A stretch of DNA of 64,000 nt. Origin: Pseudorhodobacter aquimaris. Its GTDB lineage: Bacteria; Pseudomonadota; Alphaproteobacteria; Rhodobacterales; Rhodobacteraceae. The stretch lies in the NCBI RefSeq assembly GCF_001202025.1, contig NZ_LGHS01000070.1:62001-126000 (forward strand), read 5' to 3'. Numbering within the stretch: position 1 is the stretch's first letter; each line of letters begins with the position of its first letter. The notes below the pieces were generated by a model that was given only the letters and a program-made list of their open reading frames with translations, was not told the DNA's origin and did not search any database. Of this stretch, positions 1 through 64,000 are shown one piece after another. A program made the translations under genes and the position numbers.

Positions 1-485
1 GGCGCTCCCGTGACGAATTTGTTCCATAATGCCTGTTTCCATTTCTGAGAAAGGGTCGCACGCATCAACACGTGGGATCAGATGCTTAGGTCGGTGTCCT
101 TCGGGATGAGTTTTGGGTGCGGCAACATCTGCCTTGCAGGGTGGTTGCAGCCTGCATTTTCAGTGCATGATCCGATGACCCGTTTCGGCGGCGGGTTCCG
201 CGAAAGAGTCCGATCCATGAACATCGACCAGATCAGCCCCAAAACGCTGATAGAGGGCCTAATCCGAAGATTCATATGCATTGGGGCACTGGGTTTGAGG
301 CGCTGAGACGCCGCCATAACGATCGCTCCTGGTCCAAATGCGCGGGAGACAGCCTGCTGCCGTCACCCGGACTGTAAGGGCCCTGCTCTGCGCTGCCGTC
401 CACGCTTATGCGTTCATCAGTTAAGGGTATGGAAATGCCGGCGGGGTGAGTGACCGCTTTGAGATGCGTTGCTCTTTAAAACAGC
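1..485. other. Unassigned stretch, no supported gene
   Basis: Short open frames exist on both strands (about 75 codons at 82-306 on plus and 79 codons at 78-317 on minus). Neither has a convincing ribosome binding site, a recognisable family motif or neighbours that would explain it. The stretch begins at the window edge, so it could be the 3' flank of a gene outside the window or a decayed sequence. I cannot assign it. Confidence 0.4.
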
Positions 486-512
486 AACCTGCCGCGCATT
501 GCGCGGCAGGTT
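486..512 (-). terminator. Likely rho-independent terminator of the EF-hand gene
   Basis: A 12 bp perfect stem (AACCTGCCGCGC / GCGCGGCAGGTT) closes a 3 nt loop. On the minus strand it is followed, after GCTG, by a TTTT run. It lies about 50 nt beyond the stop codon of the EF-hand gene, where that gene's terminator is expected. Confidence 0.6.
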
Positions 513-564
513 CTGGCCAGTTATTTCCGACAGTTGGGAGTGTATCAATCGGGACCAGAGGTGT

Positions 565-801
565 TTATTGTGCAGGCGGCTCCGCCCCAGTTGCGGCATT
601 GAATTCGGCCGGATCAACCTCGCCATCGGCATTGGTGTCCATCGCGGCAAAGACATCTTCGGTGATGTTGGGATAGGTTGCCATCAGTTCTTCCATTGAC
701 CATGTCCCATTGCCGTCGACGTCAGCGGGGGCCTCTTGGGCAAATGCGGGAAGGGTGGTCATGCCGGCGACAAGGCCAAGTGCGATCATAAAACGTGTCA
801 T
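565..801 (-). CDS. Small secreted EF-hand calcium-binding protein
   Basis: 78 aa. The start at 801 is chosen because AAAGGA sits about 7 nt upstream, and because it puts a signal peptide (MTRFMIALGLVAGM, then A-F-A cleavage region) at the N-terminus. An upstream ATG at 837 would add 12 residues ahead of the signal. The mature protein has one EF-hand loop of the form DVDGNGTWSMEE and a second, DTNADGEVDPAE, so it should bind two Ca2+ ions in the periplasm or outside the cell. Family knowledge suggests calcium buffering or sensing, but the partner is unknown. It faces a LysR gene across a 347 nt intergenic region with two palindromes. The C-terminus is rich in Ala, Pro and Glu. Confidence 0.8.
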   Translation of the reverse strand: MTRFMIALGLVAGMTTLPAFAQEAPADVDGNGTWSMEELMATYPNITEDVFAAMDTNADGEVDPAEFNAATGAEPPAQ

Positions 802-1148
802 TTCATATTCCTTTAACAGGTTCGGCGCAGGCACCATGCCTTTGCTTCACCAGAGCTATTGTGCGGCGGAACACTATTCCAGAGGGGGCGCAGCCAGGCG
901 GAAATTTCCGCCTATAAAGCGCCTTTATGGCCCGAGATGAGAAACAATTTTCCGCTTAGGGCGGAGTGCTGTCCCTTTTTCTGCCATCTGGGCGGGGCTA
1001 AACCGGCATGCTTTTGCCGCCCATGTTTGTTTCCACACTATTAACGATGCTTGCAAATGACCCGTACTGGCCGCGCCAGCGCCGCGATATTGCCCGATTT
1101 GATGATCAGTAAGGGAAGCAGGCCTGTACTTATCGCATGGGGAACACA
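802..1148. other. Divergent intergenic region, EF-hand gene / lysR
   Basis: The region between the two divergent starts holds no supported coding sequence. It contains the two inverted repeats listed at 896-928 and must contain both promoters. I could not place -35/-10 boxes with confidence. Confidence 0.5.
896..928. promoter_or_regulatory. Two adjacent inverted repeats (operator candidates)
   Basis: An 18 bp perfect palindrome, AGGCGGAAATTTCCGCCT (896-913), is followed directly by a second inverted repeat, ATAAAG-CGC-CTTTAT (914-928). They lie about 95 nt upstream of the EF-hand start and about 220 nt upstream of the LysR start. The perfect symmetry suggests a binding site for a dimeric regulator. 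Neither has the T-N11-A look typical of LysR sites, so the binding protein is unknown. Confidence 0.4.
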
Positions 1149-2054
1149 ATGGATCGACTGACTGAAATGGAAGCTTTCGCCACGGTGGTGGATCAAGGCG
1201 GGTTCACCGATGCGGCGCGCAAGCTGGGGATTTCTAAATCCGCTGTTTCCAAACATGTCTCTTCGCTTGAGGCGCGGCTGGGGGCGCGACTGTTGAACCG
1301 TACCACCCGCCGTGTCAGCCCGACCGAGATTGGCCTTGCCTATTACGACCGCGCGCGCCGGGTGCTTAATGACGCAGGTGAGGCGGATGCGCTTGTCACC
1401 TCGATGCAATCCGCGCCATCCGGCTTGTTGCGTATCAGCGTGGCGACGGATTTTGGCGTGAACCTGCTGTCACCGATCCTGGGGGATTTTCTGGCGGAAT
1501 ATCCGGATATCACCGTGAATATGGTGCTGAACAACCGCTATGTTGAACTGATTTCCGAGGGCTTTGATATGGCGATCCGGATTGGCGATCTGGAAGACAG
1601 CAGCCTGCGTGCCCGCAAATTGACCGAGACGTCAAAACGTATGATCGCCTCTCCGGGCTACTTCCAAAAGCATGGCCGCCCGATGAAGATCGACGATCTG
1701 AACGAGCATAAGCTTTTGCATTATTCGAACCAAGCCAACGGAAATATGTGGAAAATTCCTTCGCCAACGGGGGAAAAGCGACAGGTGCGCACGGCGGGCT
1801 GGCTGACGGTCAATGATGGGCAATCCCTGTTGAACGCCGCGATTTCGGGGCTTGGTATCGCTTATCTGCCATCGTTTCTATATGCTGAGGCGCTGAAAAA
1901 GGGCGAGGTGGTTGAGGCGATTCCCAACTTGCCGGTTGACACGCTTGGCATCTATGCTGTCTATCCGCCGGGTCGGTTTACCCAGCCCAAAGTGCGCGCC
2001 TTTATCGATTTTCTGGCGCGGCGCTATGCCGATAAGGGACCGGACGGCTGGTAA
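1149..2054 (+). CDS. LysR-family transcriptional regulator
   Basis: 301 aa, the usual LysR length. The N-terminal winged helix-turn-helix spans about residues 1-60 (AARKLGISKSAVSKHVSSLE as the HTH core). The remainder is the two-lobed periplasmic-binding-protein-like effector domain with motifs such as GDLEDSSLRAR and GLGIAYLPSF. The start at 1149 is preferred over 1137 because GGGGA lies 6 nt upstream and LysR proteins of this CrgA/DmlR-like subgroup begin M-D-R-L. It is divergent from the EF-hand gene and convergent with the OmpA-like gene, abutting it without a gap. The effector and regulon cannot be read from sequence. Confidence 0.9.
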   Translation: MDRLTEMEAFATVVDQGGFTDAARKLGISKSAVSKHVSSLEARLGARLLNRTTRRVSPTEIGLAYYDRARRVLNDAGEADALVTSMQSAPSGLLRISVATDFGVNLLSPILGDFLAEYPDITVNMVLNNRYVELISEGFDMAIRIGDLEDSSLRARKLTETSKRMIASPGYFQKHGRPMKIDDLNEHKLLHYSNQANGNMWKIPSPTGEKRQVRTAGWLTVNDGQSLLNAAISGLGIAYLPSFLYAEALKKGEVVEAIPNLPVDTLGIYAVYPPGRFTQPKVRAFIDFLARRYADKGPDGW

Positions 2055-2987
2055 CTATTCAGCGGCGGTCAGGATCGCCTCAACCCGCCGGTTTTTCTGG
2101 CGGCCCTCTTCGGTCAGATTGCTGGCGATTGGGGCCAGATAGCCTATGCCTTGTGCCTCTATCTGCGCGGGCGGGATGCCGTAAACTTCAATCAAGCGGG
2201 TGCGGACAGATTCCGCGCGGCGTTTGGAGATGACGATATTGCCCTCCAACCCGCCCGAGGCATCCGTATGGCCCACAAGGGCGACGCGCCGGTCAGGATT
2301 GGCAAGCAGCCAATCGGCCAAGGTGGCCAGCGCGGCATAGGGCCCTTCGCTTAAATCGGCAGCCCCCGTACCAAAGTCGAGCCCCTCCAGCACGGTTGCC
2401 CCTTTGTCGAAAAGCCGGGCCAGATCATTGTCTGTTGCAGGCAGCAAAGGCACCTCGGTCGTCACCATATTCGTTGCGGCAAAAAGGGTCGGGCCCGCAT
2501 CGACCACGGCGCGGGTGATTTGCACAAAGCCCTTGTCGGCAGAACGGCTGACCAAAAGACCCACGGCCTCATCCCCGCGCCGCATGGAAAGATAGCGGAA
2601 ATCGCCTAGATCGACATGCATATCGGGTTCGGGCAGCACATCGATTGCAAACCGAAAGTCAAAGCCACCACAGCCCTCGGTCTCACATTCAAAGACGGGT
2701 GAAAAACCGACTGCATCCAGTTGGGCGCGCAACGGTTGGATTAGATCAAGGCTGCTCAGGCCGGGCGTGTCGACCTGCCATGCGGCACGCTCTACGGTGC
2801 CGTCAAAGATCTGGGTCGGCAGCCCGTCTTTGGTCCAGCGTCCGGTGGGCATGGCAAAACTGGCGCGAGTCGTTTCGGGGTTGGTGGTGGGCGTGGCCGG
2901 GCCAGGAAATTCCAGCGTAAACGCCTGCGCGCCCGAGGCTGCCACCCAAAGTGCCAATCCGGTCCACACCCGCATCAATCTGCCCAT
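2055..2987 (-). CDS. OmpA-family (C-terminal peptidoglycan-binding domain) protein
   Basis: 310 aa. It has an N-terminal signal peptide (cleavage near S-G-A-Q-A). The middle domain of about 180 residues contains a Cys pair (CETEGCGG) and was not recognised. The C-terminal OmpA-like domain starts near residue 200 and carries VGHTDASG and the NRRVEA end motif that bind diaminopimelate in peptidoglycan. The predicted place is the periplasm, tethered to the cell wall; no beta-barrel is evident. AGGGA lies 7 nt before the start. It is the last gene of a minus-strand run after a cinA-like gene and a GNAT acetyltransferase, with a 9 nt gap. Confidence 0.85.
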   Translation of the reverse strand: MGRLMRVWTGLALWVAASGAQAFTLEFPGPATPTTNPETTRASFAMPTGRWTKDGLPTQIFDGTVERAAWQVDTPGLSSLDLIQPLRAQLDAVGFSPVFECETEGCGGFDFRFAIDVLPEPDMHVDLGDFRYLSMRRGDEAVGLLVSRSADKGFVQITRAVVDAGPTLFAATNMVTTEVPLLPATDNDLARLFDKGATVLEGLDFGTGAADLSEGPYAALATLADWLLANPDRRVALVGHTDASGGLEGNIVISKRRAESVRTRLIEVYGIPPAQIEAQGIGYLAPIASNLTEEGRQKNRRVEAILTAAE

Positions 2988-2996
2988 GATGTGTCC

Positions 2997-3713
2997 CTAG
3001 CCCTGTTTGATACGGTAGTGATAGGCCGCAACCTGCTCCATGCCAAGATGGGCATAAAGCGCGCGGGCGGCATGGTTGTCTTCGGTTACCGCAAGGCAGA
3101 GCGTATCTGCCCCCTGATCTGCGGCCCAGACGGCCGCGGCCCGCATCATATTGCGCGCGGCCCCGTTGCGCCGCTGGCTGGGCGAGATTTCCAGCGCGTG
3201 CAGCATCGCGGTTTTGCCGTGGCAGGCGACAAAGGCAACCCCTGCCGCGCGGTCATTGATGCGGCCCAAAAGACAGGTCTTGGGCATTGGCGCATGTTCC
3301 ATTATTGCCATACGGGCAGCGCCAATTCCGGCCTCGGCCCAAAGTTGCGTGGCGATGCCAAGCGGTGGCCACGTGGGAAAAGCCGCCATGGCCGAGGGGG
3401 CAGGTGTGGCGAGTTTTGCCACCGGTGCTGCGTATACCACCACCGGATCATGTCGCACATAGCCGCGCGCCTCCAGCAGCCCGCCCAGCGCTGTCTCGTC
3501 TGGGCGAACCATAAACAGTGGCGGCTGGCCAAGGGCGGCCATCGCAGCCTCGGCCTGCGCGATATCGGCTGTTTCAACGGGCCCTTCAAGGGTGGCGGCA
3601 GAGACACGTTGCCCCCCGCCAAGGCCTTGGCGGATGCGCCACGGTCCGTGCTGTGTGATGCTGGCGGGGGGCCATGTGGCCTCTGTTACGGCGTTGAAAT
3701 CCTTTGACTCCAT
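2997..3713 (-). CDS. GNAT-family N-acetyltransferase
   Basis: 238 aa. The C-terminal half is a GNAT fold: motif A reads LEISPSQRRNGAARNMM, the acetyl-CoA pyrophosphate-binding R/Q-x-x-G-x-A turn, followed by a motif B-like NHAARALYAHLGM. The N-terminal half resembles a degenerate second GNAT lobe. The substrate is unknown. Its start codon overlaps the stop codon of the upstream cinA-like gene by one base (TGATG), so the two are probably translationally coupled. Confidence 0.85.
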   Translation of the reverse strand: MESKDFNAVTEATWPPASITQHGPWRIRQGLGGGQRVSAATLEGPVETADIAQAEAAMAALGQPPLFMVRPDETALGGLLEARGYVRHDPVVVYAAPVAKLATPAPSAMAAFPTWPPLGIATQLWAEAGIGAARMAIMEHAPMPKTCLLGRINDRAAGVAFVACHGKTAMLHALEISPSQRRNGAARNMMRAAAVWAADQGADTLCLAVTEDNHAARALYAHLGMEQVAAYHYRIKQG

Positions 3714-4432
3714 CAGGCAAACATCGCCGCAAGCCGTGTCATCGCGGCATCGATCTGCGCCGCATCGGTGCCACGGATCACCAGATTGGTTCCGTAAGCC
3801 CCGTTCACGACAAAGGGATAAGAGCCCATCGACAGATCGGGGAATTCACTTGCCAAGTCGCCAAAGGGTCCGGCCACCTCGCCTTCGCCGCGATCAACAC
3901 GCAGGGATTGGCTTAGCAGTGGCGCGCCGCCGGTCAGGGTCGGCAGGACGCCGGCAACCATTGCCTGAAAAACATTCGGAACACCCGCCATTACATGCAC
4001 ATTGCCGATGGTAAAACCCGGCGCGGTAGAGATCGGATTGTCGATCAGGCTTGCACCATCGGGGATACGCGCCATCCGCTGGCGTGCTTCATTGAACGGC
4101 ATGCCGGACCGTTCATAATGCGCGGCCAGAAGCGCCATCGCATCGGCGCGCTGGCTGATCGGTGTGTCAAAGGCGGCGGCCACGGCCTCGGCGGTGATGT
4201 CATCATGGGTCGGGCCGATCCCGCCCGAGGTGAACAGATGATCATAGGCCATCCGCAGCGCATTGACGGCGGCGATAATGGCCGTGCGGTCATCCGAGAC
4301 GACACGTACCTCGGCCAGATCAATGCCGTGGCGGGTCAGCTCTCCGGCCAAAAAATGCATGTTGCTGTCACGGGTACGACCCGAAAGGATCTCGTCTCCG
4401 ATGACCAGCATCGCGGCGGTGGGGTTGGTCAT
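3713..4432 (-). CDS. CinA N-terminal-type molybdopterin-binding domain protein
   Basis: 239 aa, a single MoCF/MoaB-like domain with GDEILSGRTRDSN near the N-terminus and FTSGGIGPTHDD near residue 70. This matches the N-terminal half of CinA. The C-terminal nicotinamide-nucleotide amidase domain of full CinA is absent. Proteins of this family are annotated as competence/damage-inducible or molybdopterin-binding; some act as ADP-ribose pyrophosphatases, so the reaction here is not certain. A perfect Shine-Dalgarno (GAGGAGG) precedes the start. First gene of a three-gene operon (cinA-like, GNAT, OmpA-like). Confidence 0.85.
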   Translation of the reverse strand: MTNPTAAMLVIGDEILSGRTRDSNMHFLAGELTRHGIDLAEVRVVSDDRTAIIAAVNALRMAYDHLFTSGGIGPTHDDITAEAVAAAFDTPISQRADAMALLAAHYERSGMPFNEARQRMARIPDGASLIDNPISTAPGFTIGNVHVMAGVPNVFQAMVAGVLPTLTGGAPLLSQSLRVDRGEGEVAGPFGDLASEFPDLSMGSYPFVVNGAYGTNLVIRGTDAAQIDAAMTRLAAMFA

Positions 4433-4583
4433 ATGGCCTCCTCTCGGGTTGGTATGATATTGGTATAGGGCGAGGTCCGGGTGGTTTCAAACCCTGAAAA
4501 TCAACGAGCCGCCCGCAAGGTCTGGCAATTTTGGCGCGACGGGCCTAATTAGGGGCCAAAGCGGTTGCAGGAAGGCACGGGTT

Positions 4584-5468
4584 GTGGACGAGACGCGCGG
4601 ACGGATTACAAAAGACGGCATTCGAATCTATGAGGACGCGGATTTTGCCGGGATGCATGCGGCGGGCAAGGTTGCGGCCGAAATACTGGACCTTGTCGGC
4701 CCCTTGGTCGTGCCGGGTGTGACGACCTATGCGCTGGATAAATTCATCACCGATGAGGTAGACCGCCGCGGCGTGACCTCGGCCACCATCGGCTATCGTG
4801 GGTATCAGCATGCCTCGTGCATTTCGGTCAACCATGTGGTTTGTCACGGAATTCCGGGCAGCAAGATCCCCAAACGCTCCAATGACATGATCCGCGAAGG
4901 GGATATCCTGAACATTGATGTGACCATTATTCTGGACGGATGGTATGGCGATACCAGCCGGATGTATGTGGCGGGCAAGCCCAAACCCTTTGCCAAACGT
5001 CTGATGCAGGTCACCCATGACAGCCTTATGTTGGGGATCGAGGCGGTCAAACCCGGCAATACCTTTGGCGATATCGGCTATGCGATCCAATCTTACGTGG
5101 AAAAGCAGGGTCTGTCGGTGGTGCGCGATTTCTGCGGGCATGGCATTGGCCGTGTCTTTCACGCTCCGCCGAATGTGGTGCATTACGCGGGTTTCCGTAA
5201 AGACGCTCAGGGTAATAAAATCTCGGCGCTGCGGCGTAATATCGAGGATCGTACGGCGGTGCTTGAAGAGGGAATGTTTTTTACGATTGAACCGATGGTC
5301 AATCTGGGCCGCCCCGAAACCGAGGTGCTGGCCGACGAATGGACCGCTGTTACCCGCGATGGCAAGCTGAGCGCGCAATATGAGCATTCCGTGGGCGTGA
5401 CCGCCACAGGGGCCGAGATATTTACCCTCTCGCCGGGCGGTGTCTACAAATCCGCGCTTGAGGGCTAG
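4584..5468 (+). CDS. map: Type I methionine aminopeptidase
   Basis: 294 aa with a GTG start preceded by GGAAGG. It removes the initiator methionine from nascent proteins in the cytoplasm. The five metal ligands are present: Asp112 (NIDVT), Asp123 (YGDTSR), His186 (CGHGIG), Glu236 (TIEPM) and Glu267 (YEHSV). Odd feature: about 16 extra residues lie between the HAPPNVVHY segment and VLEEGMFF (residues about 202-225, rich in Arg, Lys and Asn), where most type I enzymes have a short loop. It stands alone, convergent with the HAD gene at a 2 nt gap. Confidence 0.95.
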   Translation: MDETRGRITKDGIRIYEDADFAGMHAAGKVAAEILDLVGPLVVPGVTTYALDKFITDEVDRRGVTSATIGYRGYQHASCISVNHVVCHGIPGSKIPKRSNDMIREGDILNIDVTIILDGWYGDTSRMYVAGKPKPFAKRLMQVTHDSLMLGIEAVKPGNTFGDIGYAIQSYVEKQGLSVVRDFCGHGIGRVFHAPPNVVHYAGFRKDAQGNKISALRRNIEDRTAVLEEGMFFTIEPMVNLGRPETEVLADEWTAVTRDGKLSAQYEHSVGVTATGAEIFTLSPGGVYKSALEG

Positions 5469-5470
5469 GC

Positions 5471-6124
5471 CTAACCGTCTAGCCCCAGCTTTGCAGGCAC
5501 CGCGCACAGGGAGTGGATGACCTCTGCCCCTGTCGCGGCCAGGCTTGTGCCGTCATCATGCTGGGCCAGCCCCAGACACCGGATGCCCGCGCGCGCGGCC
5601 CCGAGACAGCCCGACGGGCTGTCGTCAATAACCACGCAATCGGCGGGCGCCACGCCAAGGGCCTTTGCCGCATGGAGCCACAATCCCGGGTCGGGTTTGG
5701 GGCAACCGAGGGCCTGACCGGAATAGAGGTGGCCATGGAAATGTGTCTTCACATGGGGGTGTTGCCCCAGCGTGACCTGCATCTTTTGATCCGATCCATT
5801 CGATCCGACCGCACAGGGGATCGCGGCGGCGTCCAGAATGGCCAGAAGAGCCTCTACCCCATCAATTAACGGCGTGCCCTGACCCAGTTGCGTATAAAGA
5901 CGGGCATAAAATGTATCGACCCAATCATCGGGCAGGGTGGCGCCAAGGTCGCGCGCGGTGGTAAACAATGTGCCAATTGTCCCGCCCAGAAAACGGCGCT
6001 TCATCTCGGCGCGTGTCAGGGTCAGCCCGTGATCGGCGAGCTCGGTCTCCAGCAGGGAAAAGGTGATGGTTTCACTGTCAACCAGAACGCCATCGCAATC
6101 GAACAAAACGGCTTTGGGGGTCAT
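5471..6124 (-). CDS. HAD superfamily (subfamily IA) phosphatase
   Basis: 217 aa. All four HAD motifs are visible: FDCDGVLVDSE (nucleophile and acid Asp), VGSNGS (motif II), KPDP (motif III Lys) and VIDDSPSG (motif IV). The helical cap between residues about 15 and 85 is the type seen in phosphoglycolate phosphatase and beta-phosphoglucomutase relatives. The substrate cannot be assigned. GAGGC precedes the ATG. It lies 12 nt after rsmD and is the last gene of the reductase-rsmD-HAD run. Confidence 0.9.
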   Translation of the reverse strand: MTPKAVLFDCDGVLVDSETITFSLLETELADHGLTLTRAEMKRRFLGGTIGTLFTTARDLGATLPDDWVDTFYARLYTQLGQGTPLIDGVEALLAILDAAAIPCAVGSNGSDQKMQVTLGQHPHVKTHFHGHLYSGQALGCPKPDPGLWLHAAKALGVAPADCVVIDDSPSGCLGAARAGIRCLGLAQHDDGTSLAATGAEVIHSLCAVPAKLGLDG

Positions 6125-6136
6125 TCGGGGCCTCTT

Positions 6137-6709
6137 TCAAAGTTGTGCGGTTGCGCGCAGGATGGTGATTGTGGTGTCGCCATATTTGCGCTGATCGAGC
6201 AGGGCAAAACCGTCGGGCCGGGTGGTGGTGGCGTTCTCCTCCCAGACCACCACGGCATCGGGGGCAATCCAGCGGCCGGTGATGGCGGCGGCCAGCGCGG
6301 CCTCGCCCATCTGTTTGCCGTAGGGCGGGTCGAGGAAGATCAGATCATAAGGCGCGGCAGGGTTCGGCGGCAGTCTAAGCGCGGATTGCCGCAGCACGGT
6401 GGCATTTATCCGCGTGATTTCCAGATTGCGTTTCAAGAGTGCCAGCGCCGGTTTGCCATCATCGACAAAGGTCACATGATCCGCGCCACGGCTGACCGCC
6501 TCCAGCCCCAGCGCGCCGGTGCCTGCAAACAGATCCAGCACCCGTGCGCCCGTTACCGGATTTGGCCCGCCATCAAGACGCCCGTTGATCAGCAGGTTGA
6601 ATATCGCCTCGCGGACGCGGTCCGAAGTGGGGCGCAGATGGGCGGGGATATCGCCTTTGCCAACATCTGCCAGATGGGTGCCGCGGTGGGTTCCTCCGAT
6701 GATGCGCAT
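6137..6709 (-). CDS. rsmD: 16S rRNA (guanine(966)-N(2))-methyltransferase
   Basis: 190 aa, the family length. It methylates G966 of 16S rRNA using S-adenosylmethionine. Visible signatures are MRIIGG at the N-terminus, RPTSDRVREAIFN, the SAM-binding LDLFAGTGALGLEA and the catalytic FLDPPYG. The start overlaps the stop of the upstream reductase by one base. The HAD phosphatase follows. Confidence 0.95.
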   Translation of the reverse strand: MRIIGGTHRGTHLADVGKGDIPAHLRPTSDRVREAIFNLLINGRLDGGPNPVTGARVLDLFAGTGALGLEAVSRGADHVTFVDDGKPALALLKRNLEITRINATVLRQSALRLPPNPAAPYDLIFLDPPYGKQMGEAALAAAITGRWIAPDAVVVWEENATTTRPDGFALLDQRKYGDTTITILRATAQL

Positions 6710-7911
6710 TATGCCAACAAGGTCTTTAGCTCGGTCGCGGGGTCGCTTACCCGCGCCGGATCGGGGGATTTCCCCATCGCAAGCAAGCGCTTGGCCACCA
6801 TAAAGGCACGCGGATCATTCATCGCATCCACCGCAAGCAGCCTGTCGCCCTGATAGTACCAGAATGAAACGGCCCCTTCGGTACGGCGTGTGATGATGTT
6901 GTCATAGCCGCTGTTAAGTCCCGCAATTTGCAGTTTGATATCATATTGATCGGACCAGAACCACGGCGCGGGCACATAATCCTTGGCGGCCCCCAGCATA
7001 TTGGTGGCAACACATTCGGCCCGCTCGATCGCATGGGGCACCGACTCCAGCCGCATCCGGCCGTTTGGCACCGGAAAGCTGGCGCAATCGCCCGCGGCCC
7101 AGATGTCAGGCGCTGAGGTGCGGCCAAGTGCATCGGTGGCGATGCCGTTGTCGATCACCAGTCCCGCCGCCTCGGCCAATGCGGTGTTGGGGTTGATCCC
7201 GACGCCGACCATCACGAAATCTGCCGCAATTTCCTGACCATCCGACAAGCGCGCGCCGGTGACATGGGGCCCGCCCAGCAAACGGTCCAGCCCCGTGCCT
7301 TCAAGGATCTTCACGCCGTGGGAGCGATGCAAATTACGAAAGAAATCAGAAGTTTCCGCCGCGGCAACACGTTGCAAAATCCGCGGGGCCATTTCCAGCA
7401 AGGTCACCTTCAGCCCCAGCTTGGCCGCCACCGCAGCCCCCTCCAGCCCGATATAGCCGCCACCCACGATCACCAGCCGTTTGCCGGGGATGAAATAGGG
7501 CTGCATGGCGTCTACATCGGCCAGATCGCGCAGGGTAAAGACCCCCTGCAAATCGCCCCCCATCGCGGCAGGTAAGCGGCGGGGCGACGATCCGGTGGTC
7601 AGCGCCAGCCTGTCATAGCGTAGCACCTCATCGCCCAAACGAATGGTTTTGGCGACCGGATCAATCGCGGTGACAGTGGTGCCAAGACGCAAGGCGATGT
7701 CATGCTCGGCATAAAATTCTTCGGGGCGCAGGAACAACCGCTCGGCGGGCATCTCGCCCAGCAAATAGGCTTTGGACAGCGGGGGGCGCTGATAGGGCGG
7801 CACGGTTTCGGCCCCGATCAGCGTGATGCGCCCGGTTTCCCCAAGGCTACGCGACTTGGCCACAAGCGATGCCCCGGCCTGCCCGGCCCCGATTACGACG
7901 GTATGCGTCAT
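6709..7911 (-). CDS. FAD-dependent NAD(P)H:ferredoxin/rubredoxin reductase-like oxidoreductase
   Basis: 400 aa. The start at 7911 is supported by GGAAGGA 6 nt upstream and by the immediate FAD-binding GAGQAG motif. An NAD(P)-binding GGGYIGLEGAA lies near residue 150, a second FAD motif (WAAGDCA) near 270, and a C-terminal reductase domain (about residues 310-400) completes the BenA4/PdR/rhodocoxin-reductase architecture. It should pass electrons from NAD(P)H to a ferredoxin or rubredoxin, often for an oxygenase. No partner ferredoxin or P450 gene is nearby. One-base overlap with rsmD. Confidence 0.88.
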   Translation of the reverse strand: MTHTVVIGAGQAGASLVAKSRSLGETGRITLIGAETVPPYQRPPLSKAYLLGEMPAERLFLRPEEFYAEHDIALRLGTTVTAIDPVAKTIRLGDEVLRYDRLALTTGSSPRRLPAAMGGDLQGVFTLRDLADVDAMQPYFIPGKRLVIVGGGYIGLEGAAVAAKLGLKVTLLEMAPRILQRVAAAETSDFFRNLHRSHGVKILEGTGLDRLLGGPHVTGARLSDGQEIAADFVMVGVGINPNTALAEAAGLVIDNGIATDALGRTSAPDIWAAGDCASFPVPNGRMRLESVPHAIERAECVATNMLGAAKDYVPAPWFWSDQYDIKLQIAGLNSGYDNIITRRTEGAVSFWYYQGDRLLAVDAMNDPRAFMVAKRLLAMGKSPDPARVSDPATELKTLLA

Positions 7912-8019
7912 TCGTATCCTTCCTGCTGGCGGCGGTTTTTCCAAATCATCACTAGCCGTGCGTCTGGGGGAAGCCTATATCTGTGAGCAGAGGAAACGCA
8001 ACGCGAGAGGAAGTACAAT

Positions 8020-8508
8020 ATGACAATTTCTATCGGGGATACATTGCCAGAGGCAAAATTGCTGCGTTTGGGTGCGGATGGTCCGGAAGAGGTCAGCCTT
8101 GGTGCGCTGACCAAGGGCCGCAAAGTGGTGATCTTTGCCGTGCCGGGGGCCTTCACGCCAACCTGCCATTCTTCCCATATGCCCAGCTTTATCCGCAGCA
8201 AGGACGCGCTTGCCGCCAAAGGCGTGGAAGAGGTGATCTGTATTGCCGTCAATGACCCCTTTGTGATGAAGGCCTGGGGTGAGGCAACAGGCGGTGCGGA
8301 GGCTGGCATCACCTTGCTGTCCGACAGTGGCAGCGCCTTTACCCGCGCGATGGGCATGACATTTGACGCACCGCCTGCTGGCCTGTTGGCTCGGTCCAAA
8401 CGCTATGCGCTGCTGGCCGAAAACGGGGTGGTCAAGGTGCTGCATCTTGAGGAAAGCCCCGGCGCGTGTGACGTGTCTGGCGGCGAATCCATGCTGGACG
8501 CGATCTGA
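8020..8508 (+). CDS. Peroxiredoxin, Prx5 type
   Basis: 162 aa. It reduces hydrogen peroxide or organic peroxides. The peroxidatic cysteine is in PGAFTPTCHSSHMPSF, the hallmark of Prx5/PrxII enzymes. A second Cys near the C-terminus (GACDVSGGE) could be the resolving residue of the atypical 2-Cys mechanism. AGAGGA precedes the start. It is divergent from the FAD reductase, and a strong terminator follows. Confidence 0.92.
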   Translation: MTISIGDTLPEAKLLRLGADGPEEVSLGALTKGRKVVIFAVPGAFTPTCHSSHMPSFIRSKDALAAKGVEEVICIAVNDPFVMKAWGEATGGAEAGITLLSDSGSAFTRAMGMTFDAPPAGLLARSKRYALLAENGVVKVLHLEESPGACDVSGGESMLDAI

Positions 8509-8514
8509 TAATAC

Positions 8515-8558
8515 GCAAAGAAAGCCTTGCCCCCTTGCGTTGCAGGGCTTTCTTTTGC
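8515..8558 (+). terminator. Rho-independent terminator of the peroxiredoxin gene
   Basis: A 14 bp stem with one G-T wobble (AAAGAAAGCCTTGC / GCAGGGCTTTCTTT) has an 11 nt loop and a terminal T run. It starts 7 nt after the stop codon. Confidence 0.8.
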
Positions 8559-8624
8559 GGCAAAGCGCGCCTATAGCAAATTATGCGGGATGACCCCGTG
8601 CAAATTGCTTATAGCAGGATTTTG

Positions 8625-9782
8625 ATGAGAACGATAACAACAACGCAAGAGCTGGCCGCCTTTTGTGAGGCTGCCAAGAACGAAAGCTATGTAACGATCG
8701 ACACAGAGTTCCTGCGCGAACGCACCTATTGGTCCAAGCTGTGCCTGATCCAGATGGCGCTGCCGGGCAAGGATGGCGATGCCGTGCTGGTGGACCCGAT
8801 TGACGGCGCCGAGATGTCGCTGGACCCGCTATATGACCTGTTTCGCCACGAGGCGACCGTCAAAGTGTTTCACGCCGCGCGTCAGGACCTCGAGATTTTC
8901 TTTGTTGAAGGCAACTGTTTCCCCAAGCCGCTGTTTGATACGCAGGTCGCCGCGATGGTCTGCGGCTTTGGTGAGCAGGTCGGCTATGAGACTCTCGTGC
9001 GTAAAATCGCGCATGAGCCGCTGGATAAAACCAGCCGTTTCACCGATTGGTCCCGTCGTCCCCTCAGCGAGGCGCAGAAAACCTATGCGCTGGCTGATGT
9101 CACCCATTTGCGCGTGATCTATGAGGCCTTGGCCGCACAGATCGCCGAAAGCGGCCGTCAGAAATGGGTTGAGGAAGAGCTGGCGGTTCTAACCGATCCC
9201 GAAACCTATACCATCCGCCCGCATGAGGCATGGCAGCGTATCAAGACGCGCACAAGCTCGGCACGGTTTCTGGCGATTGTAAAGGAATTGGCCGAGTTCC
9301 GCGAAGCCTATGCGCAGGGCCATAACGTGCCGCGCAGCCGCGTGGTCAAGGATGACGCGTTGCTGGAGCTTGCCTCAACCAAACCGGCCACAGTCGAAGA
9401 TCTTGGCCGTTCCCGCCTGTTGTTGCGTGAGGCCCGGCGTGGCGAGATTGCCGAAGGATTGCTTGCCGCCGTCAAGGCCGGTGTAGAGGCAAAGCCCGAC
9501 AGCCTGCCCAAAGTGGTTAACGGCAAGGACCAGATGCAGGTAAATCCAGCACTTGCCGATCTGTTGCGTGTCTTGCTCAAGGCCAAATCCGAAGAGTTGG
9601 GCGTGGCGGCCAAGTTGATCGCCTCTGCCTCGGACCTCGATCAGATCGCGGGGGGGCAGCGTCAGGTCGCGGCCCTTGCCGGTTGGCGCAAAGAAGCCTT
9701 TGGTGAGGATGCGCTGCGCCTGTGCCGCGGTGAAATCGCGCTTTCGGCCAAGGGCAATAACATCAAGGTTGTACGCCTCTAA
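8625..9782 (+). CDS. rnd: Ribonuclease D
   Basis: 385 aa. A 3'-5' exoribonuclease that trims tRNA and other small RNA precursors. DEDD exonuclease residues are visible in IDTEFLRE (near residue 26), HAARQDLEIF and ADVTHL, followed by an HRDC domain (about residues 205-285, KELAEFREAYAQ). The start at 8625 is chosen for AGCAGGA 5 nt upstream and because it gives the family's length. It is convergent with phhB at a 3 nt gap. Confidence 0.93.
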   Translation: MRTITTTQELAAFCEAAKNESYVTIDTEFLRERTYWSKLCLIQMALPGKDGDAVLVDPIDGAEMSLDPLYDLFRHEATVKVFHAARQDLEIFFVEGNCFPKPLFDTQVAAMVCGFGEQVGYETLVRKIAHEPLDKTSRFTDWSRRPLSEAQKTYALADVTHLRVIYEALAAQIAESGRQKWVEEELAVLTDPETYTIRPHEAWQRIKTRTSSARFLAIVKELAEFREAYAQGHNVPRSRVVKDDALLELASTKPATVEDLGRSRLLLREARRGEIAEGLLAAVKAGVEAKPDSLPKVVNGKDQMQVNPALADLLRVLLKAKSEELGVAAKLIASASDLDQIAGGQRQVAALAGWRKEAFGEDALRLCRGEIALSAKGNNIKVVRL

Positions 9783-9785
9783 CGG

Positions 9786-10070
9786 TTATGGCGCGGCCAG
9801 CAGATCCATTTTGCTGGCCAGCTTGACGTCCTTTTCGGTCAGCCCATCCGTGTCGTGGGTGATCAAGCTGATGGTGACGCGGTTATAGATGTTGGACCAC
9901 TCGGGATGATGGTTCCATTTTTCTGCCCAGATCGCGGCGCGGGTCATAAAGCCGAATGCCTCGATGAAATTGCCAAAGCGGTAGGTCTTGGTGATGGCGT
10001 CGCGGGTTGGCTCCATTTCCCAGCCATTGGCAAGAAGCGGGGCAAGGGTGGCGTTATCCGGTCTGTTCAT
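9786..10070 (-). CDS. phhB: 4a-hydroxytetrahydrobiopterin dehydratase
   Basis: 94 aa, full length for the PCD/DCoH family. It dehydrates pterin-4a-carbinolamine to regenerate the cofactor of aromatic amino acid hydroxylases. The active-site signature [13 protein letters not shown] is present. GGAGGA precedes the start. It is the last gene of a run from ridA; no phenylalanine hydroxylase is in the window, so it may serve as a general pterin repair enzyme. Confidence 0.92.
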
Positions 10071-10081
10071 TCTGTCCTCCG

Positions 10082-11245
10082 TTATGATGTGCTGCGAAAT
10101 GGGCCGTAGCTGGTGAGGATATCTATATCTTCCTCTACGGCGTTGCGCTCGGCATCAAGATAGTCGCTGACCGCCCGCGCAAAGCCCTCATTCGCGATCC
10201 AGTGGAGCGAGTAAACCGGTGTCGGAAGATAGCCGCGCGCCAGCTTGTGGTCGCCCTGCGCGCCGGCCTCGACCCGTTGCAGACCATGCGCAATCGCCCA
10301 ATCAATCGCGCGGTAATAGCACAGTTCAAAATGAAGGCAGGGGTGGTCTTGGGTGCAGCCCCAATAGCGCCCGAAAAGCGTGTCCCGCCCGATGAAATTC
10401 AGCGCACCTGCCACCGGCGCGTCACCGTCAAAGGCCAGCACCAGCAAGATATCTTCGCGCATCGTGGCGTGAAATGCATCAAAAGCCGCGCGGGTCAGAT
10501 AGGGCGTGCCCCATTTGCGCGCGCCGGTATCCTGATAGAACACCCAAAAGGCATCCCAATGCGCGGGGGTGATCTGGTCGCCGGTCAGCGTGCGGATATC
10601 AAGCCCGGCTGCATTGGCGGTCTGGCGCTCTTTGCGGATGGCCTTGCGTTTGCGCGATGAAAGCCGCGTCAGGAAGGCGTCAAAATCGGCGTAACCGTCA
10701 TTTTGCCAGTGATATTGCTGGGTGACGCGCATCATCAGCCCCATCTCTGAGCCGCGGGTTGCCTCTTCCTCGGTGCAAAAGGTGATATGCAGCGAGGAAA
10801 GGTCATTCTGGCGGGCCACTTGGGTGGCGGCGGTGATCAAGGCCTTGGTGCCCTGTTCCTCCTCGCCCGGCAGGGTCAGGAAACGGCGGCCGGTTGCAGG
10901 GGTAAAGGGCACCGCCACCTGAAGTTTGGGGTAATAGGCCCCGCCCGCCCGCTCAAAGGCCTGCGCCCAGCTGTGGTCAAAGATATATTCGCCCTGACTA
11001 TGGGATTTGGCAAACATCGGCATCGCGGCAATCGCGCGCCCTGCCTGCCGCACGACCGTGGGGCGGGGATGCCACCCCGACCGCCCGCCAATGGAGCCGG
11101 ACCCCTCTAGCGCCAGCATGAACCTATGCGTGGTGAAAGGGTCAATCGCGCGGCCGGTTTCCTGTTCCGGGCAGGCCAGCGCATCCCAGTCCTTGGCCGG
11201 GATTTCGGCGAAACTGCTGTGCAATGTCACGTCAATATCAGCCAT
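10082..11245 (-). CDS. DUF482 / FemAB-like GNAT-fold protein
   Basis: 387 aa, matching the DUF482 (peptidogalycan biosynthesis/recognition) family, whose members have a GNAT-like fold. Typical segments are [28 protein letters not shown] (split here by memory of the family as FDHSWA, YYPKLQ and PFTPATG), [10 protein letters not shown] and FGRYWGC. The family's chemistry is not established; transfer of an acyl or aminoacyl group is inferred from the fold. It lies between a glycerophosphodiester phosphodiesterase gene (18 nt upstream) and phhB (11 nt downstream). Confidence 0.85.
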
Positions 11246-11263
11246 GGGAACCTATGGTGCCAA

Positions 11264-12034
11264 TCACGTCAGCGGCGCGGGAAGATAGCCCTCAAACGTG
11301 ATATTCTGTGCAAATTCGCGGGCCTCGCGCTCGGCCTCGGGTGAGGTGATGGTCCAGCAGAGGATGGCCGCGCCTTGGTTGCGCAACTCCGTCACGCGCG
11401 GATTGTCCAGATCCTTGGCGGCATGGCTGATGAAGCTGGCATTGGCGTGGTCATAATCGGGGATCATACGCAGCCGGTCACAGGTTGCCGCCGGTATCGG
11501 TGCCCAATCTGCCGGATCGAAGGCACAGGTGGTGATGCCGCGCGGGATCAGCGGGCAAAGCCGGGCCATGATGATCACCGAGTTGGGGTTGAACGACATG
11601 ACCGCCACCGGCCCGTCATAGCCTTCGAGTGCGGCGGCCGTTGCGGCCTCAAGCTTGCCATCGGTGGGGCCAAGCTCTCCTTGCTGGTCTTTGAGTTCGA
11701 TCAACAGGGGGACCTGACCGGCCACAAGGGCAAGGATTTCGGGCAGGCCCGGGATGGTTTCGCGCCCACCCCGCAGGGGGATATGTGACAGCTCTGCGGC
11801 AGAGCGCTGGTTGACGGGGCCGGTTTCCAGCGTCAGCCGGTCCAAATCCTCGTCATGAAAGACCATTGCCTGACCGTCGCGCGACAGTTGCAGGTCAATC
11901 TCGATCGCATAGCCCGCCGCGATTGCCGCGCGAATGGCGGCGCGGGAGTTTTCGGGGCGGCGGTCGCGGATATCGTGCAGGGCGCGGTGGGCAATAGGTT
12001 TGGTCAGAAAATCGGGATGTAGGGCAAGTGGCAT
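11264..12034 (-). CDS. Glycerophosphodiester phosphodiesterase
   Basis: 256 aa. It hydrolyses glycerophosphodiesters to glycerol-3-phosphate and an alcohol. The GDPD signature is clear: IAHRALHD, then RPENSRAAI with the metal-binding Glu, and EIDLQLSRDGQ followed by VFHDEDLDRLT. No signal peptide is seen, so it should act in the cytoplasm, like UgpQ. The start at 12034 is preferred because the alternative at 12079 would translate through a strong hairpin; neither has a strong ribosome binding site. It lies downstream of ridA. Confidence 0.88.
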   Translation of the reverse strand: MPLALHPDFLTKPIAHRALHDIRDRRPENSRAAIRAAIAAGYAIEIDLQLSRDGQAMVFHDEDLDRLTLETGPVNQRSAAELSHIPLRGGRETIPGLPEILALVAGQVPLLIELKDQQGELGPTDGKLEAATAAALEGYDGPVAVMSFNPNSVIIMARLCPLIPRGITTCAFDPADWAPIPAATCDRLRMIPDYDHANASFISHAAKDLDNPRVTELRNQGAAILCWTITSPEAEREAREFAQNITFEGYLPAPLT

Positions 12035-12060
12035 GGCATTTCGCTTATGTTGATCGGAAA

Positions 12061-12077
12061 GGGGGCGAGACGCCCCC
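12061..12077 (-). terminator. Short GC hairpin between ridA and the GDPD gene
   Basis: GGGGGCG-AGA-CGCCCCC forms a 7 bp perfect stem. On the minus strand it is followed by TTTCC, so it may act as a weak or partial terminator after ridA, about 60 nt beyond its stop. Confidence 0.4.
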
Positions 12078-12136
12078 AAGCCGGTGTTCGTGGTGCCAGA
12101 ACCGGCGCCCGAGTCTCGGTGTTTCCGAAATGATTT

Positions 12137-12598
12137 TTAGGCAGAGATCTCAAATATTCCCTCGATCTCTACTGCCACGCCCAAGGGCAAGGATACAGCA
12201 GAGACCGCAGAGCGTGCATGGCTGCCCGCATCGCCAAGGATTTCAACCAGAAAATCCGAAGCGCCGTTGATGACCTTGGGCTGATCGGTGAAATCGGCCG
12301 TGGAATTCACGAAACCCGTGAGTTTGATAACCCGCTTGAGCCGTGAAAGATCGCCATTACAGGCGGCATTGACCTGCGCAAGCAGCGAAATGGCACAGCG
12401 CTGTGCCGCGGCGGCGCCCTCTTCGGCGGTCATGGTGTCACCGAGGCGTCCTTTGATCAGGCCATCGGGGCCTTGGCTGATCTGGCCCGACACGTAAAGC
12501 GTGTTGCCGTCCAGCACAAAGGGGACATAGTTGGCGGCGGGGGCAGGGGCGTTTGGCAATGTGATACCACGTTCGGCAAGGCGGGAAGTAACCGTCAT
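12137..12598 (-). CDS. RidA-family enamine/imine deaminase
   Basis: 153 aa, in the longer YjgF/RidA-like subgroup. Typical segments are LYVSGQ near residue 35, a central QRCAISLLAQVN helix and a C-terminal LPLGVAVEIEGIF strand. RidA proteins hydrolyse reactive enamine/imine intermediates from PLP enzymes. The key Arg of true RidA appears replaced in this subgroup (the C-terminal RVEIE motif reads VAVEIE), so its activity is less certain. GAGAGGA precedes the start. Confidence 0.85.
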   Translation of the reverse strand: MTVTSRLAERGITLPNAPAPAANYVPFVLDGNTLYVSGQISQGPDGLIKGRLGDTMTAEEGAAAAQRCAISLLAQVNAACNGDLSRLKRVIKLTGFVNSTADFTDQPKVINGASDFLVEILGDAGSHARSAVSAVSLPLGVAVEIEGIFEISA

Positions 12599-12706
12599 TT
12601 TGGTCCTCTCTACTGTTTAGGAGAGGCTACCCCCTTTTCCCCCCATGGTGAAATGGAATTTCGCTTTGTTGCGGTGGTAACACGCGATTTTGTCTGGTTT
12701 TTCCGA

Positions 12707-14014
12707 TCATTCCTCACGAAAGGCGCGGGAAAAATAATCGGTAAAGGGTTTGAGCAGATAGGCCAGGGGGGTACGCTCTTGGGTGCGGATGAAGGCCTCA
12801 ACCGGCATGCCGGGGATCAGGGTCAAACCGGCGAGCTTGGCGATCTCTTTCGGGTCGGGGGTTATTTCGGCGCGGTAAAAGGGCTGTTGCGTGTGCTCAT
12901 CGGTCAGCGCATCGGCGGAAACCGCAGTGATATGGCCCTGAATCTCGGGGGTGGTGCGGGATGGAAAGGCCGAAAAAACAAGTTTCGCAGGTTGGCCGAC
13001 ATGGATTTGGTCAATGTGATAGGGCTGCACCCGTGCTGCGATCACCAGCGGTTTGTCCTGCGGGATAAGATAAAGAACAGGATCGGCAGGGCGCAGCACC
13101 GCGCGCGGGGTGGTTACCTGAAGGCCAAGCACAATGCCTGACACCGGCGCCACAATATCGAGCCGTGTGATACGCTCCATCAGGGCGCGGCGACGTTCTG
13201 CCAGCTCTTGCTCGCGGTTGGCGATGTCGCGCAGCTGGCTGGTCGCCTCCTCACGCCGGGTGGCGGCAAGTTTCAGCACCTCGATTTCAATCTCGGTGAT
13301 ACGCCCTTGGGATTGCGCGCGTGTGGCGGTCAGCTCTCCGGCCTGTCCTACAAGTCTGGCGGCTTCGCGTTGCAGGCTCAGGACGCGGGGGGTTTGGGCC
13401 AGACCTTTGATCAGCAGGTCTTGCTGTGTTCTAAGTTCTTCATTTATCAAGGTGATCTGGCGGTCAAGCGCATGGGATTGCGCGTCGATTCCGGTGATCT
13501 GGCTTTCGATCTGGGCGCTACGCTTGGCAAGCTGGGCGATTTGTTGCGCCATTGTCTCTTTGCGCGCGGCAAAGAGGCGGCGCTGCCCTTCCATCAAGGA
13601 AACGATGGGTTGGTACGTGGCCCCCTGTAGCTCTGCGGGAAAGACGATCTGGTCCAGATTGTCGCGCTCTGCCTCTAGGCGGGCGCGATGGGCAAGCACT
13701 TCAAAGAATTGACCCTCGACAATTGCCAGCTCTGATTTCACGGCGGCGCCGTCCAGCCGCAGCAAAAGATCCCCGGCCTTGACAGGCTGCGATTCTGTGA
13801 CGTGGATAGAGGCGACAACCCCGCCATCGGGATGCTGAACGATCTGGCGGTTCTGTTCCACCTCGATCCGTCCCGAGGCGACGATCGCCCCGGTGATGGT
13901 GGTCATCACGCCCCACCCACCGATAAAGACGATCAGCACAGCCAATGTTGTCAGCCCGATCATGACGGGCCTGCGCACGGGCCATTCCTGCGCGGATTGT
14001 GGGGCCTTGGTCAT
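12707..14014 (-). CDS. Type I secretion periplasmic adaptor (HlyD/PrtE family)
   Basis: 435 aa. One transmembrane helix near residues 18-40, a lipoyl-like half (GRIEVEQNRQIVQHPDGG, VKAGDLLLRLDG) and a long alpha-helical coiled-coil region (about residues 95-280, Gln/Glu/Arg rich). It ends with the second lipoyl half and beta-barrel (VAPVSGIVLGL). As membrane fusion protein it links an inner-membrane ABC exporter to an outer-membrane TolC-like pore. Its start overlaps the ABC gene by 4 nt (ATGA). No TolC or obvious RTX substrate gene lies nearby. Confidence 0.9.
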   Translation of the reverse strand: MTKAPQSAQEWPVRRPVMIGLTTLAVLIVFIGGWGVMTTITGAIVASGRIEVEQNRQIVQHPDGGVVASIHVTESQPVKAGDLLLRLDGAAVKSELAIVEGQFFEVLAHRARLEAERDNLDQIVFPAELQGATYQPIVSLMEGQRRLFAARKETMAQQIAQLAKRSAQIESQITGIDAQSHALDRQITLINEELRTQQDLLIKGLAQTPRVLSLQREAARLVGQAGELTATRAQSQGRITEIEIEVLKLAATRREEATSQLRDIANREQELAERRRALMERITRLDIVAPVSGIVLGLQVTTPRAVLRPADPVLYLIPQDKPLVIAARVQPYHIDQIHVGQPAKLVFSAFPSRTTPEIQGHITAVSADALTDEHTQQPFYRAEITPDPKEIAKLAGLTLIPGMPVEAFIRTQERTPLAYLLKPFTDYFSRAFREE

Positions 14015-15747
14015 GCGGCGCCCCCTTGCGGGCTGGCCTGACTGATTTCAGTGTGGTTCCTGACCATCTCGCGTAGCACTTGGTCACGCGGACCAAAGGC
14101 GCGGCGGGTGCCGTTTTCCAACACCAAAAGCATATCGCATTCCTGAATTGCAGCGGGGCGATGCGCCATGATCAAAACCGCATTCCCCGCTTTTTTCATC
14201 GCGCGAATGGCCTGATTCAGGGCCAGCGATCCTTTATTATCAAGGTTGGAATTCGGCTCATCCAGCACCAGAAACACCGGCTCCCCATAGAGCGCGCGGG
14301 CAAGGCCGATTCGCTGTATCTGCCCCCCAGAAAGCCGCCCGCCAAGGGTTGAGATGCGGGTGTCATATCCGTCGGGAAGTTTCAATATCATCTCATGGGC
14401 GGCGGCACGACGGGCGGCGGCAACAATCTTTGCCGGGTCGGCCTGTGCGGAAAGCCGCGCGATATTTTCGGCAATGGTGCCGTCAAACAGCGTAACGCGC
14501 TGAGGTAGATAGCCGATATAGCTGCCCAGCATATCAGGATCATACTGCTCAAGCGTGGCCCCATCCAGCCGGATAGACCCGCCAGCGGGTTGCCAGACCC
14601 CGATCAAACCCCGCGCCAATGTGGATTTCCCCGCCCCTGACGGCCCGATAACGCCGACCGCTTGACCCGGCTGTACCGCAAATGTGACCATGCGCAGCAC
14701 GGCTTGGGTCGTGCCCGGCGGCACCACCGTCAGGGACCGTATATCGAGCAATGCGCGGGGGCGGGGCAAAGGGGTATGCGCCACATGGGCGGGTTGTGAT
14801 GACAAAAGGCCCGCCAGCCGTGCCTGTCCTTCCTGTGCCCGTTGTACCAAGGCCCATTGGCTGACCAAAACCTCGATCGGGGCCAAAGCGCGGCCCAAAA
14901 GAACTGAGCCGGCAATCATCGCGCCCGCGCTTAACGCGTCATGTAAAACCAGATAGGCGCCGACCCCGAGCATGGCCGATTGCAAGAACAGGCGAAATGC
15001 CTTGGAGGTGGCGGTGAACATGCGGCCTATATCAGCGGCATCAACGCTTGCATGCAGGGCTGCCCCCCGCGCGATCTGCCAGCGGCCAAATCCCGCCTCG
15101 GCCATGCCAAGCGCCTGCACAGCCTCTGGTTCGCTCTTGAGGTTTTCCGCCATCCGGTCGGCCTGAGCAGAGGTAAGATTGGCATGGGCAAGCGGGGCTT
15201 TGACCATATTGCGGTTCAGAAAGGTCAGCAGCACAAGGCAAAGCCCGCCCGCAACCGCGAGCCATCCCAGAGCCGGATGGAACATGAAAATCGCGGTCAG
15301 AAAAAGTGGCGTCCAGGGGATGTCGAAAAAGGCCAGATGCACCGGGGATGAAAGGTAGCGTTGCACCGCCTCCAGATCACGCAGCGCAACCATTGCGGCC
15401 TGATCATCGGGTGCAATCGCCAGCCGTCGGACAGCGGCCTGAAATACCCGCCTGTCCAAGGCCGACTGAAATCTTGCGCCGATCCGCGCGACAATCCGGT
15501 TGCGCGCATAGTCCAGAAACCCCATCGCGACAAAAAGTACCAGAACCAGCATTGAAAGCGCCAGCAATGTCTCCTCAGAGCGGCTGCCCAGAACCCGGTC
15601 ATAGACCTGTAGCATATAGAGCGGGCCGGTCAGCATCAGCAGGTTCACAAAGAAACTGAACAGGACAATCGCGATGTAGAGCGCGCGGCCCTTGGCCCTT
15701 GCATCCTGTAGCTCTTGCAAGCCTGCGCGATGGCTCTGCTGCGTCAT
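14011..15747 (-). CDS. Type I secretion permease/ATPase (PrtD family)
   Basis: 578 aa from the ATG at 15747. An upstream in-frame ATG adds 34 unlikely residues. The N-terminal ABC transmembrane domain covers about residues 20-310 and no C39 peptidase domain precedes it, as in PrtD/AprD/HlyB-like exporters of RTX proteins. The nucleotide-binding domain has Walker A GPSGAGKST, signature LSGGQ and Walker B VFLVLDEPNSNLD. It should energise one-step export of a protein with a C-terminal secretion signal. Translationally coupled to the HlyD-type adaptor. Confidence 0.92.
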   Translation of the reverse strand: MTQQSHRAGLQELQDARAKGRALYIAIVLFSFFVNLLMLTGPLYMLQVYDRVLGSRSEETLLALSMLVLVLFVAMGFLDYARNRIVARIGARFQSALDRRVFQAAVRRLAIAPDDQAAMVALRDLEAVQRYLSSPVHLAFFDIPWTPLFLTAIFMFHPALGWLAVAGGLCLVLLTFLNRNMVKAPLAHANLTSAQADRMAENLKSEPEAVQALGMAEAGFGRWQIARGAALHASVDAADIGRMFTATSKAFRLFLQSAMLGVGAYLVLHDALSAGAMIAGSVLLGRALAPIEVLVSQWALVQRAQEGQARLAGLLSSQPAHVAHTPLPRPRALLDIRSLTVVPPGTTQAVLRMVTFAVQPGQAVGVIGPSGAGKSTLARGLIGVWQPAGGSIRLDGATLEQYDPDMLGSYIGYLPQRVTLFDGTIAENIARLSAQADPAKIVAAARRAAAHEMILKLPDGYDTRISTLGGRLSGGQIQRIGLARALYGEPVFLVLDEPNSNLDNKGSLALNQAIRAMKKAGNAVLIMAHRPAAIQECDMLLVLENGTRRAFGPRDQVLREMVRNHTEISQASPQGGAA

Positions 15748-15847
15748 GGTTGGGGTTCTTTTCTGTAAGGTTGCGCAAAAATGCCGGGATATTGCCCAGA
15801 TTAGTGCCAAATCCTTATCAGAACCTTGCCCGCCACAGGACCTGATC

Positions 15848-15897
15848 AAAAAAGGCGCAAAGCGTGCATGACGGATGGTCCCTGCATGCTTTGCACC
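15848..15897 (-). terminator. Rho-independent terminator of the penicillin-binding protein gene
   Basis: A 15 bp stem (GGTGCAAAGCATGCA / TGCACGCTTTGCGCC on the minus strand, with wobbles) has a 14 nt loop and is followed by TTTTTT. It begins about 15 nt beyond the stop codon. Confidence 0.8.
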
Positions 15898-15912
15898 TGA
15901 TCTTTGCGGGCG

Positions 15913-18111
15913 TTAGTTGCCGCCCAGAATGCCCAAGACCTCTTGCAAAATGCGGTCGGCCAAGGGGGCCCCGCCGGGTTGCTGTTGCGCCTGCGGGTCA
16001 TTGCTTTGCATCTGCGGTTGTTGCGGCTGGTATTGCGGATCTTGATATTGCGGCTGGGGGGGCAGGCGCGGCTCGGGGATGATCATCGGAAGCGCGCGGG
16101 GGGGCATACCCTCATGCACGCGGGTCATCACCTCATGCCATATCTCGGCGGGCAGGCCACCGCCCGTCACGCCGCTGAGGGGCGTGTTGTCATCATAGCC
16201 CATCCAGACGCCGGCCACATAATCGGCGGTAAAGCCGATAAACCACGCATCCCGCGCCGCCGAGGTGGTGCCGGTCTTGCCCGCTGCCTGCCGATCTGCC
16301 AGCTTGGCGCGCCCGCCGGTACCCTCTTCGACCACCATATGCATCATATAGGTCAGGTATTTGGCGGATTGATCCGCGATTACCCGTTCCCCGATGCCGC
16401 CGTCCTGACCCAAAAGCGGGGTGTCGTCGCCTTGTAGACGCAGGTCGATCAAACCGTAGGGGCGCACCGAGGACCCCCCGTTCAGGATGCCGGCATAGGC
16501 GCCTGTCATTTCCAGCAGGGTCGATTCGGAGGCCCCAAGCGCAAGGGCCGGCCCCGCGGCCAGATCGCTCTCGATCCCGAAGTCAGAGGCCACTTTGCGC
16601 ACCACATCGCGGCCCATCGCCTCAGATATACGCACGGCGGCGGTGTTGACCGATTGCTCCAATGCTTTGGTCAGGGTGATCAGCCCCAGATATTTATTGG
16701 TATAATTGCGCGGCGAATAGGGGCCGGAGCCTGGGACGTTGATCGTCAGCGGTGCATCCTCGACATAATCGGCGGGGGTATAGCCAAGGTCCATCGCGGC
16801 GGCATAGACAAAGGGCTTGAAGGCCGATCCGGTTTGACGGTTGGCCATGGTCGCGCGGTTAAAGCTGCCGGGAGGGGCGTTTTTGCGTCCGCCGACCATC
16901 GCGCGCACCGCACCATCGGCCGACATTACCACCACGGCTGCCTCTGCCTTTGAACCGTCGCGCACTTTGGTCGCGAAAATATCGGCCAAGGCTTCTTCGG
17001 CGGCGGTTTGCAGGCGTTGGTCCAGCGTGGTGCGCATGATTACATCTTCGGTGGTGTCCTTGGTCAGGAAGTTGGGTCCCTCGCCCATCACCCAATCCGC
17101 AAAGTAGGTGCCGACACGCGCGTCAGCCGCCTCGGACAAAGTGGCAGGGTCGCGGGTTGCGGCCTCATGCTCTGCCATGGTCAGGAAATCCTGTTCGCGC
17201 ATGAGGTCAAGCACCAGTTGTGCGCGGTCTTGCGCCCGTTGCAGACTGGCCGTGGGCGCATAGGTAGAGGGGGCCTTCAACAATCCGGCAAGCATAGCGG
17301 CCTCGGCGGCATTCACCACATTGGCGGATTTTCCGAAATAGCGTTGTGCGGCGGCCTCGAACCCGCGCGCCCCTGCGCCCAGATAGGCGCGGTTGAAATA
17401 GATCGTCAGGATCTCTTCCTTGGTATAGCGCGCCTCAAGGGCAAAGGCATAAGGCACCTCACGGACTTTGCGCATCAGACCACCTTTGCGGCAATCGGCC
17501 TCATATTCCGCCTCGGATTTCCATTCGGTCGGATCGAAAGGGACGCCCAGACACAAAAGCTTGGCCACCTGTTGCGTGATGGTAGAGCCGCCATTGCCCT
17601 GCAACGGTCCGCGCCCCTCACGCAGGTTGATCCGCACGGCTGACGCGATCCCGCGCGGGGAAATCCCGAAATGCCGATAAAAACGCCTGTCCTCGGTCGC
17701 GATCACCGCATCGTGCAAATATTGCGAGACATTCCCCGCCGTGGCCGAGCCCCCAAAGGTTTCGCCCCGCCAGGCAAAAACCTTGTCATCACGGTCGAGC
17801 AAGGTCACCGAACCGCGCGCGCGGGCATCAAGCATATCGCCCACCGGCGGCATCTGCGCGTAAAAGTAAAAGGAGACACCCGCCACGATCAGCGCAAGAA
17901 CCGCCCCCACCCGCCAGGTAAAGCCCCAAAGGATGCGCCAGATCAGGCCAAAGAATGCCATGACCCAGCCCAATATCCCGCGTCTGGCGGTTGCGCGTCG
18001 TGGCGCACGGCCCTTGGACCGCGGCTTTTTGGGCGGCTTGGATTTGCCCCCGCCAGCCGGTTTCTTGTAGCGGCGATCCGCGACCATTGGCTTTTTGCCT
18101 GAACTGCTCAT
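15913..18111 (-). CDS. Class A penicillin-binding protein 1A (transglycosylase/transpeptidase)
   Basis: 732 aa. It polymerises glycan strands and cross-links peptidoglycan from the inner membrane. A highly basic cytoplasmic tail (residues 1-45) precedes one transmembrane helix (about 48-86). The glycosyltransferase domain has its catalytic Glu140 in ATEDRRFYRHFGIS. The transpeptidase has SAFK (Ser429), SVN (487-489) and KTG (612-614). The last 60 residues are a Pro/Gln-rich low-complexity tail. Divergent from the ammonium transporter gene; a terminator follows. Confidence 0.93.
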   Translation of the reverse strand: MSSSGKKPMVADRRYKKPAGGGKSKPPKKPRSKGRAPRRATARRGILGWVMAFFGLIWRILWGFTWRVGAVLALIVAGVSFYFYAQMPPVGDMLDARARGSVTLLDRDDKVFAWRGETFGGSATAGNVSQYLHDAVIATEDRRFYRHFGISPRGIASAVRINLREGRGPLQGNGGSTITQQVAKLLCLGVPFDPTEWKSEAEYEADCRKGGLMRKVREVPYAFALEARYTKEEILTIYFNRAYLGAGARGFEAAAQRYFGKSANVVNAAEAAMLAGLLKAPSTYAPTASLQRAQDRAQLVLDLMREQDFLTMAEHEAATRDPATLSEAADARVGTYFADWVMGEGPNFLTKDTTEDVIMRTTLDQRLQTAAEEALADIFATKVRDGSKAEAAVVVMSADGAVRAMVGGRKNAPPGSFNRATMANRQTGSAFKPFVYAAAMDLGYTPADYVEDAPLTINVPGSGPYSPRNYTNKYLGLITLTKALEQSVNTAAVRISEAMGRDVVRKVASDFGIESDLAAGPALALGASESTLLEMTGAYAGILNGGSSVRPYGLIDLRLQGDDTPLLGQDGGIGERVIADQSAKYLTYMMHMVVEEGTGGRAKLADRQAAGKTGTTSAARDAWFIGFTADYVAGVWMGYDDNTPLSGVTGGGLPAEIWHEVMTRVHEGMPPRALPMIIPEPRLPPQPQYQDPQYQPQQPQMQSNDPQAQQQPGGAPLADRILQEVLGILGGN

Positions 18112-18238
18112 GCAATGTCTTTCGTGTTTTCACGCATTATTTGGCGCGACCATAGCTTGCCTACGCCCGATTGTGGAGTGTTAAGACAGCTTGCTGACGT
18201 ATCATTGAAGTCGGTTTTCTAAGCGGTTTTGCCAAAAT

Positions 18239-18273
18239 GTGCAAAATTTATGGGCAAATGCTGTTTTTTGCAC
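18239..18273. promoter_or_regulatory. Inverted repeat in the pbp/amt divergent promoter
   Basis: GTGCAAAA and TTTTGCAC form a perfect 8 bp inverted repeat with arms 19 nt apart, in an A+T-rich part of the intergenic region 118-152 nt upstream of the amt start. A dimeric-regulator site is inferred. The right arm contains TGCACC, half of an NtrC-like site, but the matching GGTGCA half is absent. Confidence 0.35.
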
Positions 18274-18390
18274 CAGTGACGGGGCCCGTTGCTTGTGCTG
18301 CGCCTGCAAAATGGCCCCGTTAAAGGCAGGGTCATCCGGCCCGCCACCCGACCACCAAACGCTTTGACCGGCGCAAAAAGGAAACGGAAA

Positions 18391-19689
18391 ATGAAACTGA
18401 AAACAGCAACCCTTGTTGCAGGGGCGGCAATGGCCCTTGCGCCCTTGCCACTATGGGCGCAAAGCGCAGAACCGCCCGTCAATAACGCGTTTATCTTTAA
18501 CACCTTGCTGTTCTTGATCGGCGGCTTTTTGGTATTCTGGATGGCCGCAGGCTTTGCCATGCTCGAAGCCGGGCTGGTGCGTTCCAAGAATGTGGCCATG
18601 CAGTTGACCAAAAACATCGTCCTCTTTGCGATTGCCGCGGTGATGTACTGGCTGGTTGGCTATAACCTGATGTACCCCGGCGATGGCTGGACCATTCCGG
18701 GGCTGATTGGCGCCTTTTCCACGACATCGATCAAAGGCGATATCGCGGCGGATGCGACCTATGCAGTCGGTTCGGATTTCTTTTTCCAGTTGATGTTCTG
18801 CGCAACGACTGCCTCTATCGTGTCGGGCACCTTGGCGGAACGTATCAAGCTATGGCCCTTCCTTGCGTTTACGGTGATGCTGACGGGCGTCTTTTACCCG
18901 ATCGGTGCATCATGGCAGTGGGGCGGGGGCTGGCTGTCGGAAGCAGGGTTCAGTGACTTTGCAGGCTCTACCCTGGTGCATGCTGCGGGCGGGTTTGCCG
19001 CATTAACCGGCGCGCTGATCCTTGGGCCTCGTCTGGGCAAATTCGGCAAAAACGGTCAGGTGACCGCGATGCCGGGCAACAATCTGGCCCTTGCGACCTT
19101 GGGGACGTTCGTGCTGTGGTTGGGCTGGTTCGGCTTCAATGGTGCCTCACAGCTTGCACTGGGGACCGAGGCAGATGCGAATGCTGTTGCGATCATCTTT
19201 GCCAACACCAATATGGCTGCTGCCAGCGGGGCAATCGGTGCGCTGGTGCTGACCCAGGCAATCTATCGCCGGATCGATTTGACCATGGTGCTGAATGGCG
19301 CGCTGGCCGGTTTGGTGTCGATTACAGCAGGGCCGCTTGATCCCTCTCTCTTTGGCGCATTGTGGATCGGTGCGATTGGCGGTGGGATTGCCGTGGTTGT
19401 TGTGCCGATGCTGGACCGCCTGCGCATTGATGATGTGGTTGGTGCGATCCCGGTACACCTTGTTGCCGGGTTCTGGGGCACGATGGCGGTGCCATTCTAC
19501 ACCGCTGGCACCAGCTTTGGTACACAGCTTTTGGGGTTTGCCGCGATTGGTGGCTTCATGATTGCGGCATCGGGCCTGATGTGGACGCTCTTGAAGGTCA
19601 CCATCGGTCTGCGGCCAAGCTCAGAGGATGAGGTCCTTGGTCTCGACAAGGCTGAGCTTGGTATCGAAGCTTACGGCCACAGCCGGTAG
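18391..19689 (+). CDS. amt: Ammonium transporter, Amt family
   Basis: 432 aa. It conducts NH4+/NH3 across the inner membrane as a trimer. A cleavable signal peptide (to about residue 23, L-W-A-Q) precedes eleven predicted helices. Family motifs are visible: FAMLEAGLVR, the DFAGSTLVHAAGGFAAL segment carrying the pore His, WFGFNGAS and PVHLVAGFWG with the second pore His. AAGGA precedes the start at 18391. Unusually no glnK/PII gene adjoins it. Its last 19 nt overlap the 3' end of the convergent nucleotidase gene. Confidence 0.94.
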   Translation: MKLKTATLVAGAAMALAPLPLWAQSAEPPVNNAFIFNTLLFLIGGFLVFWMAAGFAMLEAGLVRSKNVAMQLTKNIVLFAIAAVMYWLVGYNLMYPGDGWTIPGLIGAFSTTSIKGDIAADATYAVGSDFFFQLMFCATTASIVSGTLAERIKLWPFLAFTVMLTGVFYPIGASWQWGGGWLSEAGFSDFAGSTLVHAAGGFAALTGALILGPRLGKFGKNGQVTAMPGNNLALATLGTFVLWLGWFGFNGASQLALGTEADANAVAIIFANTNMAAASGAIGALVLTQAIYRRIDLTMVLNGALAGLVSITAGPLDPSLFGALWIGAIGGGIAVVVVPMLDRLRIDDVVGAIPVHLVAGFWGTMAVPFYTAGTSFGTQLLGFAAIGGFMIAASGLMWTLLKVTIGLRPSSEDEVLGLDKAELGIEAYGHSR

Positions 19690-21635
19690 CGGCCAAATCC
19701 GTTAGCATTTTCACCCAAATGGTCGATCCAGATATTTCCCAGATCTGCCAGAAACCTCGCCGCATCCGGCGAGGTTTCAAACGTGAAACTGGTGCCCGGC
19801 ATCGGCGCAATTGACCAGTTCGGCAAAGGACGCGCATCTAGTACAGGCTTTTGGGTCACTTCATTATACAGGATCGTGCGAATGTTGATCGGCTCGGCAA
19901 AGACCACCTCGGATGCATCCGCCCCATAAATTGCCGAGCGGGTACTGCTGCGGTAATTATTGGTGGCGACCAGAAAATACGCATCCAAATCCAGAGGTTT
20001 ACCCTTGTAATGCAGGTTGCGGATGCGCTGTGACTGAGGGTTGATCAAGGTGCCCTGCGGGCAATAACGGGGGGGCTGTGACGGGTCGATCTGATAGGTC
20101 AGCCCATAGATGACGTCAAAGCTGTAGGAGGGAAAGGCGTCATTCAAAAGCGGCTGGTCATGCTTGCCGCGTGTTACATGGTTGAATATTCCGGCTGACC
20201 GTTCCAGCCAGTCCAGAATATCCGCGCCCCGTAATCGAAGGGCGCATATGGTATTGGGAAAGCAATAAAGATCGGACAGGTTGCGTTGGTGCAGCGGCCC
20301 GGCAGGGATGTTGGTATAATTTTCCGGCCCGCCCCAGCCACCGCATTTAAAGGGCGCGGCGGCCGATAGGATCGGCAGGGACGAATGTGGCCCCCGCTTC
20401 ATTTTCTGCGCAACAAAACGTTGTTGTGCGCGGCATATCAGTTGCACCGAGATGCAATCCTTGACAAGCGCGAAGAAGCTGTGGATCGGCACCTTTGTCT
20501 TGCCCACAGGATAGCGCATGTAATCCAGTGTCGCATCGTGGTGATGTTGCACCGCCCGCAAGACCCGGGGCGAAGATTCGACCAAAGGCACCCGTTTTCC
20601 GTCGGGAGTGGTCTCGGCGATCGCGCGGATGGAAGACTGGCTGTCCAGCACCCGCCATTTGCCGCATTTATGTTCCAGGAACAGGTCGATCAATCCCAGA
20701 TGCGACCCCCAGAACCCTGCCATGACAGTGGGCGTACCCTCCAGGGTGCCGCGTGTGATGTCTATTCCCGGCATGTTTGCAAATTGCTGTGAAGGGAACA
20801 GCATATGCGTATGCCCGGTAACAAGCGCATCCACCCCCGGCAATCTGGCCAGAGGGTAGGCCGCATTTTCCATGCCGTTGGAATAGATGCGCTCGCCAAT
20901 ACCGCTATGGGCCAGAACGACGATGATATCGGCCCCCGCGGCCTTCATTTCCGGGATCAGGGCCGTTGCTGTTTCCACGATGTCGCGGGAAAACAGCTTG
21001 CCGTCGATCTGGGTTTCATCCCATGTGGTGAATTGTGGCGGCAGCAGGCCAAGCACCCCTATGCGAATGGGATGCGCCTTGCCCGTTTTGTCCCGGATGC
21101 GGCGGTTGAGGATGACATATGGCGGCAGCAGGCGCTTGTCGTCATGCGGGGTTTCCCCGCGCTCTATCAAAGTGTTGGCGCTGACAAAAGGAAACTGGCT
21201 GCGCCGGATGGCGGCCATCATGAATGGAAGGCCAAAGTTGAATTCATGGTTGCCCAATGTCGCCGCGTCATAGCGCATCACATTCATCGCGGCGATGACG
21301 GGATGCAGGTCGCCGTCGCGCAGCCCGCGGTCATAGGCGACATAGTCGCCCAAGGCGCTGCCTTGCAAAAAGTCGCCATTGTCCAGCAGGATGGAATTGC
21401 CAACCTCTTTGCGCGCCGCAGTAATCAGCGAAGCGGTGCGGGCAAGTCCCAAGGTATCGATCGGGTGGTCATGGTCATAATCGAACGGGAAAACATGGGC
21501 GTGCAGGTCACCGGTCTGCAGGATGCGCAAGGTGGCTTCATCTCCGGTTATGCCGGCGCAAAGAGGGTTGGATGAGGTCAAGGCGGTCCCTTGGCGGTGA
21601 CTGTTTGTGTGGTTGTGCCTAACCAAGGCTGACAA
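19671..21635 (-). CDS. cpdB: 2',3'-cyclic-nucleotide 2'-phosphodiesterase/3'-nucleotidase-like protein
   Basis: 654 aa. The N-terminal calcineurin-like metallophosphoesterase domain has QTGDLHAHV, DNGDFLQGS, LGNHEFNFG and VTGHTHML, the metal-binding motifs of the 5'-nucleotidase/CpdB family. The C-terminal substrate-binding domain follows from about residue 390 (YRSSTRSAI, YGLTYQID). The homologous enzyme salvages cyclic and 3'-nucleotides in the periplasm. Oddly no hydrophobic signal peptide is visible at the N-terminus, which is polar and His/Ser-rich, so export or the start is doubtful. Convergent overlap with amt; divergent from nudC. Confidence 0.88.
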   Translation of the reverse strand: MSALVRHNHTNSHRQGTALTSSNPLCAGITGDEATLRILQTGDLHAHVFPFDYDHDHPIDTLGLARTASLITAARKEVGNSILLDNGDFLQGSALGDYVAYDRGLRDGDLHPVIAAMNVMRYDAATLGNHEFNFGLPFMMAAIRRSQFPFVSANTLIERGETPHDDKRLLPPYVILNRRIRDKTGKAHPIRIGVLGLLPPQFTTWDETQIDGKLFSRDIVETATALIPEMKAAGADIIVVLAHSGIGERIYSNGMENAAYPLARLPGVDALVTGHTHMLFPSQQFANMPGIDITRGTLEGTPTVMAGFWGSHLGLIDLFLEHKCGKWRVLDSQSSIRAIAETTPDGKRVPLVESSPRVLRAVQHHHDATLDYMRYPVGKTKVPIHSFFALVKDCISVQLICRAQQRFVAQKMKRGPHSSLPILSAAAPFKCGGWGGPENYTNIPAGPLHQRNLSDLYCFPNTICALRLRGADILDWLERSAGIFNHVTRGKHDQPLLNDAFPSYSFDVIYGLTYQIDPSQPPRYCPQGTLINPQSQRIRNLHYKGKPLDLDAYFLVATNNYRSSTRSAIYGADASEVVFAEPINIRTILYNEVTQKPVLDARPLPNWSIAPMPGTSFTFETSPDAARFLADLGNIWIDHLGENANGFGRYRLWP

Positions 21636-21666
21636 AATACGGGACTGAACTGTGTTAACGGCCCGT

Positions 21667-21733
21667 TTGCAAAATTGCCATCACAAGCTGGCATTTTGCA
21701 ATAGGTTTCGCATTTTAGTTGCATTTTATGCAA
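21667..21733. promoter_or_regulatory. Two TTGCA-type inverted repeats between cpdB and nudC
   Basis: TTGCAAAATTGCC...GGCATTTTGCAA (21667-21701) is an inverted repeat of 12 bp with one extra base. TTGCAT-TTT-ATGCAA (21719-21733) is a second, perfect one. They share the TTGCAWWWT core and lie between the divergent starts (21635 and 21852). A regulator binding both is inferred. Confidence 0.4.
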
Positions 21734-21851
21734 GCCATTGTCGCAAATGTCCAAAAATGGTTGCCAAACTTACTGTTCCTGCCTGAAAATTCGGTATCTG
21801 CCGATTGCGTGGGGGCGGTCCTCATGGCACCATTGGCAATTCATTTCTAAG

Positions 21852-22826
21852 ATGACAGACAGGGCCGCCATGATTTCGCTGGACGTACTTACTTTTGCGG
21901 GCTCCGGCCTGGAGCGTTGTGCCGAACTGCGTCGGGATAGCGTCAGGGTCGCGGAACTATTGGCAAATGGCGGGCAAGTGGTGCCACTTTGGCGGGGCAA
22001 ACCCTTGGTGCATGGCGGTGACAGGCTGGCATGGGTTCCGCAGGGGCATCCGGTGCTTGCGCATGGGGCAGAGGCGGTGTTTCTTGGGATGGACGATGGG
22101 ATCGCGCGTTTTGCACAGGATATCTCGGATTGGGCGCCCGAAGCGGGGGCGGAGGCGGTGGAATCGGGGTTCTTTGACGGCTCGACCCAGTTTCATCCAA
22201 GCCTGTCCGACGCTTATGCTTTTGTAGAGCTGCGCGGCGTCATGGTTCAGCTTTCGGCGCGGGATGCCGAACTGGTCGCCACAGCCAAGGCGGTGCTGCA
22301 TTGGCATCGCAGCCACCGCTTTTGTGCGGTTTGTGGCGCGCAGTCCAAACCCATCAATGCGGGCTGGCAGCGCGCTTGTCCCAAATGTGCCGCCCAGCAT
22401 TTCCCGCGCACAGATCCGGTGGTGATCATGTTGATCCAAAGGGGAAATAAGCTTTTGATCGGGCGCTCTCATGGTTGGCCCGCGGGGATGTATTCCTGTC
22501 TTGCAGGGTTTCTGGAGCCGGGGGAGGGGATCGAGGCCGCCGTGCGCCGCGAGGTGGTCGAAGAAACCGGCATCACCGTCGGCGATGTGCGCTATGTGAC
22601 CAGCCAGCCGTGGGCGTTTCCCGCCTCATTGATGATGGGCTTTATCGGGGATGCCACCTCGGACCAGATCACGCTGGACCCGGAAGAGCTGGATGATGCG
22701 ATCTGGATGACCCGCGAGGAGATGCTGGAGGTGATGGCCGGCACGCATCCAACCGTCAAACCTGCCCGCAAGGGTGCGATTGCCTATCATCTGATTGTAG
22801 GATGGCTTGCGGGTCGGATCGCGTGA
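21852..22826 (+). CDS. nudC: NAD(+) diphosphatase (NADH pyrophosphatase)
   Basis: 324 aa. It cleaves NAD(H) to NMN(H) and AMP and in other bacteria removes NAD caps from RNA. A zinc ribbon (CAVCG ... CPKC) near residues 155-180 precedes the Nudix box GFLEPGEG-x5-REVVEETGI, and SQPWAFPAS shows the NADH-specific array. The start is uncertain: ATG at 21852 or 21870. Upstream frames lack family similarity. Divergent from cpdB. Confidence 0.92.
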   Translation: MTDRAAMISLDVLTFAGSGLERCAELRRDSVRVAELLANGGQVVPLWRGKPLVHGGDRLAWVPQGHPVLAHGAEAVFLGMDDGIARFAQDISDWAPEAGAEAVESGFFDGSTQFHPSLSDAYAFVELRGVMVQLSARDAELVATAKAVLHWHRSHRFCAVCGAQSKPINAGWQRACPKCAAQHFPRTDPVVIMLIQRGNKLLIGRSHGWPAGMYSCLAGFLEPGEGIEAAVRREVVEETGITVGDVRYVTSQPWAFPASLMMGFIGDATSDQITLDPEELDDAIWMTREEMLEVMAGTHPTVKPARKGAIAYHLIVGWLAGRIA

Positions 22827-22925
22827 CATATCGTTTTGCATTGTGAAAACCTACAGACATTGTTCGCAAATTCATGCAGCCTGTGTAGCGCCATCCCGCC
22901 ACGGGCTTAACAATAGGACACCCAG

Positions 22926-23402
22926 TTGAAACTGACCGCCAAAGAAGAAATTGACGCGCCGATTGGCTTTGTAAATGCGCTTTTGACCGATTTTGACAAG
23001 TGGGAAGGGTCTGCTCGTACCCGCGGGGCCGAGGTGGACCGTCTGGACAGTCTTGCGCAACCCGGTCCGGGAATGAATTGGAGGTTGGGTTTCGACTTTC
23101 GCGGTAAAAGGCGGGCGGCAACGCTGAGGCTTTTGTCACTGACGCCAGAGCAGGAGATGACACTGGAGTGCCTCTCCAAACCGGGCAATGGCGTGACGAC
23201 GGTTGAAATGACAGCGATTGGCGCGGCCCGTACGCGGCTTGTGATCTCGACAGAGATCAAACCCAATACGCTTGCCGCGCGGTTGTTCCTGAAATCGTTG
23301 CGTTTGGCCAAGGCAAAGGTCAACCAACGCTTCAGACAACAGTTGATCAAAGCCGCGGCTGGTATCGAAGACCGTTACCGCAAGCAGGCAAAATCCGTTT
23401 AA
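22926..23402 (+). CDS. SRPBCC (START-like) ligand-binding family protein
   Basis: 158 aa with a TTG start, supported by AGGA 7 nt upstream and by the conserved opening MKLTAKEEIDAP. The beta strands alternate as in polyketide cyclase/SRPBCC proteins that hold a hydrophobic ligand. The C-terminus is a basic amphipathic helix (KSLRLAKAKVNQRF). Function unknown. It follows nudC by 99 nt and is convergent with pheA. Confidence 0.75.
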   Translation: MKLTAKEEIDAPIGFVNALLTDFDKWEGSARTRGAEVDRLDSLAQPGPGMNWRLGFDFRGKRRAATLRLLSLTPEQEMTLECLSKPGNGVTTVEMTAIGAARTRLVISTEIKPNTLAARLFLKSLRLAKAKVNQRFRQQLIKAAAGIEDRYRKQAKSV

Positions 23403-23423
23403 GCCAGCCTGTGGTAAAACCTG

Positions 23424-24254
23424 CTAGTTACGGCGCGGATCTGCCGGGTAGACACCCAGAATATCACGCTGGGAGGTGAAGTAACGCAGCTCATCCAGCG
23501 CGAGCATGACGTTGGGGTCTTCGGGATGGCCTTCGATGTCGGCGTAAAATTCGGTCGCGGTGAAGGAGCCGCCGACCATATAGCTTTCCAGCTTGGTCAT
23601 ATTGACGCCATTGGTCGCGAACCCGCCCATCGCCTTGTAAAGTGCGGCGGGAATATTGCGCACCCGGAAGGTGAATGTCGTCATCATCTTTTCGGCGCGG
23701 CGCGAATGGTCGGCCTCGCGCGACATCACCAGAAAACGGGTTGTGTTGTTGGATTGATCCTCGATCCGGGAGGCCAGAACATCCAGCCCGTAAATCTCGC
23801 CGGCCAGTTCCGAGGCGAGGGCGGCAAGGGATGGGTCAGTCTGCTCGGCAACGGCCTTGGCCGAGCCAGCGGTGTCCACGCCCGTCACCGTCGCAATCGA
23901 ATGGGATTTCAGGAAGTCGCGGCATTGGCCCAGCAAGACCGTATGGCTCATTGCGCGGGTGACATCGGCCAGTTTTGTGCCCGGCCGTGCCAGCAAGCTG
24001 ATGTGCACACGGACAAATGCCTCGTCGACGATCCGCAAACCGGAGCCGGGCAGCAGCGTATGGATATCGGCCACGCGCCCATAGGTGGAATTTTCGACCG
24101 GCAGCATCGCCAGATCAACCTCGCCAGAGCGGCAGGCCTCAATCGCGTCCTCAAATGTATGATACGGCACGGCTTCCATATCCGGGCGGGCCTGACGGCA
24201 TGCCTCGTGGGAATAGGCGCCCAGCTCTCCTTGAAAGGCGATACGTCCGGTCAT
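23424..24254 (-). CDS. pheA: Prephenate dehydratase
   Basis: 276 aa. It converts prephenate to phenylpyruvate for phenylalanine synthesis. The catalytic domain has IAFQGELGAYSHEA at the N-terminus, the VENSTYGRV motif and NNTTRFLV with the active Thr. The C-terminal ACT domain (TFRVRNIPAALYKAMGGFA, LESYMVG) gives feedback control by phenylalanine. No chorismate mutase domain is fused. GGAG lies 9 nt before the start at 24254. Divergent from the cytochrome gene. Confidence 0.93.
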   Translation of the reverse strand: MTGRIAFQGELGAYSHEACRQARPDMEAVPYHTFEDAIEACRSGEVDLAMLPVENSTYGRVADIHTLLPGSGLRIVDEAFVRVHISLLARPGTKLADVTRAMSHTVLLGQCRDFLKSHSIATVTGVDTAGSAKAVAEQTDPSLAALASELAGEIYGLDVLASRIEDQSNNTTRFLVMSREADHSRRAEKMMTTFTFRVRNIPAALYKAMGGFATNGVNMTKLESYMVGGSFTATEFYADIEGHPEDPNVMLALDELRYFTSQRDILGVYPADPRRN

Positions 24255-24373
24255 TTTTGCAGTCTCCGTCAATAAAAGCGGCGCAAGGGTGGGTGTTGGT
24301 GCTACTATACCTTGAAATACGCTATGGGAAGCGGTTAGAAGCACGTCAGGAAAACGCTGATGCGGGGCGCGAC

Positions 24374-24889
24374 ATGTTCGACACGATGACGATGACAAAA
24401 GTGGTTGGGGCCGTTTGCGGCTCTCTTTTGGTATTTATGCTTGGGGGCTGGGCTGCAAGTGCGCTTTATGTCACAGGCGGTGGACACGGCGGGGAGGTAA
24501 CCCAAGCCTATACCATTGATACAGGTTCGGATGACGCCGATGAAGTGGCCGAAGAAGGCCCGACATTCGAAGAACTTTATGCAAGCGCCGATGTGGGGTC
24601 GGGTGAGAGGGTGTTCGCGAAGTGCAAGGCCTGCCACCGGCTTGACGGCAGTGATGGCACTGGTCCGCATCTGAACGGCATCGTGGATCGCGCCAAGGCA
24701 TCTTCTGATGGGTTCGCTTATTCCGACGTGTTGCTGGCCATGAAAGGCGATACATGGACACCGGAAAATCTGGATGCATTCTTGCTGAACCCCAAAAAAT
24801 ACGCCCCCGGTACCAAGATGAGCTTTGCTGGTCTGCCCAAGCCGACAGACCGTGTAAACCTGATCGCCTGGTTGGCCACACAAGAGTGA
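24374..24889 (+). CDS. Membrane-anchored class I cytochrome c (cy/c552 type)
   Basis: 171 aa. An uncleaved N-terminal helix (about residues 9-32) anchors it to the inner membrane. An acidic linker (about 40-72, Asp/Glu-rich) holds a single haem domain with CKACH as the attachment site and GTKMSFAG providing the Met ligand. It fits cytochrome cy/CycM, which carries electrons from the bc1 complex to cytochrome oxidases. The start is the first Met before the anchor; no strong ribosome binding site is seen. A strong terminator follows, so it is monocistronic. Confidence 0.9.
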   Translation: MFDTMTMTKVVGAVCGSLLVFMLGGWAASALYVTGGGHGGEVTQAYTIDTGSDDADEVAEEGPTFEELYASADVGSGERVFAKCKACHRLDGSDGTGPHLNGIVDRAKASSDGFAYSDVLLAMKGDTWTPENLDAFLLNPKKYAPGTKMSFAGLPKPTDRVNLIAWLATQE

Positions 24890-24908
24890 CCGTATTGAAA
24901 TTGATTTG

Positions 24909-24937
24909 AAAAGACCGCCTTTCGGGCGGTCTTTTGC
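24909..24937 (+). terminator. Rho-independent terminator of the cytochrome c gene
   Basis: An 11 bp perfect stem, AAAAGACCGCC / GGCGGTCTTTT, has a 5 nt loop and a T run. It begins 20 nt after the stop codon. Confidence 0.85.
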
Positions 24938-25054
24938 GTTTTGCGTCGAATCTCACGCAATCGCAACTTGAGACCGCAAATGCAGCGCTTTAGCATCCGG
25001 CCTGTCGAGTTGCGGCGGGATGCCGGTACTTTTGGCCTAAACGGAGGAACAGCG

Positions 25055-26944
25055 ATGATACGGATGCGAACAGGCGGGGCACACAACGCCAAACACCTGC
25101 CAAGCGGTGCATTGATTGTGGCGCTTGCCGGGGTTTTCGGCGCGGCGCAGGCCGAGACTGTGATCACATCGCATGGCATCTCTACCTTTGGCGAGTTGCA
25201 ATACGCGTCTGATTTTACGCATCTTGCCTATGTAAATCCCGATGCGCCCAAGGGAGGCGAGATTTCGGAATGGACCTCGGGCGGGTTTGACAGCATGAAT
25301 CCCTATTCGATCAAGGGGCGTGCGGCGGCGCTGTCATCGGCTGCTTTCGAATCAATTCTGGAGGCCCCTGATGATGAGATCGGCGCGGCCTATTGCCTGC
25401 TATGTTCCAGTTTGGAATACCCCGAGGACCGTTCTTGGGTGATCTTTAATCTGCGCGAAGATGTGCGCTTTTCCGATGGCAGCCCGATGACGGCCGAGGA
25501 TGTGATCTTTTCCTATGAGACCTTTCTGGCCAAAGGGCTGACCGATTTTCGCACCATCTTTGCGACCAAGGTGGAAAAGGTCGAGGCGCTTGATCCCCTG
25601 CGCGTGAAGTTCACCTTCAAGCCCGACATTCCCACTCGCGATCTGCCGCAGGATGTGGGCGGCTTGCCGATCCTGTCAAAGGCGCATTATGAGGCAAACG
25701 GACTGGATCTGGCCGAAAGCAGCCTGACGCCTTTCCTTGGAACGGGGGCCTATGTTCTGGATAAGATGCGGACGGGGGAATCGGTGACCTATGCGCGCAA
25801 TCCCGACTATTGGGGCGCTGACCACCCGCTGCGCGTGGGGACGAATAATTTCGACAGCATCCGGATTGAATATTTCTCGGATTATGATGCGGCGTTTGAA
25901 GGGTTCAAGGGCGGCAGCTATACCTTCCGTAACGAGGCATCCTCGATCAAATGGGCGACGGGCTATGATTTTCCTGCTGTGCAAAACGGCGATGTGATCA
26001 AGGCGGAACTGCCCTCGGGGCAGAAATCTACGGGTCAGTCTTTTATCTTCAACCTGCGGCGTGAAAAGTTTCAGGACCCCCGTGTGCGTGAGGCCATCGG
26101 CCTGATGTTCAACTTTGAATGGTCCAATGATACGCTGTTCTACGGGATCTATTCGCGCATCCCGTCCTATTGGGGCAACAGCTTTATGGAGGCAAAAGGC
26201 ACGCCCTCCGAGGCCGAGGTTGCCTTGTTGCAACCCTTGGTCGATGACGGGTTGCTTGACCCTTCGATCCTGACGGATGAGGCGGTACTGCCGCCGGTAT
26301 CGGGCGCGCGTCAGATGGACCGTGGCAATCTGCGCAAGGCGTCGAAACTGCTGGATGAGGCGGGCTGGGCAGTGGGTGATGACGGGATGCGCCGCAATGC
26401 CAAGGGTGAATTACTGCGGATAGAGTTTCTGGAGGACAGCCCGACCTTTGACCGCGTGATCAACCCTTTCGTGGACAACCTGCGCAGCCTTGGCGTTGAT
26501 GCGGTACTGACCCGCGTGGAAAACGCCCAGATGGAAGATCGCACCCGCCCGCCGAAATTTGATTTCGACATTACCAACCATTTCAACCAGACCGGCTATT
26601 TCTCGGGGACCGAGTTAAAGCAATACTACGGGTCGGAAACGGCGGATGTGTCCTCTTTCAATGCGATGGGGCTGAAAAGTCCGGCGGTGGACCGGATGAT
26701 CGATGTGGTGCTGGCCGCGGATACACTCGACAGCCTGACCACCGCGACGATGGCGCTGGACCGGGTGATGCGGGCGGAACGTTTTGGCATTTTCCAATGG
26801 TATAAGCCGACGCATACGGTGGCCTATTACAATATGTATGAGCACCCTGAAAACTTGCCGCCCTATGCGCTGGGCGAATTGACCTTCTGGTGGTACAACG
26901 CGGAAAAAGCGGCGGCGCTGGAGGCGTCAGGCGTGTTGAAATAA
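25055..26944 (+). CDS. yejA: Oligopeptide ABC transporter substrate-binding protein (YejA-like)
   Basis: 629 aa. Periplasmic solute-binding protein of family 5. GGAGGA lies 6 nt before the ATG at 25055, and a signal peptide ends near residue 32 (F-G-A-A-Q-A). Family segments include the [11 protein letters not shown] start of the mature protein, [18 protein letters not shown] and the domain return [14 protein letters not shown]. YejA relatives bind oligopeptides and, in E. coli, support microcin C uptake; the substrate here is inferred only from family. First gene of yejABEF. Confidence 0.9.
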
Positions 26945-26969
26945 TAATAAGACGGCAGGTAAGCAGATT

Positions 26970-28046
26970 ATGGGAGCCTATATCCTCAGGCGGGTGTTGC
27001 TGATCATTCCGACATTGATCGGAATTATGATCATCAACTTTGCCCTTGTGCAATTCGTTCCCGGCGGCCCGATTGAACAGGTGTTGGCGCGGCTTGATGG
27101 TGGCGGGGATGCGTTGCAAGGCATCTCTGGATCGGGCGATGCGGGCATCGAAAGCGCGGGCGGCAGTGAATATCTGGGCGCGCGCGGCCTGCCGCCGGAA
27201 TTCATCGAGGAATTGGAAAAACAGTTCGGGTTTGACAAGCCACCCTTGCAGCGTTTCCTCGATATGATGTGGAATTACGCGCGGTTCGATTTTGGCGAAA
27301 GTTATTTCCGGTCGATATCCGTGACCGATCTGGTGCTGGAGAAAATGCCGGTCTCCATCAGTCTGGGCCTTTGGTCCACATTGATTGCCTATCTTGTCTC
27401 TATTCCTTTGGGCATCCGCAAGGCGATGCGCGATGGCACGGCCTTTGATACATGGACCTCTGGGGTGATTATCGTGGCCTATGCCATTCCGGGGTTTTTG
27501 TTCGCGATTCTGCTTTTGGTGCTGTTTGCGGGGGGCTCTTATTGGAAGGTGTTCCCCCTGCGCGGGCTGACGTCCGAGGGGTTTGAGGACCTGTCGATGC
27601 TGGGCAAGGCGGGTGATTATCTTTGGCATATGACTTTGCCGATTGTGGCCTCGACCATCGCCAGTTTCGCGACGCTGACCCTGCTGACCAAGAACAGTTT
27701 TCTCGATGAGATCGGCAAGCAATATGTGATGACCGCCCGCGCCAAGGGCTTGTCCGAGGGCGGGGTGCTTTATGGCCATGTGTTCCGCAATGCGATGCTG
27801 ATCGTGATCGCTGGGTTTCCGGCGGCTTTCGTGTCGATCTTCTTTGGCCAAAGCCTGATTATCGAGACCATCTTCTCGCTTGATGGCCTGGGGCAGATGG
27901 GGTTCAAGGCCGTGGTAGAGCGGGATTATCCGGTGATGTTCGGCACGCTTTACGCCTTTGGGATCATGGGGCTTCTGGTCGGGATTTTATCGGATATGAT
28001 GTATGTCTGGATTGATCCGCGCATTGATTTCGAGGGGCGTGGCTAA
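26970..28046 (+). CDS. yejB: Peptide ABC transporter permease (YejB-like)
   Basis: 358 aa. Inner-membrane permease with the conserved start [20 protein letters not shown], an extended periplasmic loop (about residues 35-105) typical of YejB, and the EAA coupling loop [11 protein letters not shown] near residue 260. Six helices are predicted. It lies 25 nt after yejA and overlaps yejE by one base (TAATG). Confidence 0.92.
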
Positions 28047-29146
28047 TGGCTCTTTCCCCGCTAAATCAACGTCGCTGGCGTAACTTCAAGGCCAACCGTC
28101 GCGCGTTCTGGTCTTTTTGGCTGTTGTTTGTGCTTTACGGGCTGTCGCTTTTTGCCGAGGTGCTGGCCAATGACAAGCCGCTTTTGGTCAGCTATCAGGG
28201 CGAATTGCGCGCGCCCTTCGTTCAGTTTTATCCTGAAACCGCCTTTGGCGGCGATTTTAGAACCGAGGCCAAATACCGCGATATCGAGGTCCGCTGTCTG
28301 ATCCGTTCCGGCGGCGTAGAGATGTGCTTGGATGACCCCGATACCGCGATGGAGGCATTGGAGGCAGGCAACTTGGAGGGCACGACCCCCGGCTGGATGC
28401 TTTGGCCGCCGATCCCCTACAGCTATAACACCATCAACAATATCGGCCGCGCGGCGCCCAGCCCGCCCGATGCCAACCACCTGTTGGGCACCGATGATAC
28501 CGCACGCGATGTGGCGGCGCGCGTGATTTATGGCTTCCGCCTCTCGGTATCTTTTGCGTTGATCGTGACGTTGCTGACTTCGGTAATCGGGGTCGCGGCG
28601 GGGGCGGTGCAGGGCTATTTCGGCGGTTGGGTCGACCTGATTTTCCAGCGCGTGCTGGAGATATGGGGCTCTACCCCCAGCCTTTATATCATCATCATTG
28701 TCGCCGCGATCTGGCGGATGAATTTCTGGCTGTTGGTGGGGCTGATGGTGCTGTTTGGCTGGACCGCGCTTGTGGGCGTGGTGCGGGCTGAATTCTTGCG
28801 CGCGCGTAACTTTGAATATGTGCGCGCGGCGCGGGCCCTTGGCGTGTCGGATCGGGTGATCATGTTCCGCCATGTGCTGCCCAATGCGATGGTTGCCACG
28901 CTAACGATGCTGCCCTTTATCATCACCGGCACCATCGGGTCGCTTGCGGTGCTGGATTTTCTGGGCTTTGGCCTGCCCGCCTCGGCGCCCTCCTTGGGGG
29001 AGCTGACGCTGCAAGCCAAGCAGAACCTGCAGGCGCCTTGGCTCGCGTTTACCGCCTTTTCGGTGTTTGCAATCATGCTCTCGCTTTTGGTGTTCATCTT
29101 TGAGGGCGTGCGCGATGCCTTTGATCCGCGAAAGACTTTCCAATGA
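28046..29146 (+). CDS. yejE: Peptide ABC transporter permease (YejE-like)
   Basis: 366 aa. The second permease. The opening RRWRNFKANRRAFWSFW and a long periplasmic insertion after the first helix, containing a CLIRSGGVEMCL segment with two cysteines, are typical of YejE. The EAA loop reads RAARALGVSDRVI. It shares start/stop overlaps with yejB (1 nt) and yejF (4 nt). Confidence 0.92.
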   Translation: MALSPLNQRRWRNFKANRRAFWSFWLLFVLYGLSLFAEVLANDKPLLVSYQGELRAPFVQFYPETAFGGDFRTEAKYRDIEVRCLIRSGGVEMCLDDPDTAMEALEAGNLEGTTPGWMLWPPIPYSYNTINNIGRAAPSPPDANHLLGTDDTARDVAARVIYGFRLSVSFALIVTLLTSVIGVAAGAVQGYFGGWVDLIFQRVLEIWGSTPSLYIIIIVAAIWRMNFWLLVGLMVLFGWTALVGVVRAEFLRARNFEYVRAARALGVSDRVIMFRHVLPNAMVATLTMLPFIITGTIGSLAVLDFLGFGLPASAPSLGELTLQAKQNLQAPWLAFTAFSVFAIMLSLLVFIFEGVRDAFDPRKTFQ

Positions 29147-30738
29147 GCGATACAGTCCTTTCCGTTGAAAATCTGAACGTCGGTTTTCGTCAGGATGGCC
29201 GCGTTATTCGTGCCGTCAAAGGCGTGTCCTTTACCGTGGCCAAGGGTGAAACCGTGGCGCTGGTGGGGGAAAGCGGGTCGGGCAAATCGGTGACGGCGCT
29301 GTCGACTGTGGCATTGTTGCCCGGCGCGGCCGAAGTTGAAGGCTCTATCCTGTATAACGGCACCCAGATGATCGGCGCCGATGAGGCCGAGCTGCGCCGC
29401 GTGCGCGGCAATGACATCAGCTTTATCTTCCAAGAGCCGATGACCAGCCTTAACCCCTTGCACACCATCGAAAAGCAGCTTGGCGAAAGCCTGTCTTTGC
29501 ATCAGGGGCTTGACGGTGCGGCTGCACGCGCGCGGATATTGGAGCTGTTGGAACGGGTGGGCATTCGCGATGCCGAAAACCGTCTGGGTGCCTATCCGCA
29601 TCAGCTCTCGGGTGGACAGCGCCAGCGGGTCATGATCGCGATGGCGCTGGCAAACGGGCCGGAGCTGTTGATCGCGGATGAGCCGACAACCGCGCTGGAT
29701 GTCACCATTCAGGCGCAGATCCTTGGGCTTCTGGCCGAATTGAAGCGCGCCGAGGGGTTGAGCATGTTGTTCATCACCCATGATCTTGGCATAGTGCGCC
29801 GCATCGCGGATCGTGTCTGTGTAATGCAAAACGGCGAGATTGTGGAGCAAGGCCGCACCGCGGAGATCTTTGACAACCCGCAGCATCCCTATACCAAAAC
29901 CCTGCTGGCTGCAGAGCCGAAAGGCCGCCCCGACACGGCCCCGAACAAAGGCGCGCCGGTGGTGGAAACCGACAATCTGCGTGTCTGGTTTCCGATCCAT
30001 CGTGGCTTTTTGCGCCGCACGGTGGGTCACGTAAAGGCGGTGAACGCGGCCAGCATTTCGGTTCGCGCCGGTGAGACTTTGGGGATTGTGGGCGAAAGCG
30101 GGTCGGGCAAAACCACGCTGGCCTTGGGCATCTTGCGCCTGATCGCATCCGAGGGGCGCGTGGCCTTTATGGGCCGCGATATCCAAGGCCTCTCGCCCAA
30201 GGAAATGCGTCCCCTGCGCAGTGAAATGCAGGTGGTGTTCCAAGACCCATACGGCAGCCTCTCGCCGCGCATGACGATCGAGCAGATCATCGCCGAGGGC
30301 TTGGGCGTTCACGGCACCGCCTCGGGCAAGAGCCACCGTGATATGGTGGCCGAGATCATGAGTGAGGTGGGGCTGGACCCTGCCATGATGGGCCGCTACC
30401 CGCATGAGTTTTCGGGCGGTCAGCGGCAACGTGTGGCGATTGCCCGCGCGATGATCCTGCGCCCGAAACTGGTGCTTCTGGATGAGCCGACCTCGGCGCT
30501 GGATATGACGGTGCAGGTCCAGATCGTAGAGCTGTTGCGCGATTTGCAACGCAAACACGGGCTGGCCTATCTGTTCATCAGCCACGACCTGCGTGTGGTG
30601 CGCGCGCTGGCGCATCAGGTGATCGTGATGAAAGAGGGCGATGTGGTTGAGCAGGGGCCGGGCACGCAGATTTTTGACGCGCCACAAACCGAATATACGC
30701 GCGGGTTGATGGCGGCGGCCTTCGGGCGCGACCTATGA
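29143..30738 (+). CDS. yejF: Peptide ABC transporter ATPase with two ABC domains (YejF-like)
   Basis: 531 aa. Two tandem ATP-binding cassettes: the first has Walker [10 protein letters not shown], signature LSGGQRQR and Walker B LLIADEPT; the second has [17 protein letters not shown] and LVLLDEPT. It powers uptake through YejBE. The fusion of both ATPases distinguishes Yej from Opp/Dpp systems, which use two proteins. Its last 4 nt overlap the following glycosyltransferase gene. Confidence 0.94.
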
Positions 30739-31967
30739 AAATCCTTTTTGTCCATCAGAATTTTCCTGGGCAGTTCTTACACCTTGCCCCGGCGCTGGCC
30801 GCGCGCGGGCATGATTGCCGCGCCCTGACGGACATCAAGAACGCCCGCAAAAGCCAGATCCCCGTTCTGCGCTATCGGCATAACACGCCCCCCCCTGATC
30901 CGGCCGCCACCCGGTTAGGCCGCAACTTTACCCAGATGTCGGACCGGGGGGTGACTGTGGCCCGTGCCTGCCTGCAACTGCGCGACAAGCATGGCTATGT
31001 GCCGGATGTGATTCTGGGTCATTCCGGCTGGGGGGAGACGCTGTTTTTAAAAGAGGTCTGGCCCGAGGCCAAGCTGATCGCCTATGCCGAGTTCTACTAT
31101 CGCGGGGTGGGGCGGGATGTGGGGTTCGACCCCGAATTCAGCCGCCCCGGCTTTGATGCGGTGATGATGGCGCAATCACGTGCGGCCCATCTGGGGCAAT
31201 CCCTGCTACATGCCGATGCCGCCCTTGCGCCGACGAAATGGCAGGCAAGCGCCTATCCCCCCGCCTTGCAGCCGATGATCAAGGTGATCTTTGACGGGGT
31301 GAATACCGATGTGATGGCCCCGAATCCGCAGGCACATCTGACCTTGCCGAACGGTCAGATATTGCATGCGGGCGATGAGGTGCTGACCTTTGTGAACCGC
31401 AACCTTGAACCCTACCGCGGCTATCACAGCTTTATGCGGGCCTTGCCTGATGTGATGGCAGCACGGCCCAAGGCGCAGGTGGTTTTGGTTGGCGGCGATG
31501 AGGTCAGCTATGGTGCCGCCGCGCCCAAGGGGCAGACGTGGAAACAGATTTTTCTGGATGAGGTGGCGGACCGTCTTGATATGGCCCGCGTGCATTTTCT
31601 GGGTAAAGTGCCCTACCCCGATTTCGTCTCGTTGATGCAGGTCAGCCGCGTGCATGTTTACCTGACATATCCTTTCGTTCTGTCTTGGTCGATGCTTGAG
31701 GCAATGTCGACGGGGGCCTATGTCGTCGGTTCCAGAACCGCCCCGGTAGAGGAGGTGATCAAGGATGGCGTCAATGGCCGCTTGGTTGATTTCTTTGATA
31801 TCGAGGCGTGGTCTGCAGCGCTGACCGAAGGGCTGGCCGCGCCGGAACGTTTCATGCCCCAGCGCAAAGCCGCGCGGCAGACGGTACTTGATCATTACGA
31901 CCTGCACGGCATCTGTTTGCCGCGCATGATCGATTTTGTCGAAGGTTTCGCACTAAAACCGGCCTAA
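30735..31967 (+). CDS. Glycosyltransferase family 4 protein
   Basis: 410 aa. A GT-B fold glycosyltransferase with the [14 protein letters not shown] start, FVNRNLEPYRGY at the donor-domain start and HFLGKVPYPDFVSLMQVS, then SRTAPVEEVIKDGVNGRLVD, the GT4 donor-binding region with the E-x7-E-like motif altered. It should use a nucleotide sugar in the cytoplasm; the acceptor is unknown. ATGA overlap couples it to yejF, which is unusual for a peptide importer operon. It overlaps the convergent hemN by 4 nt. Confidence 0.85.
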   Translation: MKILFVHQNFPGQFLHLAPALAARGHDCRALTDIKNARKSQIPVLRYRHNTPPPDPAATRLGRNFTQMSDRGVTVARACLQLRDKHGYVPDVILGHSGWGETLFLKEVWPEAKLIAYAEFYYRGVGRDVGFDPEFSRPGFDAVMMAQSRAAHLGQSLLHADAALAPTKWQASAYPPALQPMIKVIFDGVNTDVMAPNPQAHLTLPNGQILHAGDEVLTFVNRNLEPYRGYHSFMRALPDVMAARPKAQVVLVGGDEVSYGAAAPKGQTWKQIFLDEVADRLDMARVHFLGKVPYPDFVSLMQVSRVHVYLTYPFVLSWSMLEAMSTGAYVVGSRTAPVEEVIKDGVNGRLVDFFDIEAWSAALTEGLAAPERFMPQRKAARQTVLDHYDLHGICLPRMIDFVEGFALKPA

Positions 31968-33319
31968 ACTGCCGCAGAATGTTGGGCTTTGGCATGGTCA
32001 TAGGCATCAAAGGCCCGCGCGATCAGCCGTGTCAGCGGGCGCGCACGGGGAGGGATGCTAAGGCCCTCGGCATCCAGATGCAACATATCCCCAAATTGGG
32101 CGACAGCGTTTTGGAACATCTCTTCCAGCACCTCTGGATCGGCATTGAAGTCGTGCAACAGTTCTGGCCGACTGACGTGGAAGTCACACATCAAGGCCTC
32201 GATGATGCGAGCGCGCAGCAGGTCGTCCCCGCCAAAGACATGGCCACGGTGGATGGAGAAACGCCCCTCTTTGATGGCCTTGGTATGGGCCGCCGTGGCG
32301 CTGGCATTTTGCGCAAACCCTTGCGGGAACCGCGAAATAGAGGATGCACCCAGCCCGATAAGTGCAGTGGCGGTATCATCGGTATAGCCCTGAAAATTCC
32401 GGCGCAGCGCACCCTTGTCCTGGGCAATGGCCAACCCGTCGGCGGGGCGGGCAAAGTGATCGATGCCAACCTCGGCATAGCCGTCATCGACAAACATTTT
32501 GCGCGCGGTTTCAAACAGGTCAAGCCGCGCTTCGGGCGTCGGGATCTTGTCAGATGGGATCAATTGCTGGCGGCGGCTCATCCATGGTACATGGGCATAG
32601 CCATAAAGCGCCACACGGTCTGGCGAAAGGGTCAGCAGTTTCCCCACCGAATCGGCAATACGGTCATTGGTCTGATGCGGCAATCCGTAAAGGATATCGG
32701 CGTTCAGGCTTTTGATCCCGCGGTCGCGGATCATATCCGCCACCTGTTTTGTCAGCTCATAGCTTTGCTCACGCCCGATGGTTTTCTGAATCTCGGGGTC
32801 AAAATCCTGCACCCCGATAGAGGCGCGGTTCATACCGGCTGCAGCCAACGCATCCAGCCGTGCGGCGTCAATCTCATTGGGGTCGATTTCAACCGAAAAC
32901 TCCCCCCCCTCGGCCAAAGGCACCACGTCAAAGACCTGATCGGCAAGGTTGCGCATCAGGTCGGGCATCAATAGCGTAGGTGTGCCGCCCCCCCAATGCA
33001 GGCGCGACAGGGTAACGCCGGGCGCAAGATGGCGGCGCAAAAGTTCAATCTCGGCGGCAAGCATCTCGGCATAGGCGATAACCGGTGCATCCGAGGATGT
33101 GCCCTGCGTTCGGCAGGCACAAAACCAGCACAGGCGCCGACAAAACGGCACGTGAATATAAAGCGATATCGAAGCTTTGGCAGGAATTGCCTCTATCCAA
33201 CTGGTAAAGGTTTCCGCCCCGACGCCCGGTGCAAAATGCGGAGCAGTCGGGTAGCTGGTGTATCGCGGGACGCGCGCGTCAAATAGCCCAAGGCGCTTTA
33301 GCTCTGATTGTGTGTTCAT
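31964..33319 (-). CDS. hemN: Oxygen-independent coproporphyrinogen III oxidase
   Basis: 451 aa. A radical SAM enzyme that makes protoporphyrinogen IX without oxygen for haem and, in phototrophs, bacteriochlorophyll. Cys60, Cys64 and Cys67 (FCRRLCWFC) bind the 4Fe-4S cluster. HWGGGTPTLL, the SVEIDPNEID segment and the HemN C-terminal domain are intact. Divergent from fnrL across 62 nt containing an FNR box, so oxygen control is expected. Confidence 0.94.
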   Translation of the reverse strand: MNTQSELKRLGLFDARVPRYTSYPTAPHFAPGVGAETFTSWIEAIPAKASISLYIHVPFCRRLCWFCACRTQGTSSDAPVIAYAEMLAAEIELLRRHLAPGVTLSRLHWGGGTPTLLMPDLMRNLADQVFDVVPLAEGGEFSVEIDPNEIDAARLDALAAAGMNRASIGVQDFDPEIQKTIGREQSYELTKQVADMIRDRGIKSLNADILYGLPHQTNDRIADSVGKLLTLSPDRVALYGYAHVPWMSRRQQLIPSDKIPTPEARLDLFETARKMFVDDGYAEVGIDHFARPADGLAIAQDKGALRRNFQGYTDDTATALIGLGASSISRFPQGFAQNASATAAHTKAIKEGRFSIHRGHVFGGDDLLRARIIEALMCDFHVSRPELLHDFNADPEVLEEMFQNAVAQFGDMLHLDAEGLSIPPRARPLTRLIARAFDAYDHAKAQHSAAV

Positions 33320-33354
33320 ATCTAATCATTTGGCGTATATGTAGAGTTTAGACC

Positions 33355-33368
33355 TTGACCTAAATCAA
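33355..33368. promoter_or_regulatory. FNR-type binding site (FnrL box)
   Basis: TTGACCTAAATCAA matches the FNR consensus TTGAT-N4-ATCAA in 9 of 10 positions. It sits between the divergent hemN and fnrL genes, its centre 42 nt before the hemN start codon and 20 nt before the fnrL start codon. FnrL, encoded next door, is the obvious ligand. Confidence 0.85.
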
Positions 33369-33381
33369 TCGGAACGCGGAT

Positions 33382-34128
33382 ATGCCCATGCTGGACACAC
33401 ATTCATTTGCCCACGATTGTGGTGAGTGCCCCATTCGCCACCGCGCGGTTTGCTCTCGGTGCGAGGCAACCGAATTGAACCGTCTGGAAGAGATCAAATA
33501 CTACCGCAGTTTTCAGGCCGGACAGACGGTCATCTGGTCGGGTGACCGGATGGATTTTGTGGCCTCTGTGGTCAAAGGGATCGCAACGCTGAGCCAGACG
33601 ATGGAGGATGGCCGCCGCCAGATGGTGGGCCTGTTGCTGCCGTCTGATTTTCTGGGCCGTCCGGGGCGTGCCAATGCGGCCTATGATGTGACGGCCACCA
33701 CGGATCTGGTGATGTGTTGTTTTCGCAAGAAACCGTTTGAGGAAATGATGCTGAACACGCCGCGCATCGGGCAACGCCTGCTTGAGATGACGCTGGATGA
33801 GCTGGATTCAGCGCGCGAATGGATGTTGCTGCTTGGCCGTAAAACGGCACGCGAAAAGATCGCAAGCCTGCTGGCGATCATCGCGCGGCGCGATGCCAGT
33901 TTGATGCAGAGGCGTCCCTCGGGGCGGATCTCTTTTGAGTTGCCGCTGACGCGTGAGGAAATGGCCGATTACTTGGGGCTGACCCTGGAAACCGTTTCGC
34001 GGCAGATGTCGGCGCTGCGTAAGGACGGGATTATTGCGCTGGATGGCAAGCGCAATGTGACAATTCAGGATTTCGATAACTTGATGGAAGTGGCTGGTGA
34101 TGACAGCGATGGCGGCATGTTGTCGTAG
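33382..34128 (+). CDS. fnrL: Anaerobic regulator FnrL (Crp/Fnr family)
   Basis: 248 aa. It senses oxygen through a 4Fe-4S cluster and switches anaerobic and microaerobic genes. N-terminal Cys13, Cys16, Cys24 and Cys27 (HDCGECPIRHRAVCSRCE) and the Cys pair in VMCCFRK supply cluster ligands. A cyclic-nucleotide-binding-like barrel spans about 35-150, and a C-terminal helix-turn-helix has the FNR recognition residues in ETVSRQ. It has an FNR box in its leader, suggesting autoregulation, and runs into the PhzF gene after 6 nt. Confidence 0.94.
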   Translation: MPMLDTHSFAHDCGECPIRHRAVCSRCEATELNRLEEIKYYRSFQAGQTVIWSGDRMDFVASVVKGIATLSQTMEDGRRQMVGLLLPSDFLGRPGRANAAYDVTATTDLVMCCFRKKPFEEMMLNTPRIGQRLLEMTLDELDSAREWMLLLGRKTAREKIASLLAIIARRDASLMQRRPSGRISFELPLTREEMADYLGLTLETVSRQMSALRKDGIIALDGKRNVTIQDFDNLMEVAGDDSDGGMLS

Positions 34129-34134
34129 GCGCGG

Positions 34135-35040
34135 ATGCTGGCATTTCACACCCTTGATGTTTTCACCGATACGCCCTTTGCAGGGAACCCTTTGGCAGTT
34201 GTTCTGGGGGCCGATGAGTTGACGGACGCGCAGATGCAGACCATCGCGCGGGAGTTTAACCTTTCCGAGACAATTTTTGTTCAGCGCCCTGTAGATCCGG
34301 CCAATACCGCCCGCGTGCGAATATTTTTCCCGACAGCCGAAATTCCCTTTGCAGGCCATCCCACCATTGGCTGTGCCATCCTGCTGGCCGAGGCTGCTAT
34401 GGGCGCGGGCCCGCTGCGCATCGTGCTGGAGGAAGAGGCGGGCCTGGTCCCCGTAACGCTGACCCGCACCCAAGGCGAGGTAGTCGCCGAGCTGACCGCG
34501 CCGGTCACCCCCTTTGTGGCCGAGGGGCCGGATCATGCAAAGGCGTTGGACCCTGCGCTTTTGGCGCGTGCTGTGGGTGTGGGCACCGGTGTTATCGGCT
34601 TTGGCCGTCACCGCCCCGGCCTGTGGCAAGGGGGGCCGAGATTCCTCTATATCCCCGTTGCAGATCGCGCGGCGCTGGCCAATGCGCAAGTCCATGAACC
34701 TGCATGGTCACAGGTCATGTCGGCGGGGGGTGTGGACAGCGCCTATCTTTATACCAAGGGGGAGGGCGCGGATTATCAGGCGCGGATGTTTTCGCCCACC
34801 GCGGGCATCCCAGAAGACCCCGCGACAGGCTCTGCCTCGGCCATTCTTGGTGCCCAGCTTTGGGCCGCTGGTGCGCTGGGGCAGGGTGAGACCCGTTTGT
34901 CCCTGCTGCAAGGGGTTGAGATGGGCCGCAAAAGCAAGATCGCGCTGACGGTGGTATGCGATGCCAATGGGGTCATCTCGGTGCGTGTCGCAGGCCAGGC
35001 TGTGCGCATCAGCGACGGGCGCATCCGGGTCCCCGCCTGA
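34135..35040 (+). CDS. PhzF-family isomerase/epimerase-like protein
   Basis: 301 aa. The DapF-like two-domain fold of the PhzF family shows FTDTPFAGNPLAVV at the start, the catalytic Glu in NLSETIFV, FPTAEIPFAGHPT and the DPATGSAS segment. Most family members are of unknown function outside phenazine clusters, and no phenazine genes are near. It lies 6 nt after fnrL, so it is probably cotranscribed. Confidence 0.9.
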   Translation: MLAFHTLDVFTDTPFAGNPLAVVLGADELTDAQMQTIAREFNLSETIFVQRPVDPANTARVRIFFPTAEIPFAGHPTIGCAILLAEAAMGAGPLRIVLEEEAGLVPVTLTRTQGEVVAELTAPVTPFVAEGPDHAKALDPALLARAVGVGTGVIGFGRHRPGLWQGGPRFLYIPVADRAALANAQVHEPAWSQVMSAGGVDSAYLYTKGEGADYQARMFSPTAGIPEDPATGSASAILGAQLWAAGALGQGETRLSLLQGVEMGRKSKIALTVVCDANGVISVRVAGQAVRISDGRIRVPA

Positions 35041-35109
35041 CGTAAACATCACGCTCACATCTTGGTTCGGGTGCTTCGACTGCTTAGGTAGGGCGTTAAG
35101 GAGTCTGCC

Positions 35110-36111
35110 ATGCAAAAATTCTCAATTCTCGACCTATCGCCTGTTCCCGAGGGTGAAACCGCCGCCGCTGCCCTGTCCAATACGGTTGATCTGGCCCGCA
35201 CCGCCGAGGCTGCGGGCTATCACCGTTTCTGGCTGGCAGAGCATCACAATATGCCCGGCATCGCCAGTGCCGCCACATCCGTGGTGATTGGCCATGTGGC
35301 GGGGGCGACCAAGACGATGCGGATCGGGGCCGGCGGGATCATGCTGCCCAATCACGCGCCTTTGGTTGTGGCCGAACAGTTTGGCACGCTGGCCACGCTT
35401 TATCCCGACCGGATCGACCTTGGCCTCGGGCGGGCACCCGGAACCGATATGGCAACCGCCCGCGCGTTGCGCCGTCATATGGCGCCCGAAGACAGCTTTC
35501 CACAAGATGTCCAAGAGCTGATCGCCTATCTGGGTGACATGCCCGACAATGCGCCGGTGCGCGCCATTCCGGGGGCAGGGACGCATGTGCCGGTCTGGAT
35601 CCTCGGGTCCAGCCTTTATGGCGCGCAACTGGCGGCCTATCTGGGGTTGCCCTATGCGTTCGCCTCCCATTTTGCGCCTGGCATGCTGGCCGAGGCGTTG
35701 GCGATTTACCGGTCGTCGTTTCAGCCCTCCGAACATCTGGCGCGCCCTTATGCGATGATGGCGGCGGGGGTTTTTGCCGCGCCCACGGATGCCGAGGCGG
35801 ATTATCTGCGGTCCTCGCAATTTCTTGCCTTTGCAAACCTGCGCACGGGTAAACCCGGCAAGCTGCCCTATCCGACGGATGATCTTGCGGGTCAGATCCC
35901 TGCGCCGGTTATGGCGGGGGTCAAACAGGCGCTATCCTGTTCGGCGACCGGATCCGCGGCAACGGTAAAAGAGCAGCTGGGGCGCTTGATCGACACCCAT
36001 CAACCCGATGAGATTATGGTGACAGGGATGATCCATGATAGCGCGGCGCGGATAGGCTCATTCCAGATCGCGGCGGATGTTTTGTCTGGTTTGTGCGGGG
36101 TGTCGGCGTAA
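35110..36111 (+). CDS. LLM-class flavin-dependent oxidoreductase (luciferase-like)
   Basis: 333 aa. A TIM-barrel monooxygenase-like protein: the [17 protein letters not shown] segment, [17 protein letters not shown] and [14 protein letters not shown] mark the YhbW/MsnO8-like subgroup. It would use FMN, possibly with a flavin reductase; the substrate is unknown. GGAG precedes the start. Convergent with plsC at 12 nt. Confidence 0.88.
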
Positions 36112-36123
36112 AGCGCGCCCCCT

Positions 36124-36858
36124 TTAGGTCGGGGCGGTAAAGCCTGCCTCGGCCATCAGGGCATCGGATGCTGCCTCCACCTCACGTTCCAACCTTTCCA
36201 TAAACTCGGGCTTTGGCAGGCCCGGCGGGATGGTTGGTAGGAATTCCACAATGGCCACGCCGCGCTTGCGCATGATCCCGTGTTTGGGCCAAAGCACGCC
36301 CACATTGGTGGCAACAGGCACGCAGTCTTGTCCCAACTGGGTATAGAGCGCCGCCGTGCCTGCCTTATAGGGTGCCTTGACGCCGGGGGCGACGCGGGTG
36401 CCTTGGCTATAGATAATCAACTGCCCGGCCTGTTGCACGCCGGACTTCACATCTGCCATCATCTTCATAATCGCCGCCCCGCGTTTGCCACGGTCCACCG
36501 GAACGCAGCCGATGCGCAGCCCGAACCAGCCAACCACGGGGGCATACATCAATTCCCGTTTCATGATGAACCTGCCGCGGGGTACAGCATGAAAGATCAT
36601 CAGGACATCCAGAAAGCTCTGATGCTTGGCCGCGACCAGCGCTGCATGGGTGGGCGGTGTGCCGCGAACCTCGGTGCGCATCCCCGTCAGCCAACGCAGC
36701 GAAAACATCACCCAAGCCGCATAGGCATGACAGGCCGCCAGCGCCCCTTTGCGCGAGAAGATCGCATAGGGCAGATAGAGCAGCCCGACGACAAACAAGG
36801 CAAGATACATCTGCACGATGAAGATCAGCGAAAGCAGCCATTGCAGGGCATAGCGCAT
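36124..36858 (-). CDS. plsC: 1-acyl-sn-glycerol-3-phosphate acyltransferase
   Basis: 244 aa. It acylates lysophosphatidic acid to phosphatidic acid at the inner membrane. An N-terminal hydrophobic segment is followed by the KHQSFLD acceptor motif (H-x4-D) and a YSQGTR motif where most relatives have EGTR. The start at 36858 gives a one-base TGATG overlap with ftsX. Last gene of ftsE-ftsX-plsC. Confidence 0.9.
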   Translation of the reverse strand: MRYALQWLLSLIFIVQMYLALFVVGLLYLPYAIFSRKGALAACHAYAAWVMFSLRWLTGMRTEVRGTPPTHAALVAAKHQSFLDVLMIFHAVPRGRFIMKRELMYAPVVGWFGLRIGCVPVDRGKRGAAIMKMMADVKSGVQQAGQLIIYSQGTRVAPGVKAPYKAGTAALYTQLGQDCVPVATNVGVLWPKHGIMRKRGVAIVEFLPTIPPGLPKPEFMERLEREVEAASDALMAEAGFTAPT

Positions 36859-37757
36859 CAGGTCAGTTCCTTGAGTTTGCGAAAAGCGGCAAATCGGGTT
36901 GCAAAGAAGGCCACCATAGCGGCCAGCGGCGGCAGAAGAAACGGCCAAAGCCATCCGGACCCCTGAAATCCAAGCCCCGTCAGAAACCCGCCCGCCATAT
37001 CAGCGGCTGGCAGAAAGGCGACACCGATCATCCCCAGCACCGCGCCGACCACTGATCCCGCCAGCGCCCGCAGAGTGAACCGCCGCACAAAAGCGCGCAC
37101 GATATAGGCATCCCTTGCCCCCACCAGACGCAAAACCCGGATCACTTGGGAATTTGCCGCCAGCGATGCATTTGCCGCCAAGGTGATCATCGCCGCCATC
37201 GCCCCCCCGATCAGCAAGATCGAGGTCACACCCAAAAGCCGCAGGCGTCCCGCCGCCACTGCCAAGGGCCTGCGCCAGCGGGTGTGGTCATCAAGCACGG
37301 CACCGGGGGCCTCGGCCGCCAGTCGCTGCCGCAATCCCTCGCTGTCATAGCCCTCGCGGCTTTCGGTGACCTCTATCAGTCTGGGGATGGGCAACGCGTC
37401 AAGCGGCAGGTCGGGGCCGAACCATGGCTCCAGCAAGGCCCGCTGCTCGGCATCCTCCATCGCGCGGGCGCGGGCGATACCGGGCGTTGTGGCCAGCACA
37501 TCCAAAACGGCACGAGTTTGCGCATCCAACTGTCCGGTAGGGGCGGAGATACGCACCGTGGCACTGTGGGCCAGCGCGTCGCCCCAGCGGTCGGCCAGTC
37601 GGCCGGTGGCCAGTGACAAAGCCAGCGCAAACACCGCCAGAAAGGTCATGGCGGCTGCGGTAAAACTGGTCAGCCATGCAGTATGTCCCGAGGGCGGCAC
37701 CACACGGTCGGCCTGTTTGTCGCCACGCAAGATATCGGTGATCGCGGAAAACTTCAC
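36858..37757 (-). CDS. ftsX: Cell division protein FtsX
   Basis: 299 aa with a GTG start. Four transmembrane segments (one near residue 35, three in the last third) and a periplasmic loop (about 60-170) match FtsX. With FtsE it forms an ABC-like complex that activates septal peptidoglycan hydrolases. It overlaps ftsE by 4 nt (GTGA) and plsC by one. Confidence 0.9.
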   Translation of the reverse strand: MKFSAITDILRGDKQADRVVPPSGHTAWLTSFTAAAMTFLAVFALALSLATGRLADRWGDALAHSATVRISAPTGQLDAQTRAVLDVLATTPGIARARAMEDAEQRALLEPWFGPDLPLDALPIPRLIEVTESREGYDSEGLRQRLAAEAPGAVLDDHTRWRRPLAVAAGRLRLLGVTSILLIGGAMAAMITLAANASLAANSQVIRVLRLVGARDAYIVRAFVRRFTLRALAGSVVGAVLGMIGVAFLPAADMAGGFLTGLGFQGSGWLWPFLLPPLAAMVAFFATRFAAFRKLKELT

Positions 37758-38425
37758 AGATCCGCCCCCGCCAGTTGCAAGCGCCGCTTGGAAATCCGCA
37801 GCACCCTTGCGGGCACCTGCTGTTTCGCGGCCCGGATCAGGTTGAGGTCATGGGTGGCCACCAGAATGGTTTTGCCCATCTTGTTCAACTCTACCAATAA
37901 GGTCAGCAGGCGCAATGACATATCCCAATCAAGGTTGCCCGTTGGCTCATCCGCCAGCACCACATCGGGCGACATGATGACCGCGCGGGCCAATGCGGCG
38001 CGCTGTCGCTCCCCGCCTGAAAGCTGTGGCGGCAAGGCATCGCCAAGGCGTGACAGGCCGACCCAACCCAACAGATCCTTGAGGTCGGCGGCCTCGGCCT
38101 GACGTCCCGATACCGCCGCGGGCAGGGTCAGATTGGTGGTCAGCGGCAGATGGTCAAGGAACTGGCAATCCTGATGCACCACCCCCATGCGACGGCGCAG
38201 CATGGCGACCTCATCACGGTCCAATCCGTGGACGTCGCGGTCGAACAGGGTGATATGACCGGCCGTTGGCAACAGCTCTGCATAGCACAGTTTTAACAAC
38301 GTGGACTTGCCCGCACCGGACGGCCCCGTCAAAAAGTGGAACGACCCCGGTGCCAGCCGCAAGCTGACCTCGGATAACAATTCCCCCCCGCCATAGGAAT
38401 AGGCGACATTTTCAAATGCGATCAC
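37754..38425 (-). CDS. ftsE: Cell division ATP-binding protein FtsE
   Basis: 223 aa with a GTG start and GAGGT 7 nt upstream. Walker A GPSGAGKST, signature LSGGERQR and Walker B VVLADEPTGNLD are intact. The ATPase partner of FtsX in division. Divergent from a zinc-ribbon membrane protein gene across about 175 nt. Confidence 0.93.
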   Translation of the reverse strand: MIAFENVAYSYGGGELLSEVSLRLAPGSFHFLTGPSGAGKSTLLKLCYAELLPTAGHITLFDRDVHGLDRDEVAMLRRRMGVVHQDCQFLDHLPLTTNLTLPAAVSGRQAEAADLKDLLGWVGLSRLGDALPPQLSGGERQRAALARAVIMSPDVVLADEPTGNLDWDMSLRLLTLLVELNKMGKTILVATHDLNLIRAAKQQVPARVLRISKRRLQLAGADL

Positions 38426-38601
38426 GCAGCTACCTCGGTTGTGCGCACCACAGGGTTACGCATTCGGCACAGTTTCGCGCAGTGTCATGGATGTTTCAAC
38501 GCTATTTTGTAAACGATTTGTTCGCAAAGGCTTGGATATAATGGACTTCGGGTCTACAAACTGAGTTAGGAAATGCGGTAATGGGGGCGGAGAAAAAGCA
38601 A

Positions 38602-39459
38602 ATGAGGCTCGTTTGCCCGAATTGCGGCGCGCAATATGAAGTAGATACAGGGGCGATCCCTGATTCCGGGCGTGATGTGCAATGCTCTGATTGTGGCCAT
38701 GCGTGGTTCCAAGCCCCTCTGGATATTGATTTCGAGGCAGAAGAGGCGCGTTTGACGCCCAAGGCGGCCGTGCGCCCTGCTGAATCTGTCGCGCCACCAC
38801 AAGACCCGATCCCTGAGCCTGCTCCAACGCCAGCGTCCGAACCCTTTGGAAGTCCTCCACCGTTGTACGATCACGATGATGAGGACGATGATGAGGAAGA
38901 GCAAGATGCGGAGTGTGCGCCAGCACCGCAGCCGGTCGCCCCGCGGCGGGGTATGGATGACAGCCTGCTTTCGGTGCTGCGCGAAGAGGCCGACCGTGAG
39001 GCGGCGGTCCGCCGTTCCGAGGTGCCGCGCCCGCTGGAAATCCAGCCTGATCTTGGGCTGGAGGAAACCGCAGGTGCCGCCAAAGCTGTGCGTGACCGTT
39101 TGGCACGTCTGCGTGTCCCCGAGCCTGTGGCCGAAGATACGGACAAGCCGACCGCGCGCCGCGATCTTTTGCCCGACATAGAGGAAATCAATTCGACCCT
39201 GCGTGCCAGCAGCGAGAACCGCCATGGCGAGGCGGACGGTCCGGAACAAAGTGCCGCGCTGGATACCGAACATTCAAAAGCCGCATTCCGCAGCGGGTTT
39301 CTCCTGATCCTTTTGGTCGCCTTCCTGCTTATGGTGACATATATGGCCGCGCCAAAGTTGGTGGAGCAATTCCCTGCAGCCGAGGGCGTTTTGAAATCCT
39401 ATGTCGCGGCGGTGAATGGACTGCGACTTTGGTTGGATCAATATCTGGGCGGTGCCTAA
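38602..39459 (+). CDS. MJ0042-type zinc-ribbon membrane protein
   Basis: 285 aa. An N-terminal MJ0042-type zinc ribbon (CPNCGAQYEV ... VQCSDCGHAWFQ) is followed by a long Pro/Ala- and acid-rich linker that includes a DDEDDDEEE run, and by one transmembrane helix near the C-terminus (about residues 233-255). The topology suggests a cytoplasmic zinc ribbon with a short periplasmic tail. GGAG precedes the ATG at 38602; an ATG at 38581 with AGGA is an alternative. Function unknown; it is divergent from ftsEX. Confidence 0.8.
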   Translation: MRLVCPNCGAQYEVDTGAIPDSGRDVQCSDCGHAWFQAPLDIDFEAEEARLTPKAAVRPAESVAPPQDPIPEPAPTPASEPFGSPPPLYDHDDEDDDEEEQDAECAPAPQPVAPRRGMDDSLLSVLREEADREAAVRRSEVPRPLEIQPDLGLEETAGAAKAVRDRLARLRVPEPVAEDTDKPTARRDLLPDIEEINSTLRASSENRHGEADGPEQSAALDTEHSKAAFRSGFLLILLVAFLLMVTYMAAPKLVEQFPAAEGVLKSYVAAVNGLRLWLDQYLGGA

Positions 39460-39501
39460 CCCGCGATCCAGCGTTAGACGAGGCGCTTGCGAAGTGCCGG
39501 A

Positions 39502-41943
39502 TCAATACAGGTCCAAAAGCCGTTTAAGGTAGTCACGCTCAGTGTCGGGGCGCGATTGGTCGCCTTGCCGACGCCGAATTTCGTCCAGCAGGTCTTGGGC
39601 CCGGCGATAGACATCTTCGCCCTGCAACAGGTTCTGGTCCGATCCAATGCGCGCGCCCTCGCCTTGCTCTCGTCCCAAGGGGTCACGCGCAGAGCCGGGG
39701 GCAGTACGGTCGGCGGCCTCACCTTGTCCGTCGCCACCCTCCTCGCGACGGTCTTGCGCCTGCGCCTCGCCAAGGTTACGCATTCCGTCACGCAGGTCGC
39801 GCATCGCATCGGCTTGCCGGTCCAGTGCGCCGGGCAGGTCGCCTTCTTCCAATGCACGCTCAGCGTCTTGCATTGCACGGGCCGCATCATCAAGCGCCTG
39901 CCTGCCAGCCTCGCCCGCTTCGGAACCGGCACCGGGCAGGGGACCACCGCTCAGCAATCCCAGACGTTTGCGCAGATCGCGTTGCCGCTCGGCCAGCCCT
40001 TCTTCGCCCTCTTGTGACGGTTCCCCATCGGGGTTCTGCAATTCGGAAAAGCTGTCATCCGAGAGGTCTTGCTGATCGCGCAGCGTCTCGCCGAGGTTCT
40101 CCATGGCTTGCTGGCCGGGGCCGCCTTGCCCCCCCTGGCCTTGGGTTACCTGCATGTTTTCCATCAACTGGCGCAGCATCTCCATCAGCTCGGCGGCCTC
40201 TTCCATCCGACCTTCTTCCAACAGCTTTTGCAACTCTTCCAGCATTTGCGAGAGCTGGTCGCCGGTCATCTCCATCGCGTTCTGCTCATCCGCGGCGGCG
40301 CCATCGGGGTTGCGCTCGGCCTCTTCGGCAAGCAGGCGCATATAGTCGTCGGTCGCTTCGCGCAGCTCTTGCATCAGCTCTTCAATCTCATCGGGATCAG
40401 CCCCGTTGCGAATCGCTTCATCCAGCATGTCCTGAGCGCGCTTGAGTCGCTCGCGGGCGGATTGCAGGTCGCCCTCTTCGATCAGCAGGGCGATATCCCA
40501 AAAGGCCTCGGCCAGTTCATCGCGGGCCTCAACCGTCAGGGTGTCGGCTATTGCCTCCAGCCGACGAAGCGCCACTCGCAGGCGCAAGTACGCCTTTTCA
40601 TTGCGAAAAAGCCCCTCTGGCCGGTGGGTGACCGCCTTGAAAACCTGTACCGCGCGCGGGGCATTGCTGCGCGACCAAAGCAGATCGCGCCGCATCTCGG
40701 CCACGGCGGCTGCCAGCGGATCAAAGAAACGCCTGCCGGGCAGGGTGACCGAGAGCGGTGGCGCGCTGCCGGTCTGGCCGGTGGCGTCACTGGCCGATAG
40801 GGTTATGGTCACGGGCAGATTGGCGAAGACATGTTTGGACAGATCATCAACCAGTGTTTCGGTGAAATCGCTGCGTTGCCCCGAGATCGGCAAGGGAAGA
40901 TCCAGGGTGACGGGATCCGTATTCTCAGGGGCGGCGGCCAGCCCATAGCGGCGGTCCACCGCAGGCAGGTCCAATACGATCACTGCCTGCCCTGCCGTTA
41001 TGCCGAAATCATCCTTGGCCGAGAAAGGCATCTTCAAGCGCCCGTCTGCCTCGCGGCTCAGCTCGCCCGCAGCGATGATGCTGGGGGGGGTGTCCGGGGT
41101 GGCGATGATGGTCCATTTCTGTCCGCCCGGGCCCGAGATGGTAACTGTGCCGTTTCGGGCCACTTCAAAGTCACGCAAAGGGGTGGCATCATCGGGGGGG
41201 ACGGGATTGCCCGAGACGGTCTCGGACAGGCCTAGCGCGCCAACCTCGCCATAAAAGCGCAGTTGGATGCGGCTGCCGGTTGGTGCCTCAAATTCAGCGC
41301 GGTCGATGTCATTGAGGTAAAGCACCGGCTTGCCGGTATAGGGCGGCGGCTGCACCCATCCTTCCCAGCTTGGGCCGTTGGCAAGGGCTTGGGCGCCCGA
41401 GGGGCCAAGCCCGGTGATGGATGTGATGCGCCAAAGAGAGCCGAAGATCATTGCGATCACAAAGGCCGTCAGCGCGATATAGCGCAGGCCAAAGATATCG
41501 CGCGAGGCCAGCCGAAGGTCGGGGCGGACGGCGCGCGCCTTGGCGGTGGCGGCGGCCATTCGGGCCTGATGGGCGGCCCAGACCGCTTGTGATCCGCTGT
41601 CTTTTGCACCGATCGCCTGGGCATCGGTCAGGCTGGCAATCGGGCGGCCGGGCAATGTGGCATCAAGCCGGTTCAGCGCATCCTGACGTGTCGGGCGCGC
41701 AAACCCGCACCATCCGCGCCAGAGTGCGGCAAGGGCCATAACACCCGCCGCAGTCAATCCAGCCCGCACCGCCCAGAGCGGGGCCACATCCTGCACACCA
41801 AAGGCCAGTACCGCCAGCACGAAGATCAAAACGGTCCAGACTGGCCAGAAACTCCAGACCAGCCGCTCTGCCCACAGACCCGCGAGGGTCAGCGTGACGG
41901 GGCGCTTCAGCCGGGCGTTGATATCATCTGGCGTCTGCCTCAT
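39502..41943 (-). CDS. TIGR02302/DUF4175 family large membrane protein
   Basis: 813 aa. Three N-terminal helices (two near residues 27-75, one near 155-175) precede a periplasmic region with beta-rich segments, then a long Glu/Gln/Arg-rich helical region (about 470-640) and a low-complexity C-terminus rich in Gly, Gln and acidic residues (GQGGQGGPGQQAMENLG). The family is conserved in alphaproteobacteria without a known function. It lies 39 nt after lysA, the last gene of the argH-lysA operon. Confidence 0.85.
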   Translation of the reverse strand: MRQTPDDINARLKRPVTLTLAGLWAERLVWSFWPVWTVLIFVLAVLAFGVQDVAPLWAVRAGLTAAGVMALAALWRGWCGFARPTRQDALNRLDATLPGRPIASLTDAQAIGAKDSGSQAVWAAHQARMAAATAKARAVRPDLRLASRDIFGLRYIALTAFVIAMIFGSLWRITSITGLGPSGAQALANGPSWEGWVQPPPYTGKPVLYLNDIDRAEFEAPTGSRIQLRFYGEVGALGLSETVSGNPVPPDDATPLRDFEVARNGTVTISGPGGQKWTIIATPDTPPSIIAAGELSREADGRLKMPFSAKDDFGITAGQAVIVLDLPAVDRRYGLAAAPENTDPVTLDLPLPISGQRSDFTETLVDDLSKHVFANLPVTITLSASDATGQTGSAPPLSVTLPGRRFFDPLAAAVAEMRRDLLWSRSNAPRAVQVFKAVTHRPEGLFRNEKAYLRLRVALRRLEAIADTLTVEARDELAEAFWDIALLIEEGDLQSARERLKRAQDMLDEAIRNGADPDEIEELMQELREATDDYMRLLAEEAERNPDGAAADEQNAMEMTGDQLSQMLEELQKLLEEGRMEEAAELMEMLRQLMENMQVTQGQGGQGGPGQQAMENLGETLRDQQDLSDDSFSELQNPDGEPSQEGEEGLAERQRDLRKRLGLLSGGPLPGAGSEAGEAGRQALDDAARAMQDAERALEEGDLPGALDRQADAMRDLRDGMRNLGEAQAQDRREEGGDGQGEAADRTAPGSARDPLGREQGEGARIGSDQNLLQGEDVYRRAQDLLDEIRRRQGDQSRPDTERDYLKRLLDLY

Positions 41944-41982
41944 TTACCTATGCTTTCGAGCGGTACGGACGGGCGCTGCGGA

Positions 41983-43248
41983 TCACAGCCATTCGGGTAT
42001 GGTATCGCGCGAAAGCATTTCGTCAAAGGTCGGGCGGGCGCGGATGACCGCAAAGTGATCGCCGCGGACCAAAACCTCGGGCACCAACGGGCGGGAATTA
42101 TACTCGGAGGCCATCACCGCACCATAAGCCCCCGCCGAGCGGAAGGCGATCAAGGCCCCTTCGGTCAAGGGGGGCATATTGCGTCCCTTGGCAAAGGTGT
42201 CGCCCGATTCGCAGATCGGGCCGACGATATCAAAGGCGCGCTGTTCGGCGCCTGCCTCGGCTTCGATAAGGGGGATGATGTCGTGATGTGCGCCGTACAT
42301 CGCCGGGCGCACCAGATCATTCATCGCGGCATCGATAATCAGGAAATCGCGGTCCTCGCCCTCTTTTACATAAATCACGGAGCTGACCATAATCCCCGCA
42401 TTGCCCGAGATCAGCCGGCCAGGTTCGATTTCAATCTCACAGCCCAGATCGCCGACGGTGCGTTTGACCATTTCGCCATATTCCATCGGCAAGGGCGGTG
42501 CGGAGTTGTCGCGGGCATAGGGGATGCCCAAGCCGCCACCAAGGTCCAGCCGCCGGATGTTGTGACCATCCGCGCGCAGGGCATGGGTCAGCTCGGCCAC
42601 TTTCAGATAGGCGGTCTCAAAGGGTTCCAATGCGGTCAGCTGGCTGCCGATATGCACGTCGATGCCGACCACCTCCAGCCCGGGCAAAGAGGCCGCCTCG
42701 GCGTAAACCTCGCGGGCGCGCGAAATCGGGATGCCGAATTTATCGCCCTTCTTGCCGGTCGAGATTTTCTCATGGGTTTTCGCGTCGACATCGGGGTTCA
42801 CGCGGATGGTGATGGGTGCGATAAGGCCAAGGCCATGCGCGACTTGTGACAGGGCACGCATTTCCGGTTCCGATTCGACGTTGAACTGACGGATGCCGCC
42901 GGTCAGCGCCAGCTGCATTTCCTCACGGGTTTTACCAACCCCGGAAAAGACGATTTTATCGCCCGGAACGCCCGCCGCCTTTGCCCGTAGATATTCGCCG
43001 GCTGACACCACATCCATCCCCGCCCCCAGATCGGCCAGCGTTTTCAGTACCGCCAGATTGGACAGCGATTTGATGGCAAAGCAGACCAGATGGGGCAGGG
43101 GGGAAAGCGCCTCGGTGAAAAGCTGGTAGTGGCGGGTCAGCGTGGCGGTGGAATAACAGTAAAACGGCGTCCCCACTTGCGCCGCGATATCGGCGATGGC
43201 CACATCCTCGGCGTGCAAAGCACCGTTTTTATAAAGAAAATGATCCAT
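41983..43248 (-). CDS. lysA: Diaminopimelate decarboxylase
   Basis: 421 aa. A PLP enzyme that decarboxylates meso-diaminopimelate to lysine. Lysine in FAIKSLSN carries PLP, GGGLGIPY binds the phosphate, and CESGDTFAKGR provides the catalytic Cys from the partner subunit. ATG at 43248 is preferred over the GTG one codon upstream because of AAAGGG spacing. It follows a DUF2834 gene by 76 nt in the argH operon. Confidence 0.95.
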   Translation of the reverse strand: MDHFLYKNGALHAEDVAIADIAAQVGTPFYCYSTATLTRHYQLFTEALSPLPHLVCFAIKSLSNLAVLKTLADLGAGMDVVSAGEYLRAKAAGVPGDKIVFSGVGKTREEMQLALTGGIRQFNVESEPEMRALSQVAHGLGLIAPITIRVNPDVDAKTHEKISTGKKGDKFGIPISRAREVYAEAASLPGLEVVGIDVHIGSQLTALEPFETAYLKVAELTHALRADGHNIRRLDLGGGLGIPYARDNSAPPLPMEYGEMVKRTVGDLGCEIEIEPGRLISGNAGIMVSSVIYVKEGEDRDFLIIDAAMNDLVRPAMYGAHHDIIPLIEAEAGAEQRAFDIVGPICESGDTFAKGRNMPPLTEGALIAFRSAGAYGAVMASEYNSRPLVPEVLVRGDHFAVIRARPTFDEMLSRDTIPEWL

Positions 43249-43327
43249 CACGCGCCCTTTGTTAACTTGCTTGGATGATCTCTATCACGAATGGAAAGCC
43301 AAGGAAAAGCCACGTGGTTTTGCGGGG

Positions 43328-43642
43328 TCAAGGCGCCCGCGTGCGCAAAAAGAGGTAAAGCGGCAGAGCGCAAGACAGCCCGATGCAAAAACAGGCCGGA
43401 ATGGCGATCAGGGCGGACCAGTTGCGGCGCACGGCGGTCTCGGCCAGAATCCAAAGGGTCAGGGCCACCGCGGCGATCGTCAGATCCCAGGTCAGCCCCG
43501 TGGTTGCGGCATTGGCGTACCACGCATCGATTAAGCCGCGCAGCCCGCTGTCTGTCGTCTGCATATGGGCGATGAACCAATACATCGGATGCAGCGCGCC
43601 CCAAACCGCAAGCGCCAGATAGGCCATGCGCAGGGGCGACAT
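43328..43642 (-). CDS. DUF2834 small membrane protein
   Basis: 104 aa with three transmembrane segments (about 5-25, 45-65, 80-100), HPMYWFIAHM after the first and TWDLTIAAVAL in the second, typical of DUF2834. Function unknown. ATG at 43642 overlaps the stop of the preceding microlipoprotein by one base (TGATG), implying coupled translation. Confidence 0.8.
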   Translation of the reverse strand: MSPLRMAYLALAVWGALHPMYWFIAHMQTTDSGLRGLIDAWYANAATTGLTWDLTIAAVALTLWILAETAVRRNWSALIAIPACFCIGLSCALPLYLFLRTRAP

Positions 43643-43764
43643 CACTCAAATATCTCGCCGATGCGCGGGTCTTGTGTGGTATCGGCGCCGGGCGCGGTTG
43701 GCACGCCATCGGCGCCACAAGCCGCAAGGATCAGGGTAACGAGCAGGGCGGGCAGGATACGCAT
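43642..43764 (-). CDS. Putative 40-residue lipoprotein upstream of lysA
   Basis: 40 aa. The N-terminus MRILPALLVTLILAAC is a lipoprotein signal with the lipobox LAAC, leaving a mature peptide of 25 residues: C-G-A-D-G-V-P-T-A-P-G and an acidic tail. Position next to lysA and the CGxxG start resemble the LptM/YifL microlipoproteins that help assemble the LPS transporter LptDE, but the family's KGPL core is degenerate here, so this is a hypothesis. It is bracketed by one-base and 12 nt junctions in the argH operon. Confidence 0.7.
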   Translation of the reverse strand: MRILPALLVTLILAACGADGVPTAPGADTTQDPRIGEIFE

Positions 43765-43776
43765 CGGGGTTCCTCG

Positions 43777-43941
43777 TTATGGTCGGACAGAGACACGCGC
43801 CCCACCCACACGGGCGGTGGCTACGGGTTTTACGCTAACACCATTGGGGCCGATGCCAACCCCGGCATAAAGGCCGGGATCGGTGCAGGCGGTCAGCCCC
43901 AGCAATAGCGGGGCCAACAGGATGAGGGGCAGGCCCCTCAT
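43777..43941 (-). CDS. Putative 54-residue lipoprotein downstream of argH
   Basis: 54 aa. A hydrophobic signal ([19 protein letters not shown]) ends in the lipobox LTAC, giving a 36-residue mature lipoprotein rich in Gly and Val ([15 protein letters not shown]). ATGA overlap with the argH stop shows translational coupling. No known family recognised; short 'hypothetical lipoprotein' genes at this place are common in the family (inference from memory). Confidence 0.75.
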
Positions 43942-45347
43942 GCCAGCCGCTCTTGCCAGCGGGCGATTTGCGCGCGGACCTGTTCGGGGGCCGTGCCGCC
44001 ATAGGACATCCGGCTGCGCACCGAATTATCCACACCGAGCACGTCAAACACATCCGCGCGGATACCGCCATGCACCGATTGCATCTGTTCCAGCGTCAGG
44101 TCGGGCAGGTCGATCCCGGCTTTTTCGGCCATGGCCACAAGGCTGCCGGTGACGTGGTGTGCGTCGCGGAAGGGCATGCCCAATTCGCGCACCAGCCAGT
44201 CGGCCAGATCCGTCGCGGTCGAGAACCCCGAGGCGGCGGCGGCCTTCAGGTTGTCGCGCAGTGCCTCCATATCGCTGACCATGCCAGTCATGGCGGCAAG
44301 GCCCAGCATCAGGCTGTCGGCGGCGTCAAAGGTTTGTTCCTTATCTTCCTGCATGTCCTTGGAATAGGTCAGCGCCAGCCCCTTCATGATCGTGAACAGC
44401 GCCACCGTGGCCCCCAAAATCCGCCCCAGCTTGGAGCGCAACAGCTCTGCCGCATCGGGGTTTTTCTTTTGCGGCATGATCGAGGAACCCGTCGTCCATT
44501 TGTCCGACAGTTTCACAAAACGGAACTGGGCCGAGGACCAGATCACCAATTCCTCGGCAAAACGCGACAGGTGCATCGCGCAGATCGAGGAGGCGGACAG
44601 GAACTCCAACGCGAAATCGCGGTCGGAGACCGAATCAAGGCTGTTGGCCGTGGGGCGGTCAAAACCCAAAGCGGCGGCGGTGGCCTCACGGTCAATCGGG
44701 AAGGAGGTGCCTGCAAGGGCGGCGGCCCCCAAGGGGCATTCGTTCATCCGTGCGCGCGCGTCGATAAACCGCGAGCGGTCACGGGCGAACATTTCGACAT
44801 AGGCCAGCATGTGATGCCCCCAAGTCACCGGCTGCGCGGTTTGCAGATGGGTAAAGCCCGGCATCACCCAATCGGCGCCTGCCTCTGCCTGCGCCAGAAA
44901 CGCCTTCATCAGCGCCTCAAGCCCCGTAATCGCGGCATCACATTGATCGCGCACCCAAAGCCGGAAATCGAGCGCCACCTGATCGTTGCGCGAACGCCCC
45001 GTATGAAGGCGGCCCGCAGGCTCTCCGATGATTTCTTTGAGGCGCGCCTCCACATTCATGTGGATATCTTCCAGCTCCACGCTAAAGGCGAAATTTCCCC
45101 CCTCGATTTCTGACAACACCGTGAGAAGCCCTTCACGGATCGTCTCTGCATCAGTAGAGGTAATCACACCCTGTGCCGCAAGCATTGCCGCATGGGCACG
45201 AGAGCCTGCGATATCCTGCGCGGCCAGACGGCGGTCAAACCCGATCGAGGCATTGATCGCTTGCATGATCGCGTCATTGCCGCCTTCAAAGCGGCCGCCC
45301 CACATGGCATTTGCGGGGGAATTTGCGGGTTTGGAAGATTGGGTCAT
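43938..45347 (-). CDS. argH: Argininosuccinate lyase
   Basis: 469 aa. It splits argininosuccinate to arginine and fumarate, the last step of arginine synthesis. The fumarase/aspartase signature [12 protein letters not shown] is present, plus MWGGRFEGG at the N-terminus and [22 protein letters not shown] precedes the start. First gene of the argH-lipoproteins-DUF2834-lysA-TIGR02302 operon, divergent from a thioredoxin-like gene across 27 nt. Confidence 0.96.
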
Positions 45348-45374
45348 GGGGCCTGCCTTTGAGGGGAAGAGACT

Positions 45375-45929
45375 ATGCTGCGGAAGATGTTATTTTGTCT
45401 TTATACCGGCTTGATGCTTGGTGCAAACATGGCGCAGGCCGATGTGGCCGCCGCGCAGGCTGTGCTTGCGGGCGATATGCGCAAACTGGCCTTTCATGAT
45501 GCGGCCAAACCCCTGCCGGAAATGGGGATGCAGGATCTTGATGGGGTGGACAGGTCGCTGGCGGAATGGGATGGCCGTTGGGTTGTCTTGAACTTTTGGG
45601 CGACATGGTGCGCGCCGTGCCGCCACGAGATGCCAAGCCTTGAACGGCTGGCCGCGGATTCGGCGCAAACGGGCGTTGACGTGGTAACCGTGGCCACAGG
45701 GCGCAACCCGCCCCCCGCCATAGAACGGTTTTTCGCCGAGATCGGTGTAGAGAACCTGCCGGCATTGCTGGACCCGAAATCGGCACTGGCCCGCAAGATG
45801 GGCGTGCTTGGCCTGCCGGTGACCGTTATCCTTGACCCCGAAGGGCAAGAGGTCGCGCGTATGATCGGTGATGCCGAATGGGACAGCGCGGATGCCCGCG
45901 CGATGCTCGCGGCATTGACCCAAGACTAA
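45375..45929 (+). CDS. TlpA-family thiol-disulfide oxidoreductase
   Basis: 184 aa. A signal peptide (about residues 1-22) and a thioredoxin fold with the WCAPC active site (near residue 78), plus cis-Pro in LGLPVT. TlpA/ResE-like proteins reduce periplasmic disulfides, for example in cytochrome c or oxidase copper-site assembly; the target is not known. It overlaps the convergent tag gene by 4 nt. Confidence 0.9.
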
Positions 45930-46498
45930 GGGCGCGCCAGTGCCGCCACCTTGGCGTGGCAAGGGCAGTCAACTAGATGGTCATTGACCATCCCTGTCGC
46001 CTGCATAAAGGCATAGACGATGGTCGGCCCGCAAAAGGTAAAGCCTGCCTTTTTCAGATCCTTGGAGATTTGTGTGGAAAGGGGCGTAAAGCCCGGCACA
46101 TCCTCCATGCTCTGCATCCGGTTCTGAATGGGGGTGCCGTCCACATAGGCCCACATCCATTTGGCAAACCCCGTTTCCGCCTCGATTTTCAGATAGGCAC
46201 GGGCGGATTTGATCGTGCCCTCGATCTTGCCGCGGTGGCGCACGATGCCGGGGTTGGCCAATAGGCGCAGCACGTCCTCTTCGCCCCATTTGGCAATGAC
46301 TTCGGGATGAAAGCCCGCAAAGGCCTCACGAAAGGCCTCGCGTTTGCGCAGGATCGTGATCCACGACAGCCCCGCCTGAAACCCGTCAAGGATGAGCTTT
46401 TCCCACAGCGCGCGGCCGTCCCATTCCGGAACGCCCCACTCGCTGTCGTGATAGGCAAGATACATCGGGTCGGTGCCGGGCCATGTGCAACTGGTCAT
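45926..46498 (-). CDS. tag: DNA-3-methyladenine glycosylase I
   Basis: 190 aa. It excises 3-methyladenine in alkylation repair. Typical Tag motifs: a YHDSEWG segment near residue 18, GFQAGLSWITILRKRE and the Cys/His zinc site formed by C4, H17 and the C-terminal H-x-x-D-C-x-C-H region. Convergent with the TlpA gene. Confidence 0.93.
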   Translation of the reverse strand: MTSCTWPGTDPMYLAYHDSEWGVPEWDGRALWEKLILDGFQAGLSWITILRKREAFREAFAGFHPEVIAKWGEEDVLRLLANPGIVRHRGKIEGTIKSARAYLKIEAETGFAKWMWAYVDGTPIQNRMQSMEDVPGFTPLSTQISKDLKKAGFTFCGPTIVYAFMQATGMVNDHLVDCPCHAKVAALARP

Positions 46499-46631
46499 TG
46501 GGGCGCTTTCGCTGGGAGGGGAAATTTGTCTAAAATTGGAACAAACCGCGAATTTTTACCAGCCCTTTACTTTCAAGGCGGCATTGTGACGGCTGAACAG
46601 CGGATTCCCGCTCGGTAGCTGAGGTACGGAT

Positions 46632-47450
46632 ATGGCACTAATTTCACGGATAGATCGGCAGATCGAAGATGAAAGCCCGCTTGCGGCTGTCGTTGCGGCG
46701 CGTGAGGCCGATACGATAGATATGGTGCGCCAAGCCATAAAAGAGAAGCGTATCAAGCTTGCCTATCAACCCGTGGTGCTAGGGTCGGATCCATCACGCA
46801 ATGCTTTTTATGAAGGGTTGGTGCGGGTGATTGACCCGACGGGCCGTGTGATCCCCGCAAGTGATTTTATCGATGCGGTAGAGGGGGACGAACTGGGACG
46901 CCAGATCGACTGTCTGGCGCTGGATATCGGGCTGACCACCCTTGCCCGCTTTCCGAATGTGCGACTTTCGGTGAATATGTCGGCCCGCTCGGTCGGCTAT
47001 CCGCGCTGGATGCGGATTTTGCGCAAGGGGTTGGCGGCGGATAATACCATTGGTGAGCGGCTGATACTGGAGATTACCGAGACCTCTGCCATGATGGTGC
47101 CGGAACTGGTTGTGGCCTTCATGGATGACCTGCAAACCTTTGGTGTATCCTTTGCACTGGATGATTTCGGGGCAGGGCAGACGGCTTTCCGCTATTTTCG
47201 GGATTTCTTTTTTGATGTGGTCAAGATCGACGGGCAGTTCATCCGCAACATCCACCGCGATCCGGACAATCAGGCGCTGACCCGTGCGCTGATGTCGATT
47301 GCGAAACATTTTGAAATGATGACCATCGCGGAGTCCGTGGAAACGGTCGAGGATGCTGAATGGCTTCAGGCTGCGGGCATCGATTGCATGCAGGGCTTTC
47401 TTTTTGGTGCGCCAACGGTGCGCCCTAGCTGGAAGCACAATATCAAATAA
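46632..47450 (+). CDS. Stand-alone EAL-domain c-di-GMP phosphodiesterase
   Basis: 272 aa, essentially one EAL domain without GGDEF, PAS or membrane part. The signature reads EGL instead of EAL (FYEGLVR). Catalytic and metal residues are in place: Asn in SVNMSA, Glu in EITET, the Asp pair in LDDFGAG, Lys in VKIDG, Glu in AESVET and Gln in QGFLFG. Hydrolysis of c-di-GMP is therefore likely. GAGGT precedes the start. Neighbours give no clue to the process controlled. Confidence 0.9.
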   Translation: MALISRIDRQIEDESPLAAVVAAREADTIDMVRQAIKEKRIKLAYQPVVLGSDPSRNAFYEGLVRVIDPTGRVIPASDFIDAVEGDELGRQIDCLALDIGLTTLARFPNVRLSVNMSARSVGYPRWMRILRKGLAADNTIGERLILEITETSAMMVPELVVAFMDDLQTFGVSFALDDFGAGQTAFRYFRDFFFDVVKIDGQFIRNIHRDPDNQALTRALMSIAKHFEMMTIAESVETVEDAEWLQAAGIDCMQGFLFGAPTVRPSWKHNIK

Positions 47451-47609
47451 CGTGTCGGTGGCATATGGTCGCTTGTCACGGCAATTCCCTTCCGCGTTAT
47501 GCGAAAACCTTGCTTTTGTACGGGTTTGGCCTTAGCCATACTGCTGGGCGGCGAGGGTATTCCTCGCCCGTATTCCGGCAAACGGGCCGGCACAGGGGAA
47601 GGACAAAGC

Positions 47610-48785
47610 ATGACAAATGTTGTAATCGTTTCAGCAGCACGGACTGCCGTCGGCAGCTTTAACGGCGCATTCGCGAACACGCCCGCGCATGAGTTGGGGG
47701 CCGCCGTTATCACCGAGGTGGTTGCCCGCGCAGGGATTGACAAGGCTGATGTGGATGAAACCATCCTGGGGCAGGTTTTGACCGCTGGTCAGGGCCAGAA
47801 CCCGGCGCGTCAGGCGCATATTCTTGCTGGTTTGCCGCAAGAAAGCTCTGCCTGGTCGTTGAATCAGGTGTGCGGTTCGGGCCTGCGGGCTGTGGCGCTT
47901 GCAGCCCAGCATATCCAGTTGGGTGATGCGTCCATTGTTGTTGCGGGTGGTCAGGAAAATATGTCGATGGCGCCCCATGTCGCAAATCTGCGTCAAGGGC
48001 AAAAGATGGGCGATATGAAGTTCATCGACAGCATGATTAAAGACGGTCTGTGGGATGCGTTCAACAATTACCATATGGGCCAAACCGCCGAGAATGTTGC
48101 GGAGAAATGGCAGATCGACCGCGCTGCGCAAGACGCCTTTGCTGTGGCCAGCCAGAACAAGGCAGAAGCCGCGCAAAAAGACGGGCGTTTCAAGGACGAG
48201 ATTGTTCCATTTACCATCAAGGGTCGCAAGGGCGATACCGTGGTTGATGCGGATGAATATATCCGTCACGGCGCGACGATTGAGGCGATGCAAAAGCTGC
48301 GCCCCGCCTTTACCAAAGATGGCAGCGTGACGGCGGCAAATGCTTCGGGCCTTAATGATGGGGCTGCGGCTGTTTTGCTGATGACAGAGGAAGAGGCCAA
48401 GAAACGTGGCCTGACGCCGCTCGCGCGGATCGCATCCTATGCCACCGCGGGTCTTGACCCGGCGATCATGGGTGCCGGCCCGATTCATGCCAGTCGCAAG
48501 GCATTGGACAAAGCGGGTTGGTCTGCATCCGAGCTTGATCTGGTCGAGGCAAATGAGGCCTTTGCCGCGCAGGCCTGTGCTGTGAACAAGGAAATGGGCT
48601 GGAATCTTGACATTGTGAACGTGAATGGCGGGGCGATTGCGATTGGGCACCCGATCGGTGCTTCGGGCGCGCGAATCCTTAATACCTTGTTGTTTGAGAT
48701 GAAGCGGCGCGATGCGAAAAAAGGCCTTGCGACCTTGTGCATCGGTGGTGGCATGGGTGTGGCGATGTGCCTTGAACGGCCATAA
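47610..48785 (+). CDS. phaA: Acetyl-CoA acetyltransferase (beta-ketothiolase)
   Basis: 391 aa. It condenses two acetyl-CoA to acetoacetyl-CoA. The active Cys is in [11 protein letters not shown] (near residue 88), NEAFAAQA and [14 protein letters not shown] carry the His residues, and CIGGGMGVA the second Cys. GGGGAAGGA lies 7 nt before the ATG at 47610. Followed by phaB; the synthase phaC is not in the window. Confidence 0.95.
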
Positions 48786-48815
48786 CAACAGCTAAATCTC
48801 AGGAATGATATAAAT

Positions 48816-48840
48816 GTGGGCGCAACAATGTTGCGCCCAC
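48816..48840 (+). terminator. Hairpin between phaA and phaB without a T run
   Basis: GTGGGCGCAAC-AAT-GTTGCGCCCAC is an 11 bp perfect stem-loop. No poly-T tail follows, so it is more likely a partial terminator, an mRNA-stabilising or a processing element than a full stop. phaB starts 50 nt downstream. Confidence 0.5.
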
Positions 48841-48889
48841 TGCGCTTTGTGGATAACACTTGTTAAATCAACAACGTTTAGGAGGTAAT

Positions 48890-49615
48890 ATGTCAAAGAT
48901 TGCTGTCGTCACCGGTGGGACCCGTGGGATCGGGGCTGCAATATCGGTCGCACTGAAGGCTGCAGGCTATACTGTTGCCGCCAACTATGCCGGCAATGAC
49001 GAAGCGGCGGCGCAGTTCACCGCAGAAACCGGCATCAAAGCCTTTAAATGGTCGGTGGCCGATTACGATGCTTGCGCCGCTGGTTTGGCTAAGGTTGAGG
49101 CAGAACTTGGCCCGATTGCGGTTCTCGTCAATAACGCAGGTATCACCCGTGATGCGATGTTCCACAAAATGACGCCGCAGCAGTGGAAAGAGGTGATCGA
49201 CACCAACCTTTCAGGTGTTTTCAACATGACTCACCCGATCTGGGGCGGGATGCGTGACCGGAAATTCGGCCGTGTTATCAATATCTCGTCGATCAACGGC
49301 CAGAAAGGCCAAGCTGGTCAGGCGAATTACTCGGCAGCAAAAGCGGGCGATTTGGGAATGACCAAAGCACTGGCCCAAGAGGGTGCGCGGGCGGGTATCA
49401 CCGTGAACGCGATTTGTCCCGGTTATATCGGTACCGAAATGGTGCGTGCCATCGATGAAAAAGTCTTGAAAGAGCGGATCATTCCGCAAATTCCCGTCGG
49501 GCGTCTGGGAGAACCGGAAGAGATTGCACGCTGTGTCGTCTTCCTGGCTTCGGATGATGCGGGCTTTATCACAGGCTCTACAATTACTGCGAATGGCGGG
49601 CAGTATTTCGTCTAG
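48890..49615 (+). CDS. phaB: Acetoacetyl-CoA reductase
   Basis: 241 aa. It reduces acetoacetyl-CoA to (R)-3-hydroxybutyryl-CoA, the monomer of polyhydroxybutyrate, with NADPH. Short-chain dehydrogenase features: TGGTRGIGAAI, NNAGIT, catalytic Ser in NISSINGQKGQ and YSAAK with Tyr and Lys. A perfect AGGAGG lies 5 nt upstream of the ATG. Together with phaA it forms the PHB precursor pair; a strong terminator follows. Confidence 0.95.
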   Translation: MSKIAVVTGGTRGIGAAISVALKAAGYTVAANYAGNDEAAAQFTAETGIKAFKWSVADYDACAAGLAKVEAELGPIAVLVNNAGITRDAMFHKMTPQQWKEVIDTNLSGVFNMTHPIWGGMRDRKFGRVINISSINGQKGQAGQANYSAAKAGDLGMTKALAQEGARAGITVNAICPGYIGTEMVRAIDEKVLKERIIPQIPVGRLGEPEEIARCVVFLASDDAGFITGSTITANGGQYFV

Positions 49616-49677
49616 CGTAGCGATCGATCTGACTCGAGACGGTGCAGGCTTTTTGTCGAGCCATTCCGAATTATAGG

Positions 49678-49714
49678 ACACGGACGGTGAGTTTCTTACC
49701 GTCCGTGTTTTTTT
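49678..49714 (+). terminator. Rho-independent terminator after phaB
   Basis: An 11 bp perfect stem (ACACGGACGGT / ACCGTCCGTGT) has a 9 nt loop and is followed by seven T's. It lies 62 nt after the phaB stop. Confidence 0.9.
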
Positions 49715-50234
49715 GGTGCCTGCATGTCTTATGGGTGAGTTTAGGTTTACCGAGAAAAGGCCCGTATTTGCGACCAACGCGAAGAAATGTTAATCCCACA
49801 CCGACAATAAAAGGCTGTGGAAGTGGAATGTTCTTGGCAGGATGAACGATGAGTTTCAGGTGACGATGAACAGATGCAGCGCACCCCAATTCTTGCAACC
49901 CTTGGCCAAGCCAGTGCCTAACGCGGGGTGAGCATGGCATGTGCCCCTCAGTGTTTTCTGCAACCGCTGAGAGGCAGTGCGTCACCCTACAACTAGCAGG
50001 CAAAGCATTGTGGCGTGCGCTTTTGGGTTTTTGCTTTGCGAGACCATGCCGGGTAATAGTTGCCTCCATGGTCAGCCAGATGAAAAAGACGGAGTGAGGC
50101 ACAAACGCCATTGGTTCAAGTTCGGGGCCGAACAAGAAATCGCAGTCTGAAGTCTGTTTATGCGGATCGGAGTAAGCAAGCTGTGGTGCTGAAGGAGACC
50201 CTTGGAAAAACATGACGCGGCCCCGTTCATTGCG
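49715..50234. other. Unassigned, decayed-looking DNA
   Basis: A 190-codon open frame on the minus strand (50243-49671) has no ribosome binding site, no recognisable motif and runs through the phaB terminator, so I do not call it a gene. The plus strand has frequent stops. Given the transposase remnants that follow, this is probably the eroded flank of a mobile element. Confidence 0.4.
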
Positions 50235-50743
50235 GTGGGCCAACGCCGTGAGATGGCCCGGAACGCTGTGCCACGGCGCTTAGGCAGCATAACGCCGGTC
50301 TGCGGGATCAGCGAAACTTATGATCGTTAGGGCTGCAAGTTACGGCCAGAGAACAAAGAAATTACCGATCTGCTGACTGATCTGGCCGACGCCCCAAAAC
50401 TTGGGCGTTCGTCCTGCGCTTCCTGCATTCGCTGTATGTGAAGCGCGCCCTTGGATACAATTCGTTGGCAGTGCTCTTACACATTCATGAGAAGGTAAAA
50501 AAAGGGTTTGCCGGATCTGCTACGAGCAGGTGTTGAAACTGCGCCTCACGGGATCATGCGACGCGTAACCCTTGCCGGACAATAGACAGAGGACCCGATT
50601 GCATCAGCAAAAAGCTAATGAAATGGGCCCAAAAGCATGGGGCTGCCATCCAGCGCATCCCACCCGATCAGACACAAATAGTGCGACCAATACAACCTCA
50701 AAAACATCAAGCAGGTGCAAGATTATACATGCGATTAAATTAA
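50235..50743 (+). pseudogene. Remnant of an IS3-family transposase (orfB)
   Basis: The first block (50235-50533) reads QRREMARNAV, then GISETY, an in-frame TAG at 50328, ENKEITDLLTDLADAP and, after a frameshift near 50394, KTWAF..L.FL.....VK. This matches the N-terminal part of IS3-family OrfB proteins. A second block (about 50560-50743) reads ID-RGPDCISKKLMKWAQKHG-AIQRI, the region around the second catalytic Asp (DNGPEFIS in intact enzymes). The middle and the C-terminus are missing. Non-functional. Confidence 0.7.
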
Positions 50744-51061
50744 ATAGGTTCGCGTGAATTCCGCGACCCCACACCATTAGAAGTTGGGGGCGCCGCTCAA
50801 AATAACTGGTTAAGCCATTTTTACAAATCGGTTCTTCTCTTCCTCAAGTGCGTCCGTTTTATTATCGGATGCACGATTTATTATCGGATGCACGATCGAA
50901 AGGTCAGATATAGCATCCGAAGTACCGCCGTTCGGCGGCCCCATGGATGTCGATTGTCATTGCGAACTGGGCCGACAACCGCAGGAAATGTCGTTGAGAA
51001 TTGCGCCATGTGCCACCTTTCCTGGTTTGAATCTGTTGGCGGCACGTGGAGTGTCAGATTT
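50744..51061. other. Non-coding gap between IS remnants, with tandem repeat
   Basis: No gene supported. It is A+T-rich compared with its surroundings and contains the 19 bp tandem repeat listed separately. It is probably the left end of the IS21-like element plus flanking DNA. Confidence 0.45.
50858..50895 (+). repeat. Exact tandem direct repeat, 2 x 19 bp
   Basis: TTTATTATCGGATGCACGA occurs twice back to back (50858-50876 and 50877-50895). IS21-family elements carry repeated transposase-binding sites of about this size at their ends, and the istA remnant starts about 165 nt downstream, so this is likely the left end of the decayed element (inference). Confidence 0.7.
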
Positions 51062-51687
51062 GGGTTTTTGGAAGTTATCCGCAAATTAATGCTACGCGAC
51101 AAGATGCCCATTCGCGAGATCGCTCGGCGGATGGGCGTGTCTTGCAATACGATCAAGTATTATTTGTGGGAGGGGATTACTGAGCCTGCGTTTCAAGCGC
51201 CGGATCGTCGCAGCAGGCAGGACCTTTATGCCAAGCGTAACGCAGAATGGCTGATGACTGATCAGCGCAAATCAGGCAAGGGCGTCGAGCGGCCAAGCTT
51301 GAATATCTCAGTTCCTGCGGCCGTTGCGCGTTAATGGAAAGGTTAGAGGCGGCGTGCGCATCAAGCTCGCTGCAGGCGACGATACTACGGCAGCCCCGCG
51401 GGGGCCGCGAAATGGTCGATATCTTTTCACGGGCCTTGCAGCACGTCATGCCAGAGGCATTGCTTTCAACATGACGAGAAGGCGGTGCCTTGCGCAGCGG
51501 AACTGACGTCAGCGGATCGCCCAAAATCCACGTGCTGAATCTGTTCCACAAGATGCTGGATGGTAAACGGCCCGATCCGCTAAAGATTGGCTTTCCAACC
51601 GCCCTGTGGCCGGTCAAGCAGCCCAAAGTCAATGTCGCATGCGATGATGGGTTGCGCGCTCGGAAAGGAGTGCGCAATGCGCCATGA
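51062..51687 (+). pseudogene. istA: IS21-family istA remnant with catalytic core deleted
   Basis: The N-terminal part (51062 to about 51280) reads LEVIRKLMLRDKMPIREIA and NTIKYYL...EPAFQ.PDR, the DNA-binding start of IstA. The C-terminal part (about 51334-51687, another frame) reads REMVDIFSRALQH, a stop TGA near 51474, then HVLNLFHKMLDGK and the PKVNV..DGLR end. An intact IstA has about 500 codons; here the DDE core between the two parts is gone. Its end overlaps istB by 11 nt, the usual IS21 arrangement. Confidence 0.8.
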
Positions 51688-52027
51688 TTCAGTCGGCGCG
51701 ACCATCGCCATCATGTCGCGTAGCCTGAAAATGCGTTATGCTGCGAGCGTGCCCGATCCTGTCGCAAATGCCACTGCCGCCCGCTTTCCGACCTATAAGG
51801 ACCTCACCGGCTTCGATCTGGCCTTCAGCGAAATCCGTGAAGCCCTAGTCCTTCAACCCCATCACGGTGAGTTCGTGCATGCGGCCGAGGATATGATGCT
51901 GATCGGCGGTCCGGGCACTGCAAAAAGCCATGTTGCCACCGACCTCGGCATCCAGCTCACCGAGCATCGCTACCAACATGAGCGTCAGAGAACGGGCCAG
52001 CGTTGCGGCCAAGGGATGCGAAGATGA
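51677..52027 (+). pseudogene. istB: Truncated IS21-family istB (ATPase helper)
   Basis: 116 codons against about 250 in intact IstB. MRHD opens the frame, SLKM follows, and ARFPTYKDLTGFDLAFSEI, EALV and the Walker A IGGPGTAKSHVATDLG are recognisable; the usual GTGKT is changed to GTAKS. About 30 residues are missing before ARFPTYKD. Similarity ends near 51975, before Walker B, so it is not functional. Confidence 0.8.
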
Positions 52028-52448
52028 TCACGAGCTCTGCTCGTTCTTTTCAGCCATCCTCGGGACCGCAAAGAAAAAGCGACAGGACGCAATAGCAGGT
52101 CAGACATCTGTTTGAGCAAGCGTAAGGTATGGCAGTCTCGGCATTCGGTTCGGTCCCTCGGCCCACTTCCTCATGAGTTTGCTCACCTATAATCTTGGCC
52201 AAACTGGCTTGACGCAAAACTCCGATGACAAAATTATTCCGTTCATGGTGCGTTCGAGATGCCTGTGAATTGAGTATTGATATTTCGTCTCATTTAGGGT
52301 TTAGAACGAAAAACCTGCTAGCTTTTCGGCCGACAGTTTTCAAAGTTATATGCCCTGCCGGACGAAATGGCTCCGCATTTACCGGATTCTTTGTAACGCT
52401 TAATACCGGCCTAATCTAAGGCCCGCAAACACCACGAACAGGATGCCA
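52028..52448. other. Non-coding flank upstream of the EamA exporter gene
   Basis: No coding sequence supported. No right-end copy of the 19 bp repeat was found by eye. It must contain the promoter of the downstream exporter gene. Confidence 0.45.
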
Positions 52449-53315
52449 ATGATGACACGCAAGAAAGCCACTGGCATCGGATTTACGGCGGTTCTGATGT
52501 GGGCGCTTTTGGCGCTTTTCACCATTGGTTCGGCGCCGACGCCGCCGTTTCTACTCTGTGCGATGTGTTTTGGTATCGGTGGGGCGATTGGTTTGGTCTG
52601 GACTGCGCGTGGTGCAGGTCTGGGGGTGTTGGCAAAGATTGACTGGAAGGTTTATGTCTTAGGAACGCTTGGGCTTTTCGGATATCATTTCTTTTATTTC
52701 ACGGCGTTTCGTTGGGGCCCCAATGCCTCTACCGGTTTGATAGCCTATCTTTGGCCGTTGTTTATCGTGCTGTTCTCGGGACTTTTGCCGGGTGAGACCC
52801 TGCGCAAGGGGCATGTTATGGGCGCGCTTATCGCTTTGGTCGGAGCGGGGGTGATTGTGGTGTCGGCTGGCGGCGGTGCGGCAAGTGCATCGCTTCCGGC
52901 CTTGGCGCTTGCGTTCTTATGCGCGCTGACCTGGTCCAGCTATTCAGTTGTATCGCGCTATTTCGGGGCGATTCCGACCGAGAGTGTGACCGTATTTTGC
53001 ATTGCGACCGCAGTCCTGTCGTTGCTTGCCCATCTGGGGTTAGAGCAACGCGTCTGGCCCGAAGGGGCATTGGGCTGGGCATCGGTTCTGGCGCTGGGTC
53101 TGGGACCGGTGGGGGCCGCGTTTTTTACTTGGGATATGGGGATGAAGCAGGGCGATATACAGCTTTTGGGCGTTGCATCCTATGCAGCACCGTTGCTGTC
53201 GACTCTGGTGCTCGTTCTTGCAGGGATGGCCGAGGCGACTTGGTCACTGGCACTGGCGACGGTGCTTATCACATCCGGGGCGGCACTGGCAGCTCGCGCC
53301 AGCGCCGCAGGTTAA
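52449..53315 (+). CDS. DMT superfamily exporter (EamA family, YddG-like)
   Basis: 288 aa with ten predicted helices in two EamA repeats. The opening TRKKATGIGF, IAYLWPLFIVLFSGLL in helix 4 and SYAAPLLSTLVLVLAG near the end resemble the aromatic amino acid exporter YddG, which suggests but does not prove amino acid efflux. Start codons at 52443, 52449 and 52452 are all possible; AGGA spacing favours the later ones. It stands just outside the IS graveyard. Confidence 0.85.
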   Translation: MMTRKKATGIGFTAVLMWALLALFTIGSAPTPPFLLCAMCFGIGGAIGLVWTARGAGLGVLAKIDWKVYVLGTLGLFGYHFFYFTAFRWGPNASTGLIAYLWPLFIVLFSGLLPGETLRKGHVMGALIALVGAGVIVVSAGGGAASASLPALALAFLCALTWSSYSVVSRYFGAIPTESVTVFCIATAVLSLLAHLGLEQRVWPEGALGWASVLALGLGPVGAAFFTWDMGMKQGDIQLLGVASYAAPLLSTLVLVLAGMAEATWSLALATVLITSGAALAARASAAG

Positions 53316-53341
53316 GCGGCTATGTAAAACCGCTGCTGGTC

Positions 53342-53506
53342 TTATTGTGCCAGACGGGCGATCTCTTCTTTCAGCCTGAGTTTCTGCTTTTTCAATTCGG
53401 CAATCTTCAAGGTATCGGTGCCGGGGCTACGCTGTTCCTTTTCAACCATAGACGAGAGGTGCTCATGCTTGCGGTTCAGTTCCTGCAAATGCGAGGCGAT
53501 AGTCAT
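53342..53506 (-). CDS. YdcH family (DUF465) small coiled-coil protein
   Basis: 54 aa. The start at 53506 has a perfect AGGAGG 6 nt upstream. The sequence is nearly all helix, with SHLQELNRKHEHL at the N-terminus and ELKKQKLRLKEEIARL at the C-terminus, the DUF465 signature. Function unknown. Convergent with the exporter gene. Confidence 0.88.
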   Translation of the reverse strand: MTIASHLQELNRKHEHLSSMVEKEQRSPGTDTLKIAELKKQKLRLKEEIARLAQ

Positions 53507-53702
53507 CTGTATCCTCCTAAATTCAGTTGCCGTCATAACAGTGCAACATAACTTGCCTGCATTGTCACGAGAAACCGGAGCGCGGTGGCGGGGGATTGCT
53601 GACAATTAGGTGAAACTTATTAATTTCGTCTGGAATACGGGTGGAACTGCTTGCGACATAGCGCCGCGTGCAGGATCTGGGGGCACAGATCGGGCGGGCT
53701 TT

Positions 53703-53918
53703 TTACTGGCCTGTCGGTATATTGTTGTCGGCAAGCACGGCGCGCGCGACGAACAGATCCTTGTCGCTGACCATCAAGCGGCGCGGCAAAATTCCGATCG
53801 ATCCGTCAAGTACGCTCATATGGACGTCCAGCTCAAAGGTCTCTATACCTTCGCCCTGCAGAATGGCGGTGGCCCATGGAATGATCGTTGGATCTGTGGT
53901 GCGTAAAAGCTCTTTCAT
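53703..53918 (-). CDS. DUF2007 family small protein
   Basis: 71 aa. MKELLRTTDPTIIPWA and GSIGILPRRLMV match the DUF2007 'putative signal-transducing protein' family. The start at 53918 follows family length but lacks a well-spaced ribosome binding site; a GTG at 53966 would add 16 residues. Divergent from the polyprenyl synthase gene. Confidence 0.8.
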   Translation of the reverse strand: MKELLRTTDPTIIPWATAILQGEGIETFELDVHMSVLDGSIGILPRRLMVSDKDLFVARAVLADNNIPTGQ

Positions 53919-54002
53919 ACCTTGGACATAGTCGTTAGGCCGTGAACTGTCGAGGGAATTGGCCACGCTGTTGGCGATACCGGAATAAAGGCGGAGTTGA
54001 AG

Positions 54003-54995
54003 ATGGATCGGGATGTGTTGAAGCCGCAGGATCGCTTGGCCGAATGGCTGGCTGCGGATATGTCAGCGGTGAATACGCTTATCCGTACGCGCATGGCATC
54101 CGACCATGCGCCACGCATCCCCGAGGTGACCGCCCATCTGGTTGATGCGGGCGGCAAGCGTCTGCGCCCGATGCTGACTTTGGCGGCGGCGCGTCTTTGT
54201 GGGTATGAGGGCCCGTATCATGTGCATCTGGCGGCGACGGTGGAATTTATCCATACCGCAACTTTGTTACATGATGATGTGGTGGACGAAAGCGCGCAGC
54301 GGCGCGGGCGGCCGACGGCGAATCTGTTGTGGGACAACAAATCCTCGGTTTTGGTCGGCGATTACCTGTTGTCGCGCAGCTTTCAGCTGATGGTGGAAAC
54401 CGGCTCTTTGCGGGTGTTGGATATTCTGGCCAATGCCTCTGCGACGATTGCCGAGGGGGAGGTCTTGCAACTGACCGCGGCGCAGGATCTTGCCACGACC
54501 GAGGCGACATATCTGCAAGTGATCCGCGGCAAGACGGCAGCGCTTTTCTCGGCGGCGACCGAGGTGGGCGGCGTTATCGCCGGGGCTTCCGAAGATCAGG
54601 TTGCCGCGCTTTTTGCCTATGGGGATGCTTTGGGCATTGCCTTTCAGATCGTGGATGACCTGCTGGATTATGGCGGCACCGAAGCGACCGGCAAGAATTT
54701 GGGCGATGATTTCCGTGAACGCAAGCTGACGCTGCCTGTAATCAAGGCTGTTGCGCTGGCTGATGCCGAGGAGCGCGCCTTTTGGCAGCGCACCATCGCC
54801 AAGGGTAAGCAGCAAGAGGGCGATCTGGAACAGGCAATGGCGATCATGGCCCGTCACGGCGCGATGGAGGCGGCCCGGCAGGACGCACTCGATTGGGTGG
54901 CAAAGGCCAAAACGGCGTTGGAGGTTCTGCCCGAACATCCCCTGCGCGATATGCTGACCGGCCTTGCGGATTACGTGGTGTCGCGGATCAATTGA
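54003..54995 (+). CDS. ispB: Polyprenyl (probably octaprenyl/decaprenyl) diphosphate synthase
   Basis: 330 aa. It builds the side chain of ubiquinone from IPP. The two aspartate-rich motifs are HDDVVDESAQRRG (Asp91) and QIVDDLLDYGG, with GGKRLRP near residue 50. Length and motif spacing fit trans-type long-chain synthases; chain length cannot be read directly. GGAG lies 6 nt before the ATG at 54003. Convergent overlap of 8 nt with ispE. Confidence 0.9.
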   Translation: MDRDVLKPQDRLAEWLAADMSAVNTLIRTRMASDHAPRIPEVTAHLVDAGGKRLRPMLTLAAARLCGYEGPYHVHLAATVEFIHTATLLHDDVVDESAQRRGRPTANLLWDNKSSVLVGDYLLSRSFQLMVETGSLRVLDILANASATIAEGEVLQLTAAQDLATTEATYLQVIRGKTAALFSAATEVGGVIAGASEDQVAALFAYGDALGIAFQIVDDLLDYGGTEATGKNLGDDFRERKLTLPVIKAVALADAEERAFWQRTIAKGKQQEGDLEQAMAIMARHGAMEAARQDALDWVAKAKTALEVLPEHPLRDMLTGLADYVVSRIN

Positions 54996-55812
54996 CCTTG
55001 CCTGCCGCCGCCCACCAGCCGGGCTTTTCTTCGGCAATCTGTGCTTGGGCGGCCTTGGCGCTCTGGCCATCGGGTTGAAACAGCGCAAAGCAGGTCGCGC
55101 CCGACCCTGACATTCCTGCAAACAGGCAGTTGCTTGTCCGTAGGCGTTGCAGAACCGCGTTGATTTCAGGGGCAAGCTGCATGGCGGGGGCTGCAAGGTC
55201 ATTGCGTTGTTGGGCCAGCCAATTCGCGAAATCCGCAGCATTGGACCAGTGTGGCAGGGCCTCGGGCATCGGCGGGTTTTCCTTTTGCGTCAGCAGCCTG
55301 AAGATCGCGGGCGTGGATACGCCTATCCCCGGATTGACCAAAAGGATATCCAGTGCAGGCAGCGCAGGCAGGGCAGAAATCCGGTCCCCGATACCCTGCA
55401 AGCGCAAGGGTCTTGCGTGCAAGCAGGCCGGAACATCCGCCCCCAAGGCCGTTACATCCTGTGGCAATGGCAGATCCCACAGCCGCGACAAGGCCCGCAA
55501 AGCCGCCGCCGCATCGGCAGACCCCCCACCGATGCCAGAGGCCACGGGCAGGTTCTTCGTCAGGGTGATCGCGGCCTTGCGTCCTGGGTCCAAAAATCGC
55601 GCAGCTTGCAGCACAAGGTTATCATCCCCCCCCAGCCCCGCCGCAAAAGGGCCATCAACCGTCAGGCGCAACTCCTCCGCCGGGCAGGCGGTGATCTGGT
55701 CGTTGATATCGGCAAAAACCACCAGACTGTCGAGCAGATGGTAACCATCCGCCCGCTGCCCCGTCACATGCAGGGTCAGGTTGATCTTGGCCGGTGCCGC
55801 CTCAGTTATCAT
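54988..55812 (-). CDS. ispE: 4-diphosphocytidyl-2-C-methyl-D-erythritol kinase
   Basis: 274 aa. A GHMP kinase of the MEP isoprenoid pathway. The N-terminal PAKINLTLHV, the ATP-binding VASGIGGGSADAAA and the C-terminal MSGSGATCFALF are typical. It starts 11 nt inside the end of the TPR gene, so the two are cotranscribed. With the convergent polyprenyl synthase it forms a small isoprenoid cluster. Confidence 0.93.
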   Translation of the reverse strand: MITEAAPAKINLTLHVTGQRADGYHLLDSLVVFADINDQITACPAEELRLTVDGPFAAGLGGDDNLVLQAARFLDPGRKAAITLTKNLPVASGIGGGSADAAAALRALSRLWDLPLPQDVTALGADVPACLHARPLRLQGIGDRISALPALPALDILLVNPGIGVSTPAIFRLLTQKENPPMPEALPHWSNAADFANWLAQQRNDLAAPAMQLAPEINAVLQRLRTSNCLFAGMSGSGATCFALFQPDGQSAKAAQAQIAEEKPGWWAAAGKVN

Positions 55813-57496
55813 CAGTCGTCAGGGGTTGTGCGCCTTCCTCGGCCAGAACCGCATCAAGCCCGATTTCCAGCTTGCGGCGGATGCGTGCTGCCAGATCTTC
55901 CTCGGGGTCAAAAGAGAGCGCGCGACGCCATTGGAAGTTCGCTTCCAGCTTGCGGCCCACCGCCCAATAGACATCGCCCAGATGGTCGGTCACGGTCGCA
56001 TCGACCGGCTCCAGCACCGAGGCGCGCTCCATCGGTTCCACCGCATCCTCATAGCGACCGGCAAGGAAATAGCCCCAGGCCAGACTGTCGATGATATAGC
56101 CGCTGCCGGGGCGCTGGATGACGGCCCGCTCGATCATGTCCAGCGCTTCGTCATAATTCTCGCCGCGCTCCAGATAGCTGTAGCCAAGGTAGTTCAAGAC
56201 CAGCGGCTGTTCGGGCTGCAAGCGCAGCGCCATGCGGAAATCGGCCTCGGCACGATCCCACAGCTTTTGTCGTTCCAGTGTGATCGCGCGGGAATAATAG
56301 ACCGCCCAATATCCGGCCACGGGTGGCTGCGGGATCAGGGCCACGGCGGCGTCATAGGCCGCGGATGCCTCTTCCCAGCGATTGGCCCCGCTGAGCATAT
56401 CGGCCAGCGCCAGGCGCAGCGGAAGCTGATCTGGATAGGCGCGGATCTGGGTGTTGAGCACCTCAAGCGCTGCGTCCAGCTTGTCCGCACCTTTCAGCGC
56501 CCGCGCGCGCCCTATCTCGGCTGCTAGAAAGCTGCCCCCCGCTTGCGGCACTGATGCATAGGTTTCGGTTGCCAGCTCAAACTGTTCCTGGTTCTCCAGC
56601 ATTGCCCCCGCGAGCAAGATCGCCTCGCTGTGGTCGGGGCGCAAGTAGGCGGCGACGCGGGCATATTGCAGCGTAAATGTGTCAGAGGCCTCACCGTTCA
56701 GGGCTAGCGCAAGGGTAAAGAACACCTCCGATAGCCCGTCGGTGACGTTGCGCACGATGTCATAAGGCACGGTCTCACCGGCGACCAGTTTTGCGCGCAG
56801 GGCTTTGAGCTCAGGGTCGCTGTCATTGCCAAGGGCATTATCCAGCAGGGCAATCGCATCCTCGTTCCGCTCCAGCTGGCTGAGGATCTGGATATGAGCC
56901 AAGACGCCGCGTCGCATCACATTGATGGTGCCGGCCGCCTCACCGGAAAGGATATTTTCGGCAGATTCGTAATCCCCGACCGAGGCAAGCGCCAATGCTT
57001 TGTGAAACAACCCGAAGGCTTGCATTCCATCGGTTTTCGCAAGCCTGTCAAACTCGGCCAGCGCATCGGACATCTTACCAGCCCCAAGGGCGGCCCAGGC
57101 ATTGACCAACCCGTCAAGCAGGCGCGCGCCAGAGCCTTCGGCCTGTGCGGTTTCTTGCAATCTTGCGTAATCGCCGCGTTTGGCTTGATCGGCGATCAGG
57201 ACCAGACTTGCCGTTGGGGAGGTTGCACCGATCGACGTGAGCTGCTGTGCAACGGCCAAAGCCGCGGCCATATTGCCTGCGCCCATCTGTGCTGCCATCG
57301 CCCCCTCCAGCAGCCAGACATCGCGGGGGGAGGCGATAAGCGCGCGGGTAAACCAATGCGCCGCCTCGCGGTAGTCGTCACTTGCCCCCGCCACGCGCGC
57401 CGCCAGATAGGCCCCGCTGTCGATATCCTCGGCCTGCACGATTGCGGGCTGTGCGGTCAGGGCCAGCATGACGGCGATGACGGGGCGAAACTTCAT
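55802..57496 (-). CDS. Periplasmic tetratricopeptide-repeat protein
   Basis: 564 aa. A signal peptide (to about residue 22, I-V-Q-A) is followed by repeated 34-residue helix pairs with TPR signatures across the whole length, such as YREAAHWFTRALIASP, DRAEADFRMALRLQPEQP and NYLGYSYLERG. It should scaffold protein interactions in the periplasm. GGAGG lies 7 nt before the start. Partners unknown. Confidence 0.85.
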   Translation of the reverse strand: MKFRPVIAVMLALTAQPAIVQAEDIDSGAYLAARVAGASDDYREAAHWFTRALIASPRDVWLLEGAMAAQMGAGNMAAALAVAQQLTSIGATSPTASLVLIADQAKRGDYARLQETAQAEGSGARLLDGLVNAWAALGAGKMSDALAEFDRLAKTDGMQAFGLFHKALALASVGDYESAENILSGEAAGTINVMRRGVLAHIQILSQLERNEDAIALLDNALGNDSDPELKALRAKLVAGETVPYDIVRNVTDGLSEVFFTLALALNGEASDTFTLQYARVAAYLRPDHSEAILLAGAMLENQEQFELATETYASVPQAGGSFLAAEIGRARALKGADKLDAALEVLNTQIRAYPDQLPLRLALADMLSGANRWEEASAAYDAAVALIPQPPVAGYWAVYYSRAITLERQKLWDRAEADFRMALRLQPEQPLVLNYLGYSYLERGENYDEALDMIERAVIQRPGSGYIIDSLAWGYFLAGRYEDAVEPMERASVLEPVDATVTDHLGDVYWAVGRKLEANFQWRRALSFDPEEDLAARIRRKLEIGLDAVLAEEGAQPLTTDDN

Positions 57497-57569
57497 AAAA
57501 AGGCCTCCAACAGGTTCTGGGCAAAGCTAATCCTTGGCGGGGGGCATGGCAATGCGCCAAAACGGCGAA

Positions 57570-57590
57570 AGGCGGGGATTGCCCCCGCCT
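57570..57590 (-). terminator. Hairpin after the ETF-QO gene
   Basis: AGGCGGGG / CCCCGCCT forms an 8 bp stem with a 5 nt loop. On the minus strand it is followed by TTTCGCCGTTTT, a weak T-rich tail. It lies 46 nt beyond the ETF-QO stop. A second stem (CCAACGC / GCGTTGG, 57614-57633) lies closer but lacks a T run on that strand. Confidence 0.55.
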
Positions 57591-57636
57591 CGCGTGATTG
57601 TCAGGTGAGTTTTCCAACGCGCCGAGGCGTTGGACG

Positions 57637-59286
57637 TTACATATTGGGATAGTTCGGGCCGTCGCCCCCCTGCGGGGTGGTCCAGTTGATGTTCTGGCTG
57701 GGGTCCTTGATGTCACAAGTTTTGCAATGCACGCAGTTCTGGAAGTTGATCACAAACCGCGGGTCCTTGCCCTCTTCGGCGACCACCTCATAGACGCCCG
57801 CCGGACAGTAACGTTGCGCCGGTTCCGCATATTCGGGCAGGTTGACGGCAATCGGGATCGACGGATCCTTGAGCTTGAGGTGGACGGGCTGCGATTCCTC
57901 ATGGTTGGTAAAGGAGAACGCCACATTGGTCAGCCGATCAAACGACAGCACCCCATCGGGTTTGGGATAGGCGATCGGCGCGAAATCCTTGGCCTTGCCG
58001 GTCGCCGCCGCATCGGTTTTGCCGTGAGACAGCGTGCCGAACAGCGAAAAGCCCATCGTGTTCGTCCACATATCCAAGCCCCCGCCCATCAATGAGGCGA
58101 CAAGCCCGAACTTCGACCACAAGGGTTTGACGTTGCGCACTTTTTTCAGGTCGGCCCCAATCGCGCCACCGCGGACCTCTTCCTCATAGGCGGTCAGCTC
58201 GTCACTGGCGCGGCCTGCGCCTATTGCGGCATGGGCGGCCTCGGCTGCGGCCTTGCCCGAGAGCATGGCGTTATGGTTGCCCTTGATGCGCGGCACGTTG
58301 ACCATGCCAACCGAACAGCCCAGCATCGCCACGCCCGGCGCGACCATCTTGGGCATCGACTGCCAGCCCCCTTCCGAGATTGCCCGCGCGCCGTAGGCCA
58401 CACGTTTGCCACCTTTCAACAGCTCAGCCACCATCGGGTGATGTTTGAAACGCTGGAATTCCATGTAGGGGTACAAATGCGGGTTCTGGTAGTTCAAATG
58501 CACCACGAAACCGACATAAACCTGATTGCCCTCGATGTGATAGATGAACGAGCCGCCGCCCGCATTGCTGCCCAAGGGCCAGCCCATCGTATGGGTGACG
58601 GTGCCCAGCTTGTGCTTGGCGGGGTCAATCTCCCAGATCTCTTTCATGCCGAGGCCGAATTTCTGCGGCTCTTTGCCTTTGGAGAGGTCGTATTTTGCAA
58701 TCACCTCTTTGGCCAGCGAGCCGCGAACGCCTTCGGACAGGAACACATATTTGCCGTGCAGTTCCATCCCCGGTTCATAGTTCGGGCCGGGGGTGCCATC
58801 GGCAGACAGCCCCATTTCGCCGGCCACGACGCCCTTGACCTCACCCTTATCGCCATAAACCAATTCCGAACAGGACATGCCGGGGAACACCTCGACGCCC
58901 AACCCCTCGGCGACTTCGGCCATCCAGCGACAGACATTGGCCATAGAGACAATGAAATTGCCATGGTTGTTCATCAAAGGCGGCATCGGCCAGTTCGGGA
59001 TGCGGATCTGGCCGCCTTCGCCGAGCATAAAGAAATTATCCTCAACCACCTCGGTTTTGATCGGCGACCCCATATCGCGCCAATCGGGCAGCAGCGCGTC
59101 AAGCCCGCTTGGGTCCAGCACCGCGCCTGACAGGATATGCGCGCCAACTTCGGAGCCTTTTTCCAGCACGACCACATTCAGATCTGCATCCAGCTGCTTG
59201 AGGCGGATTGCCGCTGACAGACCGGCAGGGCCAGCCCCCACAATCACAACATCATATTCCATCGCTTCGCGCTCAATCTCGGCCAT
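57637..59286 (-). CDS. etfD: Electron transfer flavoprotein-ubiquinone oxidoreductase
   Basis: 549 aa, full length. It passes electrons from ETF, reduced by acyl-CoA and other dehydrogenases, to ubiquinone at the inner membrane. FAD-binding VIVGAGPAGLSAAIRL opens the protein, and the C-terminal ferredoxin-like part has CPAGVYE and CVHCKTCDIKDP holding one 4Fe-4S cluster. GAGGGGA precedes the start at 59286. ETF subunit genes are not nearby. Confidence 0.95.
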   Translation of the reverse strand: MAEIEREAMEYDVVIVGAGPAGLSAAIRLKQLDADLNVVVLEKGSEVGAHILSGAVLDPSGLDALLPDWRDMGSPIKTEVVEDNFFMLGEGGQIRIPNWPMPPLMNNHGNFIVSMANVCRWMAEVAEGLGVEVFPGMSCSELVYGDKGEVKGVVAGEMGLSADGTPGPNYEPGMELHGKYVFLSEGVRGSLAKEVIAKYDLSKGKEPQKFGLGMKEIWEIDPAKHKLGTVTHTMGWPLGSNAGGGSFIYHIEGNQVYVGFVVHLNYQNPHLYPYMEFQRFKHHPMVAELLKGGKRVAYGARAISEGGWQSMPKMVAPGVAMLGCSVGMVNVPRIKGNHNAMLSGKAAAEAAHAAIGAGRASDELTAYEEEVRGGAIGADLKKVRNVKPLWSKFGLVASLMGGGLDMWTNTMGFSLFGTLSHGKTDAAATGKAKDFAPIAYPKPDGVLSFDRLTNVAFSFTNHEESQPVHLKLKDPSIPIAVNLPEYAEPAQRYCPAGVYEVVAEEGKDPRFVINFQNCVHCKTCDIKDPSQNINWTTPQGGDGPNYPNM

Positions 59287-59541
59287 GTGGCTATCCCCTC
59301 GCTTCTTTTCAGGCGCATCTGCGCGCTGCCCCGATATATTCTTTCGTGAATGGCTACCGCAGCCGGACTGCGGTTTCAATCATAACCGCATCGATTCGCC
59401 GCAAAGTTACGCAGGAAGCAGCCCATGCCCCGCCATAACGCTTGCATTTGCTGCGCGGCTGCTGTTGGGTGGCGGGAAGCAAACCGAAACAAGGTCATGG
59501 CCCGCAACGGCTGTGACTTTCTTACTTTTATGAGTAGGCCA

Positions 59542-60012
59542 ATGGAAAAAATTCCGATGACACGCGCGGGCTATATCGCGTTGGACGAAGAGTTGAAGCA
59601 GTTGAAGTCAGTGGAACGTCCTGCTGTGATCCGCGCGATTGCGGACGCACGTGAGCATGGCGACCTGTCGGAGAACGCCGAATACCACGCCGCCCGCGAA
59701 AAGCAGAGCTTTATCGAAGGGCGGGTCAAAGAAATCGCGGCGATTTTGTCGCTTGCGGATGTGATTGATCCGACCAAATTCTCGGGTACAATCAAATTTG
59801 GCGCGACTGTGACACTGGTCGACGAGGACACGGATGAAGAACGCACCTATCAGATCGTCGGAGAGCCAGAGGCCGATCTGGAAAAAGGTCTGCTCAACAT
59901 CCGCTCACCCTTGGCCCGCGCCCTGATCGGCAAGGATGAGGGGGATACCGCCGAGGTCAAAACCCCCGGTGGCCAGCGCAGCTATGAAGTGCTTGCGATC
60001 AAATATATCTAG
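59542..60012 (+). CDS. greA: Transcription elongation factor GreA
   Basis: 156 aa. It rescues backtracked RNA polymerase by stimulating transcript cleavage. The N-terminal coiled coil has [20 protein letters not shown] with the conserved acidic tip, and the C-terminal domain has [10 protein letters not shown] and GDTAEV. ATG at 59542 gives the family start [11 protein letters not shown]. Divergent from ETF-QO across 255 nt without another gene; a membrane protein gene follows by 24 nt. Confidence 0.95.
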
Positions 60013-60036
60013 GATCTGGCGAATCGAGAGAGAGTG

Positions 60037-61032
60037 ATGACCCAACAGCCCCACCCCACGCCTTCGACAGACCAGCCCGGCCTTGCGTCATTTGACAAAC
60101 TGGCTGCAGGTTTGGCCGTGATTTGGCTGGTAACGGTTGTTGCGCAATTCTTTCTTGCACCCGAGAGCATTCTGACGGGCCCCTTGTCCTTCTTGATTAT
60201 GGTCCTCGTGGTGCTGTTACCGCTTGCCCTGCTTTGGGGTATTGTTGCCACGGCGCGCACGATCAGAAGCCTGCGCGCTGAGGCAGGGCAGCTTCGGATT
60301 GCGGTTGATCAGATGCAACAATCCTATGCCGGCCTGCCGCAAAACCCGAATGCCAAGCCGATGCTGGAACAAAAGCTTGATGAAATCGCCGCCGCGCAGC
60401 GCAAAACCGAAAGCGCGCTGGCCATGTTTACCTCGCGCCGTGATACCGCGCTGACGGTGCCATCGGCAGATCGCAAGGCCGCTTTGACCATGCCGGTCAA
60501 GACGCAAAGTGATGAGCAGGCCGCACTGGCCCTTGGCACCCCCGCAGAGGATCTGCGCGCGCCGCTGTCTGTCGGTGATTTCGTGCGCGCCCTGCATTTT
60601 CCTGAAAGCGCCGAGGATAAGGCCGGTTTCCGCGCCCTGCGGCTGGCGCTGGAAGATCGCAAAACCTCGCGCCTTATTCGTGCCGCGCAGGATGTACTGA
60701 CCCTGCTGAGCCAGGAAGGCATCTATATGGACGACCTCAAGCCCGAGCGTTGCCGCCCCGAGGTCTGGCGCCGGTTCGCCAGCGGTGAGAGGGGCCGTGG
60801 TATTGCCTCGCTGGGCGGGATCCGGGACCGCAGCAGCCTTGCGCTTTCATCCGCCCGTATGCGTGAAGATCCGATATTTCGTGACGCGGCGCACCATTTT
60901 CTGCGCAGTTTTGATAAGACATTTGCAGAATTCGAACAAAACGCCACAGATTCCGAATTGGCCGATCTGGCCGAAACCCGAACCGCCCGCGCCTTCATGT
61001 TGCTGGGCCGTGTGACGGGTACGTTTGATTGA
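60037..61032 (+). CDS. Conserved hypothetical membrane protein
   Basis: 331 aa. Two helices near residues 20-75 are followed by a coiled-coil-like segment (about 80-125) and a soluble, mostly helical domain with GFRALRLALEDRKTSRLIRAAQDVL and RRFASGERGRGI. This suggests an inner-membrane protein with a large cytoplasmic domain. No named family recognised. It lies 24 nt after greA and may be cotranscribed. Confidence 0.7.
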   Translation: MTQQPHPTPSTDQPGLASFDKLAAGLAVIWLVTVVAQFFLAPESILTGPLSFLIMVLVVLLPLALLWGIVATARTIRSLRAEAGQLRIAVDQMQQSYAGLPQNPNAKPMLEQKLDEIAAAQRKTESALAMFTSRRDTALTVPSADRKAALTMPVKTQSDEQAALALGTPAEDLRAPLSVGDFVRALHFPESAEDKAGFRALRLALEDRKTSRLIRAAQDVLTLLSQEGIYMDDLKPERCRPEVWRRFASGERGRGIASLGGIRDRSSLALSSARMREDPIFRDAAHHFLRSFDKTFAEFEQNATDSELADLAETRTARAFMLLGRVTGTFD

Positions 61033-61033
61033 C

Positions 61034-61618
61034 CTATACCGGTTTGATCATTGAGGTAGAGGCAGCAAACCCGAAGATATAGCGCAGCGGGCCAAGCTGG
61101 TCCGTATGCTCGGCAACAAAGCCGAGGCGTTCATAAAGGGCGCGGGCGCGGGGGTTGCTGTCGATCACATCCAGCCGCACCGCCGGATAGTTTTGCGCGC
61201 GTGCCTCATCGCAAATCGCCATCAGCAGTTGCGTTCCAACCCCCTGATCTCGCGCTGTGGCATGCACACAAATTCCATCCAGCAAGAAGCGCTCGTTCTC
61301 GACATCGCGCTCCAATAGGGACATCAACCCCATCCGCCATAATGCGCCAAAACGGCCATAGACGGCGCGCATTTCCTTGGGGCCACCGCCCGCAAATGAA
61401 CCGATATGGGTTTTGAAGCCGACCAGCCCCAGCAAGCTGCCGTTTGGCGATAGGGCGCAGATGGCGTGATCCGCGCGCATCGATTGTTGCAAATAGGCCA
61501 AGGCCCTGCGGCGTGGCCCCATGACGCGGCCAAGCTTGCTGCCAAAGGCATCCCAGTATAATTCCGCGGCCGGATCACGCAAATGCGCTGGCAGGTCACG
61601 ACAAAGGGTGATGTTCAT
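61034..61618 (-). CDS. GNAT-family N-acetyltransferase
   Basis: 194 aa. Motif A reads ICVHATARDQGVGTQLL, the acetyl-CoA-binding R/Q-x-x-G-x-G/A loop, followed by NPRARALYERLGF (motif B). The substrate is unknown. Its start overlaps the stop of the upstream lipoprotein gene by 4 nt (ATGA). Convergent with the membrane protein gene. Confidence 0.88.
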   Translation of the reverse strand: MNITLCRDLPAHLRDPAAELYWDAFGSKLGRVMGPRRRALAYLQQSMRADHAICALSPNGSLLGLVGFKTHIGSFAGGGPKEMRAVYGRFGALWRMGLMSLLERDVENERFLLDGICVHATARDQGVGTQLLMAICDEARAQNYPAVRLDVIDSNPRARALYERLGFVAEHTDQLGPLRYIFGFAASTSMIKPV

Positions 61619-62229
61619 TGCAGGCGGGGATCGCCCGCTTGCACCAAGAGGACGCCGTGATTGTCGTTGGTGTCGGTATCGGTATAGGTGCGGGTTTTCA
61701 CGCCGGAAAGCGCGCCAAAATCCTTCATCAGCTTTTTGGGATACCAGGTGTTTGGCATCCCCTCAAACCCCGGAACACCGCGCAGAATGGAGGAAATCGC
61801 AACCGTGCATTGCGCCTTTGGCACTGCGCCATATTCCATCGCCCGCCGCATCGCAATTTCGGCAACCTGAGGTGAAACGATGATAGTTTGTTCAACAACA
61901 TCAAAGGTTTCGCGGGCGTGATAATCGATATAAAAATCCACCATCAGCGGCGTCATGCCAAAATGCACATCATTGCGCTCCGGCAGGTTGGGGTGCTGCC
62001 AGGTGCCTGCGGGGTCAAACATCACCCGCTGCGATCCGTTGATCAGCAGGCCTGCATGCGCACCAGATCCATCCCGTGTTGCCAGCACCGTGAACAGCGT
62101 GATTGAGGGCGGGCCACCTGCAACATAACGCGCCTGTGCCACAGCCTCATCCGAGGCCCATTTCGGCTCTGCGGTGCCGCAGGCGGCGACAAACAGCACT
62201 GCAAGAAAAGCAATCAAGATACGGCGCAT
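61615..62229 (-). CDS. Hypothetical lipoprotein, possible papain-like fold
   Basis: 204 aa. ATG at 62229 with AAAGGGG upstream gives a lipoprotein signal ending in the lipobox VAAC. The order of GAHAGLLI (His), RVMFDPAG and a later QCTVAISSIL (Cys at a helix start) recalls circularly permuted NlpC/P60 or DUF4105-type peptidase folds. That is an inference from pattern only. It is coupled to the GNAT gene. Confidence 0.7.
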   Translation of the reverse strand: MRRILIAFLAVLFVAACGTAEPKWASDEAVAQARYVAGGPPSITLFTVLATRDGSGAHAGLLINGSQRVMFDPAGTWQHPNLPERNDVHFGMTPLMVDFYIDYHARETFDVVEQTIIVSPQVAEIAMRRAMEYGAVPKAQCTVAISSILRGVPGFEGMPNTWYPKKLMKDFGALSGVKTRTYTDTDTNDNHGVLLVQAGDPRLQ

Positions 62230-62280
62230 GCTCACCCCTTTGGGCGCAACATCCACGCGCCACATCAACTGTTTGTGCGA

Positions 62281-62415
62281 TCAGCCGTTGGCCAGCGCCA
62301 AAAAGATCAGCACGCCGATGGTGATGCCCGCCCCCCAAGAGACCAGGCGCATAAAGCCCGCAAAGGTTTTTTCCTGAACCTTGATGTCCATGCTGCCGTG
62401 TTTATATTCGCTCAT
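62281..62415 (-). CDS. aa3-type cytochrome c oxidase subunit IV
   Basis: 44 aa, the short single-helix subunit of alphaproteobacterial aa3 oxidases. HGSMDIKVQEKTFAGFM followed by a single transmembrane helix is the family signature. GGGAGAGA precedes the ATG at 62415. The other oxidase genes are elsewhere. Too small to be found by length-based calling. Confidence 0.88.
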   Translation of the reverse strand: MSEYKHGSMDIKVQEKTFAGFMRLVSWGAGITIGVLIFLALANG

Positions 62416-62488
62416 TAGAGTCTCTCCCTGACATGATCTTGTTTTGGCTTTAGCCCAATATTCCCATGCTGTCACGGGGGATGGAGGG

Positions 62489-62974
62489 CTAATTCTCGGT
62501 TGTTTCTTCGCCCTCGCCCAGATTTTGCGCCAGACGAAAGCCGATGCGGCGGGCGGGTTCCTCTTCGGGGGTGTTTTTGGAAATGGCCCGCAAGACGACG
62601 TTAAGCTGGGCGACATTCTGGATAAGTTGCATCCGTGTACCGGATTCATCTGATCCGTAAAAGGTGATGATGTCGGGATCGAAATATCCCAGCCCCTCAA
62701 TGCGCAAAATCCCCGCAGAGCTGCCGGTAAAGCCCATGGCAACCTCGTGATCCTTGTCGAGCTGTTCCTCAAAATTCTTGAGGTAAAGGATAACCCGCTC
62801 ATAAGCCCATTCTGCAGGGCTTTTGTCACCCACGGGTTTTTTGGCGACCGCCTTGGGCAGAGGTAGCTGTTCTGGCGTGGCACGGGTCTGATCGTTGCAA
62901 TGAACAACGCGGGCCTGCGGCATTGCGCTGGCTTCCATCGCTTCGGCGGCGGTCATTATGTCGTCGTCAGTCAT
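62489..62974 (-). CDS. DUF6173 family protein
   Basis: 161 aa. The core PAEWAYERVILYLKNFEEQLDKDHEVAM (two pieces: AEWAYERV and NFEEQLD) and GILRIEGLGYFDPDIITFYG match DUF6173 as I know it. Function unknown; soluble, acidic, no signal peptide. Its start overlaps the stop of the metallohydrolase gene by 8 nt, so they are coupled. Confidence 0.78.
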   Translation of the reverse strand: MTDDDIMTAAEAMEASAMPQARVVHCNDQTRATPEQLPLPKAVAKKPVGDKSPAEWAYERVILYLKNFEEQLDKDHEVAMGFTGSSAGILRIEGLGYFDPDIITFYGSDESGTRMQLIQNVAQLNVVLRAISKNTPEEEPARRIGFRLAQNLGEGEETTEN

Positions 62975-63998
62975 TCATCACCCATTGCCAGACCCCATCA
63001 GCCCCCATCGTCCGGGAAACCTCGCCGCGATGCAAGAGGTGGTTGAGGTGGGCGACGGCCTCGACCAATGCCATGCCATAAGCATCGCCCGTGATATCAC
63101 GCTTGAAGATAGGCAAAAAACACTGCGCCGCAGTCTGGGGTGTTTGCAGGTGTTTGCGCAGACGTTTCAGCGCGCTGATGTGGTTTTCGATCATTTGCTT
63201 CAGGCGAATGGGCAGCCCGGTAAAGGGCAGCTTGTGACCGGGCAAGACCATATGGCTGTGGCGGGCCATCGGCTGGAACCGTGCGCAGCTGGCCAGCCAT
63301 TCGGCCAAAGGGTCGGCATCCGGCTCGGTCGGGTAGACCCCGATATTGGCCGAGATCGAGGGCAAAAGCTGATCCCCGCCCAGCACCAGATGATCATCCA
63401 GTGACCAGAAGGTGGCATGTTCCGGCGCGTGGCCATCGCCGGTATGGATGCGCCAGCGGCGGCCGCCAAGGGTGATTTCCTGCCCCTCTTGCAGGCGGGT
63501 AAAGCCGACAGGAAGGGGGGCCACCACATCGGAAAAATTGAAGGGTCGTTCCTTTTCGCGCTGTGCCAAAAGGGCAGGGGGCATGCCCGCCCCGCGCCAG
63601 AATGCAATCTGTTCGGGCAGGGGGGTTGCCTGTTCGTCAAGACACAGCATCCGCGCATAAAGCCATGAGGTGCGGGTCGTCAGCAGCTCGGCCCCTTGGG
63701 CTTGAAACCGGCCGGCAAGCCCGACATGGTCAGGGTGGTAATGGGTCACCACGATGCGCGTCACGGGCTTGCCCGCCAAAGGACCGGCCAGCAAGCGTTC
63801 CCAGATCGCCCGCGCGCGTTTGCTGTCAAAGCCGGTGTCGATGATGGTCCAGCCATCGCCTTCGTCCAGCGCAAAGACATTCACATGGTCCAGCGCCATC
63901 GGCAACGGCAGGCGCATCCAAAGCAAACCATCGGCCACTTCCAGCGCCTCGCCTTCTGCCGGTGGAACCTCAAACGGATAGCGGATGCCGCCGGCCAT
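62967..63998 (-). CDS. MBL-fold metallo-hydrolase
   Basis: 343 aa. The zinc-binding motif THYHPDHVG lies near residue 85, with GHAPEH (His) and LGGDQLLP (Asp) downstream and a final LPGHK. The C-terminal 90 residues look like the winged helix of the LACTB2/glyoxalase-II-like group. Probably a hydrolase of thioesters or nucleic acid; the substrate is unknown. The start is 2 nt from the window edge, so its upstream region is not visible. Confidence 0.9.
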   Translation of the reverse strand: MAGGIRYPFEVPPAEGEALEVADGLLWMRLPLPMALDHVNVFALDEGDGWTIIDTGFDSKRARAIWERLLAGPLAGKPVTRIVVTHYHPDHVGLAGRFQAQGAELLTTRTSWLYARMLCLDEQATPLPEQIAFWRGAGMPPALLAQREKERPFNFSDVVAPLPVGFTRLQEGQEITLGGRRWRIHTGDGHAPEHATFWSLDDHLVLGGDQLLPSISANIGVYPTEPDADPLAEWLASCARFQPMARHSHMVLPGHKLPFTGLPIRLKQMIENHISALKRLRKHLQTPQTAAQCFLPIFKRDITGDAYGMALVEAVAHLNHLLHRGEVSRTMGADGVWQWVMND

Positions 63999-64000
63999 GA

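Follow-up and report, generated by a model that had tools for sequence, protein, structure and literature searches.

Two open frames of 54 and 40 codons (here lp54 and lp40) lie between argH and lysA of Pseudorhodobacter aquimaris, and the question they raise is whether such short frames are genes and, if so, whether either product belongs to the lipopolysaccharide (LPS) transport apparatus of the outer membrane. The window, by which we mean the whole stretch of DNA analyzed, comprises 64,000 nucleotides (contig NZ_LGHS01000070.1, positions 62,001 to 126,000). A preliminary description of this sequence had reported a lipobox in each frame (LTAC and LAAC), which the translated frames confirm (Table 1). 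It had also raised the possibility that LptM (YifL) has a diverged counterpart in the 40-residue protein, had noted that the 54-residue protein matches nothing known, and had suggested an envelope role for the two. LptM has been described in enterobacteria; in E. coli it assists disulfide maturation of the LPS translocon protein LptD, and scoring with PF13627 places lptM-like genes, with a conserved neighborhood, in about 57% of Alphaproteobacteria (PMC10567701).

On the minus strand, open frames together with Pfam and NCBIfam matches give the order argH, lp54, lp40, a DUF2834 gene, and lysA. Of the operon overlaps noted earlier, ATGA joins the start of lp54 to the stop of argH and TGATG joins the stop of lp40 to the ATG of the DUF2834 gene; lp54 and lp40 themselves do not overlap but are spaced by a 12-nt gap containing GAGGAA. 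Both genes follow argH in the same order in all eight other genomes of the genus. Against the nearest of these (G007), NG86 dN/dS was 0.076 for lp54 (50 codons) and 0.186 for lp40 (39 codons), and against the other seven it was 0.079-0.357 for lp54 and 0.27-0.45 for lp40 (one value not computable), figures that are rough given that dS was mostly >1. The preliminary description had made its case depend on conservation of the frames under synonymous-level constraint in related genomes, and with every computable dN/dS below 0.5 such constraint is evident. lp54 and lp40 are confirmed as real genes under purifying selection in the genus. In 64 of the 110 family loci surveyed below, a DUF2834 gene is encoded 3' of argH, no more than 2.5 kb away and in the same orientation.

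Table 1. Features of the argH-lysA region, with positions counted from the first nucleotide of the window.
Feature	Position	Strand	Basis
argH, argininosuccinate lyase	43938..45347	-	TIGR00838, 590.7 bits
lp54, 54-codon lipoprotein, proposed beta-sheet-domain companion	43777..43941	-	LTAC lipobox, Cys19
Predicted three-stranded beta region of lp54, residues 23-52	43786..43875	-	AlphaFold2 model, 19 sequences
GAGGAA, likely lp40 ribosome-binding site	43770..43775	-	sequence
lp40, 40-codon lipoprotein, proposed LptM of the lineage	43642..43764	-	LAAC lipobox, Cys16; mature CGADGVPTAPGADTTQDPRIGEIFE
LptM-like head of lp40, CGADGVPTAP, mature residues 1-10	43690..43719	-	sequence, E. coli LptM sequence, profile alignment
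DUF2834 protein	43328..43642	-	PF11196, 96.3 bits
lysA, diaminopimelate decarboxylase	41983..43251	-	TIGR01048, 458.5 bits

The region downstream of argH was surveyed in 110 genomes counted to the Rhodobacteraceae and in 44 others, relatives being located via argH since lp40 is too short a query for distant relatives. The family loci comprise the window genome, eight same-genus genomes, 90 further argH genomes (a non-random sample of the 40 most similar, 20 further down, and 30 mainly of low similarity), and 11 named loci assigned by title; the 44 non-family loci carry titles of alphaproteobacterial groups, with the exception of L056, whose title says only Pseudomonadota. The nearest named argH relatives, at 78-83% identity, bear the name Rhodobacteraceae or related ones. 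Among the family loci, where the preliminary description had proposed to examine conservation of this gap, the available room exceeded 400 nt in 107 of 110, and a lipoprotein with a CG mature start was found within 1.5 kb in 103 of these 107; lysA lay on the argH strand no further than 2.5 kb away in 87, of which 86 had a CG-lipoprotein between the two genes. Outside the family, 43 of 44 loci had such room and 36 of these had a CG-starting lipoprotein within 1.5 kb; by the same limits of strand and distance, lysA was present in 37 loci, 34 of them with a CG-lipoprotein in between; in all these counts individual picks may be wrong, as for candidates 750-1040 nt away (G041, L040). Of the 150 loci with 600 nt of room, 137 had a CG-starting lipoprotein beginning in the first 500 nt after the argH stop (112 of 150 by a stricter pattern), versus 1 of 948 random 500-nt windows taken from LptD loci on both strands (0 of 948 by the stricter pattern). 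It could be argued that both frames encode leader peptides or arose by chance, given that they are short and have amino acid biosynthesis genes as neighbors. The lipobox and the mature parts of both are conserved, however, and dN/dS together with the chance control counts against this explanation; we give it practically no credence.

The second question is what lp40 is. Its precursor has a signal peptide with the lipobox LAAC followed by G, as in LptM, and its mature start, read earlier as C-G-A-D-G, is indeed that of CGADGVPTAP, a ten-residue head resembling the CGxxGxPxxP of LptM. Like LptM, lp40 is a short lipoprotein that begins with Cys-Gly, lies beside a diaminopimelate gene, and occurs in a genome with LptD and LptE (one match each, of 164 and 35.9 bits, in the window genome). 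It differs from LptM in a very short tail, in scores under both curated cut-offs, and in having at mature position 4 not the basic residue of E. coli LptM (K23) but D. Against the LptM model NF047847, lp40 reached 13.6 bits, under the 27.7-bit cut-off, and no Pfam family, PF13627 (LptM_cons) included, matched it at E 10. Searching the whole window genome with NF047847 gave 27 matches at E 10, of which the best had 17.9 bits and none exceeded the cut-off; the six matches listed span mainly model positions 1-21 to 1-23, that is, the signal peptide. These matches neither confirm lp40 nor demonstrate a rival LptM elsewhere in the genome. An AlphaFold model of lp40 (mean pLDDT 74) has regular structure in the signal helix alone. 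By eye, seven of the eight same-genus counterparts from outside the window genome end in a short motif like G[LVF]xxSGxAxxGV, which is worn down in lp40 and in the protein from G007.

A total of 104 family proteins related to lp40 by place were divided into 88 of D-type (alignment A2) and 15 of K-type (alignment A3), with one (G090) left out as unclear. The D-type consensus is CGADGxPxxP, in which C, G, and D carry little weight in themselves (the CG start was preselected and the K-type split off) and the second P is unselected, and the K-type consensus is CGxKxDPLxP. NF047847 matched 33 of 36 other-alphaproteobacterial proteins of the argH place (first member 35.4 bits, best E 2.3e-10) and 14 of 15 A3 proteins (first member, L284, 33.3 bits; best 1e-8) at E<=1, passage of the 27.7-bit cut-off being established for these first members only, that is, for one other-alphaproteobacterial protein and L284. 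The gene of L284 begins about 16 nt 3' of its argH, and the LptMs of other Alphaproteobacteria likewise occupy the place between argH and lysA; lp40 thus shares a conserved neighborhood with LptMs that pass the cut-off. For the D-type proteins, NF047847 matched 72 of 88 at E 1 (best 4.2e-5), which is weak support as the model is largely signal peptide, and PF13627 matched 30 of 88 at E 1 (best 9e-5).

Because NF047847 is mostly signal peptide, profiles were compared directly. The D-type profile aligned with that of the other-alphaproteobacterial LptMs at a score of 42.3 over 29 columns, spanning the head, and with A3 at 48.5 over 32 columns. The lp54 family aligned with the other-alphaproteobacterial LptMs at 27.7 over 14 columns, stopping at the Cys, and with the D-type LptMs at 41.4 over 33 columns, a value so close to the 42.3 of the D-type against classical LptMs that scores of this kind, among lipoproteins, cannot be very specific, although it would also fit a shared tail. 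In the profile search that had been proposed as a check, lp40 itself falls below the cut-offs of NF047847 and PF13627, and the profile of its D-type relatives aligns with LptM through the head.

In E. coli, K23 of LptM (mature position 4) is predicted, from a predicted complex, to form a salt bridge with E275 of LptD (PMC10567701); a second study places the same LptM segment at the LptD lateral gate in a passage that does not name the K23-E275 pair (PMC12644819). Since D replaces K in the relatives of lp40, LptD column 275 was checked for a basic residue. Among the first 30 alphaproteobacterial LptDs aligned, 17 came from the family, and 13 of these, that of the window genome among them, had R in this column (the others E in three and Q in one); the 13 from other families had E in eight, D in two, Q in two, and K in one. 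In the same 30 proteins, Cys was present in the columns of both E. coli C173 and C725 in every case, and equivalents of C31 and C724 in none. The retention of C173 and C725 equivalents makes LptD disulfide maturation plausible here, probably with one equivalent inter-domain bond.

The comparison was then extended to 158 aligned LptDs, of which 131 had a partner LptM that could be assigned to a class, three had an unclassed LptM (G014, G090, G273), and 24 came from genomes with no identified LptM (column 275: E 14, D 3, Q 3, R 3, K 1). Where LptM had D or N (n=84), LptD 275 was R in 73, K in one, A in three, S in two, and H, I, N, Q, or D in one each. Where LptM had K or R at position 3 or 4 (n=47), LptD 275 was E in 31, Q in 10, D in three, and H, L, or T in one each, and R or K in none; when position 4 alone was considered (39 genomes with K or R), LptD 275 was acidic in 31 and basic in none. 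By charge class as well as by 20 letters, column 275 had the highest association with the LptM residue of all 693 LptD columns within the family (97 genomes) and of 684 columns over all 131 genomes. The paired charge state at LptM position 4 and LptD 275 thus appears, from these alignments, to have been reversed rather than merely lost in the group to which lp40 belongs. In the literature searched, we found neither an inverted K23-E275 pair nor a Rhodobacteraceae LptM; the "LptM" of a Sinorhizobium small-protein paper proved to be an author's initials and was discarded.

Two further observations concern LptD itself. Column 294 (E. coli numbering) showed the second charge association in the family (0.751 versus 0.773 for column 275), and could be either a further contact or a clade marker. 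In four genomes (G017, G189, G046, G043), the LptD match was split in two, probably due to assembly frameshifts or contig ends.

How much weight the swap can bear depends on phylogeny. When columns 255-295 were left out of the LptD tree, the change in LptM fell on a clade of 85 tips (support 1.0) and that in LptD on a nested clade of 83 tips (support 0.90), with two basal genomes between, G226 (D in LptM, D in LptD) and G193 (K in LptM, D in LptD); possibly the change in LptM preceded that in LptD and was reversed in G193, or else G226 changed independently. By parsimony, the derived residue at LptD 275 was lost again seven times. A Pagel test of D/N against K/R gave p 0.044, and later codings gave p 0.0023 (D versus the rest) and p 0.060 (K/R versus acidic LptD). 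Within the D clade, a non-basic LptD 275 accompanied three of five LptMs with an uncharged position 4 (N in three, Q in one, and A, set by hand, in one) compared with seven of 81 with D, for a Fisher p of 0.010 that ignores kinship; outside the family, an uncharged LptM position 4 showed no significant association with a non-acidic LptD 275 (Fisher p 0.10). There are counter-cases: G014 (Q) and G090 (A) still have R in LptD, G226 has D in both proteins, and outside the family column 275 is K in G029 and R in G275, two genomes in which no LptM was identified. The charge association rests mainly on one deep event, and its phylogeny-aware support is moderate.

These data bear on whether lp40 might instead be an unrelated small outer-membrane lipoprotein that has come to occupy the place of LptM, with a convergent head and an LptD R275 that is a coincidence of one branch. 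Such an origin would account for the sub-threshold scores of lp40 and sits well with a single main transition that does not fall on exactly the same branch in LptM and LptD; moreover, charge association of at least about 0.69 within the family was seen in 6 of 693 LptD columns (275 included), which for a column named beforehand amounts to about 1% luck. Column 275 was, however, chosen from the published E. coli contact ahead of any LptD alignment, and it came first; changes within the clade covary as well; and the K-type proteins, which belong to the same place and the same family, look intermediate in their heads and include in L284 a protein over the LptM cut-off. We consider an unrelated origin rather improbable and conclude that lp40 is probably the LptM of this lineage in diverged form, as the preliminary description had surmised. 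That identification draws support from synteny, the CGxxGxPxxP head, and the LptD charge reversal, while lp40 itself scores below the curated cut-offs.

By analogy with E. coli, lp40 would be lipidated at Cys16 and carried to the outer membrane, where its ten-residue head would bind inside the LptD barrel near the lateral gate, helping LptD to mature and steadying the gate. The salt bridge of K23 and E275 would be replaced by an inverted pair, to which LptM contributes D and LptD contributes R. Such an inversion in nature would make the structural model genetically testable, in that single exchanges should fail and the double exchange should work. It should be noted that the current version of PF13627, the family with which the distribution of LptM was scored, misses lp40. 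Many frames of 30-60 residues behind argH in Rhodobacteraceae may be subunits of an essential, druggable translocon.

The second small protein, lp54, is harder to place. Neither Pfam (at E 10) nor NCBIfam assigns it to a family, in agreement with the earlier remark that it resembles nothing known. A total of 19 members were collected, nine from the genus of the window and ten from others, with a family pattern close to C[ST]xP...GxGIGPxGVxVxP....VGGAxVxV. The AlphaFold2 model from these 19 sequences (mean pLDDT 79) has three strands, at residues 23-31, 34-45, and 48-52. A fold search with the model returned 430 matches at E 10 or better and none at 0.001, and the lp54 profile searched against sequences of solved structures had a best E of 0.025, in a signal peptide, and, for the next kind of match, 0.12, in a stretch of an unrelated enzyme. 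In enterobacteria the translocon has a further accessory lipoprotein, LptY (YedD), so that an additional subunit of the kind proposed for lp54 has a precedent. LptY is a protein of about 14 kDa with an eight-stranded lipocalin-like barrel (PMC12644819), compared with a predicted three-stranded sheet of 36 residues for lp54; homology of lp54 to LptY was rejected on size and fold.

The tails of some LptMs offer another comparison. C-terminal tails of LptMs from other genomes of the family, such as G165, G011, and G136, share with lp54 a strand-turn-strand pattern and score above nearly all shuffles with the lp54 HMM; they sit behind a CGADG head, whereas the sheet of lp54 sits behind its own lipobox. 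The HMM was built from the nine same-genus members at iteration 0, later iterations having taken in a misread LptM (G099|68). At 8 bits or more, it matched 9 of 59 tails of at least 20 residues, the hits lying in single, longer LptMs, versus 44 of 11800 composition-keeping shuffles, with counts of 7 versus 16 at 10 bits and 1 versus 1 at 14 bits. In the genome of G011, which lacks an identified separate lp54 near argH, nothing matched the lp54 profile better than the LptM next to argH (E 4.3e-8, signal peptide included). A separate lp54 was present in none of the nine genomes with an lp54-like LptM tail; with 19 carriers among 102 genomes, this absence is not significant (p 0.14). One protein from G172 appears by eye to have a head and both tails, yet scores 3.5 bits with the lp54 HMM.

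From this likeness, lp54 may be a detached LptM tail: a separate lipoprotein carrying the small beta sheet that in related genera is fused behind the LptM head, and perhaps acting at the same translocon as lp40. The translocon accessory would then be modular, with head and tail sometimes in one gene and sometimes in two, and it is such modularity that would place lp54 at the LPS translocon. Alternatively, lp54 is a beta-sheet lipoprotein in its own right, unconnected with LPS transport and associated with lp40 by position alone, and its likeness to the tails reflects the general G/V make-up of beta strands. That alternative is favored by a mature start that reads, for most of the family, C[ST][DES]P and not the head motif of LptM, by the confinement of the separate gene to 19 of 109 family loci plus two marginal matches (same-genus HMM), and by the lack of a significant fold match; it has more difficulty with the excess of real tails over shuffles at 8 bits, the conserved position of the gene, and the G011 match. 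We judge the chance of an independent lp54 to be about even, and a site of action shared with lp40 and LptD to be possible but somewhat short of even. A split accessory in this branch of the family, made up of a charge-inverted LptM head (lp40) and the lp54 sheet in a four-part complex of LptD, LptE, LptM, and lp54, with head and tail modules fused and separated more than once, is proposed only tentatively and seems to us doubtful. Everything about the function of lp54 we infer; an envelope role of the kind first suggested is plausible, and accessory parts of the LPS translocon may be modular.

Additional small proteins were encountered during these searches. The lp54 profile also matched at G009:C22:12139-12285 (E 7.1e-5), in a genome with no lp54 beside argH, and at G013:C4:93845-94006 (E 0.0028). 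In two loci of the genus (L003, at -4..116 after the argH stop, and L018, at the corresponding place), a third small lipoprotein containing the stretch GAEP[MV]VTGLGRTETSV stands in front of lp54, and the argH gap of L118 likewise holds three lipoproteins.
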